This document shows positions 1 to 64,000 of a stretch of 64,000 nt of DNA, in pieces. Every line of letters starts with the position of its first letter. Within the stretch, counting starts at the first letter, position 1. A program made the position numbers and the translations under genes. Below the pieces are notes generated by a model. It saw only the letters and a list, made by a program, of their open reading frames with translations, made no database searches and was not told where the DNA came from. Origin of the DNA: a virus; IMG/VR virus record IMGVR_UViG_3300005264_000005, positions 1-64,000 of that record; one strand, given 5' to 3'.

Positions 1-90
1 GATGCAGTAGTTAAGGGTGATGAGGAAGCAAGGCAATCATACATCGACAAATGTAAACAAGTTAAAGCAGACAATCCGAAGGAGGATTAA
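1..90 (+). CDS. C-terminal end of an unidentified protein (cut by window edge)
   Basis: The first 87 bases read without a stop and end in TAA at 88-90, giving a hydrophilic tail that finishes NPKED. A Shine-Dalgarno for the next gene (AAGGAGG) lies inside its last codons and the next ATG follows the stop directly, so the two genes are translationally coupled. Nothing more can be said about function from 29 residues. Confidence 0.6.
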   Translation, partial: DAVVKGDEEARQSYIDKCKQVKADNPKED

Positions 91-687
91 ATGATTTTTG
101 TATATATAATTCTGGGTATTATACTGTTGCCTATGGTCGCTGTAGCTATTGGTTTACCTTTCAAGAAACCAGTTAAGTATATTGAGTTTACTCAGTACAA
201 GGAACCTGCGGAGGGCGTATATCAATACCGATTACCTGACTGGCTAAAGTGGTTCAGCAACCCAGAGGATTTTTTGTCTGGCGACTCGCGTGGTTGGTAT
301 TGGAATACTTATTTTCCTACATGGGTTCCTTCGTGGTTCAAGATGTGGTGGTGGTCGGGTGTACGTAATCCTTATAACTACCTGAAGCGTATTGTCATAG
401 GCGTTGATATTCGTAAGTTCACATTCCACAAATTAGTCGGGCAAGATTATGTTAGGGATGACTTCGATAACTGCGGCTTTCAGATTCTATATGCAAAACC
501 AAAAAGCGGTTGGCTACCAAGACCTATGCTATACTGGGTTCGCAGGTGGGGAACATCAGATAGAGCCATAGTTGTTCAGATAGGTTGGAAGATTAAGCTG
601 AGTCACGATGGTTTAGTTGAAAAAGATGAGTGGGATTACTTTAAGGGATGTACTTGTGAAATAAATCCTGGGAAGTCGATCAACTAA
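91..687 (+). CDS. Small membrane-anchored phage protein, function unknown
   Basis: A 198-residue protein with a strong Shine-Dalgarno (AAGGAGG) and an ATG abutting the previous stop. Residues 2-22 form one hydrophobic segment, so it is probably anchored in the membrane by its N-terminus. The middle is unusually rich in tryptophan (around residues 68-95, including WFKMWWWSGVRNP), and the arrangement W-x-S-x-x-RNP-x-N recalls a family of uncharacterised phage membrane proteins. Its last 20 residues have the pattern W-x2-F-x-G-x-T-x-E-x-NP-x-K-x-I. A very similar pattern recurs at the end of the endonuclease encoded immediately downstream. Confidence 0.7.
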   Translation: MIFVYIILGIILLPMVAVAIGLPFKKPVKYIEFTQYKEPAEGVYQYRLPDWLKWFSNPEDFLSGDSRGWYWNTYFPTWVPSWFKMWWWSGVRNPYNYLKRIVIGVDIRKFTFHKLVGQDYVRDDFDNCGFQILYAKPKSGWLPRPMLYWVRRWGTSDRAIVVQIGWKIKLSHDGLVEKDEWDYFKGCTCEINPGKSIN

Positions 688-688
688 C

Positions 689-1654
689 ATGACCTATCAA
701 AATATTTATAATGATATTATTACTAGAGGTACCCGTAGGGGTTTAGATAAAAAGAAACTCACAGGGTACTATGAAAAGCATCACATAGTACCAAAGTGTC
801 TTGGTGGACTGAACGATAAAGCAAATTTAGTATTACTGACGGGTAGAGAGCATTTCATAGTACACAGGTTGTTAGTAAAAATGCATAAGGGTAACAAGAG
901 TTTATTTTTCGCTGTGTACCAAATGTCTATAGACAAAACCAAAAACAGGGATCTGGGGATATCCTCAAGAACCTATGAACTACTTAAAAAGCAGTTTTCA
1001 CTGGGTCAGAGAGGTAAAAATAATCCGGCATGCAGACCTGAAATACGTAAAAAGATGTCAGACATGCGTATAGGACAAGTATCGTTTTTCAAAGGTAAAA
1101 AGCATACAGAAGAGGCAAAGAGGGCAATGTCGGTTAGTTCGTCTGTCAGGTGTAAAGGGGAAGGTAACTCGAGGTACGGGGTAACCTTAACAGATGAAAC
1201 TAAGAAGAAAATATCTGATTCTTTGACCGGCCGTACAAGTGCCCTAAATGGTATACCAAGAACCAAAGAAGATTGCCGGAAAATAGCGAAAGGAATACAA
1301 GAGTTCTACTTAACAGATAAAGGTGCTGACCACAGGGCAAAGATTGGTACTAGAATAAAGTCTTATAATATACGTCCTTGGCAGACACCAAGGGCTAGGG
1401 CCAGTGAGACTGTGTTAGCACTTTGGGCTAAGGCAGATGTGCTGTACACATTATGGATAGAAAACAATAAACCAAAAGAGGTATGTTTTAGTAATATTTA
1501 TAACACTATTACAGGCTATCCAGAGAGACCTAGTAGATTTAAGAATATATTGAAAAAGTTTATAGCTGGGTGGGTTCCAATAGATGACCCTGACTGGGTG
1601 GCTTTTTCTACTGGCGCTACATTCGAGCCAAACCCCTGCAAGGATATATCATAA
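689..1654 (+). CDS. HNH endonuclease with NUMOD3-type repeats (free-standing homing endonuclease)
   Basis: A 321-residue protein with an N-terminal HNH motif: HHIVPKCLGG at residues 31-40, N46 and H55/H59. It is followed by two or three NUMOD3-like DNA-binding repeats (GKNNPACRPEIRKKMS, GKKHTEEAKRAMS, RYGVTLTDETKKKIS). This layout is typical of phage free-standing homing endonucleases. The ATG starts one base after the previous stop, with no room for its own promoter. The C-terminus (DPDWVAFSTGATFEPNPCKDIS, pattern only) mirrors the end of the upstream protein. It is inserted among virion genes on the + strand. Confidence 0.9.
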   Translation: MTYQNIYNDIITRGTRRGLDKKKLTGYYEKHHIVPKCLGGLNDKANLVLLTGREHFIVHRLLVKMHKGNKSLFFAVYQMSIDKTKNRDLGISSRTYELLKKQFSLGQRGKNNPACRPEIRKKMSDMRIGQVSFFKGKKHTEEAKRAMSVSSSVRCKGEGNSRYGVTLTDETKKKISDSLTGRTSALNGIPRTKEDCRKIAKGIQEFYLTDKGADHRAKIGTRIKSYNIRPWQTPRARASETVLALWAKADVLYTLWIENNKPKEVCFSNIYNTITGYPERPSRFKNILKKFIAGWVPIDDPDWVAFSTGATFEPNPCKDIS

Positions 1655-1681
1655 TAATGCAAGTAATATAAGGAGATTACA

Positions 1682-2107
1682 ATGAATACAAATGTAAAGA
1701 AAATTAAAGAACAGGCAATGCAATTCTTCACAGAGGGATCTGAGCTTATTGAATCAATAGATGAGTTTAAGGAATGGAACTCCCTATCAGACATACAAAG
1801 AAACATACCAAAGGTTAGTGAGCTAGCATCAAACTTACTCTTGGCTGTCGACGTAGTGGTTGCTGACTTAGATGCAGACCTAAAAGACTTTAAGACAGAG
1901 GAAGGCTTAGATGCAGCAGCATTAATGTTAGATGAGATAATTAAGCTACCACTATACTTAGAGTGGCTTGATGGTCCAGTAATAAAAATTATCCTTGCAC
2001 TAGTTAGAGACTTATTAACAGAGAGACTAGGTGAAGACTTTGATCTGAGTGAAGCTAGGGCTACACTGCAGGCTGGCAAGAAATATATTGATAGACTAAA
2101 TGGTTAA
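1682..2107 (+). CDS. Helical acidic protein of the tail module, unknown
   Basis: A 141-residue protein preceded by AAGGAGAT and followed 15 bases later by the tail-fibre gene. The sequence is nearly all amphipathic helix, acidic, with no Cys or catalytic motif. A hydrophobic helix spans about residues 85-115 (YLEWLDGPVIKIILALVRDLL). Position alone suggests a structural or chaperone role for the fibre. I do not recognise the family. Confidence 0.65.
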   Translation: MNTNVKKIKEQAMQFFTEGSELIESIDEFKEWNSLSDIQRNIPKVSELASNLLLAVDVVVADLDADLKDFKTEEGLDAAALMLDEIIKLPLYLEWLDGPVIKIILALVRDLLTERLGEDFDLSEARATLQAGKKYIDRLNG

Positions 2108-2122
2108 TTTTAAGGAGTTTAT

Positions 2123-4162
2123 ATGTTAGTAAAGTCAGTAAAAATAGATTGGAACTGGGCAGGAGATACTGTTTTCCTGAAAGGATTTAATATAGCAGTA
2201 TGTCAAGATGCGGATCTTCCAGATGTACAGTCTGTATCAAAAACATTTGCTAACGTACAAGGCTCGAATAATGCATACTCCTTCATCTTCAAGGATGTCA
2301 TTCTTCAGGATGGAGGAGATTACACTGCATATATACAAGCAGTATATGCCAACAAGGATTCTAGTTGGATTAGTAGTGGTGGTTTTTTAGTAGAAGACGA
2401 TGGCCTAGCCACTATATCAAATGCAAATTTAACAATAGAGGACGTTAAGGCTGGCGCTGGATGGACTAACTTGCCTTTAGATGGCGCTACTAATAATACT
2501 ACTATATATCAAGAGAATGAACCTCTAGAGATTAACTCTAAGTTTGGTTTTATATGGATAAGGGATTCTGACAAACAAATATTTACATACAATGGTACAA
2601 GCTGGATAGAAGGTAAGTCAGGAGAGAGTCCGATAGCTTGCATCTTATCAAATGAGTCTCATACTGTTCCAGCTCTAAATGACGGTACTGTAACCTCATA
2701 TACTGGATCAGGTACAGAAATATACGTATACGAAGGACTAACAGCATTGCAATATGATGGAGTTGGTACATCAAATGGCACATGGAAAATAATCTCAACA
2801 GGCTCTGATGTGACTACAGGCTCTTTGTCTGACCAAGGCGTGAGTGCGTTCGCTGGAACTGTATCTTCAATGACTGCTGATGTTGCATCTGTCTCTTTTA
2901 GGGTTATAGGCAAGACTATACATGGAGAATCATTTGACTTCAATAGAGTCCAGTCTCTCACAAAATCTAAGGCTGGTATAATTGGTGTTGACGGTCAGGA
3001 TGGATCAATTGGCATAGACGGATTGCCAGGACCTGTTATATCGCTAGTTACTTCAAAACAAGCATTTACCTTCACAGATGACATATTAGATGGTGGTCAG
3101 TCTGATATTATATTAGATGTAGTAAGACAAAATACATCAGAAACAGTTACGTGGACATCTGTTCCATCTATTATTACTGGTACTGGAAATCAAAAAATAT
3201 TAACAGCTGCTTCTTTTGGATCTAATACGCAGTTAGCTATAACTATTACAACTCCTGCTGGATTGACAGATAAGACAACTATAGTAAAACTAAATCAATC
3301 TACAGCAGAAGCAGGAGCTGATATAACAAGCAGCAATAAGGCTGCAGGACTATCAAGTCCTGATACAAGATCCGTCAACTCTCCTCCTTCATTTTACTAC
3401 ACTAAAGGCTCAGGTGTATATACAGAGTTTAAGCAATCAAGCGTCATAGGAGCACCTACAGGAACTACATATTGTCAGCTGGTTAATAATGTTCCATGGA
3501 GTTCAGTGTCAGGCGGCGCAATTGTTCAGACTGCATATTCTGGAGACAACTACTATAAGAGAAAGAGCACAAGCACCACTACATGGGGAGCATGGACTAC
3601 AGTAGCAGATGGTTCAGATAATACTAAGACTTCATTTGAGACTGGATTTACAGGTGACACTGGTGGTATAATACTAGGGGCAAACGCATCGATACGTACA
3701 ACCGGTAAGGATAGTTATATAGATACTACTAGCGGTGTATACATGGGGAATGTATCAGGAGTAGCTAAATTCGGGATAGGCAATGGAACTAATTACATAT
3801 CATGGGATGGTGCTTTGCTGGATATTAAAGGAAAGCTTACTGCTTCAGAAGTAGACGCGCCAACTATAACAGGAGGCACGCTTAGTGCATCAAGCATAAG
3901 TGCATCAAGCATAAGTGCCTCGAATATCAGTGCATCAAGCATAAGTGCATCAACAATGAGTGCATCGACAATGAGTGGCGGAGCAATATCTGGATCTAGT
4001 ATAAATATACCAGGGGTTTCACCTAAATTTTCTGTAGATTCATTTGGCAACGTAACAATTAAATCTGCACTCAGTGGAGCTAGAATGGAAATAAGCAATA
4101 GCACTGTAAAAGTATATGATGTAGCAGGCAGACTCAGAGTACAGTTAGGAGACTTATCGTAA
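2123..4162 (+). CDS. Tail fibre / host-specificity-like protein
   Basis: A 679-residue beta-rich protein with Shine-Dalgarno AAGGAG. The N-terminal ~100 residues resemble the fibronectin-like modules of J-type host-specificity proteins (FKDVILQDGGDYTAYIQAVY). Around residues 285-300 there is a collagen-like Gly run (GVDGQDGSIGIDGLPGP). Residues 410-490 look like a pyocin-knob type domain (DTRSVNSPPSFYYTKGSG followed by TWGAWTTVADG). Residues about 585-620 are pentapeptide repeats (S-A-S-S/T-I/M), consistent with a fibrous stalk. The C-terminus (RMEISNSTVKVYDVAGRLRVQLGDL) is a typical end of a trimeric fibre. It probably contacts the host surface. Confidence 0.8.
   Translation: MLVKSVKIDWNWAGDTVFLKGFNIAVCQDADLPDVQSVSKTFANVQGSNNAYSFIFKDVILQDGGDYTAYIQAVYANKDSSWISSGGFLVEDDGLATISNANLTIEDVKAGAGWTNLPLDGATNNTTIYQENEPLEINSKFGFIWIRDSDKQIFTYNGTSWIEGKSGESPIACILSNESHTVPALNDGTVTSYTGSGTEIYVYEGLTALQYDGVGTSNGTWKIISTGSDVTTGSLSDQGVSAFAGTVSSMTADVASVSFRVIGKTIHGESFDFNRVQSLTKSKAGIIGVDGQDGSIGIDGLPGPVISLVTSKQAFTFTDDILDGGQSDIILDVVRQNTSETVTWTSVPSIITGTGNQKILTAASFGSNTQLAITITTPAGLTDKTTIVKLNQSTAEAGADITSSNKAAGLSSPDTRSVNSPPSFYYTKGSGVYTEFKQSSVIGAPTGTTYCQLVNNVPWSSVSGGAIVQTAYSGDNYYKRKSTSTTTWGAWTTVADGSDNTKTSFETGFTGDTGGIILGANASIRTTGKDSYIDTTSGVYMGNVSGVAKFGIGNGTNYISWDGALLDIKGKLTASEVDAPTITGGTLSASSISASSISASNISASSISASTMSASTMSGGAISGSSINIPGVSPKFSVDSFGNVTIKSALSGARMEISNSTVKVYDVAGRLRVQLGDLS
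3884..3973 (+). repeat. Six tandem 15-bp repeats in the fibre gene
   Basis: Six in-frame copies of a 15-base unit (AGTGCATCAAGCATA, with two copies diverged to end ACAATG and one to AATATC) encode the S-A-S-x-I/M pentapeptide repeat of the fibre stalk. Copy number could change by slippage or recombination, altering stalk length. Confidence 0.9.
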
Positions 4163-4163
4163 T

Positions 4164-4454
4164 ATGAATTTTGGTTTATTAATTAAAAATTCAGATGGTG
4201 ACATTAAAATGGATCCAAGTACTCATTTACTCAGGGTACACACAGAGGGATCTATGACTTTTAGTAATGTATTAACCTCACAGCAAACACATACATTTGA
4301 AGCCCTACCTTATGTTCCTAGGGTCCATTTAGAGTATAGTGCAGTGCCTTTTGGAGGAGTATGGTCTACAGTGACTAAAAACTCGATAACTATACATATT
4401 GCTGCTGCCTTCACGTATAGTCACGTTGTGAGTTATCATATACTAAGGAGATAG
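4164..4454 (+). CDS. Small virion/fibre-associated protein, family with the next gene
   Basis: A 96-residue beta-type protein whose ATG overlaps the region of the fibre stop. Its start (NFGLLIKNSDGD) closely resembles that of the next protein (SFGLRVTNDAGDE), so the two appear to be paralogues or to share an N-terminal attachment segment. It probably forms part of the fibre tip or an adhesin. No catalytic motif is visible. Confidence 0.65.
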   Translation: MNFGLLIKNSDGDIKMDPSTHLLRVHTEGSMTFSNVLTSQQTHTFEALPYVPRVHLEYSAVPFGGVWSTVTKNSITIHIAAAFTYSHVVSYHILRR

Positions 4455-4456
4455 CT

Positions 4457-5158
4457 ATGAGTTTTGGTTTACGCGTTACTAATGATGCAGGAGATGAGAC
4501 GTTAAACATTAACAATAAAGTTTTACATCTTGAGGAGATTATAAACACTACCACTACAACAGAATATTCCCATGATTACAGCTGGGGAACAACAACAATA
4601 TCAATAGATAACTATGCTATAAAGCCATTAGTATTTGTTTCTAATACTGATGAATATAACTATACAAGCTGTAGTGTATGGAAGTCAGGTCCTACATATT
4701 GGGATAGAATCTCTATAAGTCGTGCACCTATTCCGCCAGGTACTTTTGCTCATAAGGTATTTATTTTCTCGCAAGGAGGTAAGAAGAGTGCTGAAACTCA
4801 TGGTCTAAGAATATGGGATGAGAATAAAGACTTGGTATTTGATAGTGGCGTTAAGACTTTAAAATATGTGAAGTCATTTTCCGGAACATTAAAAACTAGC
4901 GTAACTTTAAACTTTGATACTCCATTGGTAAATACGCCTGTTATTAGCATTAATAACTCTGTAATAAATTCTTTTATGCCTGAAGGAGCCTGTCCGTATC
5001 AAGCTTTTTACGGTGTAAATCATAAGGTCGATAATGCTAGCTTGTATTTAAGAAATTATTGCTTAGGAGCTTGGGGCGTAGGGACTAAGTACGCTATTCC
5101 TCCGCAATATTCGCCTGTTGCTAGTGCTTACGATATAGATGTTTATGAATATTTCTAA
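4457..5158 (+). CDS. Fibre-tip-like protein sharing its N-terminus with the preceding gene
   Basis: A 233-residue protein preceded by AAGGAGATAG. The N-terminal FGLRVTNDAGDETLNINNK matches the start of the upstream 96-residue protein. The rest is predicted beta structure with many aromatic residues. The repeated phrase GLRIWDENKDLVFDSGVKTL (around residues 115-135) is a second copy of the same motif, suggesting tandem domains. This is typical of small phage receptor-binding or tail-tip proteins. Confidence 0.65.
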   Translation: MSFGLRVTNDAGDETLNINNKVLHLEEIINTTTTTEYSHDYSWGTTTISIDNYAIKPLVFVSNTDEYNYTSCSVWKSGPTYWDRISISRAPIPPGTFAHKVFIFSQGGKKSAETHGLRIWDENKDLVFDSGVKTLKYVKSFSGTLKTSVTLNFDTPLVNTPVISINNSVINSFMPEGACPYQAFYGVNHKVDNASLYLRNYCLGAWGVGTKYAIPPQYSPVASAYDIDVYEYF

Positions 5159-5167
5159 GGAGATAAA

Positions 5168-6646
5168 ATGATAACTACAGCTGAATATATTTTAATGAAT
5201 CAGGTAACTCACAATAAGCCTGAGCTATATAACTCTTTTGGAGGAGCTCACTGTCTGCGAGAGACAGTCTTAGATACAGGCTTTCAGGAATTTTGTAGCT
5301 GGAGTGAAATACTAGATACGATAACTGAGAAGATGGGAGAAGAGTATGTAACTGCATCTTTTAAAAATAGGCACTTTGTACCAAACACTAGCTTTTTTGC
5401 AAACTTAAAACTCAATAAACAGCTTTTTGCTTTCTATACAATTGATACAAATAATGAAGTAATAAAAATGCTTAGAGTTGGAGAGCTTTTGCAGAACTTC
5501 TCTGGAGCATCTTTCAATGCTCCTTTAACTGCATCAGTCCCATTAAAAGCATTTGGCTTGGCAGATATGATTCCAATAATGCAAAGTTTAGTATGGTTCA
5601 CTCCGCATAAAAAAGGAGTTAGAGGAGTTAGAAATGGTGCAGTAGCTGTAACTATTGATATTGATTCCCCTGGTGCAATTGAGTCTATAATATGCTTAAA
5701 GGGGATTGAAACTTTAGTTGGAATGCCTGAGGTAAAGCTAAACTCATCATTCTTCGATAAAGTTAGAAATGATGAGCATATGTTGATTGAGACCGAAGGT
5801 CAAAATCCTTTCAGCATAGCAGCCAGGAAGATATTAGAAATAATATCAGAGATAATATCGAAACATTCGAGGCCTGGTCTAATCTTTGAAATTGAAGAAG
5901 ATCATATAATAGCACCTTGTGGAGAAATCACTTGTGTTAAGGATGAGGGCATACCAGAAGCTTCTCTAAATTTAACAAAATTTATTGTTAATTCTGAGTT
6001 TGACTACAGCTTATTAAGGCAAAGTTTTTATGATGCTGTAAGTTTCTTAAATAGAGTGATTGACATAAATCCATATATAACAGAAGAGCAGAGATCTGTA
6101 TGCCTAAGTAGGAGATCTATTGGTGTAGGACTAATGGGGTTAGCTGATTTATGTTGCATGCTTAAGATAGATTTTCCATCAAAAGAGGCTTTAGATTTAC
6201 TGGGCAACATATTAGATAAGCTAAAAGAGTATTCAAATGAGGCAGAGATTTTGAAGTTTAATAATGTCAAAATTTTTGCCTTCTCACCAACTGGCACTAG
6301 AAGTGCGGTTGGGAAATGTAGTCCTACTCTATTTTCATATTTTGATAAACTTACTACTTCCTGCTTAACTCAAACAGAGAAAGACAATCTTATAAAATCA
6401 GGAAACGTAAAAGTTGATAGTGATTGGAGCTTCACAGATTTCGTTGAAATCGTTAAGCTTGTTGAAGACAAACTAGACGCAAGGGTGAGTTATAACGTGA
6501 CTCTTACTTCGCCAACTACAAAAGAAATATATGACTATATAATCAAGGCACACAGTTATGGCGTTAAGCAAATATCATTTTTTGCCGACTATGGTCAAAC
6601 GAGTAATGTAGCTAAGACGTTGATGATGCCTGATCAGGATATTTAG
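5168..6646 (+). CDS. Ribonucleotide-reductase-like protein (divergent, probably not a normal RNR)
   Basis: A 492-residue protein, about two thirds of a class II reductase. Recognisable RNR landmarks in order are HFVPNTSFFANL (for FIPNTPTLMNAG), KGVRGVRNGAVAVTIDIDSPGA (for the GKRRGA...HPDI block), APCGE (for NPCGE, keeping the radical Cys and Glu but with Asn changed to Ala), FLNRVIDIN, RRSIGVGLMGLADL and SPTGTRSAVGKCSPT. The Cys of the usual substrate-binding ACFVLP segment is not present and the C-terminal CxxxxC tail is missing. It sits within fibre and lysis genes, far from the phage's own nrdJ. A catalytically altered reductase, or a reductase fold recruited for another purpose, is possible. 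Confidence 0.7.
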   Translation: MITTAEYILMNQVTHNKPELYNSFGGAHCLRETVLDTGFQEFCSWSEILDTITEKMGEEYVTASFKNRHFVPNTSFFANLKLNKQLFAFYTIDTNNEVIKMLRVGELLQNFSGASFNAPLTASVPLKAFGLADMIPIMQSLVWFTPHKKGVRGVRNGAVAVTIDIDSPGAIESIICLKGIETLVGMPEVKLNSSFFDKVRNDEHMLIETEGQNPFSIAARKILEIISEIISKHSRPGLIFEIEEDHIIAPCGEITCVKDEGIPEASLNLTKFIVNSEFDYSLLRQSFYDAVSFLNRVIDINPYITEEQRSVCLSRRSIGVGLMGLADLCCMLKIDFPSKEALDLLGNILDKLKEYSNEAEILKFNNVKIFAFSPTGTRSAVGKCSPTLFSYFDKLTTSCLTQTEKDNLIKSGNVKVDSDWSFTDFVEIVKLVEDKLDARVSYNVTLTSPTTKEIYDYIIKAHSYGVKQISFFADYGQTSNVAKTLMMPDQDI

Positions 6647-6655
6647 GAGGATAAG

Positions 6656-6913
6656 ATGAGAATTTTTACTACTAGCATTATCATAATTGCTTTACTTTTA
6701 ATTTCAGGCTGTAGCGTGACAGGCTTAAGCTTCAGTAAAGATAACTACAACTATCAGAGCGGTTCTTTTAGCTCTGACATAAGAAATTGTGTTAATGAAA
6801 ACAATGGAAGCATTATAAGCTGGACTAAAGACACTGTAGTATACAAGGTTAGCGCTAGCAATCTCGAGCAGACCAGGAGATGCATTAAGCTTAAGGGCTG
6901 GAATTTAAATTAG
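6656..6913 (+). CDS. Small lipoprotein
   Basis: An 85-residue protein with AGGAGGAT upstream. A basic start, a hydrophobic segment (residues 7-17) and a lipobox LLISGC give a predicted lipidated Cys at residue 19. The remaining ~65 residues are a short soluble domain with two cysteines. It is the last gene of the + strand module before the terminator. It could be an immunity, exclusion or lysis-related lipoprotein; the family is not recognised. Confidence 0.7.
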   Translation: MRIFTTSIIIIALLLISGCSVTGLSFSKDNYNYQSGSFSSDIRNCVNENNGSIISWTKDTVVYKVSASNLEQTRRCIKLKGWNLN

Positions 6914-6965
6914 GCTTAACAGTAGCATAAGCTAAGAATGGAGAGGTTGACTTATTAACTTAAAT

Positions 6966-7012
6966 AAAAAAGGGGCCGGAGAATTACTCTCCAGTCCCTT
7001 TTTCTTTATTAT
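6966..7012. terminator. Bidirectional terminator between convergent modules
   Basis: AAAAAGGGG-CCGGAGA-loop-TCTCC-AG-TCCCTTTTT forms a stem with A and T runs at the two ends, so it can act on both strands. It lies between the end of the + strand module and the end of the - strand transcript of the spanin genes. Confidence 0.8.
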
Positions 7013-7334
7013 GCTCAATAGCTTGGTTATTTATTACTTCGATGGTTGTTTGATTTGTTATCCCCCACTTTACAACTCTTATTGTATTACGTTGTATAGC
7101 TTTTACATCATTCTCTTTAATCCCACCAATAATATTAGGTTCATCTAATGGGTATATGGTTATTTGTTCAAGAGGTTCTAGGGGTTCTATAGGGTAAATC
7201 TTATATTCAGGTTCGATTATAATGATCTCAGGGGGAAGGGGATCTAGGCAAGGCTTCTTTAGGCACCCCGCCAGGGATAACAATATAAGGCTCACTAATA
7301 GTGCCTTTAGTATTTGTTGGAATAACTGCATCAT
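6984..7334 (-). CDS. o-spanin (Rz1-like lipoprotein)
   Basis: A 116-residue protein whose first ~105 bases overlap the end of the upstream Rz-like gene in another frame, the classic Rz/Rz1 layout. It has a lipobox LLSLAGC (Cys at about residue 24) followed by a proline-rich stretch (PCLDPLPPE..., then repeated PIEPLEPLEQ). It would be anchored in the outer membrane and fuse the membranes with Rz at lysis. The gene is longer than the usual Rz1 (60-90 residues). The overlap, lipobox and proline content make the call firm. Confidence 0.85.
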   Translation of the reverse strand: MMQLFQQILKALLVSLILLSLAGCLKKPCLDPLPPEIIIIEPEYKIYPIEPLEPLEQITIYPLDEPNIIGGIKENDVKAIQRNTIRVVKWGITNQTTIEVINNQAIEHNKEKGTGE

Positions 7335-7671
7335 TTACCTCCTCAAGCAAGCCATTGTACTTGATTTGTAATTCGTTTCTTTTTACTTGTAGTAGCTGGA
7401 ATAGCTCTACATAATCAGCTAAGCTATCTTTAGTTATATCATTAGCTAATTTAAGTGTTTTGATTCTCTCATCTCTTGCGAGAATCTTTTGGTTTTTTTG
7501 TTCTAGTGTTGACTCTAGTGATACTATCTTTTGTCCTAGTAATTCTTTCTGGCCTTTGAGTGACTGATATCTCATACCAAATCCTATTAGCCCAGCACAT
7601 AGTGCTAAGATTATTACTCCGATCAAGATAGGTTTCCAGTTACGTGCAAAGAATAAGGCTATGCTGCTCAT
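7228..7671 (-). CDS. i-spanin (Rz-like)
   Basis: A 147-residue protein with one N-terminal membrane segment (residues 14-31, PILIGVIILALCAGLIGF) and a long coiled coil (about 35-110), as in inner-membrane spanins. It overlaps the Rz1-like gene. An AAGGAGAC ribosome site precedes the ATG. A GTTATTAACA motif 46 bases upstream suggests its own late promoter, independent of the reductase operon that ends just before it. Confidence 0.85.
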   Translation of the reverse strand: MSSIALFFARNWKPILIGVIILALCAGLIGFGMRYQSLKGQKELLGQKIVSLESTLEQKNQKILARDERIKTLKLANDITKDSLADYVELFQLLQVKRNELQIKYNGLLEEVNDAVIPTNTKGTISEPYIVIPGGVPKEALPRSPSP

Positions 7672-7688
7672 GTTAGTCTCCTTAATAA

Positions 7689-7720
7689 AACAGGGAAGCA
7701 GATTTCTCTACTCCCCTGTT
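7689..7720 (-). terminator. Terminator after nrdJ
   Basis: Read on the - strand, AACAGGGGAGTAGA-loop-TCTGCTTCCCTGTT followed by TTATT lies 6 bases after the nrdJ stop. A GTTATTAACA promoter-like motif overlaps its first arm, so transcripts that start there would lack part of the stem and escape termination. Confidence 0.65.
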
Positions 7721-7726
7721 AATAAC
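7717..7726 (-). promoter_or_regulatory. GTTATTAACA motif upstream of the spanin genes
   Basis: The - strand reads GTTATTAACA 46 bases before the Rz ATG. The same motif precedes eight homing-endonuclease genes in this window. Its presence before lysis genes supports a late-promoter role, which is an inference. Confidence 0.55.
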
Positions 7727-8397
7727 TACCTAAAGTCGCAATTGCCGCCAGAGCAAGCATATTCTTGACTACCTTGAGTAGTATCCTTCTCTTCATATTC
7801 AGAGAGTTCAGTAAAATCAATTACAGGCATATCAGCAGTTAACTTATCATACATGCCTTCATTAATTTCCTCGTAAGGAGCTAATGGATATGTGCCGCCA
7901 TCATGTGGTAAGAAACTAAGTCCTCCTACATAATCCCAGTTCTTGTAGACCCATGCTCCTACTTCCATCCACTCATGTTCTTTTACGTAAATAGTTACAG
8001 AAGGATTGTGATCACACCACTCTTCCTTAAACATTTTCCAGTAATTCAACTGTTGTATCGCATCTCTATCGTTACGTTCAATAGAGCCGCTCTCAGGCCC
8101 CTTAACAGGGAATTCAAAGACTAGCGTATTACACGTTGCTAAAGTTTGATTAACCTCAGGATTGTAAGGTACGCCTTTGCTGATTAGGAATGTAGCAATT
8201 GGATCACCAGCTGTAACACGTACTCTTCTGATATAGAATTGACTGTAGCGAGGATGTAATCCAGATGCACAGTTTACTAATTGAGACACTGTGTTGTGAG
8301 AGACGCATCCGTTATCGAGCTGGTATGTATGCGTATCTTCAACTTCAATATCAACAGTGAGCTCGGGATCTAGCTTTTTAATTGATTTTATTTTCAT
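7726..8397 (-). CDS. nrdJ: Class II ribonucleotide reductase, C-terminal piece with C-half of a split intein
   Basis: Residues 1-35 are a C-terminal split-intein half (MKIKSIKKLDPELTV... ending GCVSHN). The extein then starts with Thr at TVSQLVNCASGLHPRYSQ, continuing the reductase motif KPSG/TVSQL exactly. The protein carries the reductase C-terminal domain and ends ACSGGNCDFR, the redox Cys pair that re-reduces the active site in B12-dependent reductases. It must be joined in trans to the N-half encoded at 9084-9731. Its ATG lies inside the last codons of the HNH gene that separates the two halves. Confidence 0.92.
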   Translation of the reverse strand: MKIKSIKKLDPELTVDIEVEDTHTYQLDNGCVSHNTVSQLVNCASGLHPRYSQFYIRRVRVTAGDPIATFLISKGVPYNPEVNQTLATCNTLVFEFPVKGPESGSIERNDRDAIQQLNYWKMFKEEWCDHNPSVTIYVKEHEWMEVGAWVYKNWDYVGGLSFLPHDGGTYPLAPYEEINEGMYDKLTADMPVIDFTELSEYEEKDTTQGSQEYACSGGNCDFR

Positions 8398-9022
8398 TAT
8401 TTTTTAATCTACCTCTTTTGAAATTACTATTTTCTCTAAGAAAGTCTTCAGTTGACTTATCTTGCTGCATCTTAGCGGTATACTTTATTGAAATTTTCTT
8501 ATTACTTAGCCAAACAAAGCCTTTATTGTTAGCTCCACCTTTTTTTCCATTGGCTCTTTGAATTTCAGGCATCGTAAAGGCACCAACCTTTCCTCCAGCA
8601 GAAGCGGCCTTTAATCTAAGTTCAGGATTATAAAAAGAGCTTAATTGCTTTTCTTTTAAGGTAGCCTGAGCTGCCTTACCACCAAGAGAGGCCCATTTAA
8701 TTCTTTCATCTTTATATTTAGGATCCAATATTCCGACTTGAATTTCCTTAACTTTATTACCGCCTACTTTACCGTCAAAGCTTGATGATATCTTATGTGC
8801 CTCAGAAAAATTATACCCTATCATGTGATAGGCACATAAATCCCTAAAGTCACCAAGCTTATTATATCTATCTAAATGAAATGCCTTATGCATTTCTTTT
8901 GATAAAGGTATAAGATTATTCATATCATCAGTACCGCCATCATGCCTAGGTACAATATGATGCACTTCATAGTCATTTGGTATATCACCATAAGAATCAG
9001 TAAATTTCTTTCTTAAAGACAT
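8378..9022 (-). CDS. HNH homing endonuclease inside the split intein
   Basis: A 214-residue protein with HNH motif EVHHIVPRHDGGTDDMNNLIPLS (key residues H21, H22, N35 or N36, H45) and glycine-rich DNA-binding repeats (LGGKAAQATL, AGGKVGAFT, KGGANNKGF). It stands between the two halves of the nrdJ split intein and overlaps the downstream half by 20 bases. This is the fractured-gene arrangement described for phage and metagenomic split inteins. Its ribosome site GGAGGG is buried in the 3' arm of a hairpin, and a GTTATTAACA motif lies in the loop. Confidence 0.92.
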   Translation of the reverse strand: MSLRKKFTDSYGDIPNDYEVHHIVPRHDGGTDDMNNLIPLSKEMHKAFHLDRYNKLGDFRDLCAYHMIGYNFSEAHKISSSFDGKVGGNKVKEIQVGILDPKYKDERIKWASLGGKAAQATLKEKQLSSFYNPELRLKAASAGGKVGAFTMPEIQRANGKKGGANNKGFVWLSNKKISIKYTAKMQQDKSTEDFLRENSNFKRGRLKNNENKIN

Positions 9023-9079
9023 AAGCCCTCCAATAGTAGTTTAGTTAATAATATGTTAATAACTAGTACCAGAGGGCTT
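9023..9079 (-). promoter_or_regulatory. RBS-hiding stem with promoter motif in its loop (split-intein HNH gene)
   Basis: On the - strand TAAGCCCTC (9071-9079) can pair with GAGGGCTTA (9023-9031, ending at the ATG). The second arm contains the Shine-Dalgarno GGAGGG. The motif GTTATTAACA (9054-9063) lies between the arms. Readthrough mRNA would hide the site, while mRNA started at the motif would lack the first arm and be translated. This copies the logic known for T4 I-TevI. Confidence 0.65.
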
Positions 9080-9083
9080 AACA

Positions 9084-9731
9084 TTAAAAGCCTACAATTT
9101 CATCGTCTTCAGTTAATTTATCACATCTCTTCCAGCCACTAGTAGTCTTGAGCTTATGCTCAGCTGTAAATCTATATGAATTACCATCTTCAAACTCAAT
9201 CTCATACACTTCAGACATGCCGTTAACAAAAAGGCTTGTAACTAATTTCTTATCATTATTCTCGTCATACACATAAGTATTAATTGTAGGCTTAATCCAA
9301 GTACCAGCCTCAATGCTTTCTAAGTTATCAATGCCGTTCTCAGTAAAGATATCAGCCATAGACTTAACACCTTCACTTGTAAGAACTTTAGTCCTAGGAG
9401 ATGTACACCCGCTAGGCTTGACTACAGTAATAGCTACTGGACAATTAATACCAAGAGCTTCTGCCCATACAGCAGCAGTGCTATGAGTAATGCCTTTGAT
9501 TTCCTTTAGCCATCTTCTAGCATCAAGATCATCAACTTGAAGGATTGGATGATCACACGTACCAGTAATGCTAACGCCTAGTAAACGCTCTTCTTCACAA
9601 TTATCTTTCCATTGCTTGCGAAGAAACCCAAAGTCAGTAAGAGTGGACTGCAAGACACCGAGAATAGTGGCATGCTTAGCCTTAAGCTTCAAGTCATCTA
9701 GCGTGTCAGATGCAGAAACAACAATTTCGCT
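9084..9731 (-). CDS. nrdJ: Class II ribonucleotide reductase, second exon with N-half of a split intein
   Basis: The reading frame enters from the intron at 9731 (SEIVVSASDTLDDL...) and continues the reductase (LGVLQSTLTDFGFL, GVSITGTCDHP) to KPSG. The intein N-half then starts with Cys (codon 9405-9407). This half, CTSPRTKVLTSEGVKSM... to EIVGF, is 107 residues and contains the block-B-like FTAEHKLKTTSGWKRCDKLTEDDEI. It then stops, so splicing must occur in trans with the piece at 7726-8397. The first amino acids come from exon joining, not from a start codon. Confidence 0.9.
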   Translation of the reverse strand, partial: SEIVVSASDTLDDLKLKAKHATILGVLQSTLTDFGFLRKQWKDNCEEERLLGVSITGTCDHPILQVDDLDARRWLKEIKGITHSTAAVWAEALGINCPVAITVVKPSGCTSPRTKVLTSEGVKSMADIFTENGIDNLESIEAGTWIKPTINTYVYDENNDKKLVTSLFVNGMSEVYEIEFEDGNSYRFTAEHKLKTTSGWKRCDKLTEDDEIVGF

Positions 9732-9770
9732 CAGTTATATTCAATGGAAGTCGTTAGGTTCCACCAGGGA

Positions 9771-10217
9771 CTAGGAATAAAAATTATTAATCCATTTTGC
9801 AAATTGTAATAGCTCATCTTTACTAGCAGCACCCTTCATTGAGTTTGCTAGCTGAGAGATAACTTGGATATTATCTTTAGTATATCCTTTATCATTATCA
9901 ATTCTATCTAAGGATGGTGAGTTTTTATAGACTCCAGACCTTCCAGAATTCATATTTATATTGATTCCTAACACAGGACACTTATTTGGTATCACTATAT
10001 CAGCAACTTCTATATTAAATTCTAGTCCTGATTTCTTGCATCGCATTTTAGCTCTTTGATGCATTTTCCACTCAGGAGTCAAAGACTTAACTCTATTGCT
10101 ATTACACACTTTACACATAGTCATCTTACTTGTAATTTCAAATATCATTCCACAACTAGTACATTGTCGATGAGTTTTTGAAACAAGATAACCTTCTCGA
10201 TTTTTAATTAATTCCAT
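9771..10217 (-). CDS. HNH homing endonuclease of the nrdJ intron
   Basis: A 148-residue protein with an N-terminal zinc-ribbon (CTSCG...CKVC) and the HNH core NKCPVLGI...SLDRIDNDKGYTKDNIQVIS followed by AN-x2-K. This is the small phage-intron HNH type. A perfect 9-base inverted repeat (TTATAAGCT/AGCTTATAA) encloses its promoter-like motif and covers the start codon region. The gene ends 39 bases before the 3' splice site. Confidence 0.9.
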   Translation of the reverse strand: MELIKNREGYLVSKTHRQCTSCGMIFEITSKMTMCKVCNSNRVKSLTPEWKMHQRAKMRCKKSGLEFNIEVADIVIPNKCPVLGININMNSGRSGVYKNSPSLDRIDNDKGYTKDNIQVISQLANSMKGAASKDELLQFAKWINNFYS

Positions 10218-10289
10218 TATAAGCTCCTGTTAGTTAATTATGTAATTTTACATTGTTACATAGTGCTAATAACTACAAATAGCTTATAA
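10217..10289 (-). promoter_or_regulatory. Start-hiding stem and promoter motif (nrdJ intron HNH gene)
   Basis: TTATAAGCT (- strand, 10281-10289) can pair with AGCTTATAA (10217-10225), which joins the Shine-Dalgarno AGGAG to the ATG. Between the arms lies GTTATTAGCA (10264-10273), 47 bases before the ATG, one mismatch from the shared motif. The layout is the same as at the split-intein endonuclease. Confidence 0.6.
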
Positions 10290-10507
10290 CCCATCTATAT
10301 GTTTCCATATAGCTTAGACTATATCATCACCCCATTGCTGGGGGCTAGGCGCTTCCGCTCACTTGAGCGTACTCCCTGTCGGGATAGTCGTTGAACCTTC
10401 CTCTTTCGAGGCTTGGATGCTGATTGCCTTCGTCTTTAAACGGTCAGGGTTTCCAGCAGTTCACCTAGTTTTCGACATACATTACTGTATGAAGTCTCTG
10501 CAAGTTA

Positions 10508-12412
10508 AAGATTACAAAATTGTTTAGATTTAAGGATTACCTCACCACAAGGATTAACTCCATAGCTTGCCAATGGATCTCTACCTAGTAGTGCTGCAGT
10601 TTTCTGCAATCCTTCACGGTTAACGATTCCTCGCTCACCATTACCAGATCTCATAAGAGCCATCCACTCATCCATAAACGTAGCCATTTCAGGCTTCTCA
10701 GTATATGCTACAGAGTTATTAGATAGAGCACGTTGAGGTTGATGTATCCAGAACTCTCCGTCTTTAGCTCCACGCATGCGGATATCAGATAGGTTAGATA
10801 GACTAATGCCAGCACTACGCCTAACACCGCCTACAACTACGCAATTAGCAATCATGCATGCAATATCATGACACTCAATGGATGTAAGCTTACGACCAGC
10901 AGCATTAACAAAGATATTAGAAGTAAACTTCATTAATTGAATGAGAGGCTCAGGACCGCTTGCTCGTCCGCCAAATGTTTTCAGTCTTGCATTCTTAGGG
11001 CGGATCTTATCTGTATTAATATGAGGAATAATTCCTCTATATAAATGGTCAATTAGTTTACGATAGCCTTCAGCCCATCCTTTTTTACTATCAGCAAAAA
11101 CAATAGTATCATGTTCAGGGTTATCGCTAAGGTCAATAAAGCCATCAGGTACAAGCGGAAGCTTGCAGACTTCCTGTCTCTCAACGCTAAATCCACAGCC
11201 AGTACCATTCATTAAGATGTATAGTATCTCACTAAATGCACGAGCATCATCAATAGCTACATATGCACAGTTACCTGTCAATATACCGTTAGCTAAAGTA
11301 AAGGTGCTAGTTACAGGTTCAGTAACACAAAACACTTCATCAGTATCAAGTTCTTCTATGTTGGTAACGTAGAATTTAGTGTCTGCTCTCAGTGTCAACC
11401 TTATGAGAGGATTTTTTCTAATGCCGAAATTGGTCTCCATCGAAGATAATGTATTTCTACCAGTAACTACATATCCACACAAAGGCGCAATCTTATCAAC
11501 AAAGTTTATTGCTTCAATATCCTGAGATGCTAAGACTGGCTGAACACTATTCATAGAGGCATCTGCAGCCAAGTATCCCATGAGCCAATAATGTAGATAG
11601 TTAACATCACTTAACTTATCGTACGGAAGCTTTTTCCAGTCTTCAAAATAGCCTTTATGAAAAACAACTAAAGCATCACCGTCCATGTATCCCGGGTACC
11701 ACAAAGAAGAGTGTCCATATTCTTTAAACTTATCTATATAAGCTAAGTCTTTTTCTCCGCACAGTCTAATTTTAGCACGACCTCTAGAGTCTAGCGTACC
11801 ATCACCAAAACCAAATCCACGAATAAATGCTTCAGTATTAAAGCTTCTATATTCACAGTCTATTACATTAGAAGGAATAACATCTCCAACCTTTAAATCC
11901 GTTACCTCTCCTCTATTACTAGTAATCCATCTGTGATCAGGTGTAGTTGAAATGCTTCTTCTTACATTAGTTCTAGCTCCAGGGCGTAGTGTAACCTTCT
12001 GCAAAGCTTGACTGCCAAACGATCTAACAGTGGCCTCTTTAAAATCTCCAAGCTTAGTTAAGACATTTACCTTATCTCCATCTTCAAACTCAGAAAATGA
12101 TCTTAATCCACTTAGCGTAATAAACTCTGTGTCTGAGCTGAAGCAGTTATATCCTGCAATGTTTTCACGTTCAAGAGCTGGGCCAGCAGCCCATAGAGAT
12201 CTCATGGAAGGCATGTTCTCAAAGCATCTAATGCCTTCAATAGCAGCTAGAAACTCTGCCCGTAGATCTCCGTCAGGAGTACGGCCAATAAAGAAATCTT
12301 TATATCTATCTACAGTTTCATCCCAAACTTCTCTGCGCCCTTCTTTTTCAAGCCATCTGCTATATGTTCTAGTGTAGATGAACTCTTCGTACTGACTAGG
12401 AAACTTAGACAT
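10508..12412 (-). CDS. nrdJ: Class II (B12-dependent) ribonucleotide reductase, first exon, with intein
   Basis: The gene starts MSKFPSQYEEFIYTRTYSRW and carries FENMPSMRSLWAAG, GTGCGFSVERQ, VVVGGVRRSAGISL and YGVNPCGE (radical Cys and its Glu). These are the hallmarks of the monomeric adenosylcobalamin-dependent reductase that makes deoxynucleotides. Residues 90-381 are an intein interrupting AGYN/CAYVAIDD. The frame runs into a group I intron after FCNL. With pieces at 9084-9731 and 7726-8397 the full enzyme is rebuilt by RNA splicing, cis protein splicing and trans protein splicing. It heads the reductase block, directly after a small helical protein. Confidence 0.93.
11270..12145 (-). mobile_element. 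Intein with LAGLIDADG endonuclease domain in nrdJ
   Basis: This 292-residue intein begins Cys-Phe-Ser-Ser-Asp-Thr-Glu-Phe and ends NGILTGN before a Cys +1. The penultimate residue is Gly instead of the usual His. Block B is visible as STTPDHRWI. Two LAGLIDADG-type helices, FIRGFGFGDGTLD (from intein residue ~107) and LMGYLAADASMN (from ~188), show an intact-looking endonuclease domain. Confidence 0.9.
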
Positions 12413-12414
12413 AA

Positions 12415-12693
12415 TTACTCCTCTGTATCAATTGCATCATCAGCCGCTGTTACAGTTGGGAAGCAAACCATTTCAATTATTTGTGCTTTTTCACGATCAA
12501 CAACAGTAAATTTTGATTGATCTTTAAGAAAAGTCTCATATTCTTTCAGGGAATCATTGATAGACTTCTTATCCATACCATGCTTCTCTGCAAATATATC
12601 TTTAGCTGCTTTAATCTCAGCTGACAGTGCAGACTTCTCATTCTTCTTGCCAATAACTTCTGCTGCGAAATCAATAAAGTCACTTCTATTCAT
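12415..12693 (-). CDS. Small helical protein, weakly like T4 DsbA
   Basis: A 92-residue, mostly helical acidic protein four bases upstream of nrdJ. The spacing of charged and aromatic residues (IKAAKDIFAEKHGMDKKSIN followed by LKEYETFLKDQSKF) resembles the small T4 double-strand DNA-binding protein DsbA. The match is only by eye and may be chance. It could equally be a transcription accessory factor. Function unproven. Confidence 0.55.
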   Translation of the reverse strand: MNRSDFIDFAAEVIGKKNEKSALSAEIKAAKDIFAEKHGMDKKSINDSLKEYETFLKDQSKFTVVDREKAQIIEMVCFPTVTAADDAIDTEE

Positions 12694-12705
12694 TTTATTC
12701 TCCTG

Positions 12706-12898
12706 TTACTTAGATCCGCTCTCGCCAAAACCTGACTTATTGCGGATAGTTTCTGGAAGTACATCGACTAATACTAGGTCAGCTTGTGTATACTGGCAAA
12801 ATACTAGTTGTGCTATTCTATCATTAGGCTCAATCCGAAATGGACGCTTACCTAAGTTCATTAAGATGACACCAATTTCTCCTCTGTATCCATTATCT
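12706..12898 (-). CDS. dut: dUTPase, second exon
   Basis: The frame resumes after the intron as (V)DNGYRGEIGVILMNLGKRPF and continues through NDRIAQLVFCQ to the flexible C-terminal motif SGFGESGSK. These are dUTPase motifs 3, 4 and 5. It hydrolyses dUTP to dUMP, feeding ThyX and keeping uracil out of DNA. There is no start codon of its own; it is read only from spliced mRNA. Confidence 0.9.
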
Positions 12899-13923
12899 CA
12901 ATTATGTTAACCTATAGGCTCTTTATCCCATAGTTCTGCATATTCATTTTGTTATACATGCAGTTCGGACTATATCATCACTCAAATAATCTGTTAACGT
13001 TGTACATGCTTTATAGTCACACAGTATGCCATCTATATGTGAGCAGCCAGTATTTATATATACATTACAATATTTAACGGGATCTTTATCTAAGCGTTGG
13101 GCGCTCGTGGATGGGTTATTGGTTTGACAATCCTCACCATCTAGTCTCTGAACCTTCATAGATACATATTTGTCATTCTCTATGCTTGGCTGCTGATCAT
13201 CCTCTTCAGGGTTTTCCAGCAATTCACCCAATTTTACAACGGCAGATTGTTGTAAGATGTTTAAATCTAAAAGTCGTCTTGCTCTTTCTGGATCATTACT
13301 CCATTCACATAATATATCAGTAGTAATTTTGCTATAGTAGTGTGCATATAAGGTTGCATTGCCAAATTGCTTATGTAGCCACCTATGATCTGAGCTAATT
13401 ATTAATGCTAAATTAGTAGATACATTATTTAGGCGGTTACAGTCACGATGATGGACATGATATCCTTCTGGCAATTTATCTATTTTTAAAACTTCAAAAA
13501 CAACAGCGTGGTGCTCTTTTATGCTGCCATATGTAGGAGTGTGGATTATTCTATATCCATCCTCATTATATTCTCTGTTTCTGAAATTAGGATTATTGCT
13601 ACCCCTTTGGTTTTCACTTTCCCAAGACGCATGACAAGCAATAGAGCAGAAATTATTAGAAGCTCTATTCTTTCTGTGCTTTTTCAAATGAAACTCTTTC
13701 TCGCAATATTCACACTTACTATTTAACTCTCCAGAATGTAGCTTACCAATGCATTCTCAGCTGCAAGTCTTGAAAGACTTTGCTCTGCTAGGATAAACCT
13801 CAACTTCTTTTTCACAAACTAAACATCTTACGACTACTTTCATATAAACTACTTCTTAATCATGATCCTAGTAATATTACTAAGTATCTGTTAGTAACGT
13901 AGGAACTATAGAAAAGTTAGTTT
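12899..13923 (-). mobile_element. Group I intron in dut
   Basis: Exon 1 ends GGAACGGT (13924) and exon 2 begins AGATAATGG (12898). Joining gives GTV-DNGYRGE without a gap, with T before the intron and G at its last base. On the - strand, GATGATATAGTCCGAACTGCATG near 12960 marks the core. The intron is 1,025 bases and carries an HNH gene with an in-frame stop. Confidence 0.88.
12944..13843 (-). pseudogene. Intron HNH endonuclease, N-terminus interrupted by a TGA
   Basis: From an ATG at 13843 the frame reads a zinc finger (CLVCEKEVEVYPSRAKSFKTCS). It then hits TGA (13757-13759) and continues ECIGKLHSG...CEYCEKEF... into the HNH core EGYHVHHRDCNRLNNVSTNLALI...HRWLHKQ. The two parts form one normal protein, so the TGA is most simply a point mutation (for example from CGA or TGG). 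The downstream ATG at 13687 would still give a 247-residue protein with the HNH core intact, so partial activity is possible. Readthrough is less likely because TGA acts as a normal stop elsewhere. Confidence 0.75.
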
Positions 13924-13924
13924 A
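13845..13924 (-). promoter_or_regulatory. Stem and promoter-like motif of the dut intron endonuclease
   Basis: GTTACTAACA (- strand, 13889-13898) lies 46 bases before the ATG at 13843. TAAACTA at the very start of the intron (13918-13924) can pair with TAGTTTA (13845-13851) just before the ATG. The arrangement is the same as at the other endonucleases, though the stem is only 7 bp and AT-rich. Confidence 0.45.
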
Positions 13925-14207
13925 CCGTTCCAGGTGAGTTAAGTACAACTACCTGGTTCTTTAATGTAATGCCACTTCTAGAGCGTACTTGACACTCGTA
14001 GCCTTCAGGCATTGCAAAATGTAATCCAGTAGGACACATCCAGCACTCGCCAGGCGCCATAATCTTAGGCTCTTCTATGTATGCCATCGCATCCATACCA
14101 GAATCTAAAGGCTTATTATATTTTGGAAGCTTTGGGCCCTTAGTTACCTTGCCCATTCTGTCTACATAACTTGTATCTAAAATTTCTACTTTAATTTTAT
14201 TAGTCAT
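13924..14207 (-). CDS. dut: dUTPase, first exon
   Basis: The first exon starts MTNKIKVEILD and contains motif 1 (SGMDAMA), PTGLHFAMPEGYECQVRSRSG (motif 2) and the start of motif 3 (LNSPGTV), where the intron interrupts. Without splicing it would end one residue later (VN stop), lacking the nucleotide-binding C-terminus. It lies downstream of a strong terminator hairpin (14228-14261), so it may have its own promoter. Confidence 0.9.
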
Positions 14208-14227
14208 AACACCTCTCCACAGGGCAC

Positions 14228-14261
14228 AAAAGGGGAGCCCTTTTAACAGAGCTCCCCTTTA
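14228..14261 (-). terminator. Terminator hairpin upstream of dut
   Basis: On the - strand AAAGGGGAGC-loop-GCTCCCCTTT is followed by TGTG. The 10-bp stem lies after the 90-residue gene at 14287. The T run is short, so it may act as a partial terminator or processing site. Confidence 0.6.
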
Positions 14262-14286
14262 TTTATAACGCTTTGTTGCTATTTAG

Positions 14287-14559
14287 CTATTCAGTTACTT
14301 CAGAATCTACGGCTTCATCAACTGCTTCTGCAGCTTCATCTGTCTGACTAATTACATCACTAGTAACTTTAAAGATCTCAGCATTGAGATCGTCCATTTC
14401 CTTAGTTACTTCTTCATGAGTAACAACTCCTTTATCAAGCATAAGCTTAGTAATAGCATTGGCTTGTAAGTAGATAACATATAGCTGATTCTCTAGTGCA
14501 GAGATGCGCTGCTCATATGTAAGATCTGGATTTGATGCTGGTACTTGTTGCTCTGTCAT
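14287..14559 (-). CDS. Acidic helical protein, unknown
   Basis: A 90-residue, strongly acidic protein with a probable coiled coil (residues 12-45) and a tail of alternating Ala/Asp/Glu/Val. It overlaps no neighbour and is preceded by AAGGAGATTGAC. Such small acidic proteins in replication modules often act as inhibitors or DNA mimics, but nothing here shows that. Confidence 0.6.
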   Translation of the reverse strand: MTEQQVPASNPDLTYEQRISALENQLYVIYLQANAITKLMLDKGVVTHEEVTKEMDDLNAEIFKVTSDVISQTDEAAEAVDEAVDSEVTE

Positions 14560-14560
14560 G

Positions 14561-14938
14561 TCAATCTCCTTCGTTAGCGATTAGTTCGCTTTTCATTTTG
14601 ATGTCAGAGAGCCTCTCTTCGAGCTCTTCATTGTTTTCAAATCTTAATATACTTAAGATCTGTCTATTTGTCAACCCCATAGTGTCATGCAGGTAAATTA
14701 AATACCTTTCATACGGAGCAAAACATTTCCATATATCTTCATTGCAATTCAATATAGATATATCATTATAGTTATGCAGTTTACGAATAAGATTATCTTC
14801 ATATCTGATATTCTCAGGACTAAAACTTAACCTGTCGAGCACATCTTCCATAGACTCTTCAGGGTCACTATAGTTAGTAGGAACATCAATAACATTTACA
14901 CCAGCATCTTTTGCTGTTTTTATTACAAGATCATGCAT
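14561..14938 (-). CDS. Unknown protein with possible helix-turn-helix
   Basis: A 125-residue protein. The segment ERYLIYLHDTMGLTNRQILSILRFENNEELEERLSDI (about residues 78-114) has the spacing of a helix-turn-helix as seen in sigma-like region 4 or small regulators. It is transcribed with the acidic 90-residue protein. The family is not recognised. Confidence 0.55.
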   Translation of the reverse strand: MHDLVIKTAKDAGVNVIDVPTNYSDPEESMEDVLDRLSFSPENIRYEDNLIRKLHNYNDISILNCNEDIWKCFAPYERYLIYLHDTMGLTNRQILSILRFENNEELEERLSDIKMKSELIANEGD

Positions 14939-14952
14939 TTTAAATCTAGCTA

Positions 14953-15270
14953 TTAATTGTATCGAGCGATAGCCTTGTGGAATGTTTCAGCAGATGTGTT
15001 AGACGTACGCTCTTCTGGAGCAAGAAACATGCCTAAGAATTTAGCCATAAATGGATTAATGTGAATTTGCTGATAAGTATTACTAGGAGTAATTATTATG
15101 GTAAATGAATTAATTATACCTTCTAGGTTTTTAATTACTTCAAGTAAGTCATCTTCACTATTAGTTTTCTTGTATTTCTTAACCAAATTAGTTACAACGC
15201 TAAACTCATTCTTTTCACGCTTTTTACTTCTTCGTTTGTTTGCTGCTACGTTCTTTAGTTCCACTGACAC
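14953..15270 (-). CDS. Small basic protein overlapping the resolvase gene
   Basis: A 105-residue protein starting at GTG 15270, inside the last 47 bases of the resolvase-like gene, with AAAGGTAG upstream. The first 20 residues are strongly basic (NKRRSKKREK). The overlap implies translational coupling. No recognised domain. The GTG start is the only plausible one. Confidence 0.5.
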   Translation of the reverse strand: MSVELKNVAANKRRSKKREKNEFSVVTNLVKKYKKTNSEDDLLEVIKNLEGIINSFTIIITPSNTYQQIHINPFMAKFLGMFLAPEERTSNTSAETFHKAIARYN

Positions 15271-15820
15271 GTTTAGCTACCTTTCTGCCAATACGCTTGA
15301 CTGCTTTTCGTCTAGCTGGTACGGTCTTCTTAGGTAATTTAACTAAGCCAGCTTCTTTATCAATCAGCGTTTTAACGTTTACCATCTCATGACTTCCATT
15401 ATACTCTTTAACGAATATTTCTATTCGAGGATTCTCCTTAGCATACGTCTTAGTACATATGCAAGAAATAATCTGTCTATCGTCATAGTATACAACGTCA
15501 CTTAGGGCATCGCAAATACTCTTTGAAAGATTAGGTGCATCAAACACGCGCCTGTCCTTAAAGTAGCCATCTATTTGCATAAACAGTGGACCGGAATATT
15601 TAGATAAACCATGTTCACCCATCACTCTGGCGCATTCAGCAGCAACAATTCTATCACTCACTGCCATTCGCTCAGGTGTATAAGCACCGTTCTTGCCCCA
15701 TTTAGTAAAATTAGATTTACTATAAGGCTCCACTTTTATAACAGCATAGATTAAAGATTTATCTTTACCAAGCTTCTTAATTTCTTTATTAAGTGTTTGT
15801 AGAATAGTTATTTTATTCAT
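15224..15820 (-). CDS. RusA-like Holliday junction resolvase
   Basis: A 198-residue protein with DAPNLSKSICDALSDVVYYDDRQI at about residues 93-116. This matches the RusA core, where acidic residues in D-x-x-N-x2-K...D and the following DD bind the metals that cut four-way junctions. An unusual lysine/arginine-rich tail (residues 165-198) is added. It would resolve branched replication intermediates before packaging, working with the nearby RecA, exonuclease and Cas4-like nuclease. Confidence 0.82.
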   Translation of the reverse strand: MNKITILQTLNKEIKKLGKDKSLIYAVIKVEPYSKSNFTKWGKNGAYTPERMAVSDRIVAAECARVMGEHGLSKYSGPLFMQIDGYFKDRRVFDAPNLSKSICDALSDVVYYDDRQIISCICTKTYAKENPRIEIFVKEYNGSHEMVNVKTLIDKEAGLVKLPKKTVPARRKAVKRIGRKVAKRVSGTKERSSKQTKK

Positions 15821-16175
15821 CCATGAAGTCCATTAGTTTACAGTAGATATCTAGATGAGTAACATTTTCTGTGTAAGGGATTTCAACATAATTTAATTTA
15901 TATTGATCACACAACTTTACTAATTTAGAATCTCTATTCATTTGCTTATTAAAGTCGACTAAAGTTTGTACTTTATCCTTACCAAAACTACTAGGCTTAT
16001 AGTGCTGGACCCCATGCACCTCAATAACGCAATTAAGAGAAGGGATCCAGTAATCTACAACAATACCTTTATGGAGAAGGCTACTACAAATGGTGCTAAA
16101 GTCTACTTGAGATTTCGTGTCACTTGCTATTTTTTTTAGTAGTTGTCCTACTAATTTTTCCTGCTGACTTGCCAT
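15813..16175 (-). CDS. Vsr-like (EDxHD-type) small endonuclease
   Basis: A 120-residue protein with VDYWIPSLNCVIEVHGVQHYKPSSF, the same D-x-(Y)-P-x4-(A/V)-I-E-x-(D/H)-x-x-QHY signature seen in the two dnaE-intron endonucleases of this window. This is a PD-(D/E)xK/Vsr fold in which the Glu and following residues bind metal. It overlaps both neighbours and is a normal member of the operon, so it may be a repair nuclease or a domesticated homing enzyme. Confidence 0.7.
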   Translation of the reverse strand: MASQQEKLVGQLLKKIASDTKSQVDFSTICSSLLHKGIVVDYWIPSLNCVIEVHGVQHYKPSSFGKDKVQTLVDFNKQMNRDSKLVKLCDQYKLNYVEIPYTENVTHLDIYCKLMDFMDE

Positions 16176-16566
16176 TAGTTTTTACCTCCAAGATTAAAGC
16201 ATTCACTTCTTCCTTAGTGTAATAATCAGGAACAAACTCTTTTAAGGCTATTCCTTCAATTTCTGGAGGCTTAAGCCAGTCTTCAACCTGGCGGATCGCA
16301 TCGTTATGTTTAGTAATTACATTTATTAAACGAGCATACATCTGCACTTCAGGATCAAGTCTATTCCTGCCAGCAAAGCTAGTGCGAGTAGCTAGGAGTC
16401 GGCCACAAACTAAGCATTCTAATACAGGAACAGTAGAAGTCGAGCCATATCTTAAAGTTGAACGAGAATTATATACAGTTAATGCACCCTCTTCAATTTC
16501 AACTGGCTGAGTCTCAGTAAACATAGTGCTGCCACAGGCACACGTTTCTAAATTTACATCTTTCAT
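16120..16566 (-). CDS. Zinc-ribbon protein, unknown
   Basis: The likely start is ATG 16566, which overlaps the upstream stop as TAATG. Two Cys pairs, CACG near the start and CLVCG about 40 residues later, form a probable zinc ribbon. The C-terminal half is helical with a lysine-rich end. It sits between two nuclease-like genes, so nucleic-acid binding is plausible. Confidence 0.6.
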   Translation of the reverse strand: MKDVNLETCACGSTMFTETQPVEIEEGALTVYNSRSTLRYGSTSTVPVLECLVCGRLLATRTSFAGRNRLDPEVQMYARLINVITKHNDAIRQVEDWLKPPEIEGIALKEFVPDYYTKEEVNALILEVKTNGKSAGKISRTTTKKNSK

Positions 16567-17255
16567 TATAAACAACTCTCTTTTCTCTCACAGCTAACAC
16601 AATTATAAAGATTTCTAACTAGTGATGGCGCTGACATCGCAGCTCCGAGGTCACGAAGTTGCGATAAGTCATCATCGAATCTATCTGGTAGATAGGTTGC
16701 ATCTATAACACTAAAAGTAACTGGATCAATTATCTTTAACGTAACTTTCTTGTTAAACTGAGCAGCAAGATAACTATAAGGAGTAAAATACTGAGGCCAA
16801 TACTTAAGCTTATGCTTAAATTTATCAAAGTCATCAATATTTTCTATTTCAACAACAGTTATGTTACCATCCTCATCAGAAAGAATAAAATCAACTATAT
16901 CTCTAAATGTAACAGATGTACCTGGCAAACTAATATCTATAGGAGTATTATATCCTATAAATGTATTATTTGCAAATGCTTCAAAGATAGTATTAAGCTT
17001 AGGTACAATCCTTTCAGCTGTAGGAGCTTGAGATGGTCTCTTGTAATGCTTATTTGTAAATTTAGTTCTATACTCAATAATACTAAACTTACTATTGTTT
17101 TGCATTTCAAAACACGCTAGCTCAATAATATGTTTCTTGAGCTTGGAAGACATATCACTAAGCTTTATGATGTTCTGTTTGCTTGACAGTATATTAGCAC
17201 CAAATAGATAAGGACACATAATATATTCATCAATATGTTTTTTATAAACTATCAT
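16566..17255 (-). CDS. Cas4/RecB-type PD-(D/E)xK nuclease with Fe-S cysteines
   Basis: A 229-residue protein. One Cys near the N-terminus (C14, MCPYLF) and three at the C-terminus (CVSCERKESC) match the four-cysteine iron-sulphur clamp of Cas4-like exonucleases. A central VDFILSDEDGNITVVEIEN gives the D...E-x-(E) of the nuclease core, with Glu where Lys is usual. It directly follows the primase-helicase gene, so a role in recombination or end resection is likely. Confidence 0.75.
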   Translation of the reverse strand: MIVYKKHIDEYIMCPYLFGANILSSKQNIIKLSDMSSKLKKHIIELACFEMQNNSKFSIIEYRTKFTNKHYKRPSQAPTAERIVPKLNTIFEAFANNTFIGYNTPIDISLPGTSVTFRDIVDFILSDEDGNITVVEIENIDDFDKFKHKLKYWPQYFTPYSYLAAQFNKKVTLKIIDPVTFSVIDATYLPDRFDDDLSQLRDLGAAMSAPSLVRNLYNCVSCERKESCL

Positions 17256-19762
17256 ATGTTTATAGCTACTTTCTGGCTGCCAGAAGGCTTACTATCGGCA
17301 GAACCTTTATCTGTTTTATTTTGCTCAGCAACTTCTAAAATTTCTCTAACATCATCTCTTGAAATCTCATCATATAGAGCAAGCTCAGGATGAAACTTAA
17401 AGTACAGAGAGTCTTTAAACTCAGATAGCTTATTTTTTAAGATTAATGCTTCAATAATAGGCTTCTTCACTGTTTTATATACATATCCGTCATCAGGATA
17501 GAACTCTGGAACTTTAGAATCAAAGGTTAAGTCAGCTTCTTCACGCTCACAGTTCATTTCATTCCATAGGTATATTATCAAATTAGCATCGAATTGTAAA
17601 GCTGCAGCCTCGGAAATACCAGAAGCATTAGTAGGCTTAGTATACATATCTTGCTTAGTCATCTCTACAGTACAGAATAAAGAGCAGTCATACCTAGTAG
17701 TGTACGATTTCATTAAAGAAGACATAGCTCTAAACTTATGACGACCTTCCATTTCCTGACTAGCCTCATACTGTAATCTATGAAAGTTATCACAGAAAGA
17801 CACAATGTTTCTATTAGGATATCTCTCTCGATAGTGTCCAATTAGATTACCATGATATTCTGCACTCACGCCATGTGTAATATCTTTAACGATCAATCTT
17901 TCGTCTTTGATATACTCAGCAATTTTTCTAAATGCTTGAGATCTAATCTTAGACTTATCGCTATCTAAATAATACTTAGGTCTCTTAATCCAGTTAATTT
18001 TGATTCTAGATAGAGCTGCTACCATTCTATTCAGATAGATATCACGACTATCATCGATAGTATGAATAATGACTGTTAAGTCATCATTCTCTTCAAGCAT
18101 TCTTAAAGCGAGAGAGTCAAATAAAGCAGTCTTACCAGTGTTAGGAGGTCCCATAACAAGGGCGAATGCTTCATTAAATGGTATTGGAATATGATTATCA
18201 AAGTCTGTAAATCCTGTCTTTATAACTGGCTCATCATCCTCACACTCTTGCTTATCTTGCATGTTAACGAGAGCTTTAAGTGTTTCATTTGCTGAGAATA
18301 ACTCTTCAGTATTTTCATTCTCTTTTAACGCATTTAGCTTTGTTTCAATCAAGGAGAATGCGCCACCAATATTTTCAGGATTCATAAGGAGTAACTCCTT
18401 AGCTTCATCCATAACCTTAATTGCAAACTCACCTTGACGCTCAGTGCTACAAGAAATCTTTTGATCAATCTCTTCAGAGATAAGTGATCTATCTATGCCT
18501 GTAAGCTCAGACACTAAATTAATAGTCTTCTGTCTTTGAAGAGGAGATCTCTGTAATGCAATTAACGGAGTAATATCTTGGAGAATAGTATAAGGATCAG
18601 CATCCTGTACACTAAGCTCATCCATTACAATCCATTCAAGGCAGTCTTTCTCTACGATAGTCTTAAAGGCTTCCTTACTATACTTACGCAAGAATTCATC
18701 TGGATCCTTTACGTCAGGAGCGACTGCAGACATATCCATAACGGAGAACTCAGCACTGGATTTACCAAAATACTTTCGTACAATATTCTTGATTTTCTCT
18801 TTGCCTTTTTCATCGTTGTCGAGCAGAAGGACGATATTCGTAACGCCAAGTGATGACATTTTTCCAATAGTAACATCATTTAATTCCAATCCTCCCAAAG
18901 CAAACACATTATCAATACCTGATAGCTTAAGGGAATGTTTACAGCCATGGCCTTCGACAGCAATAACTTTGTGAAAATTGCGACAATCATGAATACCATA
19001 AGGGAACTGTGGTTTTTCATATACACCAGTAAAGTTAGCAGTGCTATTATACTTCATTGGTGGCTTCCCTGGAGCCATTTCAAGATTACTTAATCTCTTC
19101 TTGTGCTCAGCCTTCTTCTCTTCAAATCTAACGTCTCTTGAATAGAATGCTATTGGGCGACTATACTCATCGTAAACAGTAAATATGAGACCGTCTTGAT
19201 TGAAGATATCTCCTCTATTGAGTCCTACCATATCAATAAAGTCAGCAGTAAATCCATTAGATTTTAAGTGAGCAATAAAGTTACTAAAACTATCAGCACA
19301 ACCGAGTCCAAGCTTAATAGACTCTTTCAGCGCCCATCTTCTGCGCTTAACCTCTTTATCAAATCCAACATTAGGATTTTCATTAGCCACATGAATAAGA
19401 TACTCAGAGGCAATCTTATAAGCTCTAAGGTAGGCATACTTCATTGCAACTTTTGCATCATCGCTTCTAATAATATTATACTTTAAGCTGAACTTATCAG
19501 CTAAGTAGAAGATATTATCCTGAATAAATTCAGGCCCGAGCAAAGGCTTATCTTCGATCCAGTTAGCAACGCTAAAGATATCTCCTGAACTGCCACATGA
19601 ATGGCATTTAACATACAGCCCATCCTTATGCATATTCATTGATGGACTCTTATCGTCATGTCCTGGGTGCAGACATTTAAAATGCTTTTCTGGTCTTTCA
19701 ATTCCATTTTGCTCAAGATAATCAGCTAACTTGAGACGCAATGTGTCGACTAATTCTTCCAT
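17252..19762 (-). CDS. Bifunctional primase-helicase (T7 gp4-like)
   Basis: An 836-residue protein. The N-terminal zinc-binding domain has CLHPGHDDKSPSMNM...CHSCG (Cys/His at residues 30, 32/35, 53 and 56). A TOPRIM primase domain follows around 280-340 (VIAVEGHG, GGLELND, IVLLLDNDEKG). The C-terminal RecA-like helicase domain has Walker A GPPNTGKTALF (around residue 500). This is the order of phage fused primase-helicases that unwind DNA and prime the lagging strand. It starts the block leading to the Cas4-like nuclease, with which it overlaps by 4 bases. Confidence 0.93.
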   Translation of the reverse strand: MEELVDTLRLKLADYLEQNGIERPEKHFKCLHPGHDDKSPSMNMHKDGLYVKCHSCGSSGDIFSVANWIEDKPLLGPEFIQDNIFYLADKFSLKYNIIRSDDAKVAMKYAYLRAYKIASEYLIHVANENPNVGFDKEVKRRRWALKESIKLGLGCADSFSNFIAHLKSNGFTADFIDMVGLNRGDIFNQDGLIFTVYDEYSRPIAFYSRDVRFEEKKAEHKKRLSNLEMAPGKPPMKYNSTANFTGVYEKPQFPYGIHDCRNFHKVIAVEGHGCKHSLKLSGIDNVFALGGLELNDVTIGKMSSLGVTNIVLLLDNDEKGKEKIKNIVRKYFGKSSAEFSVMDMSAVAPDVKDPDEFLRKYSKEAFKTIVEKDCLEWIVMDELSVQDADPYTILQDITPLIALQRSPLQRQKTINLVSELTGIDRSLISEEIDQKISCSTERQGEFAIKVMDEAKELLLMNPENIGGAFSLIETKLNALKENENTEELFSANETLKALVNMQDKQECEDDEPVIKTGFTDFDNHIPIPFNEAFALVMGPPNTGKTALFDSLALRMLEENDDLTVIIHTIDDSRDIYLNRMVAALSRIKINWIKRPKYYLDSDKSKIRSQAFRKIAEYIKDERLIVKDITHGVSAEYHGNLIGHYRERYPNRNIVSFCDNFHRLQYEASQEMEGRHKFRAMSSLMKSYTTRYDCSLFCTVEMTKQDMYTKPTNASGISEAAALQFDANLIIYLWNEMNCEREEADLTFDSKVPEFYPDDGYVYKTVKKPIIEALILKNKLSEFKDSLYFKFHPELALYDEISRDDVREILEVAEQNKTDKGSADSKPSGSQKVAINI

Positions 19763-19795
19763 AGAAGTAATAATAGTACACCTACCTTTCTTAGA

Positions 19796-20110
19796 TTAAT
19801 ACTTACGGTTTAGAATAGCAGATTGCTGTCCCATACTTGGCATGACTAGGTTGGAAAAAACACTTGAGCATGCTTCCTTGTAGCCTCCCGTGAAAGCTTC
19901 AGCACATTCAACTTGAACTGCGCTGCTGGGCATGATGGCCCATTCTTCTTTAATAATCATTGGCTTATAAGCAATAGTCTCATTAGACTCCATGGCCATC
20001 TTAAGAGGATTGGAGATTTTTACTCTACCGCCCTCTAAGTCTTCAACAAACTCACCAATAACATGGCCAATTGGCGTAATAAAAACACGTATATCATTTG
20101 TCTTAATCAT
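19796..20110 (-). CDS. Unknown small beta protein
   Basis: A 104-residue protein with a beta-rich N-terminal half (IRVFITPIGHVIGEFVED) and a C-terminus rich in Ser and Gly. Its ATG overlaps the stop of the 44-residue gene upstream. Similar small proteins are common beside phage exonuclease genes, but I cannot name the family. Confidence 0.6.
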   Translation of the reverse strand: MIKTNDIRVFITPIGHVIGEFVEDLEGGRVKISNPLKMAMESNETIAYKPMIIKEEWAIMPSSAVQVECAEAFTGGYKEACSSVFSNLVMPSMGQQSAILNRKY

Positions 20111-20237
20111 TATACTTCCTTATTTCTTTAAAGCTATCAATATTCCTTTTCGCTGAGTCCGTTAACAGTACAAACGAAATAATTCCTCCAGCAACTCTTA
20201 ATAGAATAGATAGTTGTTTTAGTTTTAAATTATTCAT
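20103..20237 (-). CDS. 44-residue hydrophobic protein
   Basis: This short frame runs from ATG 20237 to TAA 20103 (MNNLKLKQLSILLRVAGG...). It fills the gap between the exonuclease and the next gene and overlaps the latter as ATGATTAA. One hydrophobic stretch (residues 10-27) suggests a membrane peptide. The tight packing is the main support. Confidence 0.5.
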   Translation of the reverse strand: MNNLKLKQLSILLRVAGGIISFVLLTDSAKRNIDSFKEIRKYND

Positions 20238-20246
20238 AATCACCAA

Positions 20247-21305
20247 TTAAAATAGATAGTTAATATTTCTAGCTGCACCATTTAAATCTAATGCTTCAAG
20301 TAATCGCAGAGCCTCTTCTTTATTGGGCTCAACATTAATGTTGCGATACTCAGCCTTATAGTCTAATGTTGCAATCTTTAAGCTAAGCTCAAGATCTGTT
20401 TTTTTATCTGATTTCATATACTTACAACCAGTACAAGCCTTACTTGGACACTTAACTGGACGCTTACCTTCTTCAGGAGCAGGCTTAGTGCAGTTGACTA
20501 GTTTTTTTTGATATTTAAATGGAGCTTCATCTAGGCTATCAAAGATTTCTATACAAGACTTCTTTGTGTTGCTAATGATCCATTCAGCAGCTTTTGGGCC
20601 TAATCCACTGAGCAAATTAAAGTTATCAGCCGCATCACCACAGATAGCAAGGAATTCATTAAAGCGACCAGGGTCTTTTACTTCTATTCCTTCTTTCTTA
20701 GCTAAATGAGAATGAAAATCTTTAGATGTAAACATCTTCCTCTGTCTATAAATATCTATATTTTTATGACTAAGAACAGGGAATAAGTCTTTATCATCAG
20801 TTGATACAACAACATAATGACCTTCATCAGCAAGCTTAAATGCTATTGCAGCCATAACATCATCTGATTCAGCGTGATCTGAATAATAACAATCAACACC
20901 AGTCATTGGAAGTAAGTTTTCGCCATATCGCATTTGATATGTAATAAACTCAGGAACAGAAGGTCTACCGCCTTTATATGTATCAAGCAGTTTCATTCTA
21001 TCAAGCTGATCTTTTGGAGGATCAAATACTGTAATAACTTCAAATCCCTGCCTAGCTCTTTCAATTATCTGTGCAAAGATTGTATATAAACCACCAATTG
21101 GATGCCCGGATTTAGATTGCATATATGTAAATCCGTCACCTTTACACTTACTGCATGACGGATCAGGCTCTCCATTGTTCTTATCTCGACATGCACACTT
21201 GGACCTATAAGCAAATGATCCATTATACATATAAAAGGAATAATCTATAATCCAGTACTTCTTTTTTTCTTTCTTCTTAGGTGTGCTACTCCATGGTAGA
21301 CTCAT
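20247..21305 (-). CDS. 5'-3' exonuclease of the FEN/Pol I type with zinc insert
   Basis: A 352-residue protein. The acidic cluster motifs are IIDYSFYMYN (first metal Asp), DHAESDDVMAAIA, VVVSTDDKDLFPVL, ICGDAADNF and GLGPKAAEWI (helix-hairpin-helix). They match phage flap/5' exonucleases that remove RNA primers and process ends. An unusual Cys-rich insertion (CACRDKNNGEPDPSCSKCKG, residues 37-56) and a second cluster (CPSKACTGCKYM) could bind zinc. The gene overlaps the end of the radical-SAM gene. Confidence 0.88.
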   Translation of the reverse strand: MSLPWSSTPKKKEKKKYWIIDYSFYMYNGSFAYRSKCACRDKNNGEPDPSCSKCKGDGFTYMQSKSGHPIGGLYTIFAQIIERARQGFEVITVFDPPKDQLDRMKLLDTYKGGRPSVPEFITYQMRYGENLLPMTGVDCYYSDHAESDDVMAAIAFKLADEGHYVVVSTDDKDLFPVLSHKNIDIYRQRKMFTSKDFHSHLAKKEGIEVKDPGRFNEFLAICGDAADNFNLLSGLGPKAAEWIISNTKKSCIEIFDSLDEAPFKYQKKLVNCTKPAPEEGKRPVKCPSKACTGCKYMKSDKKTDLELSLKIATLDYKAEYRNINVEPNKEEALRLLEALDLNGAARNINYLF

Positions 21306-22176
21306 AGTTAACTCTCAATCCGCTATAAAAAGCATTAGCATTACTAAACTGACAGCAATTGTCTTCAGCTACTAAGCTATTTAAAAAATGATTACCGCAT
21401 ACAGAAAGACTAGTGTTATTCTTAGTTGCTACTTCGACTACCTCAGCAAAAGAGTCTAGAAGTATGTCATTGCTATATGTCCAGTGGTTTACAATAGGTA
21501 TATTAAGCATTGCCCCAAACCTGCGACTAACAGTAAAGCTAATCCAGTCCTTAAACTTACTTGTTGCAAATAGCTGCCTTAAGATAGCTTTGCTTGGCTT
21601 AAACTCACTTATAAGCTGCTCAAGGTCTTTATTGTTTATACCAACTATATATGGATCAAAATACATAGCCACGTCAATAAATTCAGATGCCTTTTCCATT
21701 GTACATATCAAATCAGACGCAGAACTAAAATTAGGAGCCAGCATTTCTCTAACTACATTGCCAGTATTAGTTGATGCAGCCATAAACCGAGCTTGATACT
21801 GTATATTACTTGAATACCTTTTGTCTTTTATTAGCTCCCATATCTCACCTGGCAAAACTGCTTGCGATGATCTAAGAATAACCTGTCCACCATTTTCAAG
21901 TATATGCTTCATTGCATATATTGAATGTTTAGTAGAAGTCTTATTATAGAATGGCTCACAATACCTAGATAGAGTAACAGGCACTTCATAAAGACTAGGA
22001 CTTATCTTTCCTTCTAATTCAAGCATAGAAGCCAACCTCCTCTTTTCAGGAGGCTGACTCTCTATGTCTTTATAACAAAAGAGACACCCAAGGCATTTGC
22101 CATTAGCTATATAGCTGTAGTCTTTCCTGAAGACACATGCGCTATAAGAACTTGTTGTCCCATAGTTTCTAGACAT
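21286..22176 (-). CDS. Radical-SAM protein (spore-photolyase-like)
   Basis: A 296-residue protein with a CLGCLFCY cluster (C-x2-C-x2-C, near residue 28), the [4Fe-4S] site that cleaves S-adenosylmethionine. The following PVTLSRYCEPFYN...KHSIYAMKHILENGGQVILRSSQ resembles the TIM-barrel of spore-photolyase-like enzymes. The substrate is unknown. It is packed between the GroES-like and exonuclease genes in a replication operon, which favours a nucleotide or DNA substrate. Confidence 0.75.
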   Translation of the reverse strand: MSRNYGTTSSYSACVFRKDYSYIANGKCLGCLFCYKDIESQPPEKRRLASMLELEGKISPSLYEVPVTLSRYCEPFYNKTSTKHSIYAMKHILENGGQVILRSSQAVLPGEIWELIKDKRYSSNIQYQARFMAASTNTGNVVREMLAPNFSSASDLICTMEKASEFIDVAMYFDPYIVGINNKDLEQLISEFKPSKAILRQLFATSKFKDWISFTVSRRFGAMLNIPIVNHWTYSNDILLDSFAEVVEVATKNNTSLSVCGNHFLNSLVAEDNCCQFSNANAFYSGLRVNYESTME

Positions 22177-22445
22177 TAATCCCTCAGCATTGCTAAAACG
22201 TCAGATTCATCTAGTGAGAAATATGCTTTATCATCTACCTTCATAGGAAAGGACTTACCTCTCTTAAAGAACACAACATCAAGAGGCTGAACAAAGCTAG
22301 TCTCAGGCCCAACAGAAATAACAACGCCTTTAATAGATGGAGACTCAGTAGAGTCACCAGTTAAGATGATTCCAGAATCTGTTGTCTTGTCTTCTTCTTT
22401 ATATAATTCAATGATTAATTTATTGCCTGCTGATAATAGTTTCAT
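22176..22445 (-). CDS. GroES-like co-chaperonin
   Basis: An 89-residue protein, slightly shorter than GroES (~97). KLLSAGNKLIIELYKEEDKTTDSGIIL, GVVISVGPET, LDVVFFKRGKSFPMKVDDKAYFSLDESDVLAML follow the Cpn10 fold (beta barrel, mobile loop around residues 19-35, terminal LDESDVLA). Phage co-chaperonins such as T4 gp31 replace GroES so that GroEL folds the capsid protein. It is placed directly after recA. Confidence 0.85.
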   Translation of the reverse strand: MKLLSAGNKLIIELYKEEDKTTDSGIILTGDSTESPSIKGVVISVGPETSFVQPLDVVFFKRGKSFPMKVDDKAYFSLDESDVLAMLRD

Positions 22446-22456
22446 TTTATATTTCC

Positions 22457-23530
22457 TTAAACTTCAGATGGAAGAATGCCATCATCGACTAGAATCTCAC
22501 CTTGAGACTCACATACGATAGATGATACATCAATTACTTTTTCATACACATCAACACGTAGCTGACTTAGAAATTCTGGTGAAGACTTTAGTTTTTCAAG
22601 AAGATTATCTACTCCTTGCACTTTTTCTCCGCCATGCTCAATCCATCCGCCGCCACCAACCTTAATAAAGTTGTTAGCAATAGCTAGATCAACAAGATCT
22701 CTAGTCATATCAAATCCACATTCCCCTTGAGGAATCTGTAGCGTAAGCCCCATGCGAGCAGACCTAGTCTTCTCTGCTTTAATTTGAATAGGAGTATAGC
22801 TAAGGTTGCGATTAGACATACGCTTCAAGATGAAAATAGTATCAGCAAAGTGACGAAGAGCCTTGCCTCCATTAAATGTAATGATTTCACCTTTCGACAT
22901 GACACCCATCTTAACACGAGCTTGCTTAATAAAGATAGAGGTAATACCATTCTCAGTCATTCTGCTATAGAGGCTAGGTAAATGCATAGCTAGCGCTCCA
23001 GCTTGCGACCCCATTGTATTGCCATAGGAATTATCATCCTGCTTACGAGGAATCAATCCGTCTAAGGAATCAATAACTAGTGCAGCAATAAAGCCCATAG
23101 ATATTAATTCATCAGCTCTTTCAAATGCATCCTCAAGAACTTTAATTTTATCTTCGATGATAACATAGTCCTGATCAACACCTAAGGCCTTAGCATATTC
23201 AGGATCCCATGAATTTTCTGGATCAAACCATAGAACAAACTTATGTTGTTCGCTAGCTTTAATCTCATTAATTAAAGACTTTAAAATGTGCATAGAAGTT
23301 GTGGATTTACATGCACTAGGATTGCCTGCTAAGATAGTAAGCTTACCTAGTGAGATTCCACCGCCTAGCAAGTAGTCGATAGTTGGTACTCCAGTACGGA
23401 TCTTTTGCACTGATCTTAACTCAGTAATCTCTTGTTCACCTATAAGACAACTGTTTTTGCTTACTTTCTTGATCATCTTGATGATTTGTTCACGAGTAAG
23501 CGAGCTTGTTGCTTCTGGTTTTTTAGCCAT
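22457..23530 (-). CDS. recA: RecA/UvsX-type recombinase with altered Walker A
   Basis: A 357-residue protein with IRTGVPTIDYLLGGGISLGKLTILAG (RecA start of core), VLWFDPENSWDPEYAKALGVD, AALVIDSLDGLIP, GSQAGALAMHLPSL and the L2 region ending KALRHFADTIFILKR. It forms filaments on single-stranded DNA for strand exchange. The P-loop reads G-N-P-S-A-C-K-S (residues 69-76), with Cys in place of the nearly invariant Gly before Lys. It follows the last dnaE exon by a few bases. Confidence 0.9.
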   Translation of the reverse strand: MAKKPEATSSLTREQIIKMIKKVSKNSCLIGEQEITELRSVQKIRTGVPTIDYLLGGGISLGKLTILAGNPSACKSTTSMHILKSLINEIKASEQHKFVLWFDPENSWDPEYAKALGVDQDYVIIEDKIKVLEDAFERADELISMGFIAALVIDSLDGLIPRKQDDNSYGNTMGSQAGALAMHLPSLYSRMTENGITSIFIKQARVKMGVMSKGEIITFNGGKALRHFADTIFILKRMSNRNLSYTPIQIKAEKTRSARMGLTLQIPQGECGFDMTRDLVDLAIANNFIKVGGGGWIEHGGEKVQGVDNLLEKLKSSPEFLSQLRVDVYEKVIDVSSIVCESQGEILVDDGILPSEV

Positions 23531-23536
23531 AAAATT

Positions 23537-24618
23537 TTACCTCTTTAAAATATAAGACAGATGTGAATTAACTGCCACGCCAAGCTCATCGCCCTTTTTA
23601 GGCTTAGAGCTTACAACTTTATCAATATCAATCCAGTTAATGAAATTATCAACCTTCGCCTCTTTTACAAGCAGGTAACTCTCATAGTTTTCAAAGATTT
23701 GATTAGCAATAAAGGTTTTAGATTCCTCTTCTTCCTTCACTGATCCTTTTACAACTACCACTTTCCCTTCTTCAATTAGATCCATAAAGTCTGCATATGA
23801 TCTTGGGAATATAGTACACCTTATTGATTCTTCTGCTGTAGTTAAATCGAATGTAGCCATGTTAGTCTTAGCTCTTGTTTTACGTATATCAATAGAACAG
23901 ATGGCTCCAACAGCAAGAAATCTATTATCATGATATAGATTTGTAATACCTGTAAGACTCATAGCTTTAGATGTATCAAGAGTAGTGTCCTCTAATGGAT
24001 GCTTAGTTATATAAAATCCTAATGTTTCAATCTCATACAGCAAATCATCTGGTACATCTGTTTGGATAATTTTACAGCTATCAACATAGCGAGCAAGATC
24101 TATCTTCTTAACCATGTCAAAGATTGTATTATATTCAGACACAGCTTTTTGTCTATCCATAAATTCTAGCACAGCCCTTACACTATTAAGTGCAGACTCT
24201 TTATTTACGTCAAATGATGAGAACAAGCCAGCCTTAGCATACTGTTCGAGAACTTTCTTATTCAACACATCAAGATTACGCATAACAAAATGACCTAAAC
24301 CTTTATAGCCATTCTTCTTAGGACGTCTTCTTAATATTTTATTTGACACAGTTTTACCAACTCCCTTTACACCAGATACGCCAAAGATAATATTATCACC
24401 ATCAATTGTAAAATCTACAGTTGAGCGATTAATATCAGGAGCAAGGACATTAAATCCTCTTTTCTTAACAGCACTGATGTATCTTCTTACGTCATCTGTA
24501 TTACCAGAATCAATAGTAAGCAAGGTAGTATAAAATTCAAGGGGATAATAATTGGCAAGGAAAGCAGTGCGAGCTGTAATAAAGCTATAGCAAACAGCGT
24601 GCGACCTATTGAAACCAT
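23537..24618 (-). CDS. dnaE: DNA polymerase III alpha, last exon (C-terminal part)
   Basis: The frame enters from the intron as (Y)GFNRSHAVCYSFITARTAFLANYYPLEFY, the conserved GFNKSHA block. It contains helix-hairpin-helix residues (GVSGVKGVGKTVSNKIL) and an OB-fold (LAVGAICSIDIRKTRAKTNMATFDLTTAEESIRCTIFP). This is the DNA- and clamp-contacting end of the polymerase, about 360 codons. It is read only after splicing. Confidence 0.9.
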
Positions 24619-25024
24619 CGTTTCATACCCTCGGTTTCCCGATATTTATTAGGGGTCTAGACTATACAATAATCTACAGCATTATCTGTTTAGATTTCCC
24701 TTGGTAGTCGTTGAGAGCTTATCCTCATAAAGGATCTATCTCTGCGGATCATCCAATCTGATAGAATTTTTACTATACCGAAACGCATTACCGTTCGCCA
24801 CTTACAAATTACTCTGTAAGCTTAGTATCTATCAGCTCTAAGGACTTTCCCGCATATTCAGGATTGTTCAAAAATAATTTCTTACCTAGGGGGCATGAAA
24901 TAATTTTGAAATACTTGATGTTTTCTTTCAAGAAATACGTCTGATTTACATCAATCATTACGCTATCTCCTAAGACTTAATTGTCTATTTGTTGATAGCA
25001 TAACCTTCAAATTATTAGTAGTTT
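24619..25024 (-). mobile_element. Short ORF-less group I intron in dnaE
   Basis: The exon ends GGGTTTTGCGGGT (25025) and resumes ATGGTTTC (24618), joining to FCG-Y-GFNRSHA. T precedes and G ends the intron. The 406 bases hold no gene. The sequence is rich in paired segments, e.g. CTCGGTTTCCCG on the + strand near 24630. It is the only intron here that has lost, or never had, an endonuclease. Confidence 0.8.
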
Positions 25025-25145
25025 ACCCGCAAAACCCTTCAATCTGGTTAAATAATTCGCCAAGATCTTTTTCATTATAACCTTTAATTTTTCCACCGCT
25101 AATAAAATCTAGCTTCAACTCTCTCATTACATCTTCTTTTTTCTT
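25025..25145 (-). CDS. dnaE: DNA polymerase III alpha, small exon
   Basis: These 121 bases encode KKKEDVMRELKLDFISGGKIKGYNEKDLGELFNQIEGFCG, continuing RRAMGK from the exon before and leading to YGFNRSHA after. They match the conserved polymerase segment K-x-E-x-M-x6-F-x2-G that links the palm and fingers. It has no start or stop of its own. Confidence 0.85.
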
Positions 25146-25282
25146 CAATTTTGTTATCCTAAGGGCTTTTTATCCCCTAGTTCTTATAGTCATTAGCTGC
25201 TATAAGTTCGGCATACATTTTCACCCTGGATTTATATCGGGTGCCGGAAACTCGTGCGAACATTTTTGCTCAGAATTAGTGC

Positions 25283-26266
25283 TCAGTTCGTATGCTCTAC
25301 AAGGACACTTTCCTTTAGTGCCCTCTCGGTATTGACTAGATAATAATCAAACTTATTTTTCTTTCTGGTTAGAAATATTGAAGCAACACTGTAAATGTAG
25401 TTATAAAATTTTGGAGTTCTATCTTTTGAGTGCAAATAAATCATACTAATGGAACCTTTATTGAATACTGAATTTTTACTAAAGCTTAATTGCTCTGCAA
25501 GATAATCTTGTATTTGATTACAGATTAAATTTGAGCCATAAAACCCCCAGTTAAAGTTTTCATTCTTATCCATGTAAACGGTACCATCTCCATCGAATAT
25601 TCCACGAATTAAATGAGGCATTAAGCTATTTTTTAATTCAGGAAGATAGGTACCAATGTATGTTTTATTATTTACAACTCCATATTTCTTTAAATCATTA
25701 GACATTTTTTGAGATGAAAAAGCAATTACATAACCACACTTAGTTTTTGTAATTGTTCCAGTGAAACCGAGTTGATCAGCTAGGAAATCTATAATATATC
25801 TGTCACATTCCTGCAATTCAAGCCTTATAGAATCACTTCTGCCGTCCCTGTTATTTATGACAGAGCCATCTGCTATTAAAAATCCAAGAAAGTATGCCTT
25901 ATGTTCAGAGTCTATACTCTCAAAATAATTATGATGTTTTATAACAGAGCGTCTTTTTGCATCTCGTCTATTGATATTATTTTTCTTAAGTAGGTGCAAG
26001 ATAGAGTCGCATGACTTAAGCTTAAGTGAGAAATCTTTATATATTTCATCAGCTGTTTCACCTAAGAGATATCTTCCAACAATAACTTCAACATCTTGTC
26101 TAGATATTTCAATTCTTCTTGGACTTTTAAAAATGCCTTCTCTTTTTAAGTATCTCTCAATTCCACTTTGAGATTTACCTACAGCACTACTTATACTTAC
26201 AGTGTTTAATCCTTCTTCAATATACAGCTTTTTTATAAGCTCTTTTTCTGCGTTACTATATTTCAT
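25283..26266 (-). CDS. LAGLIDADG homing endonuclease
   Basis: A 327-residue protein with an N-terminal helix-turn-helix region (residues 1-80, including VSISSAVGKSQSGIERYLKREG) and two LAGLIDADG motifs, YFLGFLIADGSV and LIRGIFDGDGTV. Both catalytic acidic residues are present, so a monomeric active enzyme is expected. A GTTATTAACA motif (26307-26316) lies 41 bases upstream. It is related to the enzyme at 35356-36063. Confidence 0.92.
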   Translation of the reverse strand: MKYSNAEKELIKKLYIEEGLNTVSISSAVGKSQSGIERYLKREGIFKSPRRIEISRQDVEVIVGRYLLGETADEIYKDFSLKLKSCDSILHLLKKNNINRRDAKRRSVIKHHNYFESIDSEHKAYFLGFLIADGSVINNRDGRSDSIRLELQECDRYIIDFLADQLGFTGTITKTKCGYVIAFSSQKMSNDLKKYGVVNNKTYIGTYLPELKNSLMPHLIRGIFDGDGTVYMDKNENFNWGFYGSNLICNQIQDYLAEQLSFSKNSVFNKGSISMIYLHSKDRTPKFYNYIYSVASIFLTRKKNKFDYYLVNTERALKESVLVEHTN

Positions 26267-26306
26267 ATTAGCTCCAAGATTTTAATGCTATCTTATGATA
26301 ACTACT

Positions 26307-26316
26307 TGTTAATAAC
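26307..26316 (-). promoter_or_regulatory. GTTATTAACA motif before LAGLIDADG gene
   Basis: An exact copy on the - strand, 41 bases before the ATG at 26266, inside the intron. No clear RBS-hiding stem was found here. Confidence 0.5.
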
Positions 26317-26414
26317 TATTTCTACTATATAGCAAGGCTATTATTATCGTACTACGCTTTCACCGATTTTTCCCAGTTCATATGCAGTATTTATACTGCA
26401 GCGGGCAAGAATTT

Positions 26415-26735
26415 ACCCATCGCTCTTCGAGCAAGATCAGAATCTATCTCATTAAATCCACCAATCTCAGCAAAGCACTTAATTACATGCTCTTGATATA
26501 CCATGAGACCGTATGAAGATTTACAAATTTCCCACACCTTATCAATTAACTTTTGATCGCTGAGTTTATATTTATATTTATTAGAATGAAACTTTGCATC
26601 TATGTACTGCTCAAGCATGCCCATTGATAATGGCCCAGGACGTAACAAGGAAGTTAAGTCACTGATTTCATTAATGTTCATAGGTTTAACATTCTTAACA
26701 GCACCTGCAAAGATATCAGACTCAAACTGAAAAAT
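26415..26735 (-). CDS. dnaE: DNA polymerase III alpha, internal exon
   Basis: These 107 codons begin IFQFESDIFAGAVK and include LTSLLRPGPLSMGMLEQYI, SSYGLMVYQEHVIKCFAEIGGFNEIDSDLARRAMG. They are the classic RPGP, YQEQVM and RRAMGK motifs of the DnaE fingers and palm. The exon joins ...NAGHNTG on the 5' side and KKKEDV on the 3' side. Confidence 0.9.
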
Positions 26736-26746
26736 CTTTTTTGTTA

Positions 26747-27634
26747 CTATAATTTTAACTTATTCTTAACGTAGTCTTCATCGACTACATCATCATACTT
26801 AACTCTAATTATTTTTATTCCCATCTTAGACAATAAGCTATTTTTAATTTTATCACGATTTTGCCTATAGATAAAGTTATCATAAGTCTTATGCATAAAT
26901 GGTATGTATTCGTAATGTTGGATGCTATCGTATTCAAGAGCAATGTTATTTAAAGGAAAATATGCATCTACGAATAAGTTATTTGTAGTTTCTGGATTTT
27001 TTAACCCAGGACACGTCCACTCTTGCAGCGGCTTTTCCTTTAAATAATCTGAAAATATCTTTATCACATTGCTTGCTCTCCAGAAATAACAATTTGAATT
27101 TGGATCTACTTCTATGTCAAGTAATTGATATATAGTAGACATGTTTCCAAATCTTTTTATTAATGTAGTTAATGAAACTGAATACTCTTTTTTTATTAAA
27201 GTACAATTTAAAAAATTGAACTTATCATAAAGTAGCTTTAATTCATCTAAGATTTCAATATCAGTTAGATCTTTTGCACGATGTACTCTGCTTGTTTTAA
27301 TGCCAGTTGCTTTTATAAATTTTGAAAATGACTTAAATTCTCTATCTATAGTTTTTTGTGAGTACTTTGAATTTTTACGATGAAGCTCTGAGTTTAAATA
27401 CCCGAACCTCTCAAAGATTACATTCGCTTCTTTAATTAAGTCATTTTTTGTAACATTTAAAGAAGGATTACTTAATGGTATCTCACATTCATTGAGTGTT
27501 TTATTCCATCCACCCATGATTTTATATATCCTTGATCCACTAAAATTACCATTTTTCAAGTAGTATTTATGAGTAAAATTTACATCACAATTAGCATAGC
27601 ATTGTTTTACGTCTTCAATAATTAAATTTTTCAT
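26747..27634 (-). CDS. EDxHD/Vsr-like homing endonuclease
   Basis: A 295-residue protein. The C-terminal nuclease has FVDAYFPLNNIALEYDSIQHYEY...RDKIKNSLLSKMGIKIIRVKYDD, the Vsr-like fold with a catalytic D...E-x-D and QHY. The N-terminal two thirds are repeated helical DNA-recognition units. It is clearly paralogous to the enzyme at 28146-29081. This family is known from phage recA introns and split inteins. Confidence 0.85.
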   Translation of the reverse strand: MKNLIIEDVKQCYANCDVNFTHKYYLKNGNFSGSRIYKIMGGWNKTLNECEIPLSNPSLNVTKNDLIKEANVIFERFGYLNSELHRKNSKYSQKTIDREFKSFSKFIKATGIKTSRVHRAKDLTDIEILDELKLLYDKFNFLNCTLIKKEYSVSLTTLIKRFGNMSTIYQLLDIEVDPNSNCYFWRASNVIKIFSDYLKEKPLQEWTCPGLKNPETTNNLFVDAYFPLNNIALEYDSIQHYEYIPFMHKTYDNFIYRQNRDKIKNSLLSKMGIKIIRVKYDDVVDEDYVKNKLKL

Positions 27635-27640
27635 ACGATT

Positions 27641-27677
27641 AGCCTCCTTAGCTTATTTATTAATAACGACAGAGGCT
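27641..27677 (-). promoter_or_regulatory. RBS-hiding stem with promoter-like motif
   Basis: On the - strand AGCCTC (27672-27677) can pair with GAGGCT (27641-27646). The second arm contains the Shine-Dalgarno AGGAGG. GTTATTAATA (27658-27667) lies in the loop, 24 bases before the ATG at 27634. Confidence 0.55.
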
Positions 27678-27993
27678 TCAAAGTTAAAACTAAGGCTAGG
27701 TCATTTCTGCCTAGCTCTTACAGATTTCCTGTAAGAACGGACTATATCTTATATCAAATAAGTTTAACTTTGATACTCACATGTTAGTAAGGCTTTATCC
27801 ATATTTATAAACTTAGGATGTACCTTTAGTCTCTGAACCTTCTCCATCCTTTCAGAACAGGAGCTTGGCTGCTGATCGTCACACTAATAATATATTTTCA
27901 AGCATTCACGCTCACCATTTCTAGTCACGTTGTAGTTATATTATCTTACGCGAGTTTCCAGCAATTTATGCGATTTTACACGAGCAATACTTT

Positions 27994-28150
27994 ACCCGTA
28001 TTGTGACCAGCATTGATTACTTTATAGATTCCACGATCATTTACATCAATATTTTCTATATCAATGTCTATATTACGTGTCTTCTTTACAAGATCAACAG
28101 TGCCTTTTATAACGTCGAGAGTCTTTAATCCAAGCAAGTCCATCTTTAAG
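27994..28150 (-). CDS. dnaE: DNA polymerase III alpha, small exon
   Basis: These 157 bases encode (V)LKMDLLGLKTLDVIKGTVDLVKK...VNDRGIYKVINAGHNTG, the conserved LLKFDFLGLKTL block. The first base completes the codon begun in the upstream exon (GGGGT + C). The stop codon of the upstream intron's endonuclease lies inside the first bases of this exon. Confidence 0.88.
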
Positions 28151-29081
28151 CATTTTTGTTACTTAGTTTTTTTTCTAAAGAATTTTTATCAACAGATTCA
28201 TCATATCTTATTCTTATCATATTAATACCCATAGTATCCATTACCGCATCTTTAAATCTATCTAAAGATTGCTGATACCTAAAGCTACTTATGTCCTTAT
28301 GAAAATGTGGAGTAAATTCATAGTGCTGTACTCCATCATACTCAATAGCAATTTGTGAGTCAGGAAAATAGCCATCTATAAATAAACTCATTCCTGTTTT
28401 AGGATTTTTTAACTGAGGACAAGTCCATTCTTTAATAGGTTTTTCTTTTATGATTTTAGAAATTAAATTTACTACAGCATTTCCTGGGGCTGAGCTAGAA
28501 GGAGGATCAATATCAAGTTCTTGATATATCACATCCATATGACCAACCTTACTATAGACAGTAGGTAATGATATATAAAAATCTGTATCAATTAACGTAC
28601 TGTTTATAAATCCATGCTTATCGTAAAGGGCTTTTAAGCCTTTTATGATCTGCTGCTTAGGCATACCTACTCCAGGGTAGAGAGGAGGAAGCCCTGCGCT
28701 AGCAACAAGATTTGTATATGAACCAAATAACCGATCAACAATAGCCTGAGAGTACTTACCATGTTTTCTATATATCTTAGCATTAATTTCGTTATGACAA
28801 CTCATAACTGAAGCTAAGTCTGCAACTACATCATCACAAGTAGCGTCCATCCTGGAGCAGTTTATATTGAGGTTTAAATCTTTCAATAAAGCATTCCATC
28901 CGCCAAACAATCTCTTAATTGGTGCTCTAGAAAACTTCCCCTTAGATAGATACTCTTCTCTGGTTAATCTATTTCCATTATCCCTATAGACATCTAAGAC
29001 ATCTGATATAATTTCTTCTTTAGAGATACCATATAGCTTCTTACCAGTAACTCTGTTTGCACCTTTTAATTCTTTATTCAT
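28146..29081 (-). CDS. EDxHD/Vsr-like homing endonuclease
   Basis: A 311-residue paralogue of the enzyme at 26747-27634. It has N-terminal recognition repeats (SKEEIISDVLDVYRDNGNRLTREEYL, FGGWNALLKDL) and C-terminal nuclease FIDGYFPDSQIAIEYDGVQHYEFTPHFHKD...MGINMIRIRYDE. The reading frame ends 4 bases inside the downstream exon, so the intron cannot lose its 3' end without truncating the enzyme. Confidence 0.85.
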   Translation of the reverse strand: MNKELKGANRVTGKKLYGISKEEIISDVLDVYRDNGNRLTREEYLSKGKFSRAPIKRLFGGWNALLKDLNLNINCSRMDATCDDVVADLASVMSCHNEINAKIYRKHGKYSQAIVDRLFGSYTNLVASAGLPPLYPGVGMPKQQIIKGLKALYDKHGFINSTLIDTDFYISLPTVYSKVGHMDVIYQELDIDPPSSSAPGNAVVNLISKIIKEKPIKEWTCPQLKNPKTGMSLFIDGYFPDSQIAIEYDGVQHYEFTPHFHKDISSFRYQQSLDRFKDAVMDTMGINMIRIRYDESVDKNSLEKKLSNKNA

Positions 29082-29443
29082 TGCATATCCCTATAAGTTA
29101 GATTTTAATCCCAATGGATTATTTGTTAATAACTTAAGTCCAAGCAATTCCAAACTAAGGCTAGGTCATTTCTGCCTAGCTCTCTAGGTTTTCCCTAGAT
29201 GATCGGACTATATCTTTAGCTAAATTAATAGCTAGTTGGAGCCGCTAGCAATATTACTATTACTAGCTTTAGTCTCTGAACCTTCTCCATATTATATAAT
29301 AACTTAGGAGCTCGGCTGCTGATTTTCCATATATCTAATTAATTTTCAAGCATTCACGCTCACCATTTCTAGTCACGTTGTAGCTTAATTAGCTTTAGGT
29401 TGTTCCAGCAATTTCCCAACTTTTAAGGGAGCCTTAAACGTTA
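28151..29443 (-). mobile_element. Group I intron in dnaE with EDxHD-type endonuclease
   Basis: The exon ends GGGGT (29444) and resumes CTTAAAGATGG (28150), giving EEQG-V-LKMDLLGLK. The last intron base is G. It shares core sequence with the intron at 26736-27993. The 29,082-29,433 stretch holds only intron core. Confidence 0.85.
29124..29133 (-). promoter_or_regulatory. GTTATTAACA motif before intron endonuclease
   Basis: An exact copy on the - strand, 43 bases before the ATG at 29081. No convincing RBS-hiding stem was found. Confidence 0.5.
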
Positions 29444-31101
29444 ACCCCCTGTTCTTCAACATCATAATACTCATACTGAGTTAAGACTGAAGCACCATCT
29501 TTCTTAGTTGAGATCATAGATGGAACATACTCTGTAGTTGGCTTGTCTGAAATAACAAACGCACAATTATGAACTAGTATGCCATCAATGTAACCATTTC
29601 GACTTTCTTCTTCTTTAGTAATAACTGAAAAGTCATATACCTTATCGGTTCTTTCGTACTTAATGTCTTGATAAAAACAATCTTTAATTTTATCATTCTT
29701 GTAAGGCTGAAGAAAACCTATTAGATATTTATATAGAAAAGAAGATGTGCGCGTTAATTCTAATTGATAAGAATCATTGCATTGATATTCTCCATTTGGA
29801 AACTTACGCTTCACACCTTTTTTAGTTACAATACTACCAGTTATGCCTAAAAGTTCTAATTCTGTTAGAATAAAGCATATTAATTTAAAGGATGATATTT
29901 TTATTCTAATAGAATTCTCTTGTACAGATGCATTGGCTGATAAAAATCCTTTTAACCAAGATAGCTTATTTTGCATATCTTTAAATATAGGAATATCTTT
30001 ATCTACTGTCTTAAATTTAAATCCTGATCCATGTAATAATTCAATGTTATTCGTAGCTTTTTTCGATAAATGAAACATATCACTTCTAGATCTAGGAGTA
30101 ATAATATCAAGATTATCACAAAGAGACTTCATTTCTTTATCTTTTTCTGGAGTAAAGTAAATAAAGGATGATCTATCATCATAATTACCATCATTCCAAA
30201 ACCACCCTGAAACAATAGACATATCATTTAGATTATTAAAATTATAATATCCTAGATTTTTACCTACAGATTCTCCAGCATTACATACTCCTTTGTCATA
30301 AAAAAACTTATGATCTTCAGTAAAGTATAGCTTTCTTTTATTGCCACTATATTTAGAAGTTGAATAACTTATTGAGTATATACGCTTAATGCCAGAGCAA
30401 AAAACTAAAGCTTTTTTTATTCCGACTTTAGTAAGAATTTCAACTTCTGTGCCATCTAAAGAATCAATTCTTTTATAGCCATCAACAGTTAAAAGATTGC
30501 CTTCTCCTGCTGAGCAAGCATGCACACCGAGAGCTTGAGGCAATCCCTCAAACTTAATTGCAATTCTCCAGATCTCCTTGGCATCATCATTCTCTCTGAT
30601 AGCTTCTTGTAGTTGCTTACTTGCATCAAATGCTTCTTGTAATTTAATACCAGGAACATCAGGAATATGCTTAGCAATATCCGCACCAGACTGAATTGCT
30701 TTACCTAGTGCTCTAGCAGCACTTCTTACTGCAGCCTTAGCAGCCAACGTATTAAAGGTTACGACATCAGATACGCGATCTTCACCAAACTTACCTTTCA
30801 GATACTGCTTTACTTCACCTCTAAGCTCCTTAGAGAAATCGATATCAAAGTCAGCATAAGAGCCAGGCGAAGCAACCTTTTGAGCAACAGTAGCTTTGTT
30901 ATCAGAAAGACCTAGTACCCAATGTAAGAGAGAGTTAACGCTTGTATCAACTTCTCCTTTAAGTTTATCTTCTATTTTTTGAAGTACGACATTACGTACT
31001 TCTGAATACAGTCTCTTGTGTTCAAGATCAGTAAGTTCATTAAATCTATCTTTAGATCTAACTAGCTTAGTGAAATCATTATCTATATGCCACTTAACCA
31101 T
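29444..31101 (-). CDS. dnaE: DNA polymerase III alpha, second gene, first exon with intein
   Basis: It begins with ~80 residues that have no place in ordinary DnaE (MVKWHIDNDFTKLVRS...), then SYADFDIDFSKELRGEVKQYLKGKFGEDRV, the catalytic D-x-D block, and FNTLAAKAAVRSAARALG. Residues 196-512 are an intein in GVHA/CAFVISDKP. The first half of DnaE is a separate gene ending at 33539, so the polymerase is made as two proteins split just before the catalytic aspartates. The new N-terminal extension may serve to dock the halves. The intron starts after GGGGT at 29444. Confidence 0.9.
29566..30516 (-). mobile_element. Intein in dnaE, endonuclease domain degenerate
   Basis: This 317-residue intein runs from CSAGEGNLLTVDGYKRID to DGILVHN, before Cys +1. 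Block B is visible as FTEDHKFFYDKG. Where LAGLIDADG motifs should be there are SGWFWNDGNYD and WLKGFLSANASV, with the second acidic residue replaced by Ala. Splicing residues are intact, while DNA cleavage is doubtful. Confidence 0.88.
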
Positions 31102-31103
31102 TA

Positions 31104-31397
31104 TTATTCGCTTTCAGTGTTAAGATTAACTACTCCAAGAACTTGTAACGTGCCAACAGAGCCATTGTTGCATTTGTGAAGACTTGCAGAGTTAAGTGAC
31201 TTTTCTTTCTCAATAATTTCAAGCTCATCTAGTATCAGCCCATTGAGAAATCTAGTTCTTACAACATACTCTCCACAGATATTACACTGAGAGATAATTG
31301 CTCGGCCAGCTTTAATTAATTCTTCTTCATAGTCTTTTAATAGCTCAGCAATTCTCATTCGAATATCATTAAGACATTTTTCAGTTATCTTATCCAT
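31104..31397 (-). CDS. Small zinc-binding protein
   Basis: A 97-residue protein. CNICG (about residue 38) and HKC (about 74) could form one zinc site, preceded by a helical region. It is encoded between thyX and the second dnaE gene and ends 2 bases before the latter. Function unknown. Confidence 0.6.
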   Translation of the reverse strand: MDKITEKCLNDIRMRIAELLKDYEEELIKAGRAIISQCNICGEYVVRTRFLNGLILDELEIIEKEKSLNSASLHKCNNGSVGTLQVLGVVNLNTESE

Positions 31398-32068
31398 TAT
31401 CCTACTCCTACTATGTCATCAAATACTACGGGAATTTTAGTGTGTAATTCTGTTAATAACGGATGCATGATCTCTCTGATCTGCGGATGAGCAGGTAACG
31501 CATCTCTTAAGCTAAAGATATGACGCCAATCTCTAAGGTTAGTAGTCATAACAATCTCAGTTTTAAGACTATTAGGAAGCACAGAACGAGCCTGCTGAGG
31601 CTTCCAGCCTTTATCCAAAAGATCCACATATCTATCTGCTGATTCAACTACAGACCTGACCCATATTCGCTCCTCGTCACTATAGTAGTCATAGTGATCT
31701 TTACTGGTATTAAATTCAATTGGTGTAATATTTTCACACCACCTAGGAATAATAAACTCAGCAATATCTCCATACCCTACATATCGAGTAGACTCTTGAC
31801 TATATGAAGCCATTCGATGACGCACAAGCTCGTGAGTAACACCGCGATCACAAATAAATCTTACAGAGAAAGAAAAATGCTCAAGCACAGATTCGTGAGA
31901 ATTTTTAATAATCATTTTAATAAACTTCTCTGCACTTTCATCTGTAACCTTAGCTTCACTTTTATAGCATGTACGTCCTGCAGCTTCAATATGCTTTAGG
32001 ATTTCCATACCAGTAGGATTACCTATCATAATAAGTTCATGGCTTGGCTTAACGAGCTTAATCTTCAT
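31397..32068 (-). CDS. thyX: Flavin-dependent thymidylate synthase ThyX
   Basis: It carries the ThyX signature RHRMASYSQESTRY (residues 83-96) plus VLEHFSFSVRFICDRG and the C-terminal LRDWRHIFSLRDALPAHPQIREI. It methylates dUMP to dTMP using methylene-folate and FAD. The start chosen is ATG 32068, overlapping the stop of the upstream coiled-coil gene, rather than a start 12 codons earlier in that gene. It lies between the two dnaE halves. Confidence 0.95.
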   Translation of the reverse strand: MKIKLVKPSHELIMIGNPTGMEILKHIEAAGRTCYKSEAKVTDESAEKFIKMIIKNSHESVLEHFSFSVRFICDRGVTHELVRHRMASYSQESTRYVGYGDIAEFIIPRWCENITPIEFNTSKDHYDYYSDEERIWVRSVVESADRYVDLLDKGWKPQQARSVLPNSLKTEIVMTTNLRDWRHIFSLRDALPAHPQIREIMHPLLTELHTKIPVVFDDIVGVG

Positions 32069-32516
32069 CCAGAGTCTCCGTAGTAGTGTTATTATAAGAT
32101 TCATTTATGACATAGCCAGCTACAGCTACAGGAGTACTACCAAAAGAAGATACTGTCTTACGTACGCTAGCATTTCTAAACATAGTCTGAGCAAGACTCT
32201 CAATGGACGTAGCTCGCTTCTCAGCTTCTTCTACTCTCATTTCAGCCATTTGTACACGAAGGTCACGTTCTTTCTCAAGAACTTCCTCATGTTTAGTCTT
32301 GAATGGTACTAGGTCACGAACACGAGCTTTAAGAGAAGTGATTTCTTCATCTTGCTTATTGTGATCAGCTCTCAGTGTATCAATTGACGACTGAGCTGAC
32401 TTAAGATTCTTCTTATCTTTCTCTGCCTGCTCAATGTATTCCTGCATAGCCTGAGCTTGAATGCCAGGCATATTTGCATTAATTAATTCAATAAGTTGAT
32501 TATTCATATTATTCAT
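32058..32516 (-). CDS. Coiled-coil protein, unknown
   Basis: A 152-residue protein with a continuous predicted coiled coil (about residues 20-115) and a small C-terminal domain (VRKTVSSFGSTPVAVAGYVI). It overlaps the start of thyX. It may be a scaffold or adaptor; nothing more specific can be seen. Confidence 0.6.
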   Translation of the reverse strand: MNNMNNQLIELINANMPGIQAQAMQEYIEQAEKDKKNLKSAQSSIDTLRADHNKQDEEITSLKARVRDLVPFKTKHEEVLEKERDLRVQMAEMRVEEAEKRATSIESLAQTMFRNASVRKTVSSFGSTPVAVAGYVINESYNNTTTETLDED

Positions 32517-32517
32517 T

Positions 32518-32667
32518 TTAATATAGCCCTAACTCTTCAATAGCCCGCTCGAGATTTTCAATAGCCTCATCAATATACGGGATAGGCCCATATTTATCTC
32601 CATCCTCAAGATTTGCTTTTACTTTATTTAGCTTCTTAATTACATCTTTTATTTTAGGTATTGCCAT
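32518..32667 (-). CDS. 49-residue helical protein
   Basis: The frame from ATG 32667 to TAA 32518 reads MAIPKIKDVIKKLNKVKANLEDGD... and ends GLY. Two amphipathic helices are predicted. It fills the space between its neighbours without overlap, which is the main support. Confidence 0.5.
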   Translation of the reverse strand: MAIPKIKDVIKKLNKVKANLEDGDKYGPIPYIDEAIENLERAIEELGLY

Positions 32668-32668
32668 A

Positions 32669-32761
32669 TTACCCCATAAGCGTAGCAACTAGAACTAATC
32701 CTAGTTGGAGCATAAAGCTCAATGATCTCTTAGAAAACATAGTTTTAATAAACGCTTTCAT
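32669..32761 (-). CDS. 30-residue membrane peptide
   Basis: ATG 32761 follows AGGAGAACAA. The frame reads MKAFIKTMFSKRSLSFMLQLGLVLVATLMG and is one basic segment plus one hydrophobic helix. It ends just before the next ATG. It is small but has a good ribosome site. Confidence 0.5.
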   Translation of the reverse strand: MKAFIKTMFSKRSLSFMLQLGLVLVATLMG

Positions 32762-32769
32762 TTGTTCTC

Positions 32770-33336
32770 CTATATAATTTCATCTACAAGACCAAGCTCA
32801 ATAGCTTCTTCTGGAAAGAAATACCAGTCAATATTGACATACTTATTCTGAAACTCAGTCTTTGTAATGTTTATTTTATCTACAATAATATCAACAGCAA
32901 TGTTCTGTAACTTATCCATATAGTCAGTGTCTACTTTAATATCAGTCAATGAGCCACGTCTACCGCCAGAAATTTCATGCCACATAAGTGATGTATATTT
33001 TTGACAAACAGCCTTAGTAGCTGCAGCAAGAATTATAATGCCTGCTGACATACACTTACCTAGAGCTATTACTATTACTGGCGTACTAGACGACTTTATA
33101 GCAGAGACAAGAGACAGTGCTGCTGTAGTATCTCCGCCACTTGTATCGAGATAGATTTGGATTGGATCTGAGTTGCGATCAAAAGAATTGAGATCCTCTA
33201 GCGCATCATCTTCCTCGTTCCACTCTATGATTTTCATCACAACTTTCTCGATAATATCATCAGTAATATCATCATTAATTAATATTTTTCTTTGCTCTAA
33301 TAATTCGAGATATAATTGATCTTTAATTTTATTCAT
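32770..33336 (-). CDS. ClpP-like serine protease
   Basis: A 188-residue protein, like ClpP in length. TSGGDTTAALSLVSAIKSS, the nucleophile elbow GKCMSAG (S97), MWHEISGG (H120) and NIDWYFFPEEAIELGLVDEI (D170) give a complete Ser-His-Asp triad in the right order. It may partner the host ClpX/ClpA or act alone on host or phage proteins. Virion prohead proteases of this fold exist, but the gene's place among replication genes argues for a regulatory role. Confidence 0.85.
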   Translation of the reverse strand: MNKIKDQLYLELLEQRKILINDDITDDIIEKVVMKIIEWNEEDDALEDLNSFDRNSDPIQIYLDTSGGDTTAALSLVSAIKSSSTPVIVIALGKCMSAGIIILAAATKAVCQKYTSLMWHEISGGRRGSLTDIKVDTDYMDKLQNIAVDIIVDKINITKTEFQNKYVNIDWYFFPEEAIELGLVDEII

Positions 33337-33535
33337 TTATTAGTACCTTATCAAGTAAGTCTTGTAATGAATATCTACATTTCAATACTTTATTAGTGTT
33401 AATATTAATAACAATCTCTGCTAATTGCATAAGCTTGGCGTTAAATGAAAAATTTAAATCCAAACTCTTCTTATGCTCAATGTTTATATAATAAGCTAAA
33501 TTCTCATGTCTAATTTTTATATATTTATCAGTCAT
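33329..33535 (-). CDS. Small protein between dnaE and clpP-like gene
   Basis: A 68-residue mixed alpha/beta protein, overlapping the protease start by 8 bases and 3 bases after the dnaE N-part. Not recognised. The tight coupling to both neighbours suggests a shared transcript. Confidence 0.5.
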   Translation of the reverse strand: MTDKYIKIRHENLAYYINIEHKKSLDLNFSFNAKLMQLAEIVININTNKVLKCRYSLQDLLDKVLINE

Positions 33536-33538
33536 TAG

Positions 33539-34579
33539 CTATATTCCAAACGAATACTGTAATGCTCGCCCCGAATTCACGCACCTAGAAAACAATAAAT
33601 CATACTCAATAGGATCCACACCCGTCACACCGATAAGATAAGACACAAGTGATCCTGCAGCAGAGCCACGACCAGGACCAACAGGAATACCATTCTCTTT
33701 AGACCATTTAACATAATCATAAACAACAAGAAAATAATGTTCTAGCTCAGTAAGGTGTAGTTGCTCCATCTCAAGCCTAACACGTTCAATATAGACAGGA
33801 TCTTCTTCTTTACCAATGCGAGCCAGTCCCTCATTAGATAGCTGATACAAGTACTCATACTCATCCAGTCCATCAGGTAGATCAGCTTCAGGTAAGTGAT
33901 ACCCTTCAAAGTTAAACTCTACGTTACACTTATCAGCAATTTCATTGGTAACATCAACCTCAGCCTGAGTAAACTTCTCAAGCATAAGCTCAAGAGGCCA
34001 GACGTGATAATTTCTGCCATCAAATCCATCATCTCCTTTACCTACAGCATTATATGCTAATTGCTTAAAAACATTGTGAAACTCTTGATCTTCAGGTAAT
34101 AAATAGTGTGAGTCAGTAGCAGGAACACACTTAATTCCTAAGTCTACTCCAGTTAATCTAAAGAAGTCTTTAATTTTATCTTCTTCTTCAAGATTATGAT
34201 CTGCAATCTCAAGATAAAAGTCATCATTAAAGATAGACTTAAACTTTTTAATAACACCAATAGCTTCATCAACCTCGTTATTTAAATATAGTTGTTGAGG
34301 ATACCCAAAACAGCACGCAGTGGTGCAAATTAGCCCCTCAGAGAACTCTTCTAGTGATTTCCAATCAATCCTAGGCTTGCGGTAAAAGCCATTAACATAA
34401 GAGAACCTCGAGAGCTTATTGAGATTTTTAAATCCTTCTTGATTCTTAGCAAGTAAGATTAGATGGTAGTGAGACTCTTTAGCGTCAGCATCAGGAGTAA
34501 AATAGAATTCACATCCAATGATAGGCTTGATACCTTTCTCTTTAAAAACTTTGTACTGCTTAAATGAACCACCACAAAA
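33539..34579 (-). CDS. dnaE: DNA polymerase III alpha, first gene, second exon
   Basis: The frame resumes FCGGSFKQYKVFKEKGIKPIIGCEFYF (PHP domain) and continues through HYHLILLAKNQEGFKNL, VPATDSHYLL and YDYVKWSKENGIPVGPGRGSAAGSLVSYLIGVTGVDPIEYDLLFSR. It stops after CVNSGRALQYSFGI. In normal DnaE the next residues would be the catalytic PDxDxDF, which here are encoded in a second gene at 31101. Its last ~7 residues have no counterpart in DnaE. It ends 2.4 kb before the second half. Confidence 0.9.
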   Translation of the reverse strand, partial: FCGGSFKQYKVFKEKGIKPIIGCEFYFTPDADAKESHYHLILLAKNQEGFKNLNKLSRFSYVNGFYRKPRIDWKSLEEFSEGLICTTACCFGYPQQLYLNNEVDEAIGVIKKFKSIFNDDFYLEIADHNLEEEDKIKDFFRLTGVDLGIKCVPATDSHYLLPEDQEFHNVFKQLAYNAVGKGDDGFDGRNYHVWPLELMLEKFTQAEVDVTNEIADKCNVEFNFEGYHLPEADLPDGLDEYEYLYQLSNEGLARIGKEEDPVYIERVRLEMEQLHLTELEHYFLVVYDYVKWSKENGIPVGPGRGSAAGSLVSYLIGVTGVDPIEYDLLFSRCVNSGRALQYSFGI

Positions 34580-34727
34580 CGGTATGTTATCCTAAGGGCT
34601 TTTTATCCCCTAGTTCTATAGATTGATTTCTCTATAGCCCAGCATATCTTTTCACCCTCAATAGGGTGTCGCGGCCTCGTGGAAATCCTTAAAGGATTGA
34701 CTAATTAAAATAGTCCACATTATATTC

Positions 34728-35213
34728 TTAATTAATATATTCAAAATAATAACCTTTATGCATGTTTCGCTTGCCAATAAGAACTCTATGAATTGACCCT
34801 TTGTTTGTATTGAAATACACAGAGCATTCACCTATGCTAAAGAATGACATTTTTTCACCAGTCTTACTATCGATTGCTCTAACTTCTCTGTTATCAAATT
34901 TAAGATTACAGTTCTGAGCATGGATAGTATTTTCTGACTTAGTACACCATTCTAAATTAGAGATATGATTATTATCTTTATCTCCATCAAGGTGATTGAC
35001 ATCAGGCTTACATTCTTTATTTTCAATGAAATAAAAAGCTACAAGCCTATGTACTCTAAAAGATTTCTTATTATTATTTTGACATAAATGACAATGCAAA
35101 TAACCATTATATTCATTTTGCTTTAACAGGTTTTTTGTTTTGATATTTTTAATGTTTCCATAGTTAGAAACAGCATAATTATCAAAATCATTTAAGATGA
35201 TATATTTTTCCAT
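34728..35213 (-). CDS. HNH endonuclease with NUMOD4 domain
   Basis: A 161-residue protein. The N-terminal NUMOD4-like segment (NDFDNYAVSNYGNIKNIKTKNLLKQ) is followed by HNH core FRVHRLVAFYFIEN...VNHLDGDKDNNHISNLEWCTKSENTIHA and a NUMOD1-like tail. It is an active-looking phage homing endonuclease, the second in this intron. It lacks the GTTATTAACA motif upstream. Confidence 0.9.
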   Translation of the reverse strand: MEKYIILNDFDNYAVSNYGNIKNIKTKNLLKQNEYNGYLHCHLCQNNNKKSFRVHRLVAFYFIENKECKPDVNHLDGDKDNNHISNLEWCTKSENTIHAQNCNLKFDNREVRAIDSKTGEKMSFFSIGECSVYFNTNKGSIHRVLIGKRNMHKGYYFEYIN

Positions 35214-35355
35214 TATTTATACCTCACTAGGTTTATAATTAAATTAAGTTTCAGTTTGTCTATGCGTTGCCCCTGACTATATTATTACATATAGCCTTCG
35301 GTTCGGATTGGCATCTCAGCGTTCCCGTTTAATTCCGCGATAATAATCCTAAAAA

Positions 35356-36063
35356 TTACTTTCTAGGACGGCCTCTGTTAATCAGCTTTAATCCTTTGTT
35401 CCAAGGATCTTTGCTTCCATTTGTTATTAAATTAAATTTTTCTTTTTTCCGCTCAAGATATATAGTTGCATCTCTGTATAACCATTCTCGTATAGATATA
35501 AGCTTATTAGTTCCACCCCACCTTACTTTGTAAACTGGAACAATTCCGTTACCGAATTTCTCTACAATCTTAGTAGGCTTAGCATTAATAGCTTCGCAAA
35601 TAATGCTTCTAATTACCTCAGCATGCTCAATCTGATTGAGTAATATAAAGAAATCACCAGCAACAAATTTCCAATTTTCATTTTCCAGGGAACGCTTATC
35701 TATACTTATACATCCATCTCCATCAAATATTCCTCTAACAAAATGATGTAATAGATCTTTTTGTATATTAGGCAGAATGTCCTTTTTAGCATAATCTTTA
35801 AGATTATCCCACTCTCTCCCTAAATGTAAAGAGAACTGTCCTTTTGTAGAATATCTATTAGCCTGAGGAGCAGTATAAACTGGCTCATTACATTCAATTA
35901 TAGAAGACATTTTTTCCAATAGAGATAAATCATCTTCACATAACCTAATTATAACTTGTTTATATTTCTTTTCCTCAGTACTGATATGTCCATCTGCAAA
36001 AAGCAATCCTAGGAAATAAGCCTTTTCTTCAGTATCTATCTCTTTAAAAAATTTACCATACAT
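35356..36063 (-). CDS. LAGLIDADG homing endonuclease
   Basis: A 235-residue protein with motifs YFLGLLFADGHIS (about residue 16) and FVRGIFDGDGCIS (about 109), both with the catalytic Asp. It is related to the enzyme at 25283-26266 but without its N-terminal helix-turn-helix part. GTTGTTAACA (36103-36112) lies 40 bases before the ATG. Confidence 0.9.
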   Translation of the reverse strand: MYGKFFKEIDTEEKAYFLGLLFADGHISTEEKKYKQVIIRLCEDDLSLLEKMSSIIECNEPVYTAPQANRYSTKGQFSLHLGREWDNLKDYAKKDILPNIQKDLLHHFVRGIFDGDGCISIDKRSLENENWKFVAGDFFILLNQIEHAEVIRSIICEAINAKPTKIVEKFGNGIVPVYKVRWGGTNKLISIREWLYRDATIYLERKKEKFNLITNGSKDPWNKGLKLINRGRPRK

Positions 36064-36102
36064 AATATTTCTCCAAAATTTATTATAGTATTATACTATG
36101 CA

Positions 36103-36112
36103 TGTTAACAAC
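36103..36112 (-). promoter_or_regulatory. GTTGTTAACA motif before intron endonuclease
   Basis: One mismatch from the shared motif, 40 bases before the ATG at 36063, and followed by a small hairpin (ATAGTAT/ATACTAT). Confidence 0.45.
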
Positions 36113-36135
36113 TAACGGTTACTGATTAACCCTTA

Positions 36136-36264
36136 ACCATGGTCTGTGATTGCGCAAGCAGTTATTCCTAATTCTACACACTTATCAGCCAGTTGATCTA
36201 TTTTTATTACGGCATCTCGTATTGAATAAGATGAATGTAAGTGGGTTGGGGTATAGGTTGCCAT
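36136..36264 (-). CDS. dnaE: DNA polymerase III alpha, first exon (PHP start)
   Basis: These 43 codons read MATYTPTHLHSSYSIRDAVIKIDQLADKCVELGITACAITDHG, the start of the polymerase PHP domain with HLHSSYS and ITDHG metal motifs. The ATG overlaps the upstream stop as TAATG. The intron follows GGT. Confidence 0.9.
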
Positions 36265-36512
36265 TAATCTACTCTATTAATATTATTAGGCAAGGAATTC
36301 TTATCTTGCTTTCCAAACTGCAGTACTTGCAATGCATGAACGAGGAGTTTAAGTGTCTCTTCTGCGTACGCAATAGGTTTACCTACCTCAAAAGCAACAC
36401 TGGAATATATCTCTTCATCTGCAATTGTATCTTTAGCGAAAATGATAAGCTCTTGTTTACCGTTGTCATTTTCAGTAATCTCTATACGGGTTGTAATTAA
36501 TGTTTCAGTCAT
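36264..36512 (-). CDS. Unknown small protein upstream of dnaE
   Basis: The best start is ATG 36512, preceded by AAGGAGATAGTA, not the earlier in-frame ATG. About 82 residues, mixed alpha/beta. The stop overlaps the dnaE start, so it is translationally coupled to the polymerase. Confidence 0.6.
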   Translation of the reverse strand: MTETLITTRIEITENDNGKQELIIFAKDTIADEEIYSSVAFEVGKPIAYAEETLKLLVHALQVLQFGKQDKNSLPNNINRVD

Positions 36513-36575
36513 TACTATCTCCTTAAATGCACTGATTAAATCGCCAGCCTTCATGTCTCTGTCCCGTGAAAGCAT

Positions 36576-36620
36576 TAGTCGGTCTCCAAAATTTATATAG
36601 CAGGGCTTTCGCCCTACTAA
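36576..36620 (-). terminator. Stem-loop between small genes
   Basis: TAGTAGGGC-GAAA-GCCCTGCTA on the - strand is a stable stem capped by a GNRA-type tetraloop. It is followed by TATATAAATTTT. It could be a weak terminator or an mRNA stabiliser. Confidence 0.45.
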
Positions 36621-36623
36621 AAA

Positions 36624-36782
36624 TTACTTGTTTTTACGAGTCCAACTAGCTTTCACTGCAGCTACTTGTCCAGGCTTAATTTGTAAACCATCGAAATCAT
36701 TAATTATATTAGCAATTTCTTTAGAGGTATTAGTAGATCCAAGTTCACATAATTTATAAACAAAGTCTTTCCAATCTTTCAT
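36624..36782 (-). CDS. 52-residue protein
   Basis: The frame from ATG 36782 to TAA 36624 reads MKDWKDFVYKLCELGSTNTSKEIANIIND and ends in a basic tail (WTRKNK). Residues 12-27 look like a helix-turn-helix start. It fits exactly between its neighbours. Confidence 0.5.
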   Translation of the reverse strand: MKDWKDFVYKLCELGSTNTSKEIANIINDFDGLQIKPGQVAAVKASWTRKNK

Positions 36783-36787
36783 AACTA

Positions 36788-36967
36788 TCATCCTTCTAAG
36801 TTTTTAATAATTTGTTCAGCTTCTTCGTAAGAGTTAGCGAAGGCTACAAGCATAGCATTAAATGCAATGTTGTCAACCAACAAGGCACCTTCTTCTGGAT
36901 CTATGGCTCTAGCAACCATGATCTTATTCTTACTTGGCTGAGCAATAATTATAAGTTCATTATTCAT
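36788..36967 (-). CDS. 59-residue protein
   Basis: The frame from ATG 36967 to TGA 36788 reads MNNELIIIAQPSKNKIMVARAID... and is mixed alpha/beta. Its start overlaps the end of the gene at 36960-37835 and its stop is 6 bases before the next ATG. Unknown. Confidence 0.5.
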   Translation of the reverse strand: MNNELIIIAQPSKNKIMVARAIDPEEGALLVDNIAFNAMLVAFANSYEEAEQIIKNLEG

Positions 36968-37835
36968 ATATAAACCTCACAGCAAAATTATTTATTACAA
37001 CTGGCTGTACATTACTACTTCTCAGTTCTAATTTAGCACCATTAGTTTTAGTATATGTTCTTATCAATCTTGTTTGCAGCTTAGTAATATCTACATCTCC
37101 CCATTTAAAATTATTGAGAGCATTAAAATATACTGAATTATCTCGGCTATATAATAACTGAAAGATCCAATATGAAGACATAGGAACTTCAATAGACTCA
37201 TTAGTACCATTAAACTTCTTACCTCCAAATATGTATGGAATAAGAAGTCTATTGCAAATAAGCTTATGTGTTAAATATACATCCATGGGACAGTCATATA
37301 TATTATCTAGGTAGTCCATTAATAAGATATCAATGTTATCAATATACTTAGCATAATTAAATGTCTTCCCATTTAAGGTGACATTAGCGCTATTCGTACT
37401 GACAATACTACTCATAAGCAATCTATAGAGACTAAGCTTTTTAGTTCTATCTTTACCTTTTATTTCAAAGTTCTTCACAAAACTAGATGCAATAGTGCCA
37501 AATATCTTTTCTTTCAAGGAGCTGCCAGCAGAATCAAAGAACCCTCTTGGTAGCGTTACAAACTTAAGGCCAATAGCTTGCTTAGGTGCTTTGAAGCTAA
37601 GGCCTCTTTTGTTTGTAAGTATGTTTTGAGTAGATGTTTCAATATCAAAATGAACAGATTTAATCTTACTCCACCCATACATTTTATTAGCCCTATAAGA
37701 AAGAGCATCTACAGTTGTGCCAGCAGGGAATTTTGCAATCATATTATTGTAATCATTTAAAGCTATCTTCTGATAAGTACAAGACTTACGATAGTTTATC
37801 CTACACATCAAGCTAAAGTCTGCTGGCAATATCAT
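36960..37835 (-). CDS. Unknown 291-residue protein
   Basis: A basic, mixed alpha/beta protein without a motif I recognise. It is followed at 37832 by the next gene with a 4-base overlap, and belongs to a run of five coupled unknown genes (36960-40631). Confidence 0.55.
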   Translation of the reverse strand: MILPADFSLMCRINYRKSCTYQKIALNDYNNMIAKFPAGTTVDALSYRANKMYGWSKIKSVHFDIETSTQNILTNKRGLSFKAPKQAIGLKFVTLPRGFFDSAGSSLKEKIFGTIASSFVKNFEIKGKDRTKKLSLYRLLMSSIVSTNSANVTLNGKTFNYAKYIDNIDILLMDYLDNIYDCPMDVYLTHKLICNRLLIPYIFGGKKFNGTNESIEVPMSSYWIFQLLYSRDNSVYFNALNNFKWGDVDITKLQTRLIRTYTKTNGAKLELRSSNVQPVVINNFAVRFIYE

Positions 37836-38365
37836 ACAACAACTTTCTTAATTTTATAACCAAACTTATCAACAAGATTAGCAATCTTACCCATAACAAT
37901 AAGATCAGATTTGCCTAAGCATACATCTTTACCTTCTATATTAATTACAACTTCAGTACATTTGAATCTCGCAACTTCTTCCTCAGTTATTTCATAACCA
38001 AGATCAACTATGTCAATCGCGGAATTAGACACAGCAAGCTTTTCAGACTCCGGTGTGTTATTATTAATCCAAGGCGGATCTACCCACTCTTTCTTGCCAA
38101 ACATATAAGAAGCAAGCTCCTGCACCTTAGAGGCTATGCTATCGTTATCGTCCTCAAGAGAGTCTATATGAATGAAAGGCTTGCCAAGATACTCTGCATT
38201 AGTATCAATATAAATATATGCATCATACCCTTCTGTCCTAGCACCTTCAATGCGAGACTTCTCCCATGTTACACCAGCATCCTTAGCTCCATCTAGCATA
38301 TCCCAAAGCTCGGCGTACTTATCGCCTAAATTTACTATATTGCTTGCTAGTACTAAAATATCCAT
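37832..38365 (-). CDS. Unknown ~177-residue protein
   Basis: A likely start is MDILVLASN (near 38365); two earlier in-frame ATGs lie in the overlap with the previous gene. It begins with a Rossmann-like strand (DILVLASNIVNLGDKYAELWDMLDGA) and contains GYDAYIYIDTNAEYLGKPFIHIDSLEDD. This suggests an alpha/beta fold, perhaps a nucleoside-processing enzyme, but no catalytic signature is clear. Confidence 0.5.
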   Translation of the reverse strand: MDILVLASNIVNLGDKYAELWDMLDGAKDAGVTWEKSRIEGARTEGYDAYIYIDTNAEYLGKPFIHIDSLEDDNDSIASKVQELASYMFGKKEWVDPPWINNNTPESEKLAVSNSAIDIVDLGYEITEEEVARFKCTEVVINIEGKDVCLGKSDLIVMGKIANLVDKFGYKIKKVVV

Positions 38366-38366
38366 A

Positions 38367-38894
38367 TTACATTCCATTCGTTCTGCTAGACTTATCATAC
38401 ATTCTATCAGATTGATTAATAGAATAAGACAAGCTGTTAGTTAAGAGCATTAAATCTTTGAGCTTATTTTTATGATTCTCAAAGTAAGTTTTAAGTATGC
38501 TAATTTGCACAAGCTTGTCTTCATGTCTCTGAATAGCCTTATATTTATTCCTAGCTATATCTTCTAGTCTCTCACGTCCAGGGATACGAACCTTGTTTGT
38601 TGTATATGTTTCACATAGCTCTTCAGTTTTAGCTATCATGACACGCCTAGTTTTTGATTCAAGATCCTTGTATGAAATAAACAAATTATTGTATAAGTTA
38701 TATGCTATCTGATACTTATTGTTTAATATAGCACAAGTTTTATCTATTTCAACACTAGAGCATGGCATAGAAGGCATGGTAACTGATAGCTCTTGCTGCC
38801 ATTCAAATAATGTCTTGCCAGCATAATCAATCATGCTGTAGTCCATAGTCTGTATAGGAGTTTCCTCTACTGGCTTTTCTTCTTGTTTATCCAT
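38367..38894 (-). CDS. Helical protein, unknown
   Basis: A 175-residue, mostly helical protein with long amphipathic helices (residues 45-155), possibly a coiled-coil adaptor. It overlaps the previous gene by 28 bases. Confidence 0.55.
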   Translation of the reverse strand: MDKQEEKPVEETPIQTMDYSMIDYAGKTLFEWQQELSVTMPSMPCSSVEIDKTCAILNNKYQIAYNLYNNLFISYKDLESKTRRVMIAKTEELCETYTTNKVRIPGRERLEDIARNKYKAIQRHEDKLVQISILKTYFENHKNKLKDLMLLTNSLSYSINQSDRMYDKSSRTNGM

Positions 38895-39706
38895 AGCTTC
38901 ACCGTATCGCTCTTGTAAAAGTCAGCATCACCACCAGCATACATATTAATAGTATCACCCAAACACTTTGTCAGATGCTTGAATAGACTATCTTTATCTT
39001 TACCATAGCTTATCCGATCAACAGTACTCTTAGAAGCTGCGACTTCTAGTCCTACATACATTTCAGTTATAGCATTAAAAGACTTAAGCTTTTCATTATA
39101 TTCCGGATGACTACGAGGAACAATAACTACATACTGGCACTCATCGGAATCTTCTTTCAGATATAAATTATCATCATCAAAAGCTACTTTAAGTACACGA
39201 GGCTTAGTTTTTGTAACACTCTTAAACATCTGATTCATATAATAGCAAACATTATGATCAATGTTAAAGCTAATACCATGCTCGGAAGCCCACTCCACTA
39301 TTTTAGGCATACTATACTCTATATAATACACAAAGCCAGCAGCAGTAAGGGACCATGATTTCTTATTGAAGCTTAAATTTCCATGCCAAAAAATAGCATC
39401 ACCAGCTGAGGCAATAGAATTAAACACATTAACATCAATTAAATTGATTGGAATAGTATTCCATGTTAAATCAGGTACATACATAGCAGGCCTATCATTC
39501 TTACTGATAGCTGAAGCATTCTCTAACTCCATATTAAATAAACTCTTAATTGAAATCTTAGAAGCTTGATAGTTAGTGCTAATACCATTAGGCATCAGTA
39601 CTTTACAGGTATCCAGATCTAGCAAGCAAGCACTGCCTTCAAGAAACGCATCTCGATTACTAGACAGGGTTTTAGGTCTTATCTGTTGTAACCGATGCAT
39701 TAACAC
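38867..39706 (-). CDS. Unknown 279-residue protein
   Basis: An alpha/beta protein with YVVIVPRSHPEYNEKLKSFNAITEMYVGLEVAASKSTVDRISYGKD in its C-terminal half. No recognised motif. It is part of the coupled block with its neighbours on both sides. Confidence 0.55.
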   Translation of the reverse strand: MLMHRLQQIRPKTLSSNRDAFLEGSACLLDLDTCKVLMPNGISTNYQASKISIKSLFNMELENASAISKNDRPAMYVPDLTWNTIPINLIDVNVFNSIASAGDAIFWHGNLSFNKKSWSLTAAGFVYYIEYSMPKIVEWASEHGISFNIDHNVCYYMNQMFKSVTKTKPRVLKVAFDDDNLYLKEDSDECQYVVIVPRSHPEYNEKLKSFNAITEMYVGLEVAASKSTVDRISYGKDKDSLFKHLTKCLGDTINMYAGGDADFYKSDTVKLWINKKKSQ

Positions 39707-40046
39707 CTACCTTATAAGAGTTAAGTTTATAGAAATCAAGAGAAATAGGATTATGAATAACAAACTCTTTTGCTCTGATTTCACGAAGCTCTGCCTCAAT
39801 ATTAACAAGCACTACGTTCTTGTCTGTGCTTAAACTCTTACATTTAGCTAATTCATTTACCCAGATATCTTTTGCTGTATCACCTTTAAGTATCACCTTA
39901 ACTGGAACAGCACTACCTTCTACTCTCATAGAAAATGCACACACAGGAATAGCCACGGCTTTCTCTACGCTACCTTTTTCTACAGATATAATTGCAGCTT
40001 CCTTAATAGATATAGATCCATTAATATTAAATTTTCGTTCACTCAT
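39672..40046 (-). CDS. Unknown 124-residue protein
   Basis: A beta-rich small protein (KFNINGSISIKEAAIISVEKG, VPVKVILKG). It overlaps the next gene by 35 bases. It may be an OB-like or structural domain; not recognised. Confidence 0.5.
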   Translation of the reverse strand: MSERKFNINGSISIKEAAIISVEKGSVEKAVAIPVCAFSMRVEGSAVPVKVILKGDTAKDIWVNELAKCKSLSTDKNVVLVNIEAELREIRAKEFVIHNPISLDFYKLNSYKVGVNASVTTDKT

Positions 40047-40064
40047 AGTAATTTTCTCTTTACT

Positions 40065-40631
40065 TTACTTAGATTTAGGAGTGTTACCTTTATATTTTTT
40101 AATAACACTCGCTTTATTAAAATCAGGCACAGGCTTATTCCCAGCCCGCTTAACTCTCTTTAAAACAGTATACTCGAACTTACCAGGAGCCAAGCCTTTC
40201 TCAACTAGAGGCCAGCTATTATACATCCATTGCCAGCCTTCTTTTTCTAACACTGGAAGCATGTCAAGCTTCCATATATTATCACGAATGCTTAAATGTT
40301 CATACTGTATTGATAGCTCGGCAGCAACCTCAAGTCTAAGTTGATCAAGTTTTTTATCAAAAATTTCCTTAACAAGACTTGCAACTAGCTCAGATATAAC
40401 CTTATTAGCCTCAGCCTTATGCTCTTTTGTGAGTTTTACTTCAGGCTTAACAGGCACCTCTATGGCTGGCTGTGCAACGCCTGGCTGACTAAGTGCACCT
40501 TTATTTACTTGTGTGTCTTTTTTAATTACAGTCTTAGCTTTTTGGTTCTTATTATATACTTCCCAGCAACCCCTGCAGTCAGTTCTGGGTTTACGAACCC
40601 CACCATAACCTGGATGATCTTTACATGCCAT
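40065..40631 (-). CDS. Unknown protein with N-terminal Cys motif
   Basis: A 188-residue protein. The N-terminus GYGGVRKPRTDCRGCWEVYNKN is a small basic zinc-knuckle-like segment. The middle is Lys/Pro-rich and probably flexible, and the C-terminal half is helical. It follows the radical-SAM gene by two bases. Confidence 0.5.
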   Translation of the reverse strand: MACKDHPGYGGVRKPRTDCRGCWEVYNKNQKAKTVIKKDTQVNKGALSQPGVAQPAIEVPVKPEVKLTKEHKAEANKVISELVASLVKEIFDKKLDQLRLEVAAELSIQYEHLSIRDNIWKLDMLPVLEKEGWQWMYNSWPLVEKGLAPGKFEYTVLKRVKRAGNKPVPDFNKASVIKKYKGNTPKSK

Positions 40632-40633
40632 TT

Positions 40634-41386
40634 CTATTCTCCTACCAAGCAGTTACTACAATAACTTTTACCACCTATTTCGCCACACATATGATCAGAG
40701 CTACAAAGCCAGCTAGTGTTAATATTAATAGGCTTATAATATCCACCAGTCCACCTATAAAGCTCTTTATTTGCTTTGTATTCATTTAGCTGCTCCATAC
40801 TTGCAAATCTTATTGGTGTAAGTATAATTCTGTCCCCAGGCAAGTCTTGATATTCACTAGGCATGCGAGCAGTTACATCATCAGTAATTCTCCAATAAGA
40901 ATTAACTCCTACTGCATGATACTTAGACCCAACATCCTTACGAATATAGTTAAGTGGAGCCTTAGTAATCATACCAAGACTTACATGCAAGATATGATTA
41001 CCGCTCTTTAAGACTTCTGCGAACTCTTTGTTGTATTCAAGAGACTTTGTGACGAAGACAACTCGTAAGTTTTCTTTTGTTGCTGCTTCAAGTATCTTAA
41101 TAGCATCTCTGCGGACAGCAGGATCCCCAGGGTCAGAAAACTTTCCGAAGCGGACATATTTAATCCCTTTCTTTTTAGCTGCCTTACAGCTCGCTCTAAA
41201 TATATCATCATTATATTCCTTTGAGATAATGTCGCTATAAAACTGACCTCCTCTTCGGCTAGCTTTAGATCCATAGCATCCAACGCATTTATTTCTGCAT
41301 CCGATTTCAAGATCTATACTAGCCTGATCAGCAATTCCTTGCTGCTTACCTCCAATATTAATTTTAACAAAATTCGCCTTGTTCAT
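40634..41386 (-). CDS. Radical-SAM protein
   Basis: A 250-residue protein with the cluster motif CRNKCVGCYGSK (C-x3-C-x2-C, near residue 30) and RFGKFSDPGDPAVRRDAIKILEAA, matching a small radical-SAM barrel. C-terminal cysteines (CSSDHMCGEIGGKSYCSNC) may hold a second cluster, as in SPASM/twitch enzymes. The substrate is unknown. It is the second such enzyme in the window. Confidence 0.8.
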   Translation of the reverse strand: MNKANFVKINIGGKQQGIADQASIDLEIGCRNKCVGCYGSKASRRGGQFYSDIISKEYNDDIFRASCKAAKKKGIKYVRFGKFSDPGDPAVRRDAIKILEAATKENLRVVFVTKSLEYNKEFAEVLKSGNHILHVSLGMITKAPLNYIRKDVGSKYHAVGVNSYWRITDDVTARMPSEYQDLPGDRIILTPIRFASMEQLNEYKANKELYRWTGGYYKPININTSWLCSSDHMCGEIGGKSYCSNCLVGE

Positions 41387-41445
41387 AATATCATTTCCTC
41401 TAAAAGTTTTACTTCTACCGCCTAAGCTTAAACTTAACGAGCCAC

Positions 41446-41667
41446 TTAGTCATTGCGAGCTATGCTAGCGTTGGCCCACATAACGCACTCTTCAAGTCCA
41501 GTTAAGGCCTGCATTCTTTCTCTGCTATTAGGACACAGTTCAACCATCATAGCGGCTAGCTCCTTAGCCTTCTCTCTCAAGGCAGTATACTTTTCAGGCT
41601 GACCAGGCTTAGGCGTATGATACATAAAAATATTATCTACATTGTAATCATCAATTACTTTTATCAC
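41446..41667 (-). CDS. acb2: Acb2-like anti-CBASS cyclic-nucleotide sponge
   Basis: A 73-residue protein starting at GTG 41667. MYHTPKPGQPEKYTALREKAKELA...CPNSRERMQALTGLEECVMWANASIARN matches the Acb2 (T4 Vs.4-type) family. This includes the F/M-YHxPxxxQPxxY start and the C-terminal LEE-x-V-x-WANA-x-IARN helix. Acb2 hexamers bind cyclic di- and trinucleotides made by CBASS sensors and so block abortive infection. Its start overlaps the stop of the 44-residue gene upstream. Confidence 0.85.
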   Translation of the reverse strand: MIKVIDDYNVDNIFMYHTPKPGQPEKYTALREKAKELAAMMVELCPNSRERMQALTGLEECVMWANASIARND

Positions 41668-41798
41668 ATCTTAACCTTTCTTTTTAATAGCTCAACTTCT
41701 TTTCTTAACTCATCTAACTCATGCCCCATCTCTAACAGCAGGGGCTCAAGCTTAGATAGAGTTCTTTTTTGTTGTTTAATCTTTGAGTTCTTGCTCAT
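41664..41798 (-). CDS. 44-residue coiled-coil peptide
   Basis: The frame from ATG 41798 to TGA 41664 reads MSKNSKIKQQKRTLSKLEPLLLEMGHELDE... and is a single charged helix. It overlaps the membrane-protein gene upstream and the sponge gene downstream, so coupling supports it. Confidence 0.5.
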   Translation of the reverse strand: MSKNSKIKQQKRTLSKLEPLLLEMGHELDELRKEVELLKRKVKM

Positions 41799-42084
41799 GC
41801 TTTGCCTTACCCCATAAGAAAAAGTTAGTTATAGCTCCAAGTAACCAAGAGATACCAGCAGCAGATAACCATAAGCAAGTAAAGTTAAGCCCAACTGCAT
41901 ATGCAAGCGATAATAGCACTGCAAACCAAAAACTACAACACAGCTGACAATAAGCTAATGGTGCAAATTCTCCAGTGTTCTCAAGCCACCAAGTACGAGC
42001 GTCTTCAAATCCAGGACTGTAAAGCCAAGCAGAACTAAGGCCAAATGTTCCAAATACAATTAAGAAAATAAACATTAAATCCAT
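41776..42084 (-). CDS. Membrane protein, unknown
   Basis: A 102-residue protein with three hydrophobic segments (about 3-21, 48-65 and 70-88) and two cysteine pairs near the second segment (CQLCC). It overlaps the next gene. Related small membrane proteins occur in many large phages; function unknown. Confidence 0.6.
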   Translation of the reverse strand: MDLMFIFLIVFGTFGLSSAWLYSPGFEDARTWWLENTGEFAPLAYCQLCCSFWFAVLLSLAYAVGLNFTCLWLSAAGISWLLGAITNFFLWGKAKHEQELKD

Positions 42085-42407
42085 TACAGAGCTCCTGACT
42101 TATTGAAAGGTAAATCTAACCGCTCTCCATTTTCATTAAGTGTAGTCGCAGGCTTAAGTACATCTGGTACGTCATCATCTCTAAAATAGGTACCCTTAGG
42201 GAATACTGGCTTAGTTGGCACGATTTGATCATAGGGATCACTGGATAAGCTTTTGTACCAGTCTGTCATCATTTCAAATTGCGTGGTAGTGAGTGTTACC
42301 TCACCAAGAAAGTCGTCTTTAATTAATAATCTTTCAGTACCAACAAATTCAATGGTTGGACATTTACATATTGGAGGAGAACAGGCCGTGAATTTATTCT
42401 GACTCAT
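42084..42407 (-). CDS. Unknown 107-residue protein
   Basis: A small protein with CSPPICKCP near the start (possible metal site) and a proline-rich middle. It overlaps the TSCPD gene by 14 bases. Not recognised. Confidence 0.5.
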   Translation of the reverse strand: MSQNKFTACSPPICKCPTIEFVGTERLLIKDDFLGEVTLTTTQFEMMTDWYKSLSSDPYDQIVPTKPVFPKGTYFRDDDVPDVLKPATTLNENGERLDLPFNKSGAL

Positions 42408-42660
42408 TAGTTATTCCTTTATCTAGATATTGTTGTAGTGCTTGTGCAAGTTGATCTACACAGCTAGTATCTCTACTCCCACACTTAACATCTTTAAGCA
42501 TGGAGATAGCTACGGATATATTTGAACCTTCTATAAAGCGAGCAACAGTAGAAAGTGCGCCAGGACAACCGCCGTTGAATTTTACATCAACGACAGTCCC
42601 ATTATCTTCTACGTCAAACTCGATACTCTTAGCGCAAGTTCCAGTTGTTTTAAAGTTCAT
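42394..42660 (-). CDS. TSCPD-domain protein (reductase-associated)
   Basis: The likely start is ATG 42660 (MNFKTTGTCAKSIEFDVEDNG). The chain FNGGCPGALSTVARFIEG...KCGSRDTSCVDQLAQAL has the four-cysteine TSCPD pattern found at the C-terminus of, or next to, adenosylcobalamin-dependent ribonucleotide reductases. Here it is a free-standing ~88-residue protein, about 30 kb from nrdJ. It may support the phage reductase. Confidence 0.8.
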   Translation of the reverse strand: MNFKTTGTCAKSIEFDVEDNGTVVDVKFNGGCPGALSTVARFIEGSNISVAISMLKDVKCGSRDTSCVDQLAQALQQYLDKGITNESE

Positions 42661-43087
42661 CAACACTATCTTTTCTCTTATTAGTAAAGTCAGGAAAGTC
42701 ATCATATTCTGCAGGAACAGAGCCTCGCTCTATCATCTCAAGTAAATGAACGATAGAGGTTAAGTTCCAAATAGCTTGAACTAAATGGTCCTCATCTCTA
42801 TACCCTTCCAAGAATTGATTCATATGACGCTTAGCTGAATTATAGAATCGAGAAAGAGGCATGCCTTTCTCCCAATTTCTATCGGCATACTTGGCTACGC
42901 CACCCTCATACAACACTGCAAGTCTCCGCTCTAATATTGGAGAAATAAGATCAAATCTACCTCGCCCAATGTCAGGCTCGCGCATCATGCCAGTTTCAGT
43001 AGTAGCTCTGTCGCCACCATCTTTTAATATGTGCTTCACTGGCGGTACAAGTACTCGTGCTGGATGTATTTTCATATTATTCTCCAC
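42650..43087 (-). CDS. dATP/dGTP pyrophosphohydrolase-like (MazG/DUF5664 type)
   Basis: A 145-residue protein with LYEGGVAKYADRNWEKGMPLSRFYNSAKRHMNQFLEGYRDEDHLVQAIWNLTSIVHLLE. This matches the helical all-alpha pyrophosphatase domain seen in phage dATP/dGTP diphosphohydrolases, with the E/D residues of DEDH as metal ligands. It may trim dNTP pools or remove signalling nucleotides. It overlaps the TSCPD gene. Confidence 0.78.
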   Translation of the reverse strand: MENNMKIHPARVLVPPVKHILKDGGDRATTETGMMREPDIGRGRFDLISPILERRLAVLYEGGVAKYADRNWEKGMPLSRFYNSAKRHMNQFLEGYRDEDHLVQAIWNLTSIVHLLEMIERGSVPAEYDDFPDFTNKRKDSVDEL

Positions 43088-43089
43088 CT

Positions 43090-43311
43090 TTAATCATATG
43101 TTTCACCATCTCGCTCATAAATTTCCCCGTCATCTAAAGGGCACCATTTAGGGAAGCCAAATTCCTCACAGTCATCATCTTTATCATAAATCATATATTT
43201 AGAGTAAATATGCTTATTGGTGATAGAACAAATATCCTCTACCGCTCCACCATCTCTACGACAAGGACAATTTCTACATGACTTAACTATCTTATAAAAA
43301 ACTTTACTCAT
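43090..43311 (-). CDS. Small cysteine-rich protein
   Basis: The preferred start is ATG 43311, overlapping the VWA gene stop, giving MSKVFYKIVKSCRNCPCRRDGG. Cysteines CRNCPC, C(SI) and C(EEF)...C(PLDD) could bind one or two zinc ions. About 73 residues; function unknown. Confidence 0.55.
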   Translation of the reverse strand: MSKVFYKIVKSCRNCPCRRDGGAVEDICSITNKHIYSKYMIYDKDDDCEEFGFPKWCPLDDGEIYERDGETYD

Positions 43312-43951
43312 TATCTTTCCTATCTGCTTCACTAAAAAAGTCAAAGTTAGTTCCTTTTAAGCTTACATCAACACTACTGCGATACTCAGATACACTAGCT
43401 GATACAGAGGCAAACATAGTTTGAGTTCCAATAGAATCACTATTATAGCTCATGGCCTTACCGCTCTTGATACCAAATTTAGCACCTGTAGCAATAGCAT
43501 CTTGACCTGCGCCTAGATAAATAAAGTCCCACTTACACTCGTCCTCTTTAAAGTCAATCATTTCCTTGATAGTTGCACCATCAAATCCAGTAGACTTATT
43601 CTCATGTCCATCGGTTTGAATGACAAAGATAACATTGTCAGGCTTATTATCATCATCTAAGCCATCAATATAATCTGAAGTATCATGGATTGTATTACCT
43701 ATAGCATCGAATAATGCCGTCATGCCACGAGGCACATAAGTTTTATTGTTAAGTTCAGGGATAGACATGATATCTTTTGTACGGTGTAAAGTTTCAATTT
43801 CATGATCAAACTGCACGAGAGTCATGGTACAGAAACCATTAGCTTCCTTTTGATCGTTTAGAAATTGATTAAATCCACCAATAGTATCTTTCTTAACATT
43901 GCCCATTGATCCAGAGCGGTCGATTATAAATGCGATGTGAGTTTTTGACAT
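43304..43951 (-). CDS. VWA-domain protein
   Basis: A 215-residue protein that is almost only a von Willebrand A domain. It has MIDAS motif DRSGSMG (residues 11-17), PRGMTALFDAIG with the conserved Thr, and IFVIQTDGHEN with the second Asp. Such free VWA proteins in phages and bacterial conflict systems bind partners through a metal. The partner is not evident; neighbours are unknown. Confidence 0.88.
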   Translation of the reverse strand: MSKTHIAFIIDRSGSMGNVKKDTIGGFNQFLNDQKEANGFCTMTLVQFDHEIETLHRTKDIMSIPELNNKTYVPRGMTALFDAIGNTIHDTSDYIDGLDDDNKPDNVIFVIQTDGHENKSTGFDGATIKEMIDFKEDECKWDFIYLGAGQDAIATGAKFGIKSGKAMSYNSDSIGTQTMFASVSASVSEYRSSVDVSLKGTNFDFFSEADRKDNE

Positions 43952-43981
43952 ATTATGTCTCCTATAAATTAAAATGTTTTA

Positions 43982-44311
43982 TTAGCATAACGTAAGTAGC
44001 CTTAAGAAGCCATAGCCTCCAATGCCATCATCAATTCTTTGCTTAATTGCTAAAATTCTATTGTATAATACAGATCCCTCAACCATAAGTTCCTCGAATA
44101 TAGGAATAAAGTCATCTGAACGAAGCTTAGATATAAGAATAGGGTCTCCTGAGCCATCGGTCTTGATTACATAGCTAGACCATATACCAGAATTAGGATG
44201 TGTATGTGCATAGTGAATAAATTCATCATATGAATATACTCTAGTCCCCATAGCCGTAGCTCCATGACAACCAGTTCCAAATTTAATAAAGGCTATATTT
44301 TCTCTAATCAT
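43982..44311 (-). CDS. Unknown 109-residue protein
   Basis: A mixed alpha/beta protein lying between the VWA gene and the next unknown. Contains GTGCHGATAMGTRVYSYDEFIHYAHTHPNSG. No clear active site; family not recognised. Confidence 0.5.
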   Translation of the reverse strand: MIRENIAFIKFGTGCHGATAMGTRVYSYDEFIHYAHTHPNSGIWSSYVIKTDGSGDPILISKLRSDDFIPIFEELMVEGSVLYNRILAIKQRIDDGIGGYGFLRLLTLC

Positions 44312-44338
44312 ATTGTGTTTCCTGTAAGTTATTGTCCA

Positions 44339-44647
44339 TTATGTTGCTTTCTTAGCCATGCTGTTGTTTTTTTGATCAAATAAAGAATAAGTTCTATTGC
44401 CTATAACTGAGTTAGTCATACGCTTAAACAAATCATTATGAATATGATTAGAGAGGTAGGTTTCAAAGTGAGTTTTCTTTAAAGATTTAATTTTTACTGG
44501 AATAAAGTCTATATTAACGCCAATGAGATAGTCATCATGTGTATCAGTTAGTCTTCCGCTATTTTGTAGGTCTAGATAAGTTTCTATAGTAAAAAGCCTA
44601 CAGTCCCTAAAGAATCTACTCTTTTTAATTCTTGCTATCATGAACAT
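44339..44647 (-). CDS. Unknown ~102-residue protein
   Basis: The best start is ATG 44647 (MFMIARIKKSRFFRD), preceded by AAGGACAC. The longer frame upstream has no ribosome site. A basic alpha/beta protein; unknown. Confidence 0.5.
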   Translation of the reverse strand: MFMIARIKKSRFFRDCRLFTIETYLDLQNSGRLTDTHDDYLIGVNIDFIPVKIKSLKKTHFETYLSNHIHNDLFKRMTNSVIGNRTYSLFDQKNNSMAKKAT

Positions 44648-44890
44648 ACTATGTGTCCTTAGTTTTAATAATGTATTGTTTTGGTGTGTTGAGTCGCACA
44701 AAGGGTATTTCAAAAAGGATGGCATGAGAGGAGTGTCCAAATGGACAAAAGGATAAAGCACTGAGCCCCTACAAAATGCAGAGGCCCAGAATAGCAGATC
44801 CGAAAAATACCACTAAGAGGTTTTCAAGCTCTAGTGTGTGATTATAATTCAGATAACGTTATTAACACATAGATACCAAAAGGAGGTAAT
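44648..44890. other. Intergenic segment around a lone + strand gene
   Basis: The 243 bases hold no gene. It has a perfect 6-bp hairpin TGTCCA/TGGACA (near 44733-44746), a TATAAT-like box near 44842 and the motif GTTATTAACA (44858-44867) just upstream of the + strand gene at 44891. Confidence 0.5.
44858..44867 (+). promoter_or_regulatory. GTTATTAACA motif before + strand endonuclease remnant
   Basis: An exact copy, on the + strand, 24 bases before the ATG at 44891. That the motif turns with the gene is good evidence that it is directional and functional. Confidence 0.55.
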
Positions 44891-45142
44891 ATGACATCAC
44901 GTAACGCAGGATCCAATCACCCATTATATGGGAAAAGTGGAAAATTTTTAATTACACATATAAAGACTGGTAAGTCTTTTGAGGTAACAGGCATATATCA
45001 CTGGGCTAAACTAAAAGGCTTAAATGCCACAGCTCTACTAGAGATAGCAAATAATAAGCCTATTATAAAACCAAACGGTAAGATTACATTTAGAAGACAA
45101 CATAAAGGATATGTATGTAAAAGAATTATTCAGGAAGAATAA
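44891..45142 (+). CDS. Homing-endonuclease remnant (NUMOD3/NUMOD1 only)
   Basis: An 83-residue protein on the opposite strand to its surroundings, with a strong AAGGAGGT site. NHPLYGKSGKF is NUMOD3-like and GKSFEVTGIYHWAKLKGLNATALLEIAN...GYVCKRI is NUMOD1-like. No HNH or GIY-YIG catalytic part is present. It is most likely what is left of an inserted free-standing endonuclease gene, or a DNA-binding protein derived from one. Confidence 0.65.
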   Translation: MTSRNAGSNHPLYGKSGKFLITHIKTGKSFEVTGIYHWAKLKGLNATALLEIANNKPIIKPNGKITFRRQHKGYVCKRIIQEE

Positions 45143-45716
45143 TATTAAACTTATCGCCATATCCCATAAGCATATCTAAAACATCATTGCCATAGTTAAC
45201 ATATTCGATTTCTCCAATATAACTAGACAGTGAATCCAATACAATCTTCTCTCTCCATGCCGATTCTAGCTGCCACCAGCACAGAGACATATTAAGATTA
45301 GAATGTCCTTCTGTAATTTGTAATCTAGAAATAGACAATGCTAAGTTAAAAGGATCACGAGATTCAATTATATTAATATCTGTACCTATTTGATAAAAAT
45401 CACACAGCTCAGATATATGAACACCATTAATTGTTGTAATACTAGTTAATTCAATACTAAAGGCATCTTCTATTTTGCTAGCTATTAATACAGTATCTTC
45501 AAATAAGGTTTTATAATAAGAACAAGTCTCTGGTCCACGCATAGATTTAACATTAATCCAGCTATCTCGTAAAATATGCTTAACTTCACTAAAATTTTGA
45601 TTGAAGGACTTTAGGTCACTAACTTCAAGCTGAATTAAAGTACCTTGATCAGCTAAGTATCTTAGCTTATTTGCGTCGAATTTATTGCCTATATTAATCT
45701 TAGTAATGGTCTCCAT
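45126..45716 (-). CDS. Unknown 196-residue protein
   Basis: An acidic alpha/beta protein that overlaps the end of the + strand remnant by 17 bases. Contains LADQGTLIQLEVSDLKSFNQNFSEV. No motif recognised. It is cotranscribed with the NYN gene. Confidence 0.5.
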   Translation of the reverse strand: METITKINIGNKFDANKLRYLADQGTLIQLEVSDLKSFNQNFSEVKHILRDSWINVKSMRGPETCSYYKTLFEDTVLIASKIEDAFSIELTSITTINGVHISELCDFYQIGTDINIIESRDPFNLALSISRLQITEGHSNLNMSLCWWQLESAWREKIVLDSLSSYIGEIEYVNYGNDVLDMLMGYGDKFNIILPE

Positions 45717-45726
45717 GTTAAGCCTC

Positions 45727-46194
45727 TTAGTTTTTAGGTATTACATCACTGTAGTCTTCTAAATACTGTACATTATCTGCAATCTTTAATAATTCAAGGG
45801 AAGTGAAATCTCTAGCACCGATAACTGTAGTAATAGCACCTTGCTTAGAGCATAAATCTAAAGCATATGCAAAGTGGCCGTCTCCTGAAACGATAATAAC
45901 TGCATCTGGTTTTAAATTCTTATAGTCATTCGTTAAGTCTGCAATTAAGATATGATCTACATTAGTATCTTGACCAATATCAATTGTGACACACTTGTAA
46001 CCATTATTACATAAGTATGTAATAAAACCTTTTTGTGAATCTGAATCTTGATCAAGCGCCATATACGATGTAGCTTTAATTACATCGTACTTTTTATTTA
46101 CTTCATCTAACAGACATTTAAAATTTAACTTCTTATATCTGAAAAAAATATTGTTCTGATCAATACACATAATAGCTGTTGGCTTATTTGCCAT
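45727..46194 (-). CDS. NYN-domain (PIN-like) ribonuclease
   Basis: A 155-residue protein with AIMCIDQNNIFFRY, NVDHILIADLTNDY and AVIIVSGDGHFAYALDL. These are the acidic residues of a LabA/NYN-type PIN domain, i.e. a metal-dependent RNase. It could cut host or phage RNA, and sits next to a methyltransferase-like gene. Confidence 0.8.
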   Translation of the reverse strand: MANKPTAIMCIDQNNIFFRYKKLNFKCLLDEVNKKYDVIKATSYMALDQDSDSQKGFITYLCNNGYKCVTIDIGQDTNVDHILIADLTNDYKNLKPDAVIIVSGDGHFAYALDLCSKQGAITTVIGARDFTSLELLKIADNVQYLEDYSDVIPKN

Positions 46195-46204
46195 AAATTA
46201 CTCC

Positions 46205-46828
46205 TTAAGAATATGTTACTTTAAATGCTAGGTTCAACATAGTAGTTGGCCTACTGGCTTTATATGTAAATGTATGAACATGCTCAACTTTACAGTTATG
46301 ACTCTCCGCTATCTCGGAAATTGCATGAGAAATATCATCTTGATTCTTAATTGCAAGCCTATGCATATTAACACCAATGCCAGTTATTTGAAATGTGAAA
46401 AACACTAAGCCACCGTTAGCGACATGTTGCTTTTCAAAAACTTTGTCAATTAAGGAAGCCGTACAATTAGGCTTACCGTTATCATAGAAAAAAGTACAGA
46501 AATCTAGGTTTACTACATCATAGAAACGCTTATGATCAAACTCACAAAAGTGCTTATATGCATCAATTGGAACAAGATGCTTAAATTGAACTTTCAACTT
46601 CTCATATTCGCCTGATTCATTCCAGCTTTTAAGTTTAGGAAGATTATTTTCACAAATAGTCATGAATTTAACATCTAAATTATCAGCATAGTAATTAGCA
46701 CCAATACCGCCACCTAAAAATTCAAAAAAACGAAGATCTTTATTATCTATATAGCTCTTAATTACAGCAACATTTTGAGGCCTTGAATACTTTTCTTTAT
46801 TATCATTATTATCTTCAGTTTTGCTCAT
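46205..46828 (-). CDS. Methyltransferase-like Rossmann protein
   Basis: A 207-residue protein. FFEFLGGGIGANYYADNLDVKFMTICENNLPKL resembles the SAM-binding motif I and II of class I methyltransferases. DVVNLDFCTFFYD stands where motif IV (DPPY/NPPY) would be, so the catalytic step may be lost or different. It may modify a base or be a dead relative. Confidence 0.55.
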   Translation of the reverse strand: MSKTEDNNDNKEKYSRPQNVAVIKSYIDNKDLRFFEFLGGGIGANYYADNLDVKFMTICENNLPKLKSWNESGEYEKLKVQFKHLVPIDAYKHFCEFDHKRFYDVVNLDFCTFFYDNGKPNCTASLIDKVFEKQHVANGGLVFFTFQITGIGVNMHRLAIKNQDDISHAISEIAESHNCKVEHVHTFTYKASRPTTMLNLAFKVTYS

Positions 46829-46874
46829 AAATAACTCCGTTTAAAAGCCCCCGGTTTCCCAGGGGCAATCAAAT

Positions 46875-47357
46875 TTACTTACTCTTGTTCATTGCAGCTT
46901 CTCGAGCACGCTCTTCTGACTCAAGCGCCTCCTCTACAGCAAAACGCTGTGCATGAACCTCAAACCACTTAGCAATAGCATAAGCTTCGTCAGACTCTAG
47001 GCTGATATTAGCTTTCTTATCACCCTCTCTCATCATGATAGAAACCTTACCATTATAGATATTAGCAGTGAGCTGCTTTTTAGCATCGCCTTTGCCTACA
47101 CTTTTGCTCATATCAGCAAATTTCTTCAGCTCAACTTCAACTCCCTGAGACATTCCCAAGAACTTAAAAGATGCTTGAAACATTTCAAGGGTTCTAAAAG
47201 AAATACTACAAGTTTTATCATAATCAAATCTTACTTCGCCAGCTTGTGGCTGACCCTTGCTTGCTCCTGCAATGCCTGGAGTGATACGGATAAAAGCTCT
47301 TTTCTCTGCGCCCCATATAGACAGCTCGATTACTGAATTAGTGCGATAAATTCTCAT
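46875..47357 (-). CDS. Unknown 160-residue protein, perhaps nucleic-acid binding
   Basis: A beta-rich N-terminal half (RIYRTNSVIELSIWGAEKRAFIRITP) with a Lys-rich middle and an acidic helix at the end. The charge pattern and the neighbouring SpoVG-like gene suggest single-strand DNA binding, but this is not proven. Confidence 0.5.
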   Translation of the reverse strand: MRIYRTNSVIELSIWGAEKRAFIRITPGIAGASKGQPQAGEVRFDYDKTCSISFRTLEMFQASFKFLGMSQGVEVELKKFADMSKSVGKGDAKKQLTANIYNGKVSIMMREGDKKANISLESDEAYAIAKWFEVHAQRFAVEEALESEERAREAAMNKSK

Positions 47358-47377
47358 ACTTGTTCTCCTAGTTTAAA

Positions 47378-47788
47378 TTAACCCCAGGTAATTGTCTTTT
47401 TACCTGGGCTCTTTTCTGCCGTTTCAACAGAATCCTTTTTAGCTTCCTCAGCGTCTTTGACAACAGGATTAGTGGCCATAACAACATCAACCTTCTTTTC
47501 AGAGGCTTTTCCGCCATTAGTAATGCCCATCTTCTTATTAAATTCAGAAACGATATGGTCCCCAATCTTATCTTTTGCTTCCATAGATGTAAAGGTAACT
47601 AATGCTACGTAATCACCATCAGCCTTTTTCTTTTGAGGCCAAGAGATAAAAAGTCTACCGTCTTTACCTGACTTTATAATAGTAAATTTTACAACAAGAG
47701 CTTCATTGAATGTAATCATTCCATATCCAACGCCACTGCCTGTATCAAAATTTGAAACAAAAACTTTAGTTTCAGTAATTTTTAACAT
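47378..47788 (-). CDS. SpoVG-like DNA-binding protein
   Basis: A 136-residue protein. The first 80 residues (ITETKVFVSNFDTGSGVGYGMITFNEALVVKFTIIKSGKDGRLFISWPQKKK) have the SpoVG beta pattern with G-K-D-G-R-L-F-I. The rest is an acidic, Lys-rich tail, as in single-strand-binding proteins. It may coat DNA in replication. Confidence 0.65.
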   Translation of the reverse strand: MLKITETKVFVSNFDTGSGVGYGMITFNEALVVKFTIIKSGKDGRLFISWPQKKKADGDYVALVTFTSMEAKDKIGDHIVSEFNKKMGITNGGKASEKKVDVVMATNPVVKDAEEAKKDSVETAEKSPGKKTITWG

Positions 47789-47800
47789 ACTTTCTCCTTA

Positions 47801-48091
47801 TTAAATACGTACAACAGCGCCTTTTTTGGCTTCATACATACCTGGCTTCTCATCTGATAAGCTATTAAATAGCTCAAAAATAATATCACTTAATTGGTCA
47901 ATAAGGCTTCCGCTAAATAACATAGTACCTTCATGCTTCAATACTGAAACAGGACCTTCACCGCTATTGAGATCAATTTGAAACTTATTTAAAACAAGAG
48001 CAATATCAGGACCATCTTCAATTTTCACTGAAGCAGACCCAGAAGACTCTCCTGTTTTGCTTATGATAATCTTTTTAATTATAAATGACAT
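47801..48091 (-). CDS. Unknown 96-residue protein
   Basis: A small alpha/beta protein (MSFIIKKIIISKTGESSGSASVKIEDGP...). Not recognised. It overlaps the kinase-like gene by 17 bases. Confidence 0.5.
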   Translation of the reverse strand: MSFIIKKIIISKTGESSGSASVKIEDGPDIALVLNKFQIDLNSGEGPVSVLKHEGTMLFSGSLIDQLSDIIFELFNSLSDEKPGMYEAKKGAVVRI

Positions 48092-48575
48092 AACTATAAA
48101 CTAACTCCTTTATTTCATCAAGATTACTATGATTATATATACAGTACTTAGACTTCGGAAGCTTAACAGACTGTCTTAGTTTCTTTAAACTAAATCCGCC
48201 AATTCTATTACGATTAGCTTCACTGCCAAACAGAGATATAAATCTATCTTTATTCTTTTCATGCATAACTAAAGAAGGACTAACTGCAATATTTAAGCAA
48301 TCTAGCCTATTAAGACTAGGACAATCAGACTTATTATAGCCAATCCTGCTATTAACAGATTCTGCAATTACAGTATGTCCAAGATCAGAAAGCCTAATAA
48401 CTTCTGTATAGAAGCCCATGTAGCCACCGTTGCCGTAAAATAGTTCATAATTAACAATCTTACATTCACCTATCTTATCCGCTAATTGAGCCACTAGATA
48501 TGTTTTGCCTGAATACGGAGCACCATTTACAAATATAATCTTACCACTAGAATGGTTTTGGGCTAGATCCGTCAT
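48075..48575 (-). CDS. P-loop ATPase/kinase-like protein
   Basis: The chosen start is ATG 48575 (MTDLAQNHSSGKIIFVNGAPYSGKTYLVAQL), with AAGGGAAG upstream; an earlier in-frame start lies in the zinc-ribbon gene. Walker A is GAPYSGKT. The remainder is alpha/beta and about 166 residues, like small nucleotide kinases or ATPases. It is the last gene of the ubiquitin-like cassette region. Confidence 0.65.
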   Translation of the reverse strand: MTDLAQNHSSGKIIFVNGAPYSGKTYLVAQLADKIGECKIVNYELFYGNGGYMGFYTEVIRLSDLGHTVIAESVNSRIGYNKSDCPSLNRLDCLNIAVSPSLVMHEKNKDRFISLFGSEANRNRIGGFSLKKLRQSVKLPKSKYCIYNHSNLDEIKELVYSYVIYN

Positions 48576-48768
48576 AAGACAATTCTTCCCTTGAATAACC
48601 GTTAGCTTCTGAGTAGCCATTAATTTTACCTTGGCAAACAGTAGGTACAGTTGCAATAGATGATCCACATTCTTTACACTTAAGTGTTTCTATTAAGCTA
48701 TAGCTACATAATTTAGTAAACTCATATTTACACTCTTCGTTTACACATCTTAATAGATATTGTGGCAT
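48547..48768 (-). CDS. FmdB-type zinc-ribbon protein
   Basis: A 73-residue protein, MPQYLLRCVNEECKYEFTKLCSYSLIETLKCKECGSSIAT. Four or five Cys form a zinc ribbon of the FmdB/regulatory type. It directly follows the E1 gene. Zinc ribbons beside E1/E2 cassettes sometimes act as adaptors, but no evidence is seen here. Confidence 0.65.
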   Translation of the reverse strand: MPQYLLRCVNEECKYEFTKLCSYSLIETLKCKECGSSIATVPTVCQGKINGYSEANGYSREELSYDGSSPKPF

Positions 48769-48770
48769 AT

Positions 48771-49955
48771 CTATTCTCCTTCCAAGTAAGCAATAACATC
48801 AACTTTCGCCTTTGCTATCTCATCTCTAATCGTAACATTCTCATTTTCATACGAATATTTCTTTTCATGAGCGGCCCATATTTTCAATATACCATACTTT
48901 AATATGCCCTTGCCATTAGCTACTTCTAGAATTTTTTGCGATGAAACCCTACTTACCAATTCGCTGAAGAAATGACCAGAATAGCTATCACAAAAAGCAA
49001 TAGTTGACTCATTGCAGAATCCAAATATACTAGTTATATATAGATTCCTCAATGCATACAAGCTAGAGATATAGCTAGTAGAAAAAGTATTATTAATGTC
49101 ACACTTAACCATATTGTAATTTAAAGGCTTGCCAGAAACTATATCATAAAATACATTATATGCAATCTGAGCAACCAGCATATTAATAGGCATTGATTGA
49201 TCGTTCTGTAAAGTCATGTCCGTACAGCTTAAGACCTCAGTATCTTTAAAGTTTAAGTACAGATTAAGCAAAGAAGGCAGGCAAGGAGTTTTGTATTTAG
49301 GCTTAATACTAAAATCACAATTTAAATCAGCATTAATCGTACTAATAATAGTACCGATTTCAGACTCAGGTGTAGCTGATTGAGAATAACTAACTCTTGA
49401 TTCTGATGAAACTAAAACTTGCCCAAACGTATCTTCGTTACCACAGCTAATAATAGTAATACAGCCTCTATTGATTCCATTATCTTCAATAGACTTACGA
49501 GCATTTAAATTATCAGTACAGTCAAAGATAATGTAATTTGCATCAGAGCCACCATGCAGATTCTTACCAGTCTTAAATCCACACTCATCAAAACGATTAT
49601 TAAAATACTCAATATCGAAACCGAATAAAGCAGAATATCTCTCTGCCATAACCTCAGCTTTACCTTTGCCTATATCGAAACTAAAGAAATTCTGTCTCTT
49701 TAGATTTTTATGTTCTACTGTATCCATATCAATTAAGATTAATTCCATCTTATGTTTGATATATTCAGTATTGCGAATATTACTTTCTATTTCATTGTTA
49801 TGATTTGAAATATGCTGTGCAATATTAGGAATTATCCTGCCGCCAGTACCACCGCATCCAACAACAATAATTTTCGTTACACCGTAGCTGCGAGAAAAAT
49901 TCTTTAAGTTTGGTTTAAATTCCACTGATCTTAATTTTAATAAATCAACATTCAT
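48771..49955 (-). CDS. E1/ThiF-like adenylating enzyme (PRTRC ThiF)
   Basis: A 394-residue protein with nucleotide-binding loop VVGCGGTGGRI (31-41), LILIDMDTVEHKNLKRQNFF (72-91), GKGKAEVMAERY, IIFDCTDNLNARK (142-153) and a candidate catalytic Cys in TPCLPS (C225). This is the full ThiF/E1 pattern (P-loop-like Gly motif, VE-x2-NLxRQ, DNxxxR). It would activate the C-terminus of the small LGTKG protein at 52710-52910. It follows the JAMM gene by 12 bases. Confidence 0.88.
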   Translation of the reverse strand: MNVDLLKLRSVEFKPNLKNFSRSYGVTKIIVVGCGGTGGRIIPNIAQHISNHNNEIESNIRNTEYIKHKMELILIDMDTVEHKNLKRQNFFSFDIGKGKAEVMAERYSALFGFDIEYFNNRFDECGFKTGKNLHGGSDANYIIFDCTDNLNARKSIEDNGINRGCITIISCGNEDTFGQVLVSSESRVSYSQSATPESEIGTIISTINADLNCDFSIKPKYKTPCLPSLLNLYLNFKDTEVLSCTDMTLQNDQSMPINMLVAQIAYNVFYDIVSGKPLNYNMVKCDINNTFSTSYISSLYALRNLYITSIFGFCNESTIAFCDSYSGHFFSELVSRVSSQKILEVANGKGILKYGILKIWAAHEKKYSYENENVTIRDEIAKAKVDVIAYLEGE

Positions 49956-49967
49956 ATAAATATCCTT

Positions 49968-50735
49968 TTAAATTCTATCTCTAACGCTGTTCCATAAACC
50001 TGCATATCCACTTCGTGCAGAAGGAATTCCGTATTGAGAATATGAACTTCTATTATTAATTCTAGGACCAGCATTATCGGTTGCTGGTTTTGGTGTTTGA
50101 ATAGAAATATTCTGCATACTTTTTTCAAAATCGAGACTGAATGATTCAGTTGATTCGCAAAATAAGTCATCAAAATCAGCATCTACATGAGTACCCATAG
50201 TGCTAAACCTAGCTTTAAATTGAGGTATAACTTTATTAATTCTACCCATAACGCCAGAATATCGATCTCTATTGTCATCAGCGTTATCTGTACTAGACCA
50301 GAATGCATTCATGTTACTTGTATGAGAATGTACATCCATAATAAGCTTACAGTTAGGGAAGTCAGTCCATAAATTAGATAAATCATACTTAGCTGACCCT
50401 GCACCAATAGCTTGTATCGGTACATGTAGGAAATATTTATCAGTTTCAGTATTATACATAATTAAAATATATGCTTCTAATTGCTTATTAGCATTATCTA
50501 ATTCAACATACCTAAAGAATTTTTGTATCTCCCAAAACAGAAGAGCTGGTATCTTCCTTGGCAGAACAGCAATATCAGACTCGCCTACTGGCAATCCAAC
50601 AATACCGTTAATTTTTACTGTAATATAGCCACAGCCACAAGCCTTGACTAAATAAATGCCATCCGAGCACAGGCAATACGTAGCTAATCCAAGCCCAGTT
50701 TTGTCTTCCGGAATTCCTTTAATAATATCAAACAT
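49968..50735 (-). CDS. JAMM/JAB metalloprotease (PRTRC A)
   Basis: A 255-residue protein with the complete zinc motif H136-S-H138-x8-S147-x2-D150 in LIMDVHSHTSNMNAFWSSTDNADD, as in JAMM deubiquitinases. The C-terminal 60 residues are disordered and Asn/Ser-rich. It would cleave or recycle the ubiquitin-like protein. It overlaps the E2-like gene by one base. Confidence 0.85.
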   Translation of the reverse strand: MFDIIKGIPEDKTGLGLATYCLCSDGIYLVKACGCGYITVKINGIVGLPVGESDIAVLPRKIPALLFWEIQKFFRYVELDNANKQLEAYILIMYNTETDKYFLHVPIQAIGAGSAKYDLSNLWTDFPNCKLIMDVHSHTSNMNAFWSSTDNADDNRDRYSGVMGRINKVIPQFKARFSTMGTHVDADFDDLFCESTESFSLDFEKSMQNISIQTPKPATDNAGPRINNRSSYSQYGIPSARSGYAGLWNSVRDRI

Positions 50736-51397
50736 TAAATAGTTCCTAACGTATAGTTACGACCAGAATCAACATATAGCTGATCAGGAAATTCTTCTTT
50801 TCCTTTTAGGAAATTAAATAAACCTAAAGGAGTATCAAATCCAACATGACGAAATAATGACCCTTGGAATAAATCATTATTAAATGGTGCATTAAACAAT
50901 CTATTGATATAATTACCAAGACCACAAAGTGATTGAAATTCACCAGATAAAACAGATCCACCACCCCAACACACCCAGCCACTATCACTTACATTTGGAA
51001 ATGGAAGATTGTATAAAATAGTATTGTCATTAAAAAACATAGGAGCATCTTTAACTGCCCATGCAAAAGTCTGACTTAGTGTAAAGTTTTTTTTATTTAC
51101 CTGTAATTCAAACTTCATAATTACACCAGGACGAATACAGTCAGTAATTACTTCGGACTTATAATTGGCATCAAACTTAACAGGAGGCGAATAAAGGAAT
51201 AAGAATGCTCTATTACCTTTTTCTTGCCATTTAATAGTTCCAACAGGTAAAACAGGAGTATTAATACCAGTACCTTTGTCTTGGAATGCCTTTACTAAAG
51301 ACTCAATCTTAACAGTTTTCTTAAATAAGCTATCGCCACCATTTCCATGAGTAACAATAGCTGCATTTTCTCTTATTTCAATTAAAACATTTGACAT
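50735..51397 (-). CDS. E2-like conjugating protein (PRTRC B)
   Basis: A 220-residue protein of the PRTRC B / prokaryotic E2 family. The signature is ILYNLPFPNVSDSGWVCWGGG (about residues 127-146), where C143 is the predicted thioester Cys and PFPNV the E2-type turn. Coupled to the JAMM gene and preceded by a 306-residue gene in the PRTRC F position. Confidence 0.75.
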   Translation of the reverse strand: MSNVLIEIRENAAIVTHGNGGDSLFKKTVKIESLVKAFQDKGTGINTPVLPVGTIKWQEKGNRAFLFLYSPPVKFDANYKSEVITDCIRPGVIMKFELQVNKKNFTLSQTFAWAVKDAPMFFNDNTILYNLPFPNVSDSGWVCWGGGSVLSGEFQSLCGLGNYINRLFNAPFNNDLFQGSLFRHVGFDTPLGLFNFLKGKEEFPDQLYVDSGRNYTLGTI

Positions 51398-51402
51398 AAA
51401 TA

Positions 51403-52323
51403 TTACTCCCGGAGTGTGCTAGAGACAAATTCTATATAAGTTTGCAGCTCAAGCATAAATGCATTTGTGTTTCGAATTCTGGCTTCATTAACGCTATATT
51501 CAAATACATAATGCATAGACATAAGAATATCAGTAATCGCACAAGTAGCCTCTTCTAAATCGCTGACCTTATCATTAGCCATGGCATACAAGTATAAAGT
51601 TTCAGCTGCACTGCTAAGTGTATCAAAGCCGCCTCTAAAGCTGTTAATATAAATACTATGACCAACACATCCCTTTAATAGTAAGCATACTTCAAAAGCA
51701 GTGAATCTGTAGTCAGCATTTATATTACAATTAATTAAAATATCATCCTTAATATGCTTTTTAAATTCAGTAAAAGGCTTGGCTAAATTTTTAAGTTTAA
51801 TTAAATCAATAAATGCCTGATCAAACATCTCTTTAAAAAAACTCTTATTGCTATTAACCTCTGTACTATCAAGTTCAAGATAAGCACTTCTTTCTGACAT
51901 TGCTTCAGTTAATAATCTATGAACATTTAAGTATACGCTTAATTCTGATGCAGTGTGACTTAAATTAGATTTGCCAATAAGCATTTCATTGTTACAGTCA
52001 AGAATTTTACTTAAATGACTATAGTATCCTTTTTCCAATCTCTGTATAGAGGCTGCCCAATTGTTCCACTTAGAATAAGAATACGTAATCGTAACAGATC
52101 CATTACTTATCCTTATATTATCAGTGTGCTCAAACAGATTAGCAGCCTTTAGCTCTCTTATCCAATGAGTTTTAATAAAGAAAGAAAGCTTTCTCTCCAT
52201 ATCAGAACTAGTATGAGCAGAAGATAAAGAAGAAGACTTAATGACTTTGTTTGTATATAAAAGGTATTGCAAATATGCATTTGATAATAAAAGTAAGCTA
52301 CTATGCACTTGTTGATCATTCAT
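51403..52323 (-). CDS. Helical protein in the PRTRC F position
   Basis: A 306-residue, almost entirely helical protein with no catalytic motif. It lies between the ubiquitin-like gene side and the E2-like gene, where plasmid PRTRC cassettes have protein F. I call it F only by size and position. It may be the target or adaptor of the modification. Confidence 0.55.
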   Translation of the reverse strand: MNDQQVHSSLLLLSNAYLQYLLYTNKVIKSSSLSSAHTSSDMERKLSFFIKTHWIRELKAANLFEHTDNIRISNGSVTITYSYSKWNNWAASIQRLEKGYYSHLSKILDCNNEMLIGKSNLSHTASELSVYLNVHRLLTEAMSERSAYLELDSTEVNSNKSFFKEMFDQAFIDLIKLKNLAKPFTEFKKHIKDDILINCNINADYRFTAFEVCLLLKGCVGHSIYINSFRGGFDTLSSAAETLYLYAMANDKVSDLEEATCAITDILMSMHYVFEYSVNEARIRNTNAFMLELQTYIEFVSSTLRE

Positions 52324-52651
52324 TAATGCTACCTCCTAGCATAGACATGAAGTAATCAAACTCAATGTCAGTTTTCATTTGTTTAAAAATTATTTTAAGA
52401 TTTTTTTCGGACTCCGTAAACTCTTGATATCGCTCAATGCTTAAGAAAGCTGTCTTAATCTTTGATTCAACATCTTCTATGACAGACAGTCTTTTAGTCG
52501 TTGTTGCTCTGGCTATTTCTTTACATACATCATCAACCTTAGACATATCAATTGATATAATAGACTCAGATTCATCAGGTAGATCAATAATTAAATCACA
52601 TAGAGATTTATCTTCTAAAGAAGTTTCAATAACTTCTACAGCTTCTTCCAT
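52316..52651 (-). CDS. Unknown acidic protein within the cassette
   Basis: ATG 52651 with AAAGGAGTTATT upstream is preferred over a longer frame. About 111 residues, acidic and helical (MEEAVEVIETSLEDKSLCDLIID). It overlaps the helical gene by 8 bases. Unknown; perhaps part of the PRTRC-like set. Confidence 0.6.
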   Translation of the reverse strand: MEEAVEVIETSLEDKSLCDLIIDLPDESESIISIDMSKVDDVCKEIARATTTKRLSVIEDVESKIKTAFLSIERYQEFTESEKNLKIIFKQMKTDIEFDYFMSMLGGSINE

Positions 52652-52668
52652 AATAACTCCTTTGAGAA

Positions 52669-52704
52669 TTGAAAATAATGGGGGAGTATAACCTCCCCCA
52701 TAGA
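52669..52704 (-). terminator. Stem-loop after the ubiquitin-like gene
   Basis: ATGGGGGAG-loop-CTCCCCCAT on the - strand, followed by TATTTTC, lies directly after the ubiquitin-like stop. It is probably a partial terminator so the small protein is made in excess over the enzymes downstream. Confidence 0.6.
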
Positions 52705-52709
52705 GCAAT

Positions 52710-52910
52710 CTATCCTTTTGTGCCAAGGCGCTCAGCGAAAGTAATGTATCGTACACCGTCTTCGACAGTGGTTGTAGAAGTACAGTTTAGGATATATGGA
52801 AACAATCCAGACATTTGATTTTTTACTGTTTCAGCATCAAAATCACCCTTAAGCTCAGATACTTCTTCAACATTCGCAATAGACACTACAGTTTTAATAA
52901 TTTCAGACAT
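52710..52910 (-). CDS. Ubiquitin-like protein (PRTRC C)
   Basis: A 66-residue protein ending FAERLGTKG. Its length, beta-alpha pattern (TVVSIANVEEVSELKGDFDAETVKNQMSGLFPYILNCTS) and the terminal G-T-K-G match PRTRC protein C, a prokaryotic ubiquitin-like family. The terminal Gly would be adenylated by the ThiF/E1. Its own stem-loop follows. The start has AAGGAGAAT upstream. Confidence 0.8.
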   Translation of the reverse strand: MSEIIKTVVSIANVEEVSELKGDFDAETVKNQMSGLFPYILNCTSTTTVEDGVRYITFAERLGTKG

Positions 52911-52995
52911 GTTATTCTCCTTATCCCTTTTCTCTAGGGAAGTTAAAATGACTCACACGGGAGTCTAGTTTAGCTAAACCTTTTCTAGGTTAGCA

Positions 52996-53970
52996 TTATT
53001 GGTAATGATCAGCATTGAACTCAAAATCTTCTCTGTTTATAAACTGATTATGGACTCTGTATAAATATCCTATATTAGTAAGTAGCCCAAATGATGCTAA
53101 AGCCCAATCTCCTAATTGAATAGACCAGCCTCTTTTAATAAATTTTTCTACTCTAAGAAACTGATTAATCTTATCTGGTAAGATTTGAAATATAAGAACC
53201 TTATCGCGAATAGCATGTAGCGTACCTTTATGCCAATATATCTGACTTCCATCATATGCAATAGAGCTATGCTTAAAATCAAACTGACTTATTAAGTCTT
53301 CAGGACAAGCATAAATTTTTTTCATTATCTGGAACCTTAAACCAGTATCTTTTTGACAATACTCAATAAGATGTTCCTTCTCGGTACCAGTATAGTTATC
53401 GTTTTTCTTGAAGTATTGATTTACACTTTCAAAGTCATGATCACTGCTAAAGAATAAATCAAAATCACTTTCAATTGTATCAACACCAGCAAACCAATTA
53501 ACCATTTTGCCACCAGCTAATATAAAATTTAACCCTTGACCATAAAGCCCATCAATGACCTCCATGATAGCGGTAGTTGTATGGTTATTCATCTTAAATT
53601 TGCGGATAAAAACTTCACGCTCACAACTCAAGCAAATATTATCAAATCTTAATAACTTGCACAACATAGGCTTATAAAACTCTGTCATAAGTCCTTTGAT
53701 GTCACTGGGCTTAATATTTACCAGCTTCTTGTGCTCTACTTTAGTTGATGTAGAAAATAAATCTTTACCAGTGAAGTCAAGGTTTTTTAGGTTTTTAACT
53801 TCAGCAAAATCCGTAGATACTCTATTAGCCTTAAGCGTAGTGATCTGAGTATTAGACCAGTCATCAGCAGCTGACATAGCATAGCTTGAAATAGTAGTTA
53901 TATTATTACCACATGGAACAGTTAAGATAGGCTCTACTCCAAGAGCCGTACCCATAAAACTAGCTGACAT
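52996..53970 (-). CDS. Nucleotidyltransferase-fold protein
   Basis: A 324-residue protein. FILAGGKMVNWFAGVDTIESDFDLFFSSDHDFE (about residues 149-180) has the G-G...S-D-x-D of the Pol-beta nucleotidyltransferase fold with both metal Asp. Following helices resemble tRNA-nucleotidyltransferase or MNT-type proteins. It could add nucleotides to RNA or protein. It is the gene nearest the GC-rich island and RT. Alternative: a tRNA-repair enzyme acting with the kinase/phosphatase genes at 56 kb. Confidence 0.65.
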   Translation of the reverse strand: MSASFMGTALGVEPILTVPCGNNITTISSYAMSAADDWSNTQITTLKANRVSTDFAEVKNLKNLDFTGKDLFSTSTKVEHKKLVNIKPSDIKGLMTEFYKPMLCKLLRFDNICLSCEREVFIRKFKMNNHTTTAIMEVIDGLYGQGLNFILAGGKMVNWFAGVDTIESDFDLFFSSDHDFESVNQYFKKNDNYTGTEKEHLIEYCQKDTGLRFQIMKKIYACPEDLISQFDFKHSSIAYDGSQIYWHKGTLHAIRDKVLIFQILPDKINQFLRVEKFIKRGWSIQLGDWALASFGLLTNIGYLYRVHNQFINREDFEFNADHYQ

Positions 53971-54322
53971 AATATCTCCAGAATAAATTGTAAAAAAAGT
54001 CAGACAGTAGCTTTCTCATAGATACTAACTACTGCCTAACACAAAACATGTATAAAAACCAAGAATATCATTCGCCATATTCTCAGCCCCCATACTTGCA
54101 CGCACGCGGGCCAATTGACCCGGATCCTGACGGCGTAATTCGGCTGGGTTTTACCCAGCTTTATTTGTCGCCTGCAGATCCATGGTCAGATCTCGTGTGT
54201 TTATCGATCGAGATTTTGGCCTGCTTAGTGCCCGGATCTCCCCGTGCGGAGCTCGAGGAGATTAAGGACCATAATCTCAGACCAAAGGTCGGTTAAGGGT
54301 TATGGTCCTTTTCTATCATAGA
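53971..54322. other. GC-rich, palindrome-packed non-coding island beside the RT gene
   Basis: The 352 bases hold no convincing gene; an 82-codon + strand frame at 54048-54296 lacks a ribosome site. From about 54,060 the base composition is much richer in G and C than the rest of the window. Between 54112 and 54257 I count nine 6-base palindromes (CAATTG, GGATCC, CTGCAG, CCATGG, AGATCT, ATCGAT, CGATCG, GAGCTC, CTCGAG). Hairpins include GCTGGGT/ACCCAGC and, at the RT end, AAGGACCATAA/TTATGGTCCTT, which could end the RT transcript. Confidence 0.7.
54262..54311 (-). terminator. Long hairpin after the RT gene
   Basis: An 11-bp stem AAGGACCATAA/TTATGGTCCTT encloses a smaller hairpin GACC/GGTC, 12 bases after the RT stop. 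It would end or stabilise the 3' end of the RT transcript. There is no U run on the - strand, so intrinsic termination is uncertain; the + strand side has TTTTC. Confidence 0.5.
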
Positions 54323-55099
54323 CTACCGATTCAGCAGTCTTTTAGCATCACAAGTCTTCTTGTAACGCATTAGTTTCAAATATTGCTCTGGATTGACACT
54401 ATTTAAGTATGCCAAGTATCCCATCTCTTCACTTGAAACATTTCCACTATAGATAGCAGCTCTCAATTTCTTGCGAGTCTCTCTGTTCATGGAAACTTTC
54501 TCATTGACCGTCATGCCGAGAACTTTTTGTGATGAATTCTTATATGAATATTGAATCTTATCGTTCCTAACTCTAAATCCACTATATCTAAGTCTCGATC
54601 TAACTGTATCAATTAAAGCTTTAATATCAGGCTTATCATAACCAGATATTGTAATATCATCAGCATACCTAGAATAATCTAGATTGCCTGTATCTAAAGA
54701 TTGATTTAAATCTTCATCAAATTCTCTTAAAATAATGTTTGAAATAATAGGACTACAAGGACTACCTTGAACTAGCTTATTCTCATAAGTAGATACTTCA
54801 CTCTCATATTCATCTAGAAAATACAAATCACTTTTCCTTATAGATGGAAAAAAATCAGCTATATCTATATTGAGAATCCAGTCTTTTTGAGTATGCATAA
54901 CAGCAGCGTTACTTGCACTAGACCCCTTTCTGAATCCATGACAAAAGCTTGATATCCACTCATCTTCCTCTAGCCTATTTTTAATTCTTCTTTGCTCTAG
55001 CTTCAACTCCTCACATGGAGCATGTATAATTCTTTTCTTGCCATTCTTTTTCTTACGATAATATATTTCATACAAAGACTTCTTATCGCTTAAAATCAT
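54323..55099 (-). CDS. Retron-type reverse transcriptase (compact)
   Basis: The true start is ATG 55099 after AGGAGGGAG; a longer upstream frame is not supported. 258 residues contain HAPCEELKLEQRRI (27-40, the NAxxH-like region), SSFCHGFRKGSSASNAAVMH (50-69), NIDIADFFPSI (77-87, catalytic D79/D81), QGSPCSPIISN (111-121), YADDITISG (145-153) and VLGMTVNEKVSMNRETRKKLR (193-213). The last replaces the retron VTG motif by VLG. Retron RTs are usually ~300-320 residues. Here the stretch between DFFPSI and QGSP is unusually short. No maturase or other domain is fused. It is preceded by a ~640-base structured leader. Confidence 0.9.
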   Translation of the reverse strand: MILSDKKSLYEIYYRKKKNGKKRIIHAPCEELKLEQRRIKNRLEEDEWISSFCHGFRKGSSASNAAVMHTQKDWILNIDIADFFPSIRKSDLYFLDEYESEVSTYENKLVQGSPCSPIISNIILREFDEDLNQSLDTGNLDYSRYADDITISGYDKPDIKALIDTVRSRLRYSGFRVRNDKIQYSYKNSSQKVLGMTVNEKVSMNRETRKKLRAAIYSGNVSSEEMGYLAYLNSVNPEQYLKLMRYKKTCDAKRLLNR

Positions 55100-55119
55100 T
55101 TTACTCCCTCCTATAGCAA

Positions 55120-55133
55120 GAGGCCGAAGCCTC
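55120..55133 (-). promoter_or_regulatory. UUCG-capped hairpin in front of the RT ribosome site
   Basis: GAGGC-TTCG-GCCTC is a very stable tetraloop hairpin whose 3' side is followed 9 bases later by the RT Shine-Dalgarno AGGAGGG. It may separate the leader RNA from the RT message or affect RT translation. Confidence 0.5.
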
Positions 55134-55539
55134 CTACAATAGCACTTACTCGGCCAGGTTTTAAACCTGGCAACGAAAGGCTGAACTCGCAGAGTCAGAG
55201 CTCTTGAGTTCAGTTTAATTAATTGCCGAAACAGCAATTATGAATAACAAAAATTGTATAAAAAGAAATTTCTTTCTTAGAATACCAATTAAATTGACAG
55301 AGGAGATTGAAAACGAATAGAAATTTGTATCCTTTGGATACTAAATTTTCTTTCGTAGCGTAAGTTTTGCTGTCACCTTTGGTGTCTGCAATTTTTAATC
55401 CCCGCCAGTCAATTGTAATATTCTGAACCGCGAGTGTGAAGCACGAGCTTCAACACGTACATAGACAACCGAAACGATTGTCAAAAAAATTGTATAAAGA
55501 ACTTGCATAGCATTAACTAGTTAACATACAAGGATATAC

Positions 55540-55584
55540 TTTCTTAAACTCAAGTAGTAGTTATGTCTACTTGAGTTTAAGAAA
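55540..55584 (-). other. Perfect 18-bp hairpin in the RT leader
   Basis: TTTCTTAAACTCAAGTAG pairs perfectly with CTACTTGAGTTTAAGAAA around a 9-base loop. It is the longest uninterrupted hairpin I noticed in the window and the best candidate for a copied (msd-like) segment. A smaller stem ACTTCACT/AGTGAAGT lies just 5' of it. Confidence 0.8.
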
Positions 55585-55742
55585 TACTTCACTGAACTTT
55601 AGGTTTATTTCAAGTCAGAGTGAAGTCGTACTACATTCTTGCCGAAACAGCAAGAGCGCTAAGGAATAAGCAAATACAGTATGGTTAGGCATCGGTTTCA
55701 TTGTGAGTGAAGTAATTGTATTTTACACCATTAGCTTAAATC

Positions 55743-56228
55743 TTACATTACTACTGTATAGGAATTGCATCCAAAGATAGCAAGTTCTTCTGCTGTAGGC
55801 CTTTCTATTTTTCTAGCCATATTATAAATAACAGATTCTGGCACTTTTCTATGCCTACTTCTCTGCCTTAGAATACAAGTTTCAGGACTAGCATCAAAGT
55901 AATATAAGTGAAACTTACATTCCACATCTAATTCCTCTGCAAATCTTCGATATTGAGAACGCATTTCTTTAGTAAGAGACGTATTATCAATAACAATATG
56001 CTGATGATTAGGGAGCGGAGATAGCAAGATTTTCTTATATATTTCATGATGAGCTTTAAACACATACTTATTAGATGATTGTACCATGGCATCACCGGTA
56101 AACGCTTCTCTAATAATATCAGCATTAAGATTAGCATAAGACTCTAAAGAAAGCACTGTCATGTGCTTTTTCATAAACGTAGACTTACCACAACTCGGAA
56201 GCCCTATTGTTATGTATACATTTTTCAT
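55743..56228 (-). CDS. Polynucleotide 5'-kinase-like (P-loop) protein
   Basis: A 161-residue protein with Walker A GLPSCGKST (8-16), a lid region with RQRSRHRKVPESVI and the D/N residues of T4 Pnk-type kinases (LNADIIREAFTGD, VIDNTSLT). It would phosphorylate 5'-OH ends of RNA or DNA. It overlaps the HAD phosphatase gene by 4 bases, so the two together replace the fused T4 Pnk. Confidence 0.8.
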   Translation of the reverse strand: MKNVYITIGLPSCGKSTFMKKHMTVLSLESYANLNADIIREAFTGDAMVQSSNKYVFKAHHEIYKKILLSPLPNHQHIVIDNTSLTKEMRSQYRRFAEELDVECKFHLYYFDASPETCILRQRSRHRKVPESVIYNMARKIERPTAEELAIFGCNSYTVVM

Positions 56229-56788
56229 AGGCTAAACTTCACTAGTATTTTAATTAAAAATAATAACTCTTCATCACTACTTGCAAACATTACACCTTTA
56301 ACATGCTCATTATAAAGATATTTAATACTCATGCAAGGAATGCTCTCACCAATAGCAAGCCCAAGGCTACTAGGAGAATCGTCTATGAATAGCAGTACGT
56401 TATAAGTATTAAATAACTCTTCCTTACCGCTCTCGCCAATCCATAAATCATCAAACGGTATATTGTTTTCACTTAGCCACCTTAATGTTGCACCGCAACT
56501 ATCAGGATGTCTATGAGAAGCTATAATTACACAGTAGCCAGCATCACGTAATGTCTTTACCATATTAGCGGCGCACTTAAACGGCTTATGCTCATACTGG
56601 TACATGTGAACTTTCTTAGCAGCAAGTAAAGCTTCTTCTTTAGTCATGTAATTTGTATAAAAGCCCCAATCGCCATTATTACCAGGCTTTGGACAATTAG
56701 GATTGATCTTCTTTAACTCTTTCCACCAAGGCTCACTTAAAGACCATAGCGTAGCATCTATATCTACAACAATGACATCTTTTTTCAC
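56225..56788 (-). CDS. HAD-family phosphatase
   Basis: A 187-residue protein with nucleophile motif VVDIDATLW (D8/D10), IIASHRH (Ser in motif II) and FIDDSPSS (motif III/IV acidic residues). Next to a kinase it most likely removes 3'-phosphates from RNA or DNA ends, as the C-terminal half of T4 Pnk does. Alternative: a small-nucleotide phosphatase. Confidence 0.82.
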   Translation of the reverse strand: MKKDVIVVDIDATLWSLSEPWWKELKKINPNCPKPGNNGDWGFYTNYMTKEEALLAAKKVHMYQYEHKPFKCAANMVKTLRDAGYCVIIASHRHPDSCGATLRWLSENNIPFDDLWIGESGKEELFNTYNVLLFIDDSPSSLGLAIGESIPCMSIKYLYNEHVKGVMFASSDEELLFLIKILVKFSL

Positions 56789-56952
56789 GGGGCCAGTCCT
56801 TTGTCATGTTCAGAGTTAGATAAATCTATTTCTAGCATCTTAGCAATCTCTTCTAAATACCACTGCTTATGATGAGCTCCATCTGTTTCAAGAGCATCGA
56901 GAACAAAGTTTTCAATTTCATTAGCTGCATTTTGCGTAAGTTTCTTCTTCAC
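56785..56952 (-). CDS. Small helical protein
   Basis: The preferred start is GTG 56952 (VKKKLTQNAANEIENFVLDAL), with TTGGAGAT upstream; the region before it is a terminator. About 55 residues; unknown. Coupled to the phosphatase by 4 bases. Confidence 0.5.
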   Translation of the reverse strand: MKKKLTQNAANEIENFVLDALETDGAHHKQWYLEEIAKMLEIDLSNSEHDKGLAP

Positions 56953-56965
56953 ATTATCTCCAAGA

Positions 56966-56995
56966 ACAGAAAAGCCCCACAAATAGCAGGGCTCT
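56966..56995 (-). terminator. Terminator
   Basis: On the - strand AGCCC-loop-GGGCTTTTC follows the stop of the Trp/Arg-rich gene. A short GC stem with a T run; a typical intrinsic terminator. Confidence 0.65.
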
Positions 56996-57657
56996 TAATT
57001 ATACATTAGCTTTCTCATCCACTGCTTTTTAACTCTTGATCTTTTCCAGCTACGTCCTCTGTATCTAGGATGACTATACTCAATCCTTTTTGAGCACTTA
57101 AATGTAGCACCATACTCTAATAGAGTTTCACTAGATTCAATTTGAGCAGCATACCACTCACGCTTATACGGAGTAATGCCACAGTGATTACCTCTGTGCT
57201 TTTGCCAGCCGCCACACCATCCTTGACCGCCAGCTCCAGGTACATAATTAGCAGGTCGCCAATGATAAAGATTTTTCTTTTTAACAACGAAAGGCTTAGT
57301 ATTCCGTATATCAAACCATAAATCTTTAGCATTTAAGATTCTGCCTAGTTCATCTGTAACTCGTAGTTCATTTGGCTCAAATACTGGATCAAGCCAAACA
57401 TAATATGGGATGGTAATTGGTTCCCATCTTCGAGTTTCTTCATTCCATCTATTTTCATATCTGTACCTAGTAACATTTCGGCCTTTTATATAAATGCCAT
57501 CATTGTCACTATGGCTATATTTCTGACAGAATTCTTTTAGTGAAATTGAATGAGATCCACCGCTCCATATAGAAACAACGGTACCATAATGACATCTGAG
57601 GCAGTTAATCATTTCATCATAAGAGTCATAGCTAAACCCATTAACAAAATACTTCAT
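56995..57657 (-). CDS. Unknown basic, aromatic-rich protein
   Basis: A 220-residue protein rich in Trp, Tyr and Arg (ENRWNEETRRWEPITIPYYVWL; C-terminal RGRSWKRSRVKKQWMRKLMYN) with CGGWQKHRGNHCG as a possible metal site. A basic, aromatic surface suggests nucleic-acid binding. Not recognised. AAGGAGAAAATT precedes the ATG. Confidence 0.55.
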   Translation of the reverse strand: MKYFVNGFSYDSYDEMINCLRCHYGTVVSIWSGGSHSISLKEFCQKYSHSDNDGIYIKGRNVTRYRYENRWNEETRRWEPITIPYYVWLDPVFEPNELRVTDELGRILNAKDLWFDIRNTKPFVVKKKNLYHWRPANYVPGAGGQGWCGGWQKHRGNHCGITPYKREWYAAQIESSETLLEYGATFKCSKRIEYSHPRYRGRSWKRSRVKKQWMRKLMYN

Positions 57658-57724
57658 AATTTTCTCCTTTAGATTAAAATATCTATAGCATACTCATTAC
57701 AGGCCTTCACTTATTAGTGTTAAC

Positions 57725-57862
57725 TTACTCGTGCCAATCCATCCATGCAACTTTAGCATGGCGATACAGCTTTTTAAATGAATACTTTTCCCATAATTCA
57801 GGATTAGCATCAACCATTGATCGTGTTTCTTTTCTAATTAACTTTGCTCTTGTACCACGCAT
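57725..57862 (-). CDS. 45-residue basic protein
   Basis: The frame from ATG 57862 to TAA 57725 reads MRGTRAKLIRKETRSMVDANPELWEKYSFKKLYRHAKVAWMDWHE (shown as start, middle and end in parts of the same frame). It is helical and basic at the start. It lies directly after the tRNA-like segment. Confidence 0.5.
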   Translation of the reverse strand: MRGTRAKLIRKETRSMVDANPELWEKYSFKKLYRHAKVAWMDWHE

Positions 57863-57879
57863 ATAACATCCTTTGTTTT

Positions 57880-57964
57880 TGGAGACAGAAATGGAACTCA
57901 AACCCGAAATGCTTTACAGTAACAACTTTACAGATCGTTTCCTTGTCATTCGGATCATTCTGTC
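57880..57964 (-). tRNA. tRNA-Tyr-like (GTA anticodon), partly degenerate
   Basis: 85 bases on the - strand. Acceptor GACAGAA/TTCTGTC pairs fully, with encoded TCCA at the 3' end. The anticodon arm ACGAT-CTGTAAA-GTTGT has a tyrosine-type loop (GTA). The long variable region and total length fit class II tRNA-Tyr. The D-stem has only three pairs, the T-stem pairs poorly, and the discriminator is T rather than A. It may be diverged, decayed or a tRNA-like fragment. Confidence 0.45.
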
Positions 57965-58027
57965 AATAAGCTTTTTCTTAAATCCTGAATCCACTTAGAT
58001 TGATTAGCACAACGCTCTTGCTTCTCT

Positions 58028-58234
58028 TTAGTTAATGATAGAAAGGCTTTTTCTTTTCTTCTGCTTAGCTAAACTATCTTTATAGTACTTATCAGGCTCA
58101 AATTCTTCAGATACTGCAGCATCACTAGGATCATCTCTCATATTAATATACGCACTAAACGCACAAGCGCAACCAATAGCAAACTCCTCGAAGCTGACAC
58201 CAGCTTTAATACAAGCAGTATGTCCTGTAAGCAT
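58028..58234 (-). CDS. Unknown 68-residue protein
   Basis: A helical, Cys-containing protein (FAIGCACAFSAYIN) with a basic tail. Coupled to the next gene with a 2-base gap. Unknown. Confidence 0.5.
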   Translation of the reverse strand: MLTGHTACIKAGVSFEEFAIGCACAFSAYINMRDDPSDAAVSEEFEPDKYYKDSLAKQKKRKSLSIIN

Positions 58235-58236
58235 AA

Positions 58237-58485
58237 TTATTTCCTTTGCGCCATACGAGTTTTATGTGAAGCTTTACGCTTAGCACGGTTCTTAGCTTTT
58301 AATTTAGTATTCATACGATTCTTGTTAAAAGTACGATTCACTTCAACAACAAGCTTCTTATGTTCACTAAGAGTAAGCTTAGAGCTTTTTGTCTCTTCCA
58401 CAACAGCTGATTCGTTCTCGTTGGAAATTATTTTTTCTGGCTCATTCATAATATCTAATAGTCTTTCATCAGGGTTAATAGTCAC
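58237..58485 (-). CDS. Basic small protein, unknown
   Basis: An 82-residue protein, acidic at the start and strongly basic at the end (TKLKAKNRAKRKASHKTRMAQRK), probably nucleic-acid binding. It follows the metallophosphoesterase gene. Confidence 0.5.
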   Translation of the reverse strand: MTINPDERLLDIMNEPEKIISNENESAVVEETKSSKLTLSEHKKLVVEVNRTFNKNRMNTKLKAKNRAKRKASHKTRMAQRK

Positions 58486-58486
58486 T

Positions 58487-59090
58487 TTAATGCTCCTTTA
58501 GTCCGTATGTAGCACCAAATTCTTTAGCTGCATTAGGATCTAGTTTCATGTGAAATTTCTTAGTATCACTTAAAAGTATAAACATATCAGCTTCACTTAC
58601 AGGAGTATAATTACGAACATCAACGCCTGCATTAACACAGTTATTCATTTTATCAAATTGTTGATGCAAGTGTCCACAAATCCAGGGGACATCCAAGTCA
58701 AGGATGCAACAGCTGGGATCATGAGCAAGACCAACGGGGCCAATACCTGGAAAATCAATAAAAGAAAATCTTTGAACAGAACTAAAGCCCGCTCTAATGT
58801 AATCGCTCCACTTATAATCTGTATCATGATTACCTAAAATTAAAATGTGCTGTCCATTAAGTTGCTTAATAATTGATTCTATTCTTTCAAGACTACCAAA
58901 ACAAAAGTCTCCTATGTGATATGTAGTATCAGAATCTTTTACAACTGAATTGTGATTTTTAATTAATGTTTTATTCATTTGAGGTGCATTAGAAAATGGC
59001 CTCTTTGCATAGCTAATAATATTAGTATGAAAAAAGTCAATGCTGGTCGGCAGTAAAAAACCGCCGACCAAAAGTACCTTTATTTAACAT
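58487..59090 (-). CDS. Metallophosphoesterase with an apparent frameshift near the start
   Basis: The body has AKRPFSNAPQMNKTLIKNHN, YHIGDFCFG, ILGNHDTDY, LAHDP and CGHLHQQF, i.e. the GDxxxG, GNHD and GHxH metal motifs. The normal start is in another frame: ATG 59090 (with GGAAGGAATTCT upstream) reads MLNKGTFGRRFFTADQH, the missing D-x-H motif. It then meets TGA in CAT-TGA-C (59036-59042), while FFHTNIISYAKRPF follows one frame over. So the gene is either mutated (4 extra bases) or joined by a +1 shift giving DQH-D-FFH. A hairpin GGTCGGC/GCCGACC lies just before the site. Confidence 0.75.
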
Positions 59091-59234
59091 TTTTAGAATT
59101 CCTTCCAGTAAATGTATTAATTAGCTTAAGTGCGATAACTAAAACGAAAAATTTAAATTATTAATTTTATCACCACGTAGATTGCCATTTATATTATCTA
59201 TAACTTAAGGCACTCTCCTCAATTCTGTTTATTT

Positions 59235-59834
59235 CTACCGATTCATATTAGCCTTATAAGCACGAACCTGGTTAGATGTAATGCAATGTCCATCTGCTAC
59301 AAGAATAGCAGCAATTTCATCAGACATAAGACCTGGATTCTCATTAAGGCAAGCATACACTACTTCAGCAAAAGTAACAATAGCTTCTACTTCTTCCTCG
59401 TAATCTTCATCGTAATCTTCATTACAGTCATCATAGTGATCACATCCAGCACATTCATCATAATCTTCTTCGAGATCCACATCAATAGCAGGTGTAAGAT
59501 TCTCAAACAAAGAAGTTAAAGTATCTGCTAAGCTGGGCTCAGTTTCAACAATTGGAGCTATTGGCCCAAATGAATATATAAAATATTCAACACCATTGCT
59601 AGCAGTTTTCTTTGACTGTACAATCTTAGACTTTACACCGTTAATTGTTGGAGTAATGCCATGAGCATCAACCATCTCATAAATCTGATCCATAATATCG
59701 CTAACCTCATTAAGAGGCGCATCGTATCCAGCACCAGTAAGATAGTTTGTAATCTCTGACGCACAAACTTCACCATTATCTAACATGGCCCAATTCATAG
59801 TAATTCCAACAACATCAATGCTAATTTTTTTCAT
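59235..59834 (-). CDS. Acidic protein with a Cys cluster
   Basis: The preferred start is ATG 59834 (MKKISIDVVGITMNWAMLDNGEV), after AAGGATAAG. About 199 residues: an N-terminal alpha/beta domain, a very acidic central segment with ECAGCDHYDDC (possible metal site), and a C-terminal winged-helix-like part (LMSDEIAAILVADGHCITSNQVRAYKANMNR). Unknown. Confidence 0.55.
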   Translation of the reverse strand: MKKISIDVVGITMNWAMLDNGEVCASEITNYLTGAGYDAPLNEVSDIMDQIYEMVDAHGITPTINGVKSKIVQSKKTASNGVEYFIYSFGPIAPIVETEPSLADTLTSLFENLTPAIDVDLEEDYDECAGCDHYDDCNEDYDEDYEEEVEAIVTFAEVVYACLNENPGLMSDEIAAILVADGHCITSNQVRAYKANMNR

Positions 59835-59866
59835 AAACTTATCCTTAATTATAAGTATCACTTTAC

Positions 59867-61366
59867 TTAAAGTGAGCTAATATTAAAATCTTCACCTAGC
59901 ACATCTTGCCAAGTTTTATCGTCACGCCAACAGTTAAACCTTGGAATAATAGCAGCCTTCTTAGTAAATTTCTGCGCAAGGATCTTCATTACACGTAATT
60001 TATAAACACTATCAAAGTTTTCTAGCGCCTCAGTATAGAACTTTTCCGTCCACCCCTTGCCAGTTCCAACTTCAAAGACTCTTCCTTCCGAGTCTCGAAC
60101 GATGAACTTTCCAAGCATAGCTGGTTTCTTAGTACCATCACTATTATACTTTTGCTTTTGTATAAGATAACCAATAATAACAACATCAGTTTCAACTTCT
60201 TCCTTAGACTTAATCCAAGACTTAGAACGAGTCCATTCATACTTATGTTTAGGGCGTTTAATGATGATTCCTTCGTATCCAGAGGCGATAACTTCCTTAG
60301 ACCATACATTGGCCACACTATAAGTTTTAAATCGCTTAGAATCAAGAATATCAAGCTTAGTAGACAGGCTGTAAGCATGAATCATATTCTTAAGAACTAC
60401 AAGATCAGCTCGACGCTCTTCATAGTTTTTCTTGCAGTCTTTTGCTTTCCATTCATTAATTGGCATAAGATCGAAAATAGTAAACTTAAGACGAGATAAG
60501 AACTCAGTGCATCTTACGTGATCAGCCTGATATTTTTCCCATCCCTTACCTACCTTACCACTCTTGCCACGATAGTCGTCTTCAGTCTTAGTAAAATCAA
60601 ATCCATAAACACTCATGGTGTCTTCAAGATTATCATCTACACTGCATTCGCCCTCGAACATATAGTCTTCAAAGCTAGTACCGCTAACAACTTTTGCAAT
60701 TAGCTTAGTAACATCTTTAAAGTTATATAATGGCAGACCTTTACGACTAACAGGAACCTTAGCTAAGGTAAACTTCCCTCCTAGGACATCACTGCATTGT
60801 TCAACTTCCTGGAAGGTACGCATGCCATTTTTCTTTAATTCACCATAAGCATAACCATCAATAAAAGTATCAAGATCTTCTTTCAGAATTTTACCGATCT
60901 GATCTTCTGGAGTAGCTAACATGCATTGCCAATACAGCACAGATCCAGGCCACACAGTATCCATAATCTTACGGCCTACCTTAGTAGATGCAATATCTTT
61001 TTTAATGCAGCGCTCATACCATTTCTTCTCAAGGTCAGATAGTAAATTACTCTGAAGAAAACTATTTATTGTAGCAATAGCAGAATGTCCAGTAATAACC
61101 TCATTAACAAGAGCATCAGTAAGTCGAATAAAAGTATCCCAAGTAGATGAGCTAAGCTTGTGACTGCAACTTGAAACTGGATTAGCATCAACCTCTTTAA
61201 GTTCTTTAATATTAAACTTCACAGTATCACATACAGCTAGAACTAAAAATTCCTTAAGATGAGGTGTTATTTCATTAACTTTAAGGAGCTTAATTTTATC
61301 ATTAGTTTTAGGTGTACATTCTAAGAGCTCAAGAATTTGAATAAACTCAGGAATTCTTTCACTCAT
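59867..61366 (-). CDS. ATP-dependent DNA ligase
   Basis: A 499-residue protein with motif I ELKKNGMR (K178 as the AMP-binding Lys; the usual KxDG is KxNG), FEGECSVDDN (motif III region), EGIIIKRPKHKYEW (motif IV) and SWIKSKEEVETDVVIIG (motif V). This is the ATP-dependent ligase order of T4/T5-type phages. The N-terminal ~170 residues form the extra DNA-binding domain. Confidence 0.88.
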   Translation of the reverse strand: MSERIPEFIQILELLECTPKTNDKIKLLKVNEITPHLKEFLVLAVCDTVKFNIKELKEVDANPVSSCSHKLSSSTWDTFIRLTDALVNEVITGHSAIATINSFLQSNLLSDLEKKWYERCIKKDIASTKVGRKIMDTVWPGSVLYWQCMLATPEDQIGKILKEDLDTFIDGYAYGELKKNGMRTFQEVEQCSDVLGGKFTLAKVPVSRKGLPLYNFKDVTKLIAKVVSGTSFEDYMFEGECSVDDNLEDTMSVYGFDFTKTEDDYRGKSGKVGKGWEKYQADHVRCTEFLSRLKFTIFDLMPINEWKAKDCKKNYEERRADLVVLKNMIHAYSLSTKLDILDSKRFKTYSVANVWSKEVIASGYEGIIIKRPKHKYEWTRSKSWIKSKEEVETDVVIIGYLIQKQKYNSDGTKKPAMLGKFIVRDSEGRVFEVGTGKGWTEKFYTEALENFDSVYKLRVMKILAQKFTKKAAIIPRFNCWRDDKTWQDVLGEDFNISSL

Positions 61367-61369
61367 ACT

Positions 61370-61702
61370 TTACTCCCAGCTAACTGCAGACTGGGCAGGA
61401 ATAGCAGCAATGCCTTCCACGTACAGTACAATAAACTTCTTACTAGAATCATTTGCAGCAAGACGCTCAGCTTCAGCTACCGCTAAATTACGAGCGAAGT
61501 GAAAGGCGGGGTGATTAGACGCTGAAAACTCATTGTTGCTTTTCTTAACAGAAGCTACGATATAGCCTCCTGATTTAATTGTCGTATTAATATGTGTACA
61601 ATTCATTATTTGCCTCTTTTTTTCTTTTTTTCGACTATTAGCAATTTTAAAAAATACCTTTCGATATTCTTCACTTGAAACTGGCCAAATATCATTATTC
61701 AT
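61370..61702 (-). CDS. Unknown 110-residue protein
   Basis: A small alpha/beta protein with a basic start (VFFKIANSRKKEKKRQ) and VASVKKSNNEFSASNHPAFHFARNLAVAEAERL. It ends 4 bases before the ligase start. Unknown. Confidence 0.5.
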   Translation of the reverse strand: MNNDIWPVSSEEYRKVFFKIANSRKKEKKRQIMNCTHINTTIKSGGYIVASVKKSNNEFSASNHPAFHFARNLAVAEAERLAANDSSKKFIVLYVEGIAAIPAQSAVSWE

Positions 61703-61766
61703 AATTTAGTTTTCTTTTTGAAGTAGTAAGAATGAAATAATTCAAACCCTTTTACATTTTAATTAT

Positions 61767-61952
61767 CTAATCACAAAATCCACAAACAACATTAAAATTA
61801 TGCCAGATTACTTCATATCGATCATTATCTTCTTGTCGCTTAAGAACATGAGCAGTGAATCCAGCTTTCTTTTGAGTAGCCTCAATAGTTTTTGCTACAA
61901 GAAGTTGCTTAATATTAGCTCGTAAATGAATTACACCATTCATTGCTTCCAT
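61767..61952 (-). CDS. Unknown small protein
   Basis: The preferred start is ATG 61952 (MEAMNGVIHLRANIKQ) after AAGGGGAAAT. About 61 residues, ending FNVVCGFCD, which could bind a metal. It ends in the intergenic gap before the 110-residue gene. Confidence 0.5.
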   Translation of the reverse strand: MEAMNGVIHLRANIKQLLVAKTIEATQKKAGFTAHVLKRQEDNDRYEVIWHNFNVVCGFCD

Positions 61953-61953
61953 T

Positions 61954-62280
61954 TTATTTCCCCTTAAACTTATCATAATCTAATTTAGATTCGCATTCTT
62001 CAGGATAACATCTTTGACTACCACAATTAGTGCAAGGATCAGGTTCAAAAACTATGACTGTATCGCAATGCCTACATTTCCATTCAGCTTGACAGTCCAT
62101 ATACCCTATCAGTTGAACTTGGTCAGTTCCGCATATCAGGCATTTAGGAGAATTTTTACAAAGAAACTCTCTCCTATTTGTATAGGATTTAGCTTTATTA
62201 TCAGTCAGCATCTTAGTAATAATAGCATCGGAAGCAATATCATCACCATCAATACGTTCATACTCTAAGTTACTATTCAT
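61954..62280 (-). CDS. Double zinc-ribbon protein
   Basis: The preferred start is MNSNLEYERIDGDD (near 62280). CLICG...CRHC and CTNCGSQRCYPEEC give two zinc ribbons. A small adaptor or nucleic-acid-binding protein; unknown. Confidence 0.6.
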   Translation of the reverse strand: MNSNLEYERIDGDDIASDAIITKMLTDNKAKSYTNRREFLCKNSPKCLICGTDQVQLIGYMDCQAEWKCRHCDTVIVFEPDPCTNCGSQRCYPEECESKLDYDKFKGK

Positions 62281-62321
62281 AGCTTCTGATTTAGTTTGTA
62301 TTCTACTTTTAAGGCTATACA

Positions 62322-62525
62322 TCACGAATCATATCTATGTATAGTAGTAGCTATAAAAAGAAAACCAACTACAAGCGAAAGCATAATAGTTAAAAAAACT
62401 AAAAAGCTAAAGCCTGGCATAAACCATAATATGCCTAAAAATACAAAGAATATACCTGTAAAAATTCCAATAATAACTGGGAATACATCAAATAATGATC
62501 TTTTCCACTGGTTTAATTCGTTCAT
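62322..62525 (-). CDS. Small two-helix membrane protein
   Basis: A 67-residue protein with two hydrophobic segments (about 12-32 and 36-58) and little else. It overlaps the phoH stop as TAATG. Unknown. Confidence 0.55.
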   Translation of the reverse strand: MNELNQWKRSLFDVFPVIIGIFTGIFFVFLGILWFMPGFSFLVFLTIMLSLVVGFLFIATTIHRYDS

Positions 62526-62998
62526 TATAATAACTTAGCTCCTAACTCAGCAAGCTCACTTCTTTCGCCTTTAGTCAATGTTATGTGACCAGCTATACTA
62601 AGATTTTTAAACTTATCAACAACATAAGTTAATCCATTGCTACTAGAGTCAACATAAGGATTATCAATCTGCTCAGGATCGCCAGTAAAGACGACTTTAG
62701 TGCCTTCGCCTGCTCGAGTAATAATAGTTTTTGCTTCATGAGGTGTTAAGTTTTGAGCTTCATCTACAATGAGATATTGATCAGGAATAGAACGACCACG
62801 AATATAAGTAAGCGGAGCAACTTCAAGCTTACCCGCTTTTACAAGATAATCAGCAGGAGACATAGATACATCATTTTTATCTAAACTACCCTTGTGATCT
62901 CTTTTATTATCAGCCTTGCCAAGTAGAACTTCAATATTATCCCAGATAGGTTGCATCCAAGGAGCCATCTTTTCATCCATTGTACCCAAACTAATGTT
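62525..62998 (-). CDS. phoH: PhoH-like ATPase, C-terminal exon
   Basis: The frame enters from the intron as NISLGTMDEKMAPWMQPIWDNIEVLL, the PhoH EEKMxPWMQP block. It carries YIRGRSIPDQYLIVDEAQNLTPHEAKTIITRAGEGTKVVFTGDPEQID (Walker B and sensor). The Walker A and N-terminus lie beyond the right edge. A TTG start at 63001 would be too short for a functional protein. Confidence 0.88.
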   Translation of the reverse strand, partial: NISLGTMDEKMAPWMQPIWDNIEVLLGKADNKRDHKGSLDKNDVSMSPADYLVKAGKLEVAPLTYIRGRSIPDQYLIVDEAQNLTPHEAKTIITRAGEGTKVVFTGDPEQIDNPYVDSSSNGLTYVVDKFKNLSIAGHITLTKGERSELAELGAKLL

Positions 62999-63010
62999 CA
63001 ATGCAAGTCG

Positions 63011-63706
63011 TTAATTCGCATCCGCAATCTCATACCTAACAGAATAGCCATTCTTTTTACCAACTTCTTTTTTGATATTGGTCATATCTAAACTGGTCTT
63101 CACGCCAAGATTATTTTTAATCCAGGTTTCACAGTCAGTTTTTATGCCAATAAAAAGTAGCTTTTCTGTTAAGTTGTCAATTAAATTATATACAAAATTA
63201 TTATTTTTATTACGTTGGTTTTCACTTCTAGTAACAATCCTAATATTTCCAGGCTTATAGTTACTATTATTATTAATTCTATCAAGCTCGTAATTAAATG
63301 GTTCATCTAATAATAATTCAATCTTAGAATCATTTTTAATAGAAAACCACAACTCATAAACATTATTAAATTCACACCTAATGCCTCGACCACCATATCT
63401 TTCAAAGTCTTTTGCTTTAGGATTATTGCATCTCTGCAAAATAAACTCATAACGCTTATATATTGTTTTGTATCTATTGCTTTGATTATTTCCTTGTGAA
63501 AATGTAATCGGATATTTAAACTTACCGTTTGTTAAATTATCAGATGCTATCCTACTAATAGAACCATCCTCAAATTCACAAAAATAAAATTTTGATCTTT
63601 TATCTTTAAGATCCTTGCCGACTATTTTTACAATCAAGTTACTAGAATTAATAAATTTTCTTCCAACGTAATATTTTTTACTTTTATAATTTGTACTAAT
63701 TTTCAT
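63011..63706 (-). CDS. HNH endonuclease in the phoH intron
   Basis: A 231-residue protein with KTIYKRYEFILQRCNNPKAKDFERYGGRGIRCE (the R-YGGRGI type of HNH proteins) and YELDRINNNSNYKPGNIRIVTRSENQRN. Basic N-terminal domain and short C-terminal tail. It ends 10 bases before the 3' splice site. No GTTATTAACA motif upstream. Confidence 0.85.
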   Translation of the reverse strand: MKISTNYKSKKYYVGRKFINSSNLIVKIVGKDLKDKRSKFYFCEFEDGSISRIASDNLTNGKFKYPITFSQGNNQSNRYKTIYKRYEFILQRCNNPKAKDFERYGGRGIRCEFNNVYELWFSIKNDSKIELLLDEPFNYELDRINNNSNYKPGNIRIVTRSENQRNKNNNFVYNLIDNLTEKLLFIGIKTDCETWIKNNLGVKTSLDMTNIKKEVGKKNGYSVRYEIADAN

Positions 63707-63768
63707 GACATAACTTCTTGAGATTACTGCTATATGTCTCCATATAGATCAGACTATATCTTGTTTAA

Positions 63769-64000
63769 TTAATTATTTTTATGAGGACAAATGCCATTAT
63801 TCTTGTGCTTGCCCACATTGCAATTCATGCAAAGAGTTTGAAATCCTAAAGGAAAGTTGTTTTTAACTAACCAATAATAAATATTATTATGTGATGTATC
63901 ATTGCCTTTTCTATGCAAGTTGCCATCATTATTTATATGATCTATGGTTAGAAATAAAGGTTCTGTTTCGCCACAACAAGCGCATTCCCATCCATAATGG
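63769..64000 (-). CDS. HNH endonuclease, C-terminal part (cut by window edge)
   Basis: The - strand frame reads CACCGETEPLFLTIDHINNDG...HNNIYYWLVKNNFPLGFQTLCMNCNVGKHKNNGICPHKNN and stops at 63769-63771. It is the classic phage HNH core (ECxxCG...DHxNxDG...LCxNCNxxK). Its start lies beyond the window, in the same intron as the previous gene. Confidence 0.85.
   Translation of the reverse strand, partial: HYGWECACCGETEPLFLTIDHINNDGNLHRKGNDTSHNNIYYWLVKNNFPLGFQTLCMNCNVGKHKNNGICPHKNN

Follow-up and report, generated by a model that had tools for sequence, protein, structure and literature searches.

The closest described relatives of the locus analysed here are the type 6d operon and the PRTRC module. 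The type 6d operon, described from bacteria and plasmids, encodes a ubiquitin-like protein (Ubl), a JAB protease whose N-terminal alpha+beta domain has a conserved Arg and Trp, an E1, an E2 and an alpha-helical protein in which charged residues are conserved (Iyer 2006, PMC1779556). PRTRC, represented here by the NCBIfam models TIGR03735, TIGR03736, TIGR03737 and TIGR03738 and by the example on plasmid 2 of Polaromonas sp. JS666, has the gene order C (Ubl), helical protein, B (E2-like), A (JAMM) and ThiF; we found no paper on its function. The logic of Ubl, E1, E2 and JAB protease is shared by Bil (BilABCD) and Bub. Bil tags phage proteins for defence, and the Ubl conjugation of Bil, Bub and CBASS acts against phages (PMC10097602, PMC13373217). 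A Ubl together with a JAB protease was already noted in phage tail gene clusters by Iyer 2006 (PMC1779556). In the tail assembly proteins I and K of the lambda and T1 types a Ubl-like domain adjoins a JAB protease, as in the present locus, but E1 and E2 are absent and the proteins are not a conjugation system.

The window, i.e. the whole stretch of 64,000 nucleotides that was analysed, comes from an IMG/VR virus record of 103,737 bases (IMGVR_UViG_3300005264_000005, positions 1 to 64,000). An earlier note on this DNA had described a PRTRC-like cassette of six genes in a phage, all on one strand. The six ORFs were found at 48771-52910, all on the minus strand and in the order first described (Ubl, small acidic protein, 306-aa protein, E2, JAMM protease, ThiF-type E1), each preceded by a Shine-Dalgarno-like sequence. 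The features, in the direction of transcription, are:

52710..52910, minus strand: Ubl, 66 aa, mature C-terminus LGTKG (3e-18 with a Ubl HMM built with the window sequence included; AlphaFold2 topology; match to the PRTRC-C profile)
52678..52701, minus strand: terminator-like hairpin of 9 bp directly 3' of the Ubl gene
52316..52651, minus strand: small acidic protein, 111 aa, pI 4.35, with an ATG start 3' of the stem-loop, behind AAAGGAG
51403..52323, minus strand: 306-aa protein, in the place of the type 6d alpha-helical protein
50735..51397, minus strand: E2-like protein, 220 aa, with C143 and N135 (Pfam Prok-E2_D above the gathering cut-off)
49968..50735, minus strand: JAMM/JAB protease, 255 aa, with E87, H136, H138, S147 and D150 (PRTRC_A, 6.4e-14)
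48771..49955, minus strand: ThiF/E1-type adenylating enzyme, 394 aa, with GCGGTGG at 33 and C244 (PRTRC_ThiF, 5e-20; Pfam ThiF above the cut-off)

The cassette is ubiquitin-like and akin to PRTRC and type 6d, and by the curated cut-offs it lies outside PRTRC. It has the gene order of the Polaromonas plasmid with one extra small gene, its E1, JAMM and E2 proteins are homologous to those of PRTRC, and its Ubl carries the GTKG motif of PRTRC protein C. The PRTRC-like character proposed in the earlier note thus holds for order and homology. In the HMM search with the A, B, C and ThiF profiles that the note had suggested, however, A, B and ThiF matched below the curated cut-offs (in bits, 71.9 against 144.75 for E1, 52 against 101.8 for JAMM and 20.8 against 131.45 for E2) and the Ubl alone gave no match; the E1 is placed on a separate branch of the E1 tree, and a profile scan of the ten proteins neighbouring the cassette revealed no ParB. 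The poly-Ubls of Bacillus phage KLEB27-3 and of one further locus (L137) do pass the PRTRC_C cut-off.

With type 6d the cassette shares the set of five components, the 306-aa protein standing in the place of the alpha-helical one, and also a single-domain E1 without rhodanese, a conserved E2 cysteine and a C-terminal glycine of the Ubl. It adds the small acidic protein. Type 6d E2s are defined in part by a histidine downstream of the cysteine, where the window protein aligns an aspartate (D175, in a part of the alignment that is gappy). From Bil it differs in that BilD combines an inactive and an active adenylation domain, BilA has two Ubl domains and the carrier here is the phage itself; the PADLOC Bil models gave a weak 14.4-bit match of BilD, to the E1 only.

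The tag and the enzymes

As a single sequence the window Ubl matched no family in the profile libraries searched. A profile led by it together with its relatives matched the plasmid PRTRC-C protein (hhalign 98.2%, E 6e-14). The protein ends in ERLGTKG, and when 60 Ubl homologues from the window and from viruses are aligned, K65 is invariant and G63 and G66 are nearly so. The predicted structure supports a beta-grasp topology: the AlphaFold2 model has the arrangement strand-strand-helix-strand-strand with a mean pLDDT of 84.4 and a less certain tail. Its top Foldseek matches in the PDB were protein L, protein G, a trypanosome Ubl and the SHANK3 Ubl-like domain, all of them beta-grasp proteins, and no match had an E-value below 0.001. 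The structure prediction that the earlier note had asked for supports the beta-grasp fold, with weak E-values in the structural comparison.

The stem-loop described after the small gene is present and terminator-like, and the earlier note had taken it as a sign that the Ubl is made in excess. Hairpins of at least 8 bp follow the Ubl gene in 26 of the 45 phage-branch loci, compared to 1 after E2 and 12 after JAMM, a contrast that is only partly informative since the control region after E2 lies mostly inside coding sequence. The recurrent hairpin and the tandem Ubl copies of relatives speak for excess production, while falling short of proof; the hairpin may act as an attenuator with this effect.

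The gene of the acidic protein can be read in two ways. Its longest reading is a 146-aa ORF with a GTG start (52316-52756), which overlaps the Ubl gene, while the 111-aa ORF starts with ATG past the stem-loop behind AAAGGAG, and the latter is the likelier true gene. One other locus (L093) has a 100-aa protein in the same position. The 306-aa protein had no family match above cut-off in profile searches and only three homologues were found, in the loci L013 and L093. A common family for the 306-aa proteins across cassettes was considered and dropped, with so few homologues and the window protein too diverged to be placed.

The E2 assignment is supported by a score of 30.1 bits with Pfam Prok-E2_D (gathering cut-off 25) and an E-value of 2e-4 with PRTRC_B. 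The motif LPFPNVSDSGWVCWG contains both C143, conserved in 79/79 cluster representatives, and N135, conserved in 78/79. In the pattern PNVxxSGxVC the spacing from asparagine to cysteine is that of the eukaryotic HPN...C motif, whose asparagine assists in forming the isopeptide bond. The structural model of the E2 has high confidence (pLDDT 88.6); Foldseek gave no significant match for it, with UBC enzymes only among the weak matches.

The motifs reported for the protease and the E1 were correct. In the JAMM protein, HSH at 136-138 is followed by x8-S-x2-D, with Glu87 upstream, and the Glu, HxH, Ser and Asp of the zinc site are conserved in the relatives. In three phages a group I intron or other inserts occur at the HxH codons, as would be expected because the site is conserved. 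The protein also has an N-terminal region, in which the alignments show no invariant Arg/Trp pair. C244 of the E1 lies in SCTD and is conserved in 78/78 representatives; GxGG, DxD, RQ and Lys are near-invariant among about 80. The E1 is similar to ThiF and MoeB as well. Among solved structures there was no relative of the JAMM protein, no credible one of the Ubl and only general E1 enzymes for the E1. The predicted catalytic residues are near-invariant over about 80 clusters and, judged by sequence, the predicted active sites of E1, E2, JAMM and Ubl in the window are intact.

Relatives in phages and plasmids

The phage origin of the window record is supported by its status as an IMG/VR virus record and by its nearest relative, a syntenic record of 206,638 bases which carries a large terminase and shares a primase-helicase with it (52% identical). 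This relative matches the window locus gene by gene, from a reverse transcriptase to past the E1. Neither terminase nor tail sheath was detected in the window's own fragment, and no known anti-defence gene was recognised close to the cassette. A nucleotidyltransferase 5' of the Ubl was considered as a common component and rejected: the genes of the window and L093 and that of Acinetobacter phage ME3 are unrelated in sequence, and KLEB27-3 has one of another kind.

The earlier note had placed the cassette in a phage, which is supported, but it is confined to no single phage and related sets occur in dozens. By tblastn and reading of the loci it was found in the Vibrio phages D69, D148 and D181, Salmonella phage Arash and KLEB27-3; the cultured phages D69, Arash and KLEB27-3 and dozens of IMG/VR contigs have the order E2-JAMM-E1 with the Ubl upstream. 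ME3 has a diverged, partial form in which no E2 was found. Single-sequence searches of viral contigs with the window E1 or E2 gave no match and the IMG/VR relatives required alignment queries, with which 93 relatives were found by E1 and 73 by JAMM. In nearly all of them HMM mapping placed E2, JAMM and E1 next to each other on one strand. Pooled with comparators from phages and plasmids, and with contigs resembling plasmids among them, the loci form 82 clusters at 80% identity, and some of these, mostly on the non-phage branch, are probably plasmids. A large terminase was detected in 41 of 75 distinct records; in 24 clusters it is conserved beside the cassette, encoded on the other strand. Matches in an Acinetobacter 'phage', MD-2021a, were to a MoeB on what is apparently a host chromosome and were left out.

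Some of these phage genes had been labelled singly as PRTRC A or ThiF (KLEB27-3, ME3). The openly readable literature, which leaves most subscription papers and preprints outside, gave no description of the whole phage E1-E2-JAMM-Ubl system. In Arash the annotation lacks the Ubl gene (107-307 of locus L003) and has an ORF in another frame in its place. The LC-MS table of the Arash virion lists Gp246, Gp247, Gp248, Gp249 and Gp251 among 116 proteins, metabolic enzymes included, and the paper makes no mention of ubiquitin or ThiF (PMC10585845). The numbering of the table and of GenBank may be one apart; either way E1, JAMM and E2 are among the listed proteins.

In the E1 tree, which was built by a fast method and has a number of long branches, 52 of the 113 rows (51 viral and 1 plasmid) are split at 96% SH-aLRT from the other 61, which comprise every other plasmid or chromosomal E1 and 24 IMG/VR E1s. 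The window E1 thus belongs to an almost purely viral branch. The two sides also differ in their proteins; as the rows of this comparison are not independent of one another, its P values serve for description only. Of the Ubls detected on the phage branch 40/45 are bare (tail of at most 5 aa), and in 13/45 loci the Ubl gene holds 2-6 tandem copies that all terminate in G-x-K-G, an arrangement that makes sense only with processing. On the other branch 33/45 have a tail longer than 40 aa, usually about 80 aa in plasmid and chromosomal sequences, as in PRTRC. The phage E1 and JAMM proteins have longer C-termini than those of PRTRC: the median number of residues after the E1 cysteine is 119 on the phage branch and 71 on the other, and after the JAMM HxH 230 and 72, respectively. 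The downstream E2 residue was rejected as a marker of phage or plasmid origin, since Asp, His and other residues are mixed in both branches.

Possible course and purpose of the conjugation

In the reading that we consider quite probable, the cassette gives a large phage its own reversible system of ubiquitin-like conjugation, complete in itself. The observations behind this reading are the gene content and order, the conservation of residues, the predicted topology of the Ubl and the separate phage branch; from these we infer every catalytic step. The terminases of the relatives, the tandem Ubl genes, the hairpin, the inserts at the JAMM HxH codons and the enzymes listed for Arash virions also speak for it. 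Against it count the E2 fold search, the divergence of the 306-aa protein, the Asp at the place of the downstream E2 His and the chance that the virion detection is carry-over. The window Ubl would be produced already with its mature ...GTKG end, while the tandem or tailed precursors of relatives would require cleavage by JAMM. The E1 would bind ATP through GxGGxG, adenylate Gly66 of the Ubl and then probably hold it in thioester linkage to C244. From there the Ubl would pass to C143 of the E2, which, with N135 as the oxyanion asparagine, would form the isopeptide bond to a substrate lysine, and the JAMM protease could later detach or recycle the tag. The 306-aa protein and the acidic one probably help to select substrates or have an accessory part. 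Excess of the Ubl, by means of the terminator-like hairpin in the window and of tandem copies elsewhere, would suggest abundant substrates. These would be proteins present in the infected cell, with late proteins of the phage slightly favoured over host or defence proteins, which are almost as likely.

A virion or late-protein role, in which the phage would tag structural or late proteins that it makes in abundance, to aid their assembly, stabilise them or protect them, is plausible, if still somewhat doubtful. The terminase and virion genes that adjoin the cassette in many relatives fit it, as do the signs of high Ubl output and the enzymes found in Arash virion preparations, although that detection may be carry-over because the list of proteins includes metabolic enzymes. 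On the other hand, the cassette genes run opposite to the adjoining virion genes, and the lack of a terminase or sheath gene in the window's own fragment also counts against this role. The same chemistry could instead tag host proteins in take-over or counter-defence, the purpose suggested in the earlier note, for example defence proteins or parts of Ubl-based host defences such as Bil or type II CBASS, which we regard as a more doubtful but real possibility. Bacteria use Ubl conjugation against phages (PMC10097602, PMC13373217), large phages carry many host-directed genes and the cassette is patchily distributed among phages. However, beside the window cassette there is no recognised anti-defence gene, the neighbour conserved in 24 clusters is the terminase and no host-interaction gene, and in many relatives the cassette lies next to virion genes, which agrees equally well with substrates among the phage's proteins.

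A role of the Ubl in sulfur transfer, as a thiocarboxylate carrier of the ThiS/MoaD kind that the E1 activates and JAMM releases for biosynthesis or tRNA thiolation, appears improbable. The resemblance of the E1 to ThiF and MoeB is compatible with it, ThiF/MoaD being beta-grasp systems too, but next to the E1 there is always a dedicated E2-like protein, whose Cys and Asn are invariant, no rhodanese or sulfur-metabolism gene was seen in the cassette, and tandem polyubiquitin-like genes are atypical of sulfur carriers. Still further from likely is a functionless passenger, either a PRTRC module picked up at random from a plasmid or a plasmid that was binned wrongly. PRTRC modules are indeed plasmid genes, and on the other branch some of the IMG/VR relatives look plasmid-like, with ParB neighbours; the synteny with the terminase-bearing record, the cultured phages that have the cassette, the deep viral E1 branch and the conserved catalytic residues all argue against it.

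Returning to conjugation, the sequences suggest that these phages probably tag proteins during infection. A broader proposal, which we advance tentatively, its chances being nearly balanced, is that an ancient and mostly separate branch of Ubl conjugation belongs to large lytic phages, with polyubiquitin-type precursors, a hairpin-assisted excess of the tag and abundant virion or host targets. If true, eukaryote-like protein tagging would belong to viruses of bacteria as well. Bacterial Ubl conjugation is known as a weapon against phages, and phages themselves may tag proteins. KLEB27-3, D69 and Arash are cultured models in which one can ask what is tagged, and the virion proteome of Arash is worth re-reading. 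The viral lineage would also have a place in accounts of how ubiquitin-like systems, among them PRTRC, evolved.

Insertions in the putative conjugation cassette, and introns elsewhere

The gene for the JAMM protease, which carries the HxH zinc-site motif, was split at its catalytic HxH codons in three phages, namely Acinetobacter phage ME3 (locus L005) and two phages from IMG/VR (loci L024 and L025). In the ME3 gene, a group I intron was recognised with Rfam within the insert, at 3928-4264 of L005.

L005 3236-5256, region of the interrupted JAMM gene of phage ME3, break at the HxH codons
L024 5770-6104, region of the interrupted JAMM gene of an IMG/VR phage, break at the HxH codons
L025 4978-6096, region of the interrupted JAMM gene of an IMG/VR phage, break at the HxH codons

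Endonuclease-like ORFs, related to each other, were found within the cassette of two phages, at different places: in the nearest relative of the window's phage (locus L093) and in another relative (locus L013).

L013 2001-2732, endonuclease-like ORF at the E2/JAMM junction
L093 7813-8586, endonuclease-like ORF at the JAMM/E1 junction

The window itself contains four group I introns, close to the ribonucleotide reductase and DNA polymerase genes (10295-10517, 12954-13323, 27717-28003 and 29182-29493), and homing endonucleases are also abundant in its phage.

Annotation of the public records

In the record of Salmonella phage Arash, the gene for the ubiquitin-like protein (107-307 of locus L003) was overlooked, and an out-of-frame ORF is annotated over the same stretch. 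The E1 of Vibrio phage D69 (7986-8972 of locus L002) is annotated without its ATP-binding N-terminus. The stretch L010 (CAKLQH020000004.1), from a record titled Acinetobacter phage MD-2021a, looks like bacterial chromosome, since prfA, hemK, moeB and kdp genes are present in it.

Neighbouring and other genes

Immediately upstream of the gene for the ubiquitin-like protein, both the window and L093 encode a protein weakly matching a nucleotidyltransferase (DUF2204). In the window, a retron-type reverse transcriptase is also encoded upstream of the cassette, and L093 has one at the equivalent position; for msr/msd RNA, the search covered Rfam.

Window 52996-53970 and L093 3889-4767, weak nucleotidyltransferase (DUF2204) match
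Window 54323-55237 and L093 3121-3885, retron-type reverse transcriptase

When the rest of the window's record was read by eye (L007 356-2344, 6932-8071 and 9640-10899; L008 280-1680), the genes noted were one resembling PhoH, which carries an intein-like insert, several that look like NAD-salvage genes, and one similar to Ro60/TROVE. A second ThiF-like gene (158057-158785) is present in G063, the phage record also bearing a cassette with four copies of the ubiquitin-like protein (locus L141).
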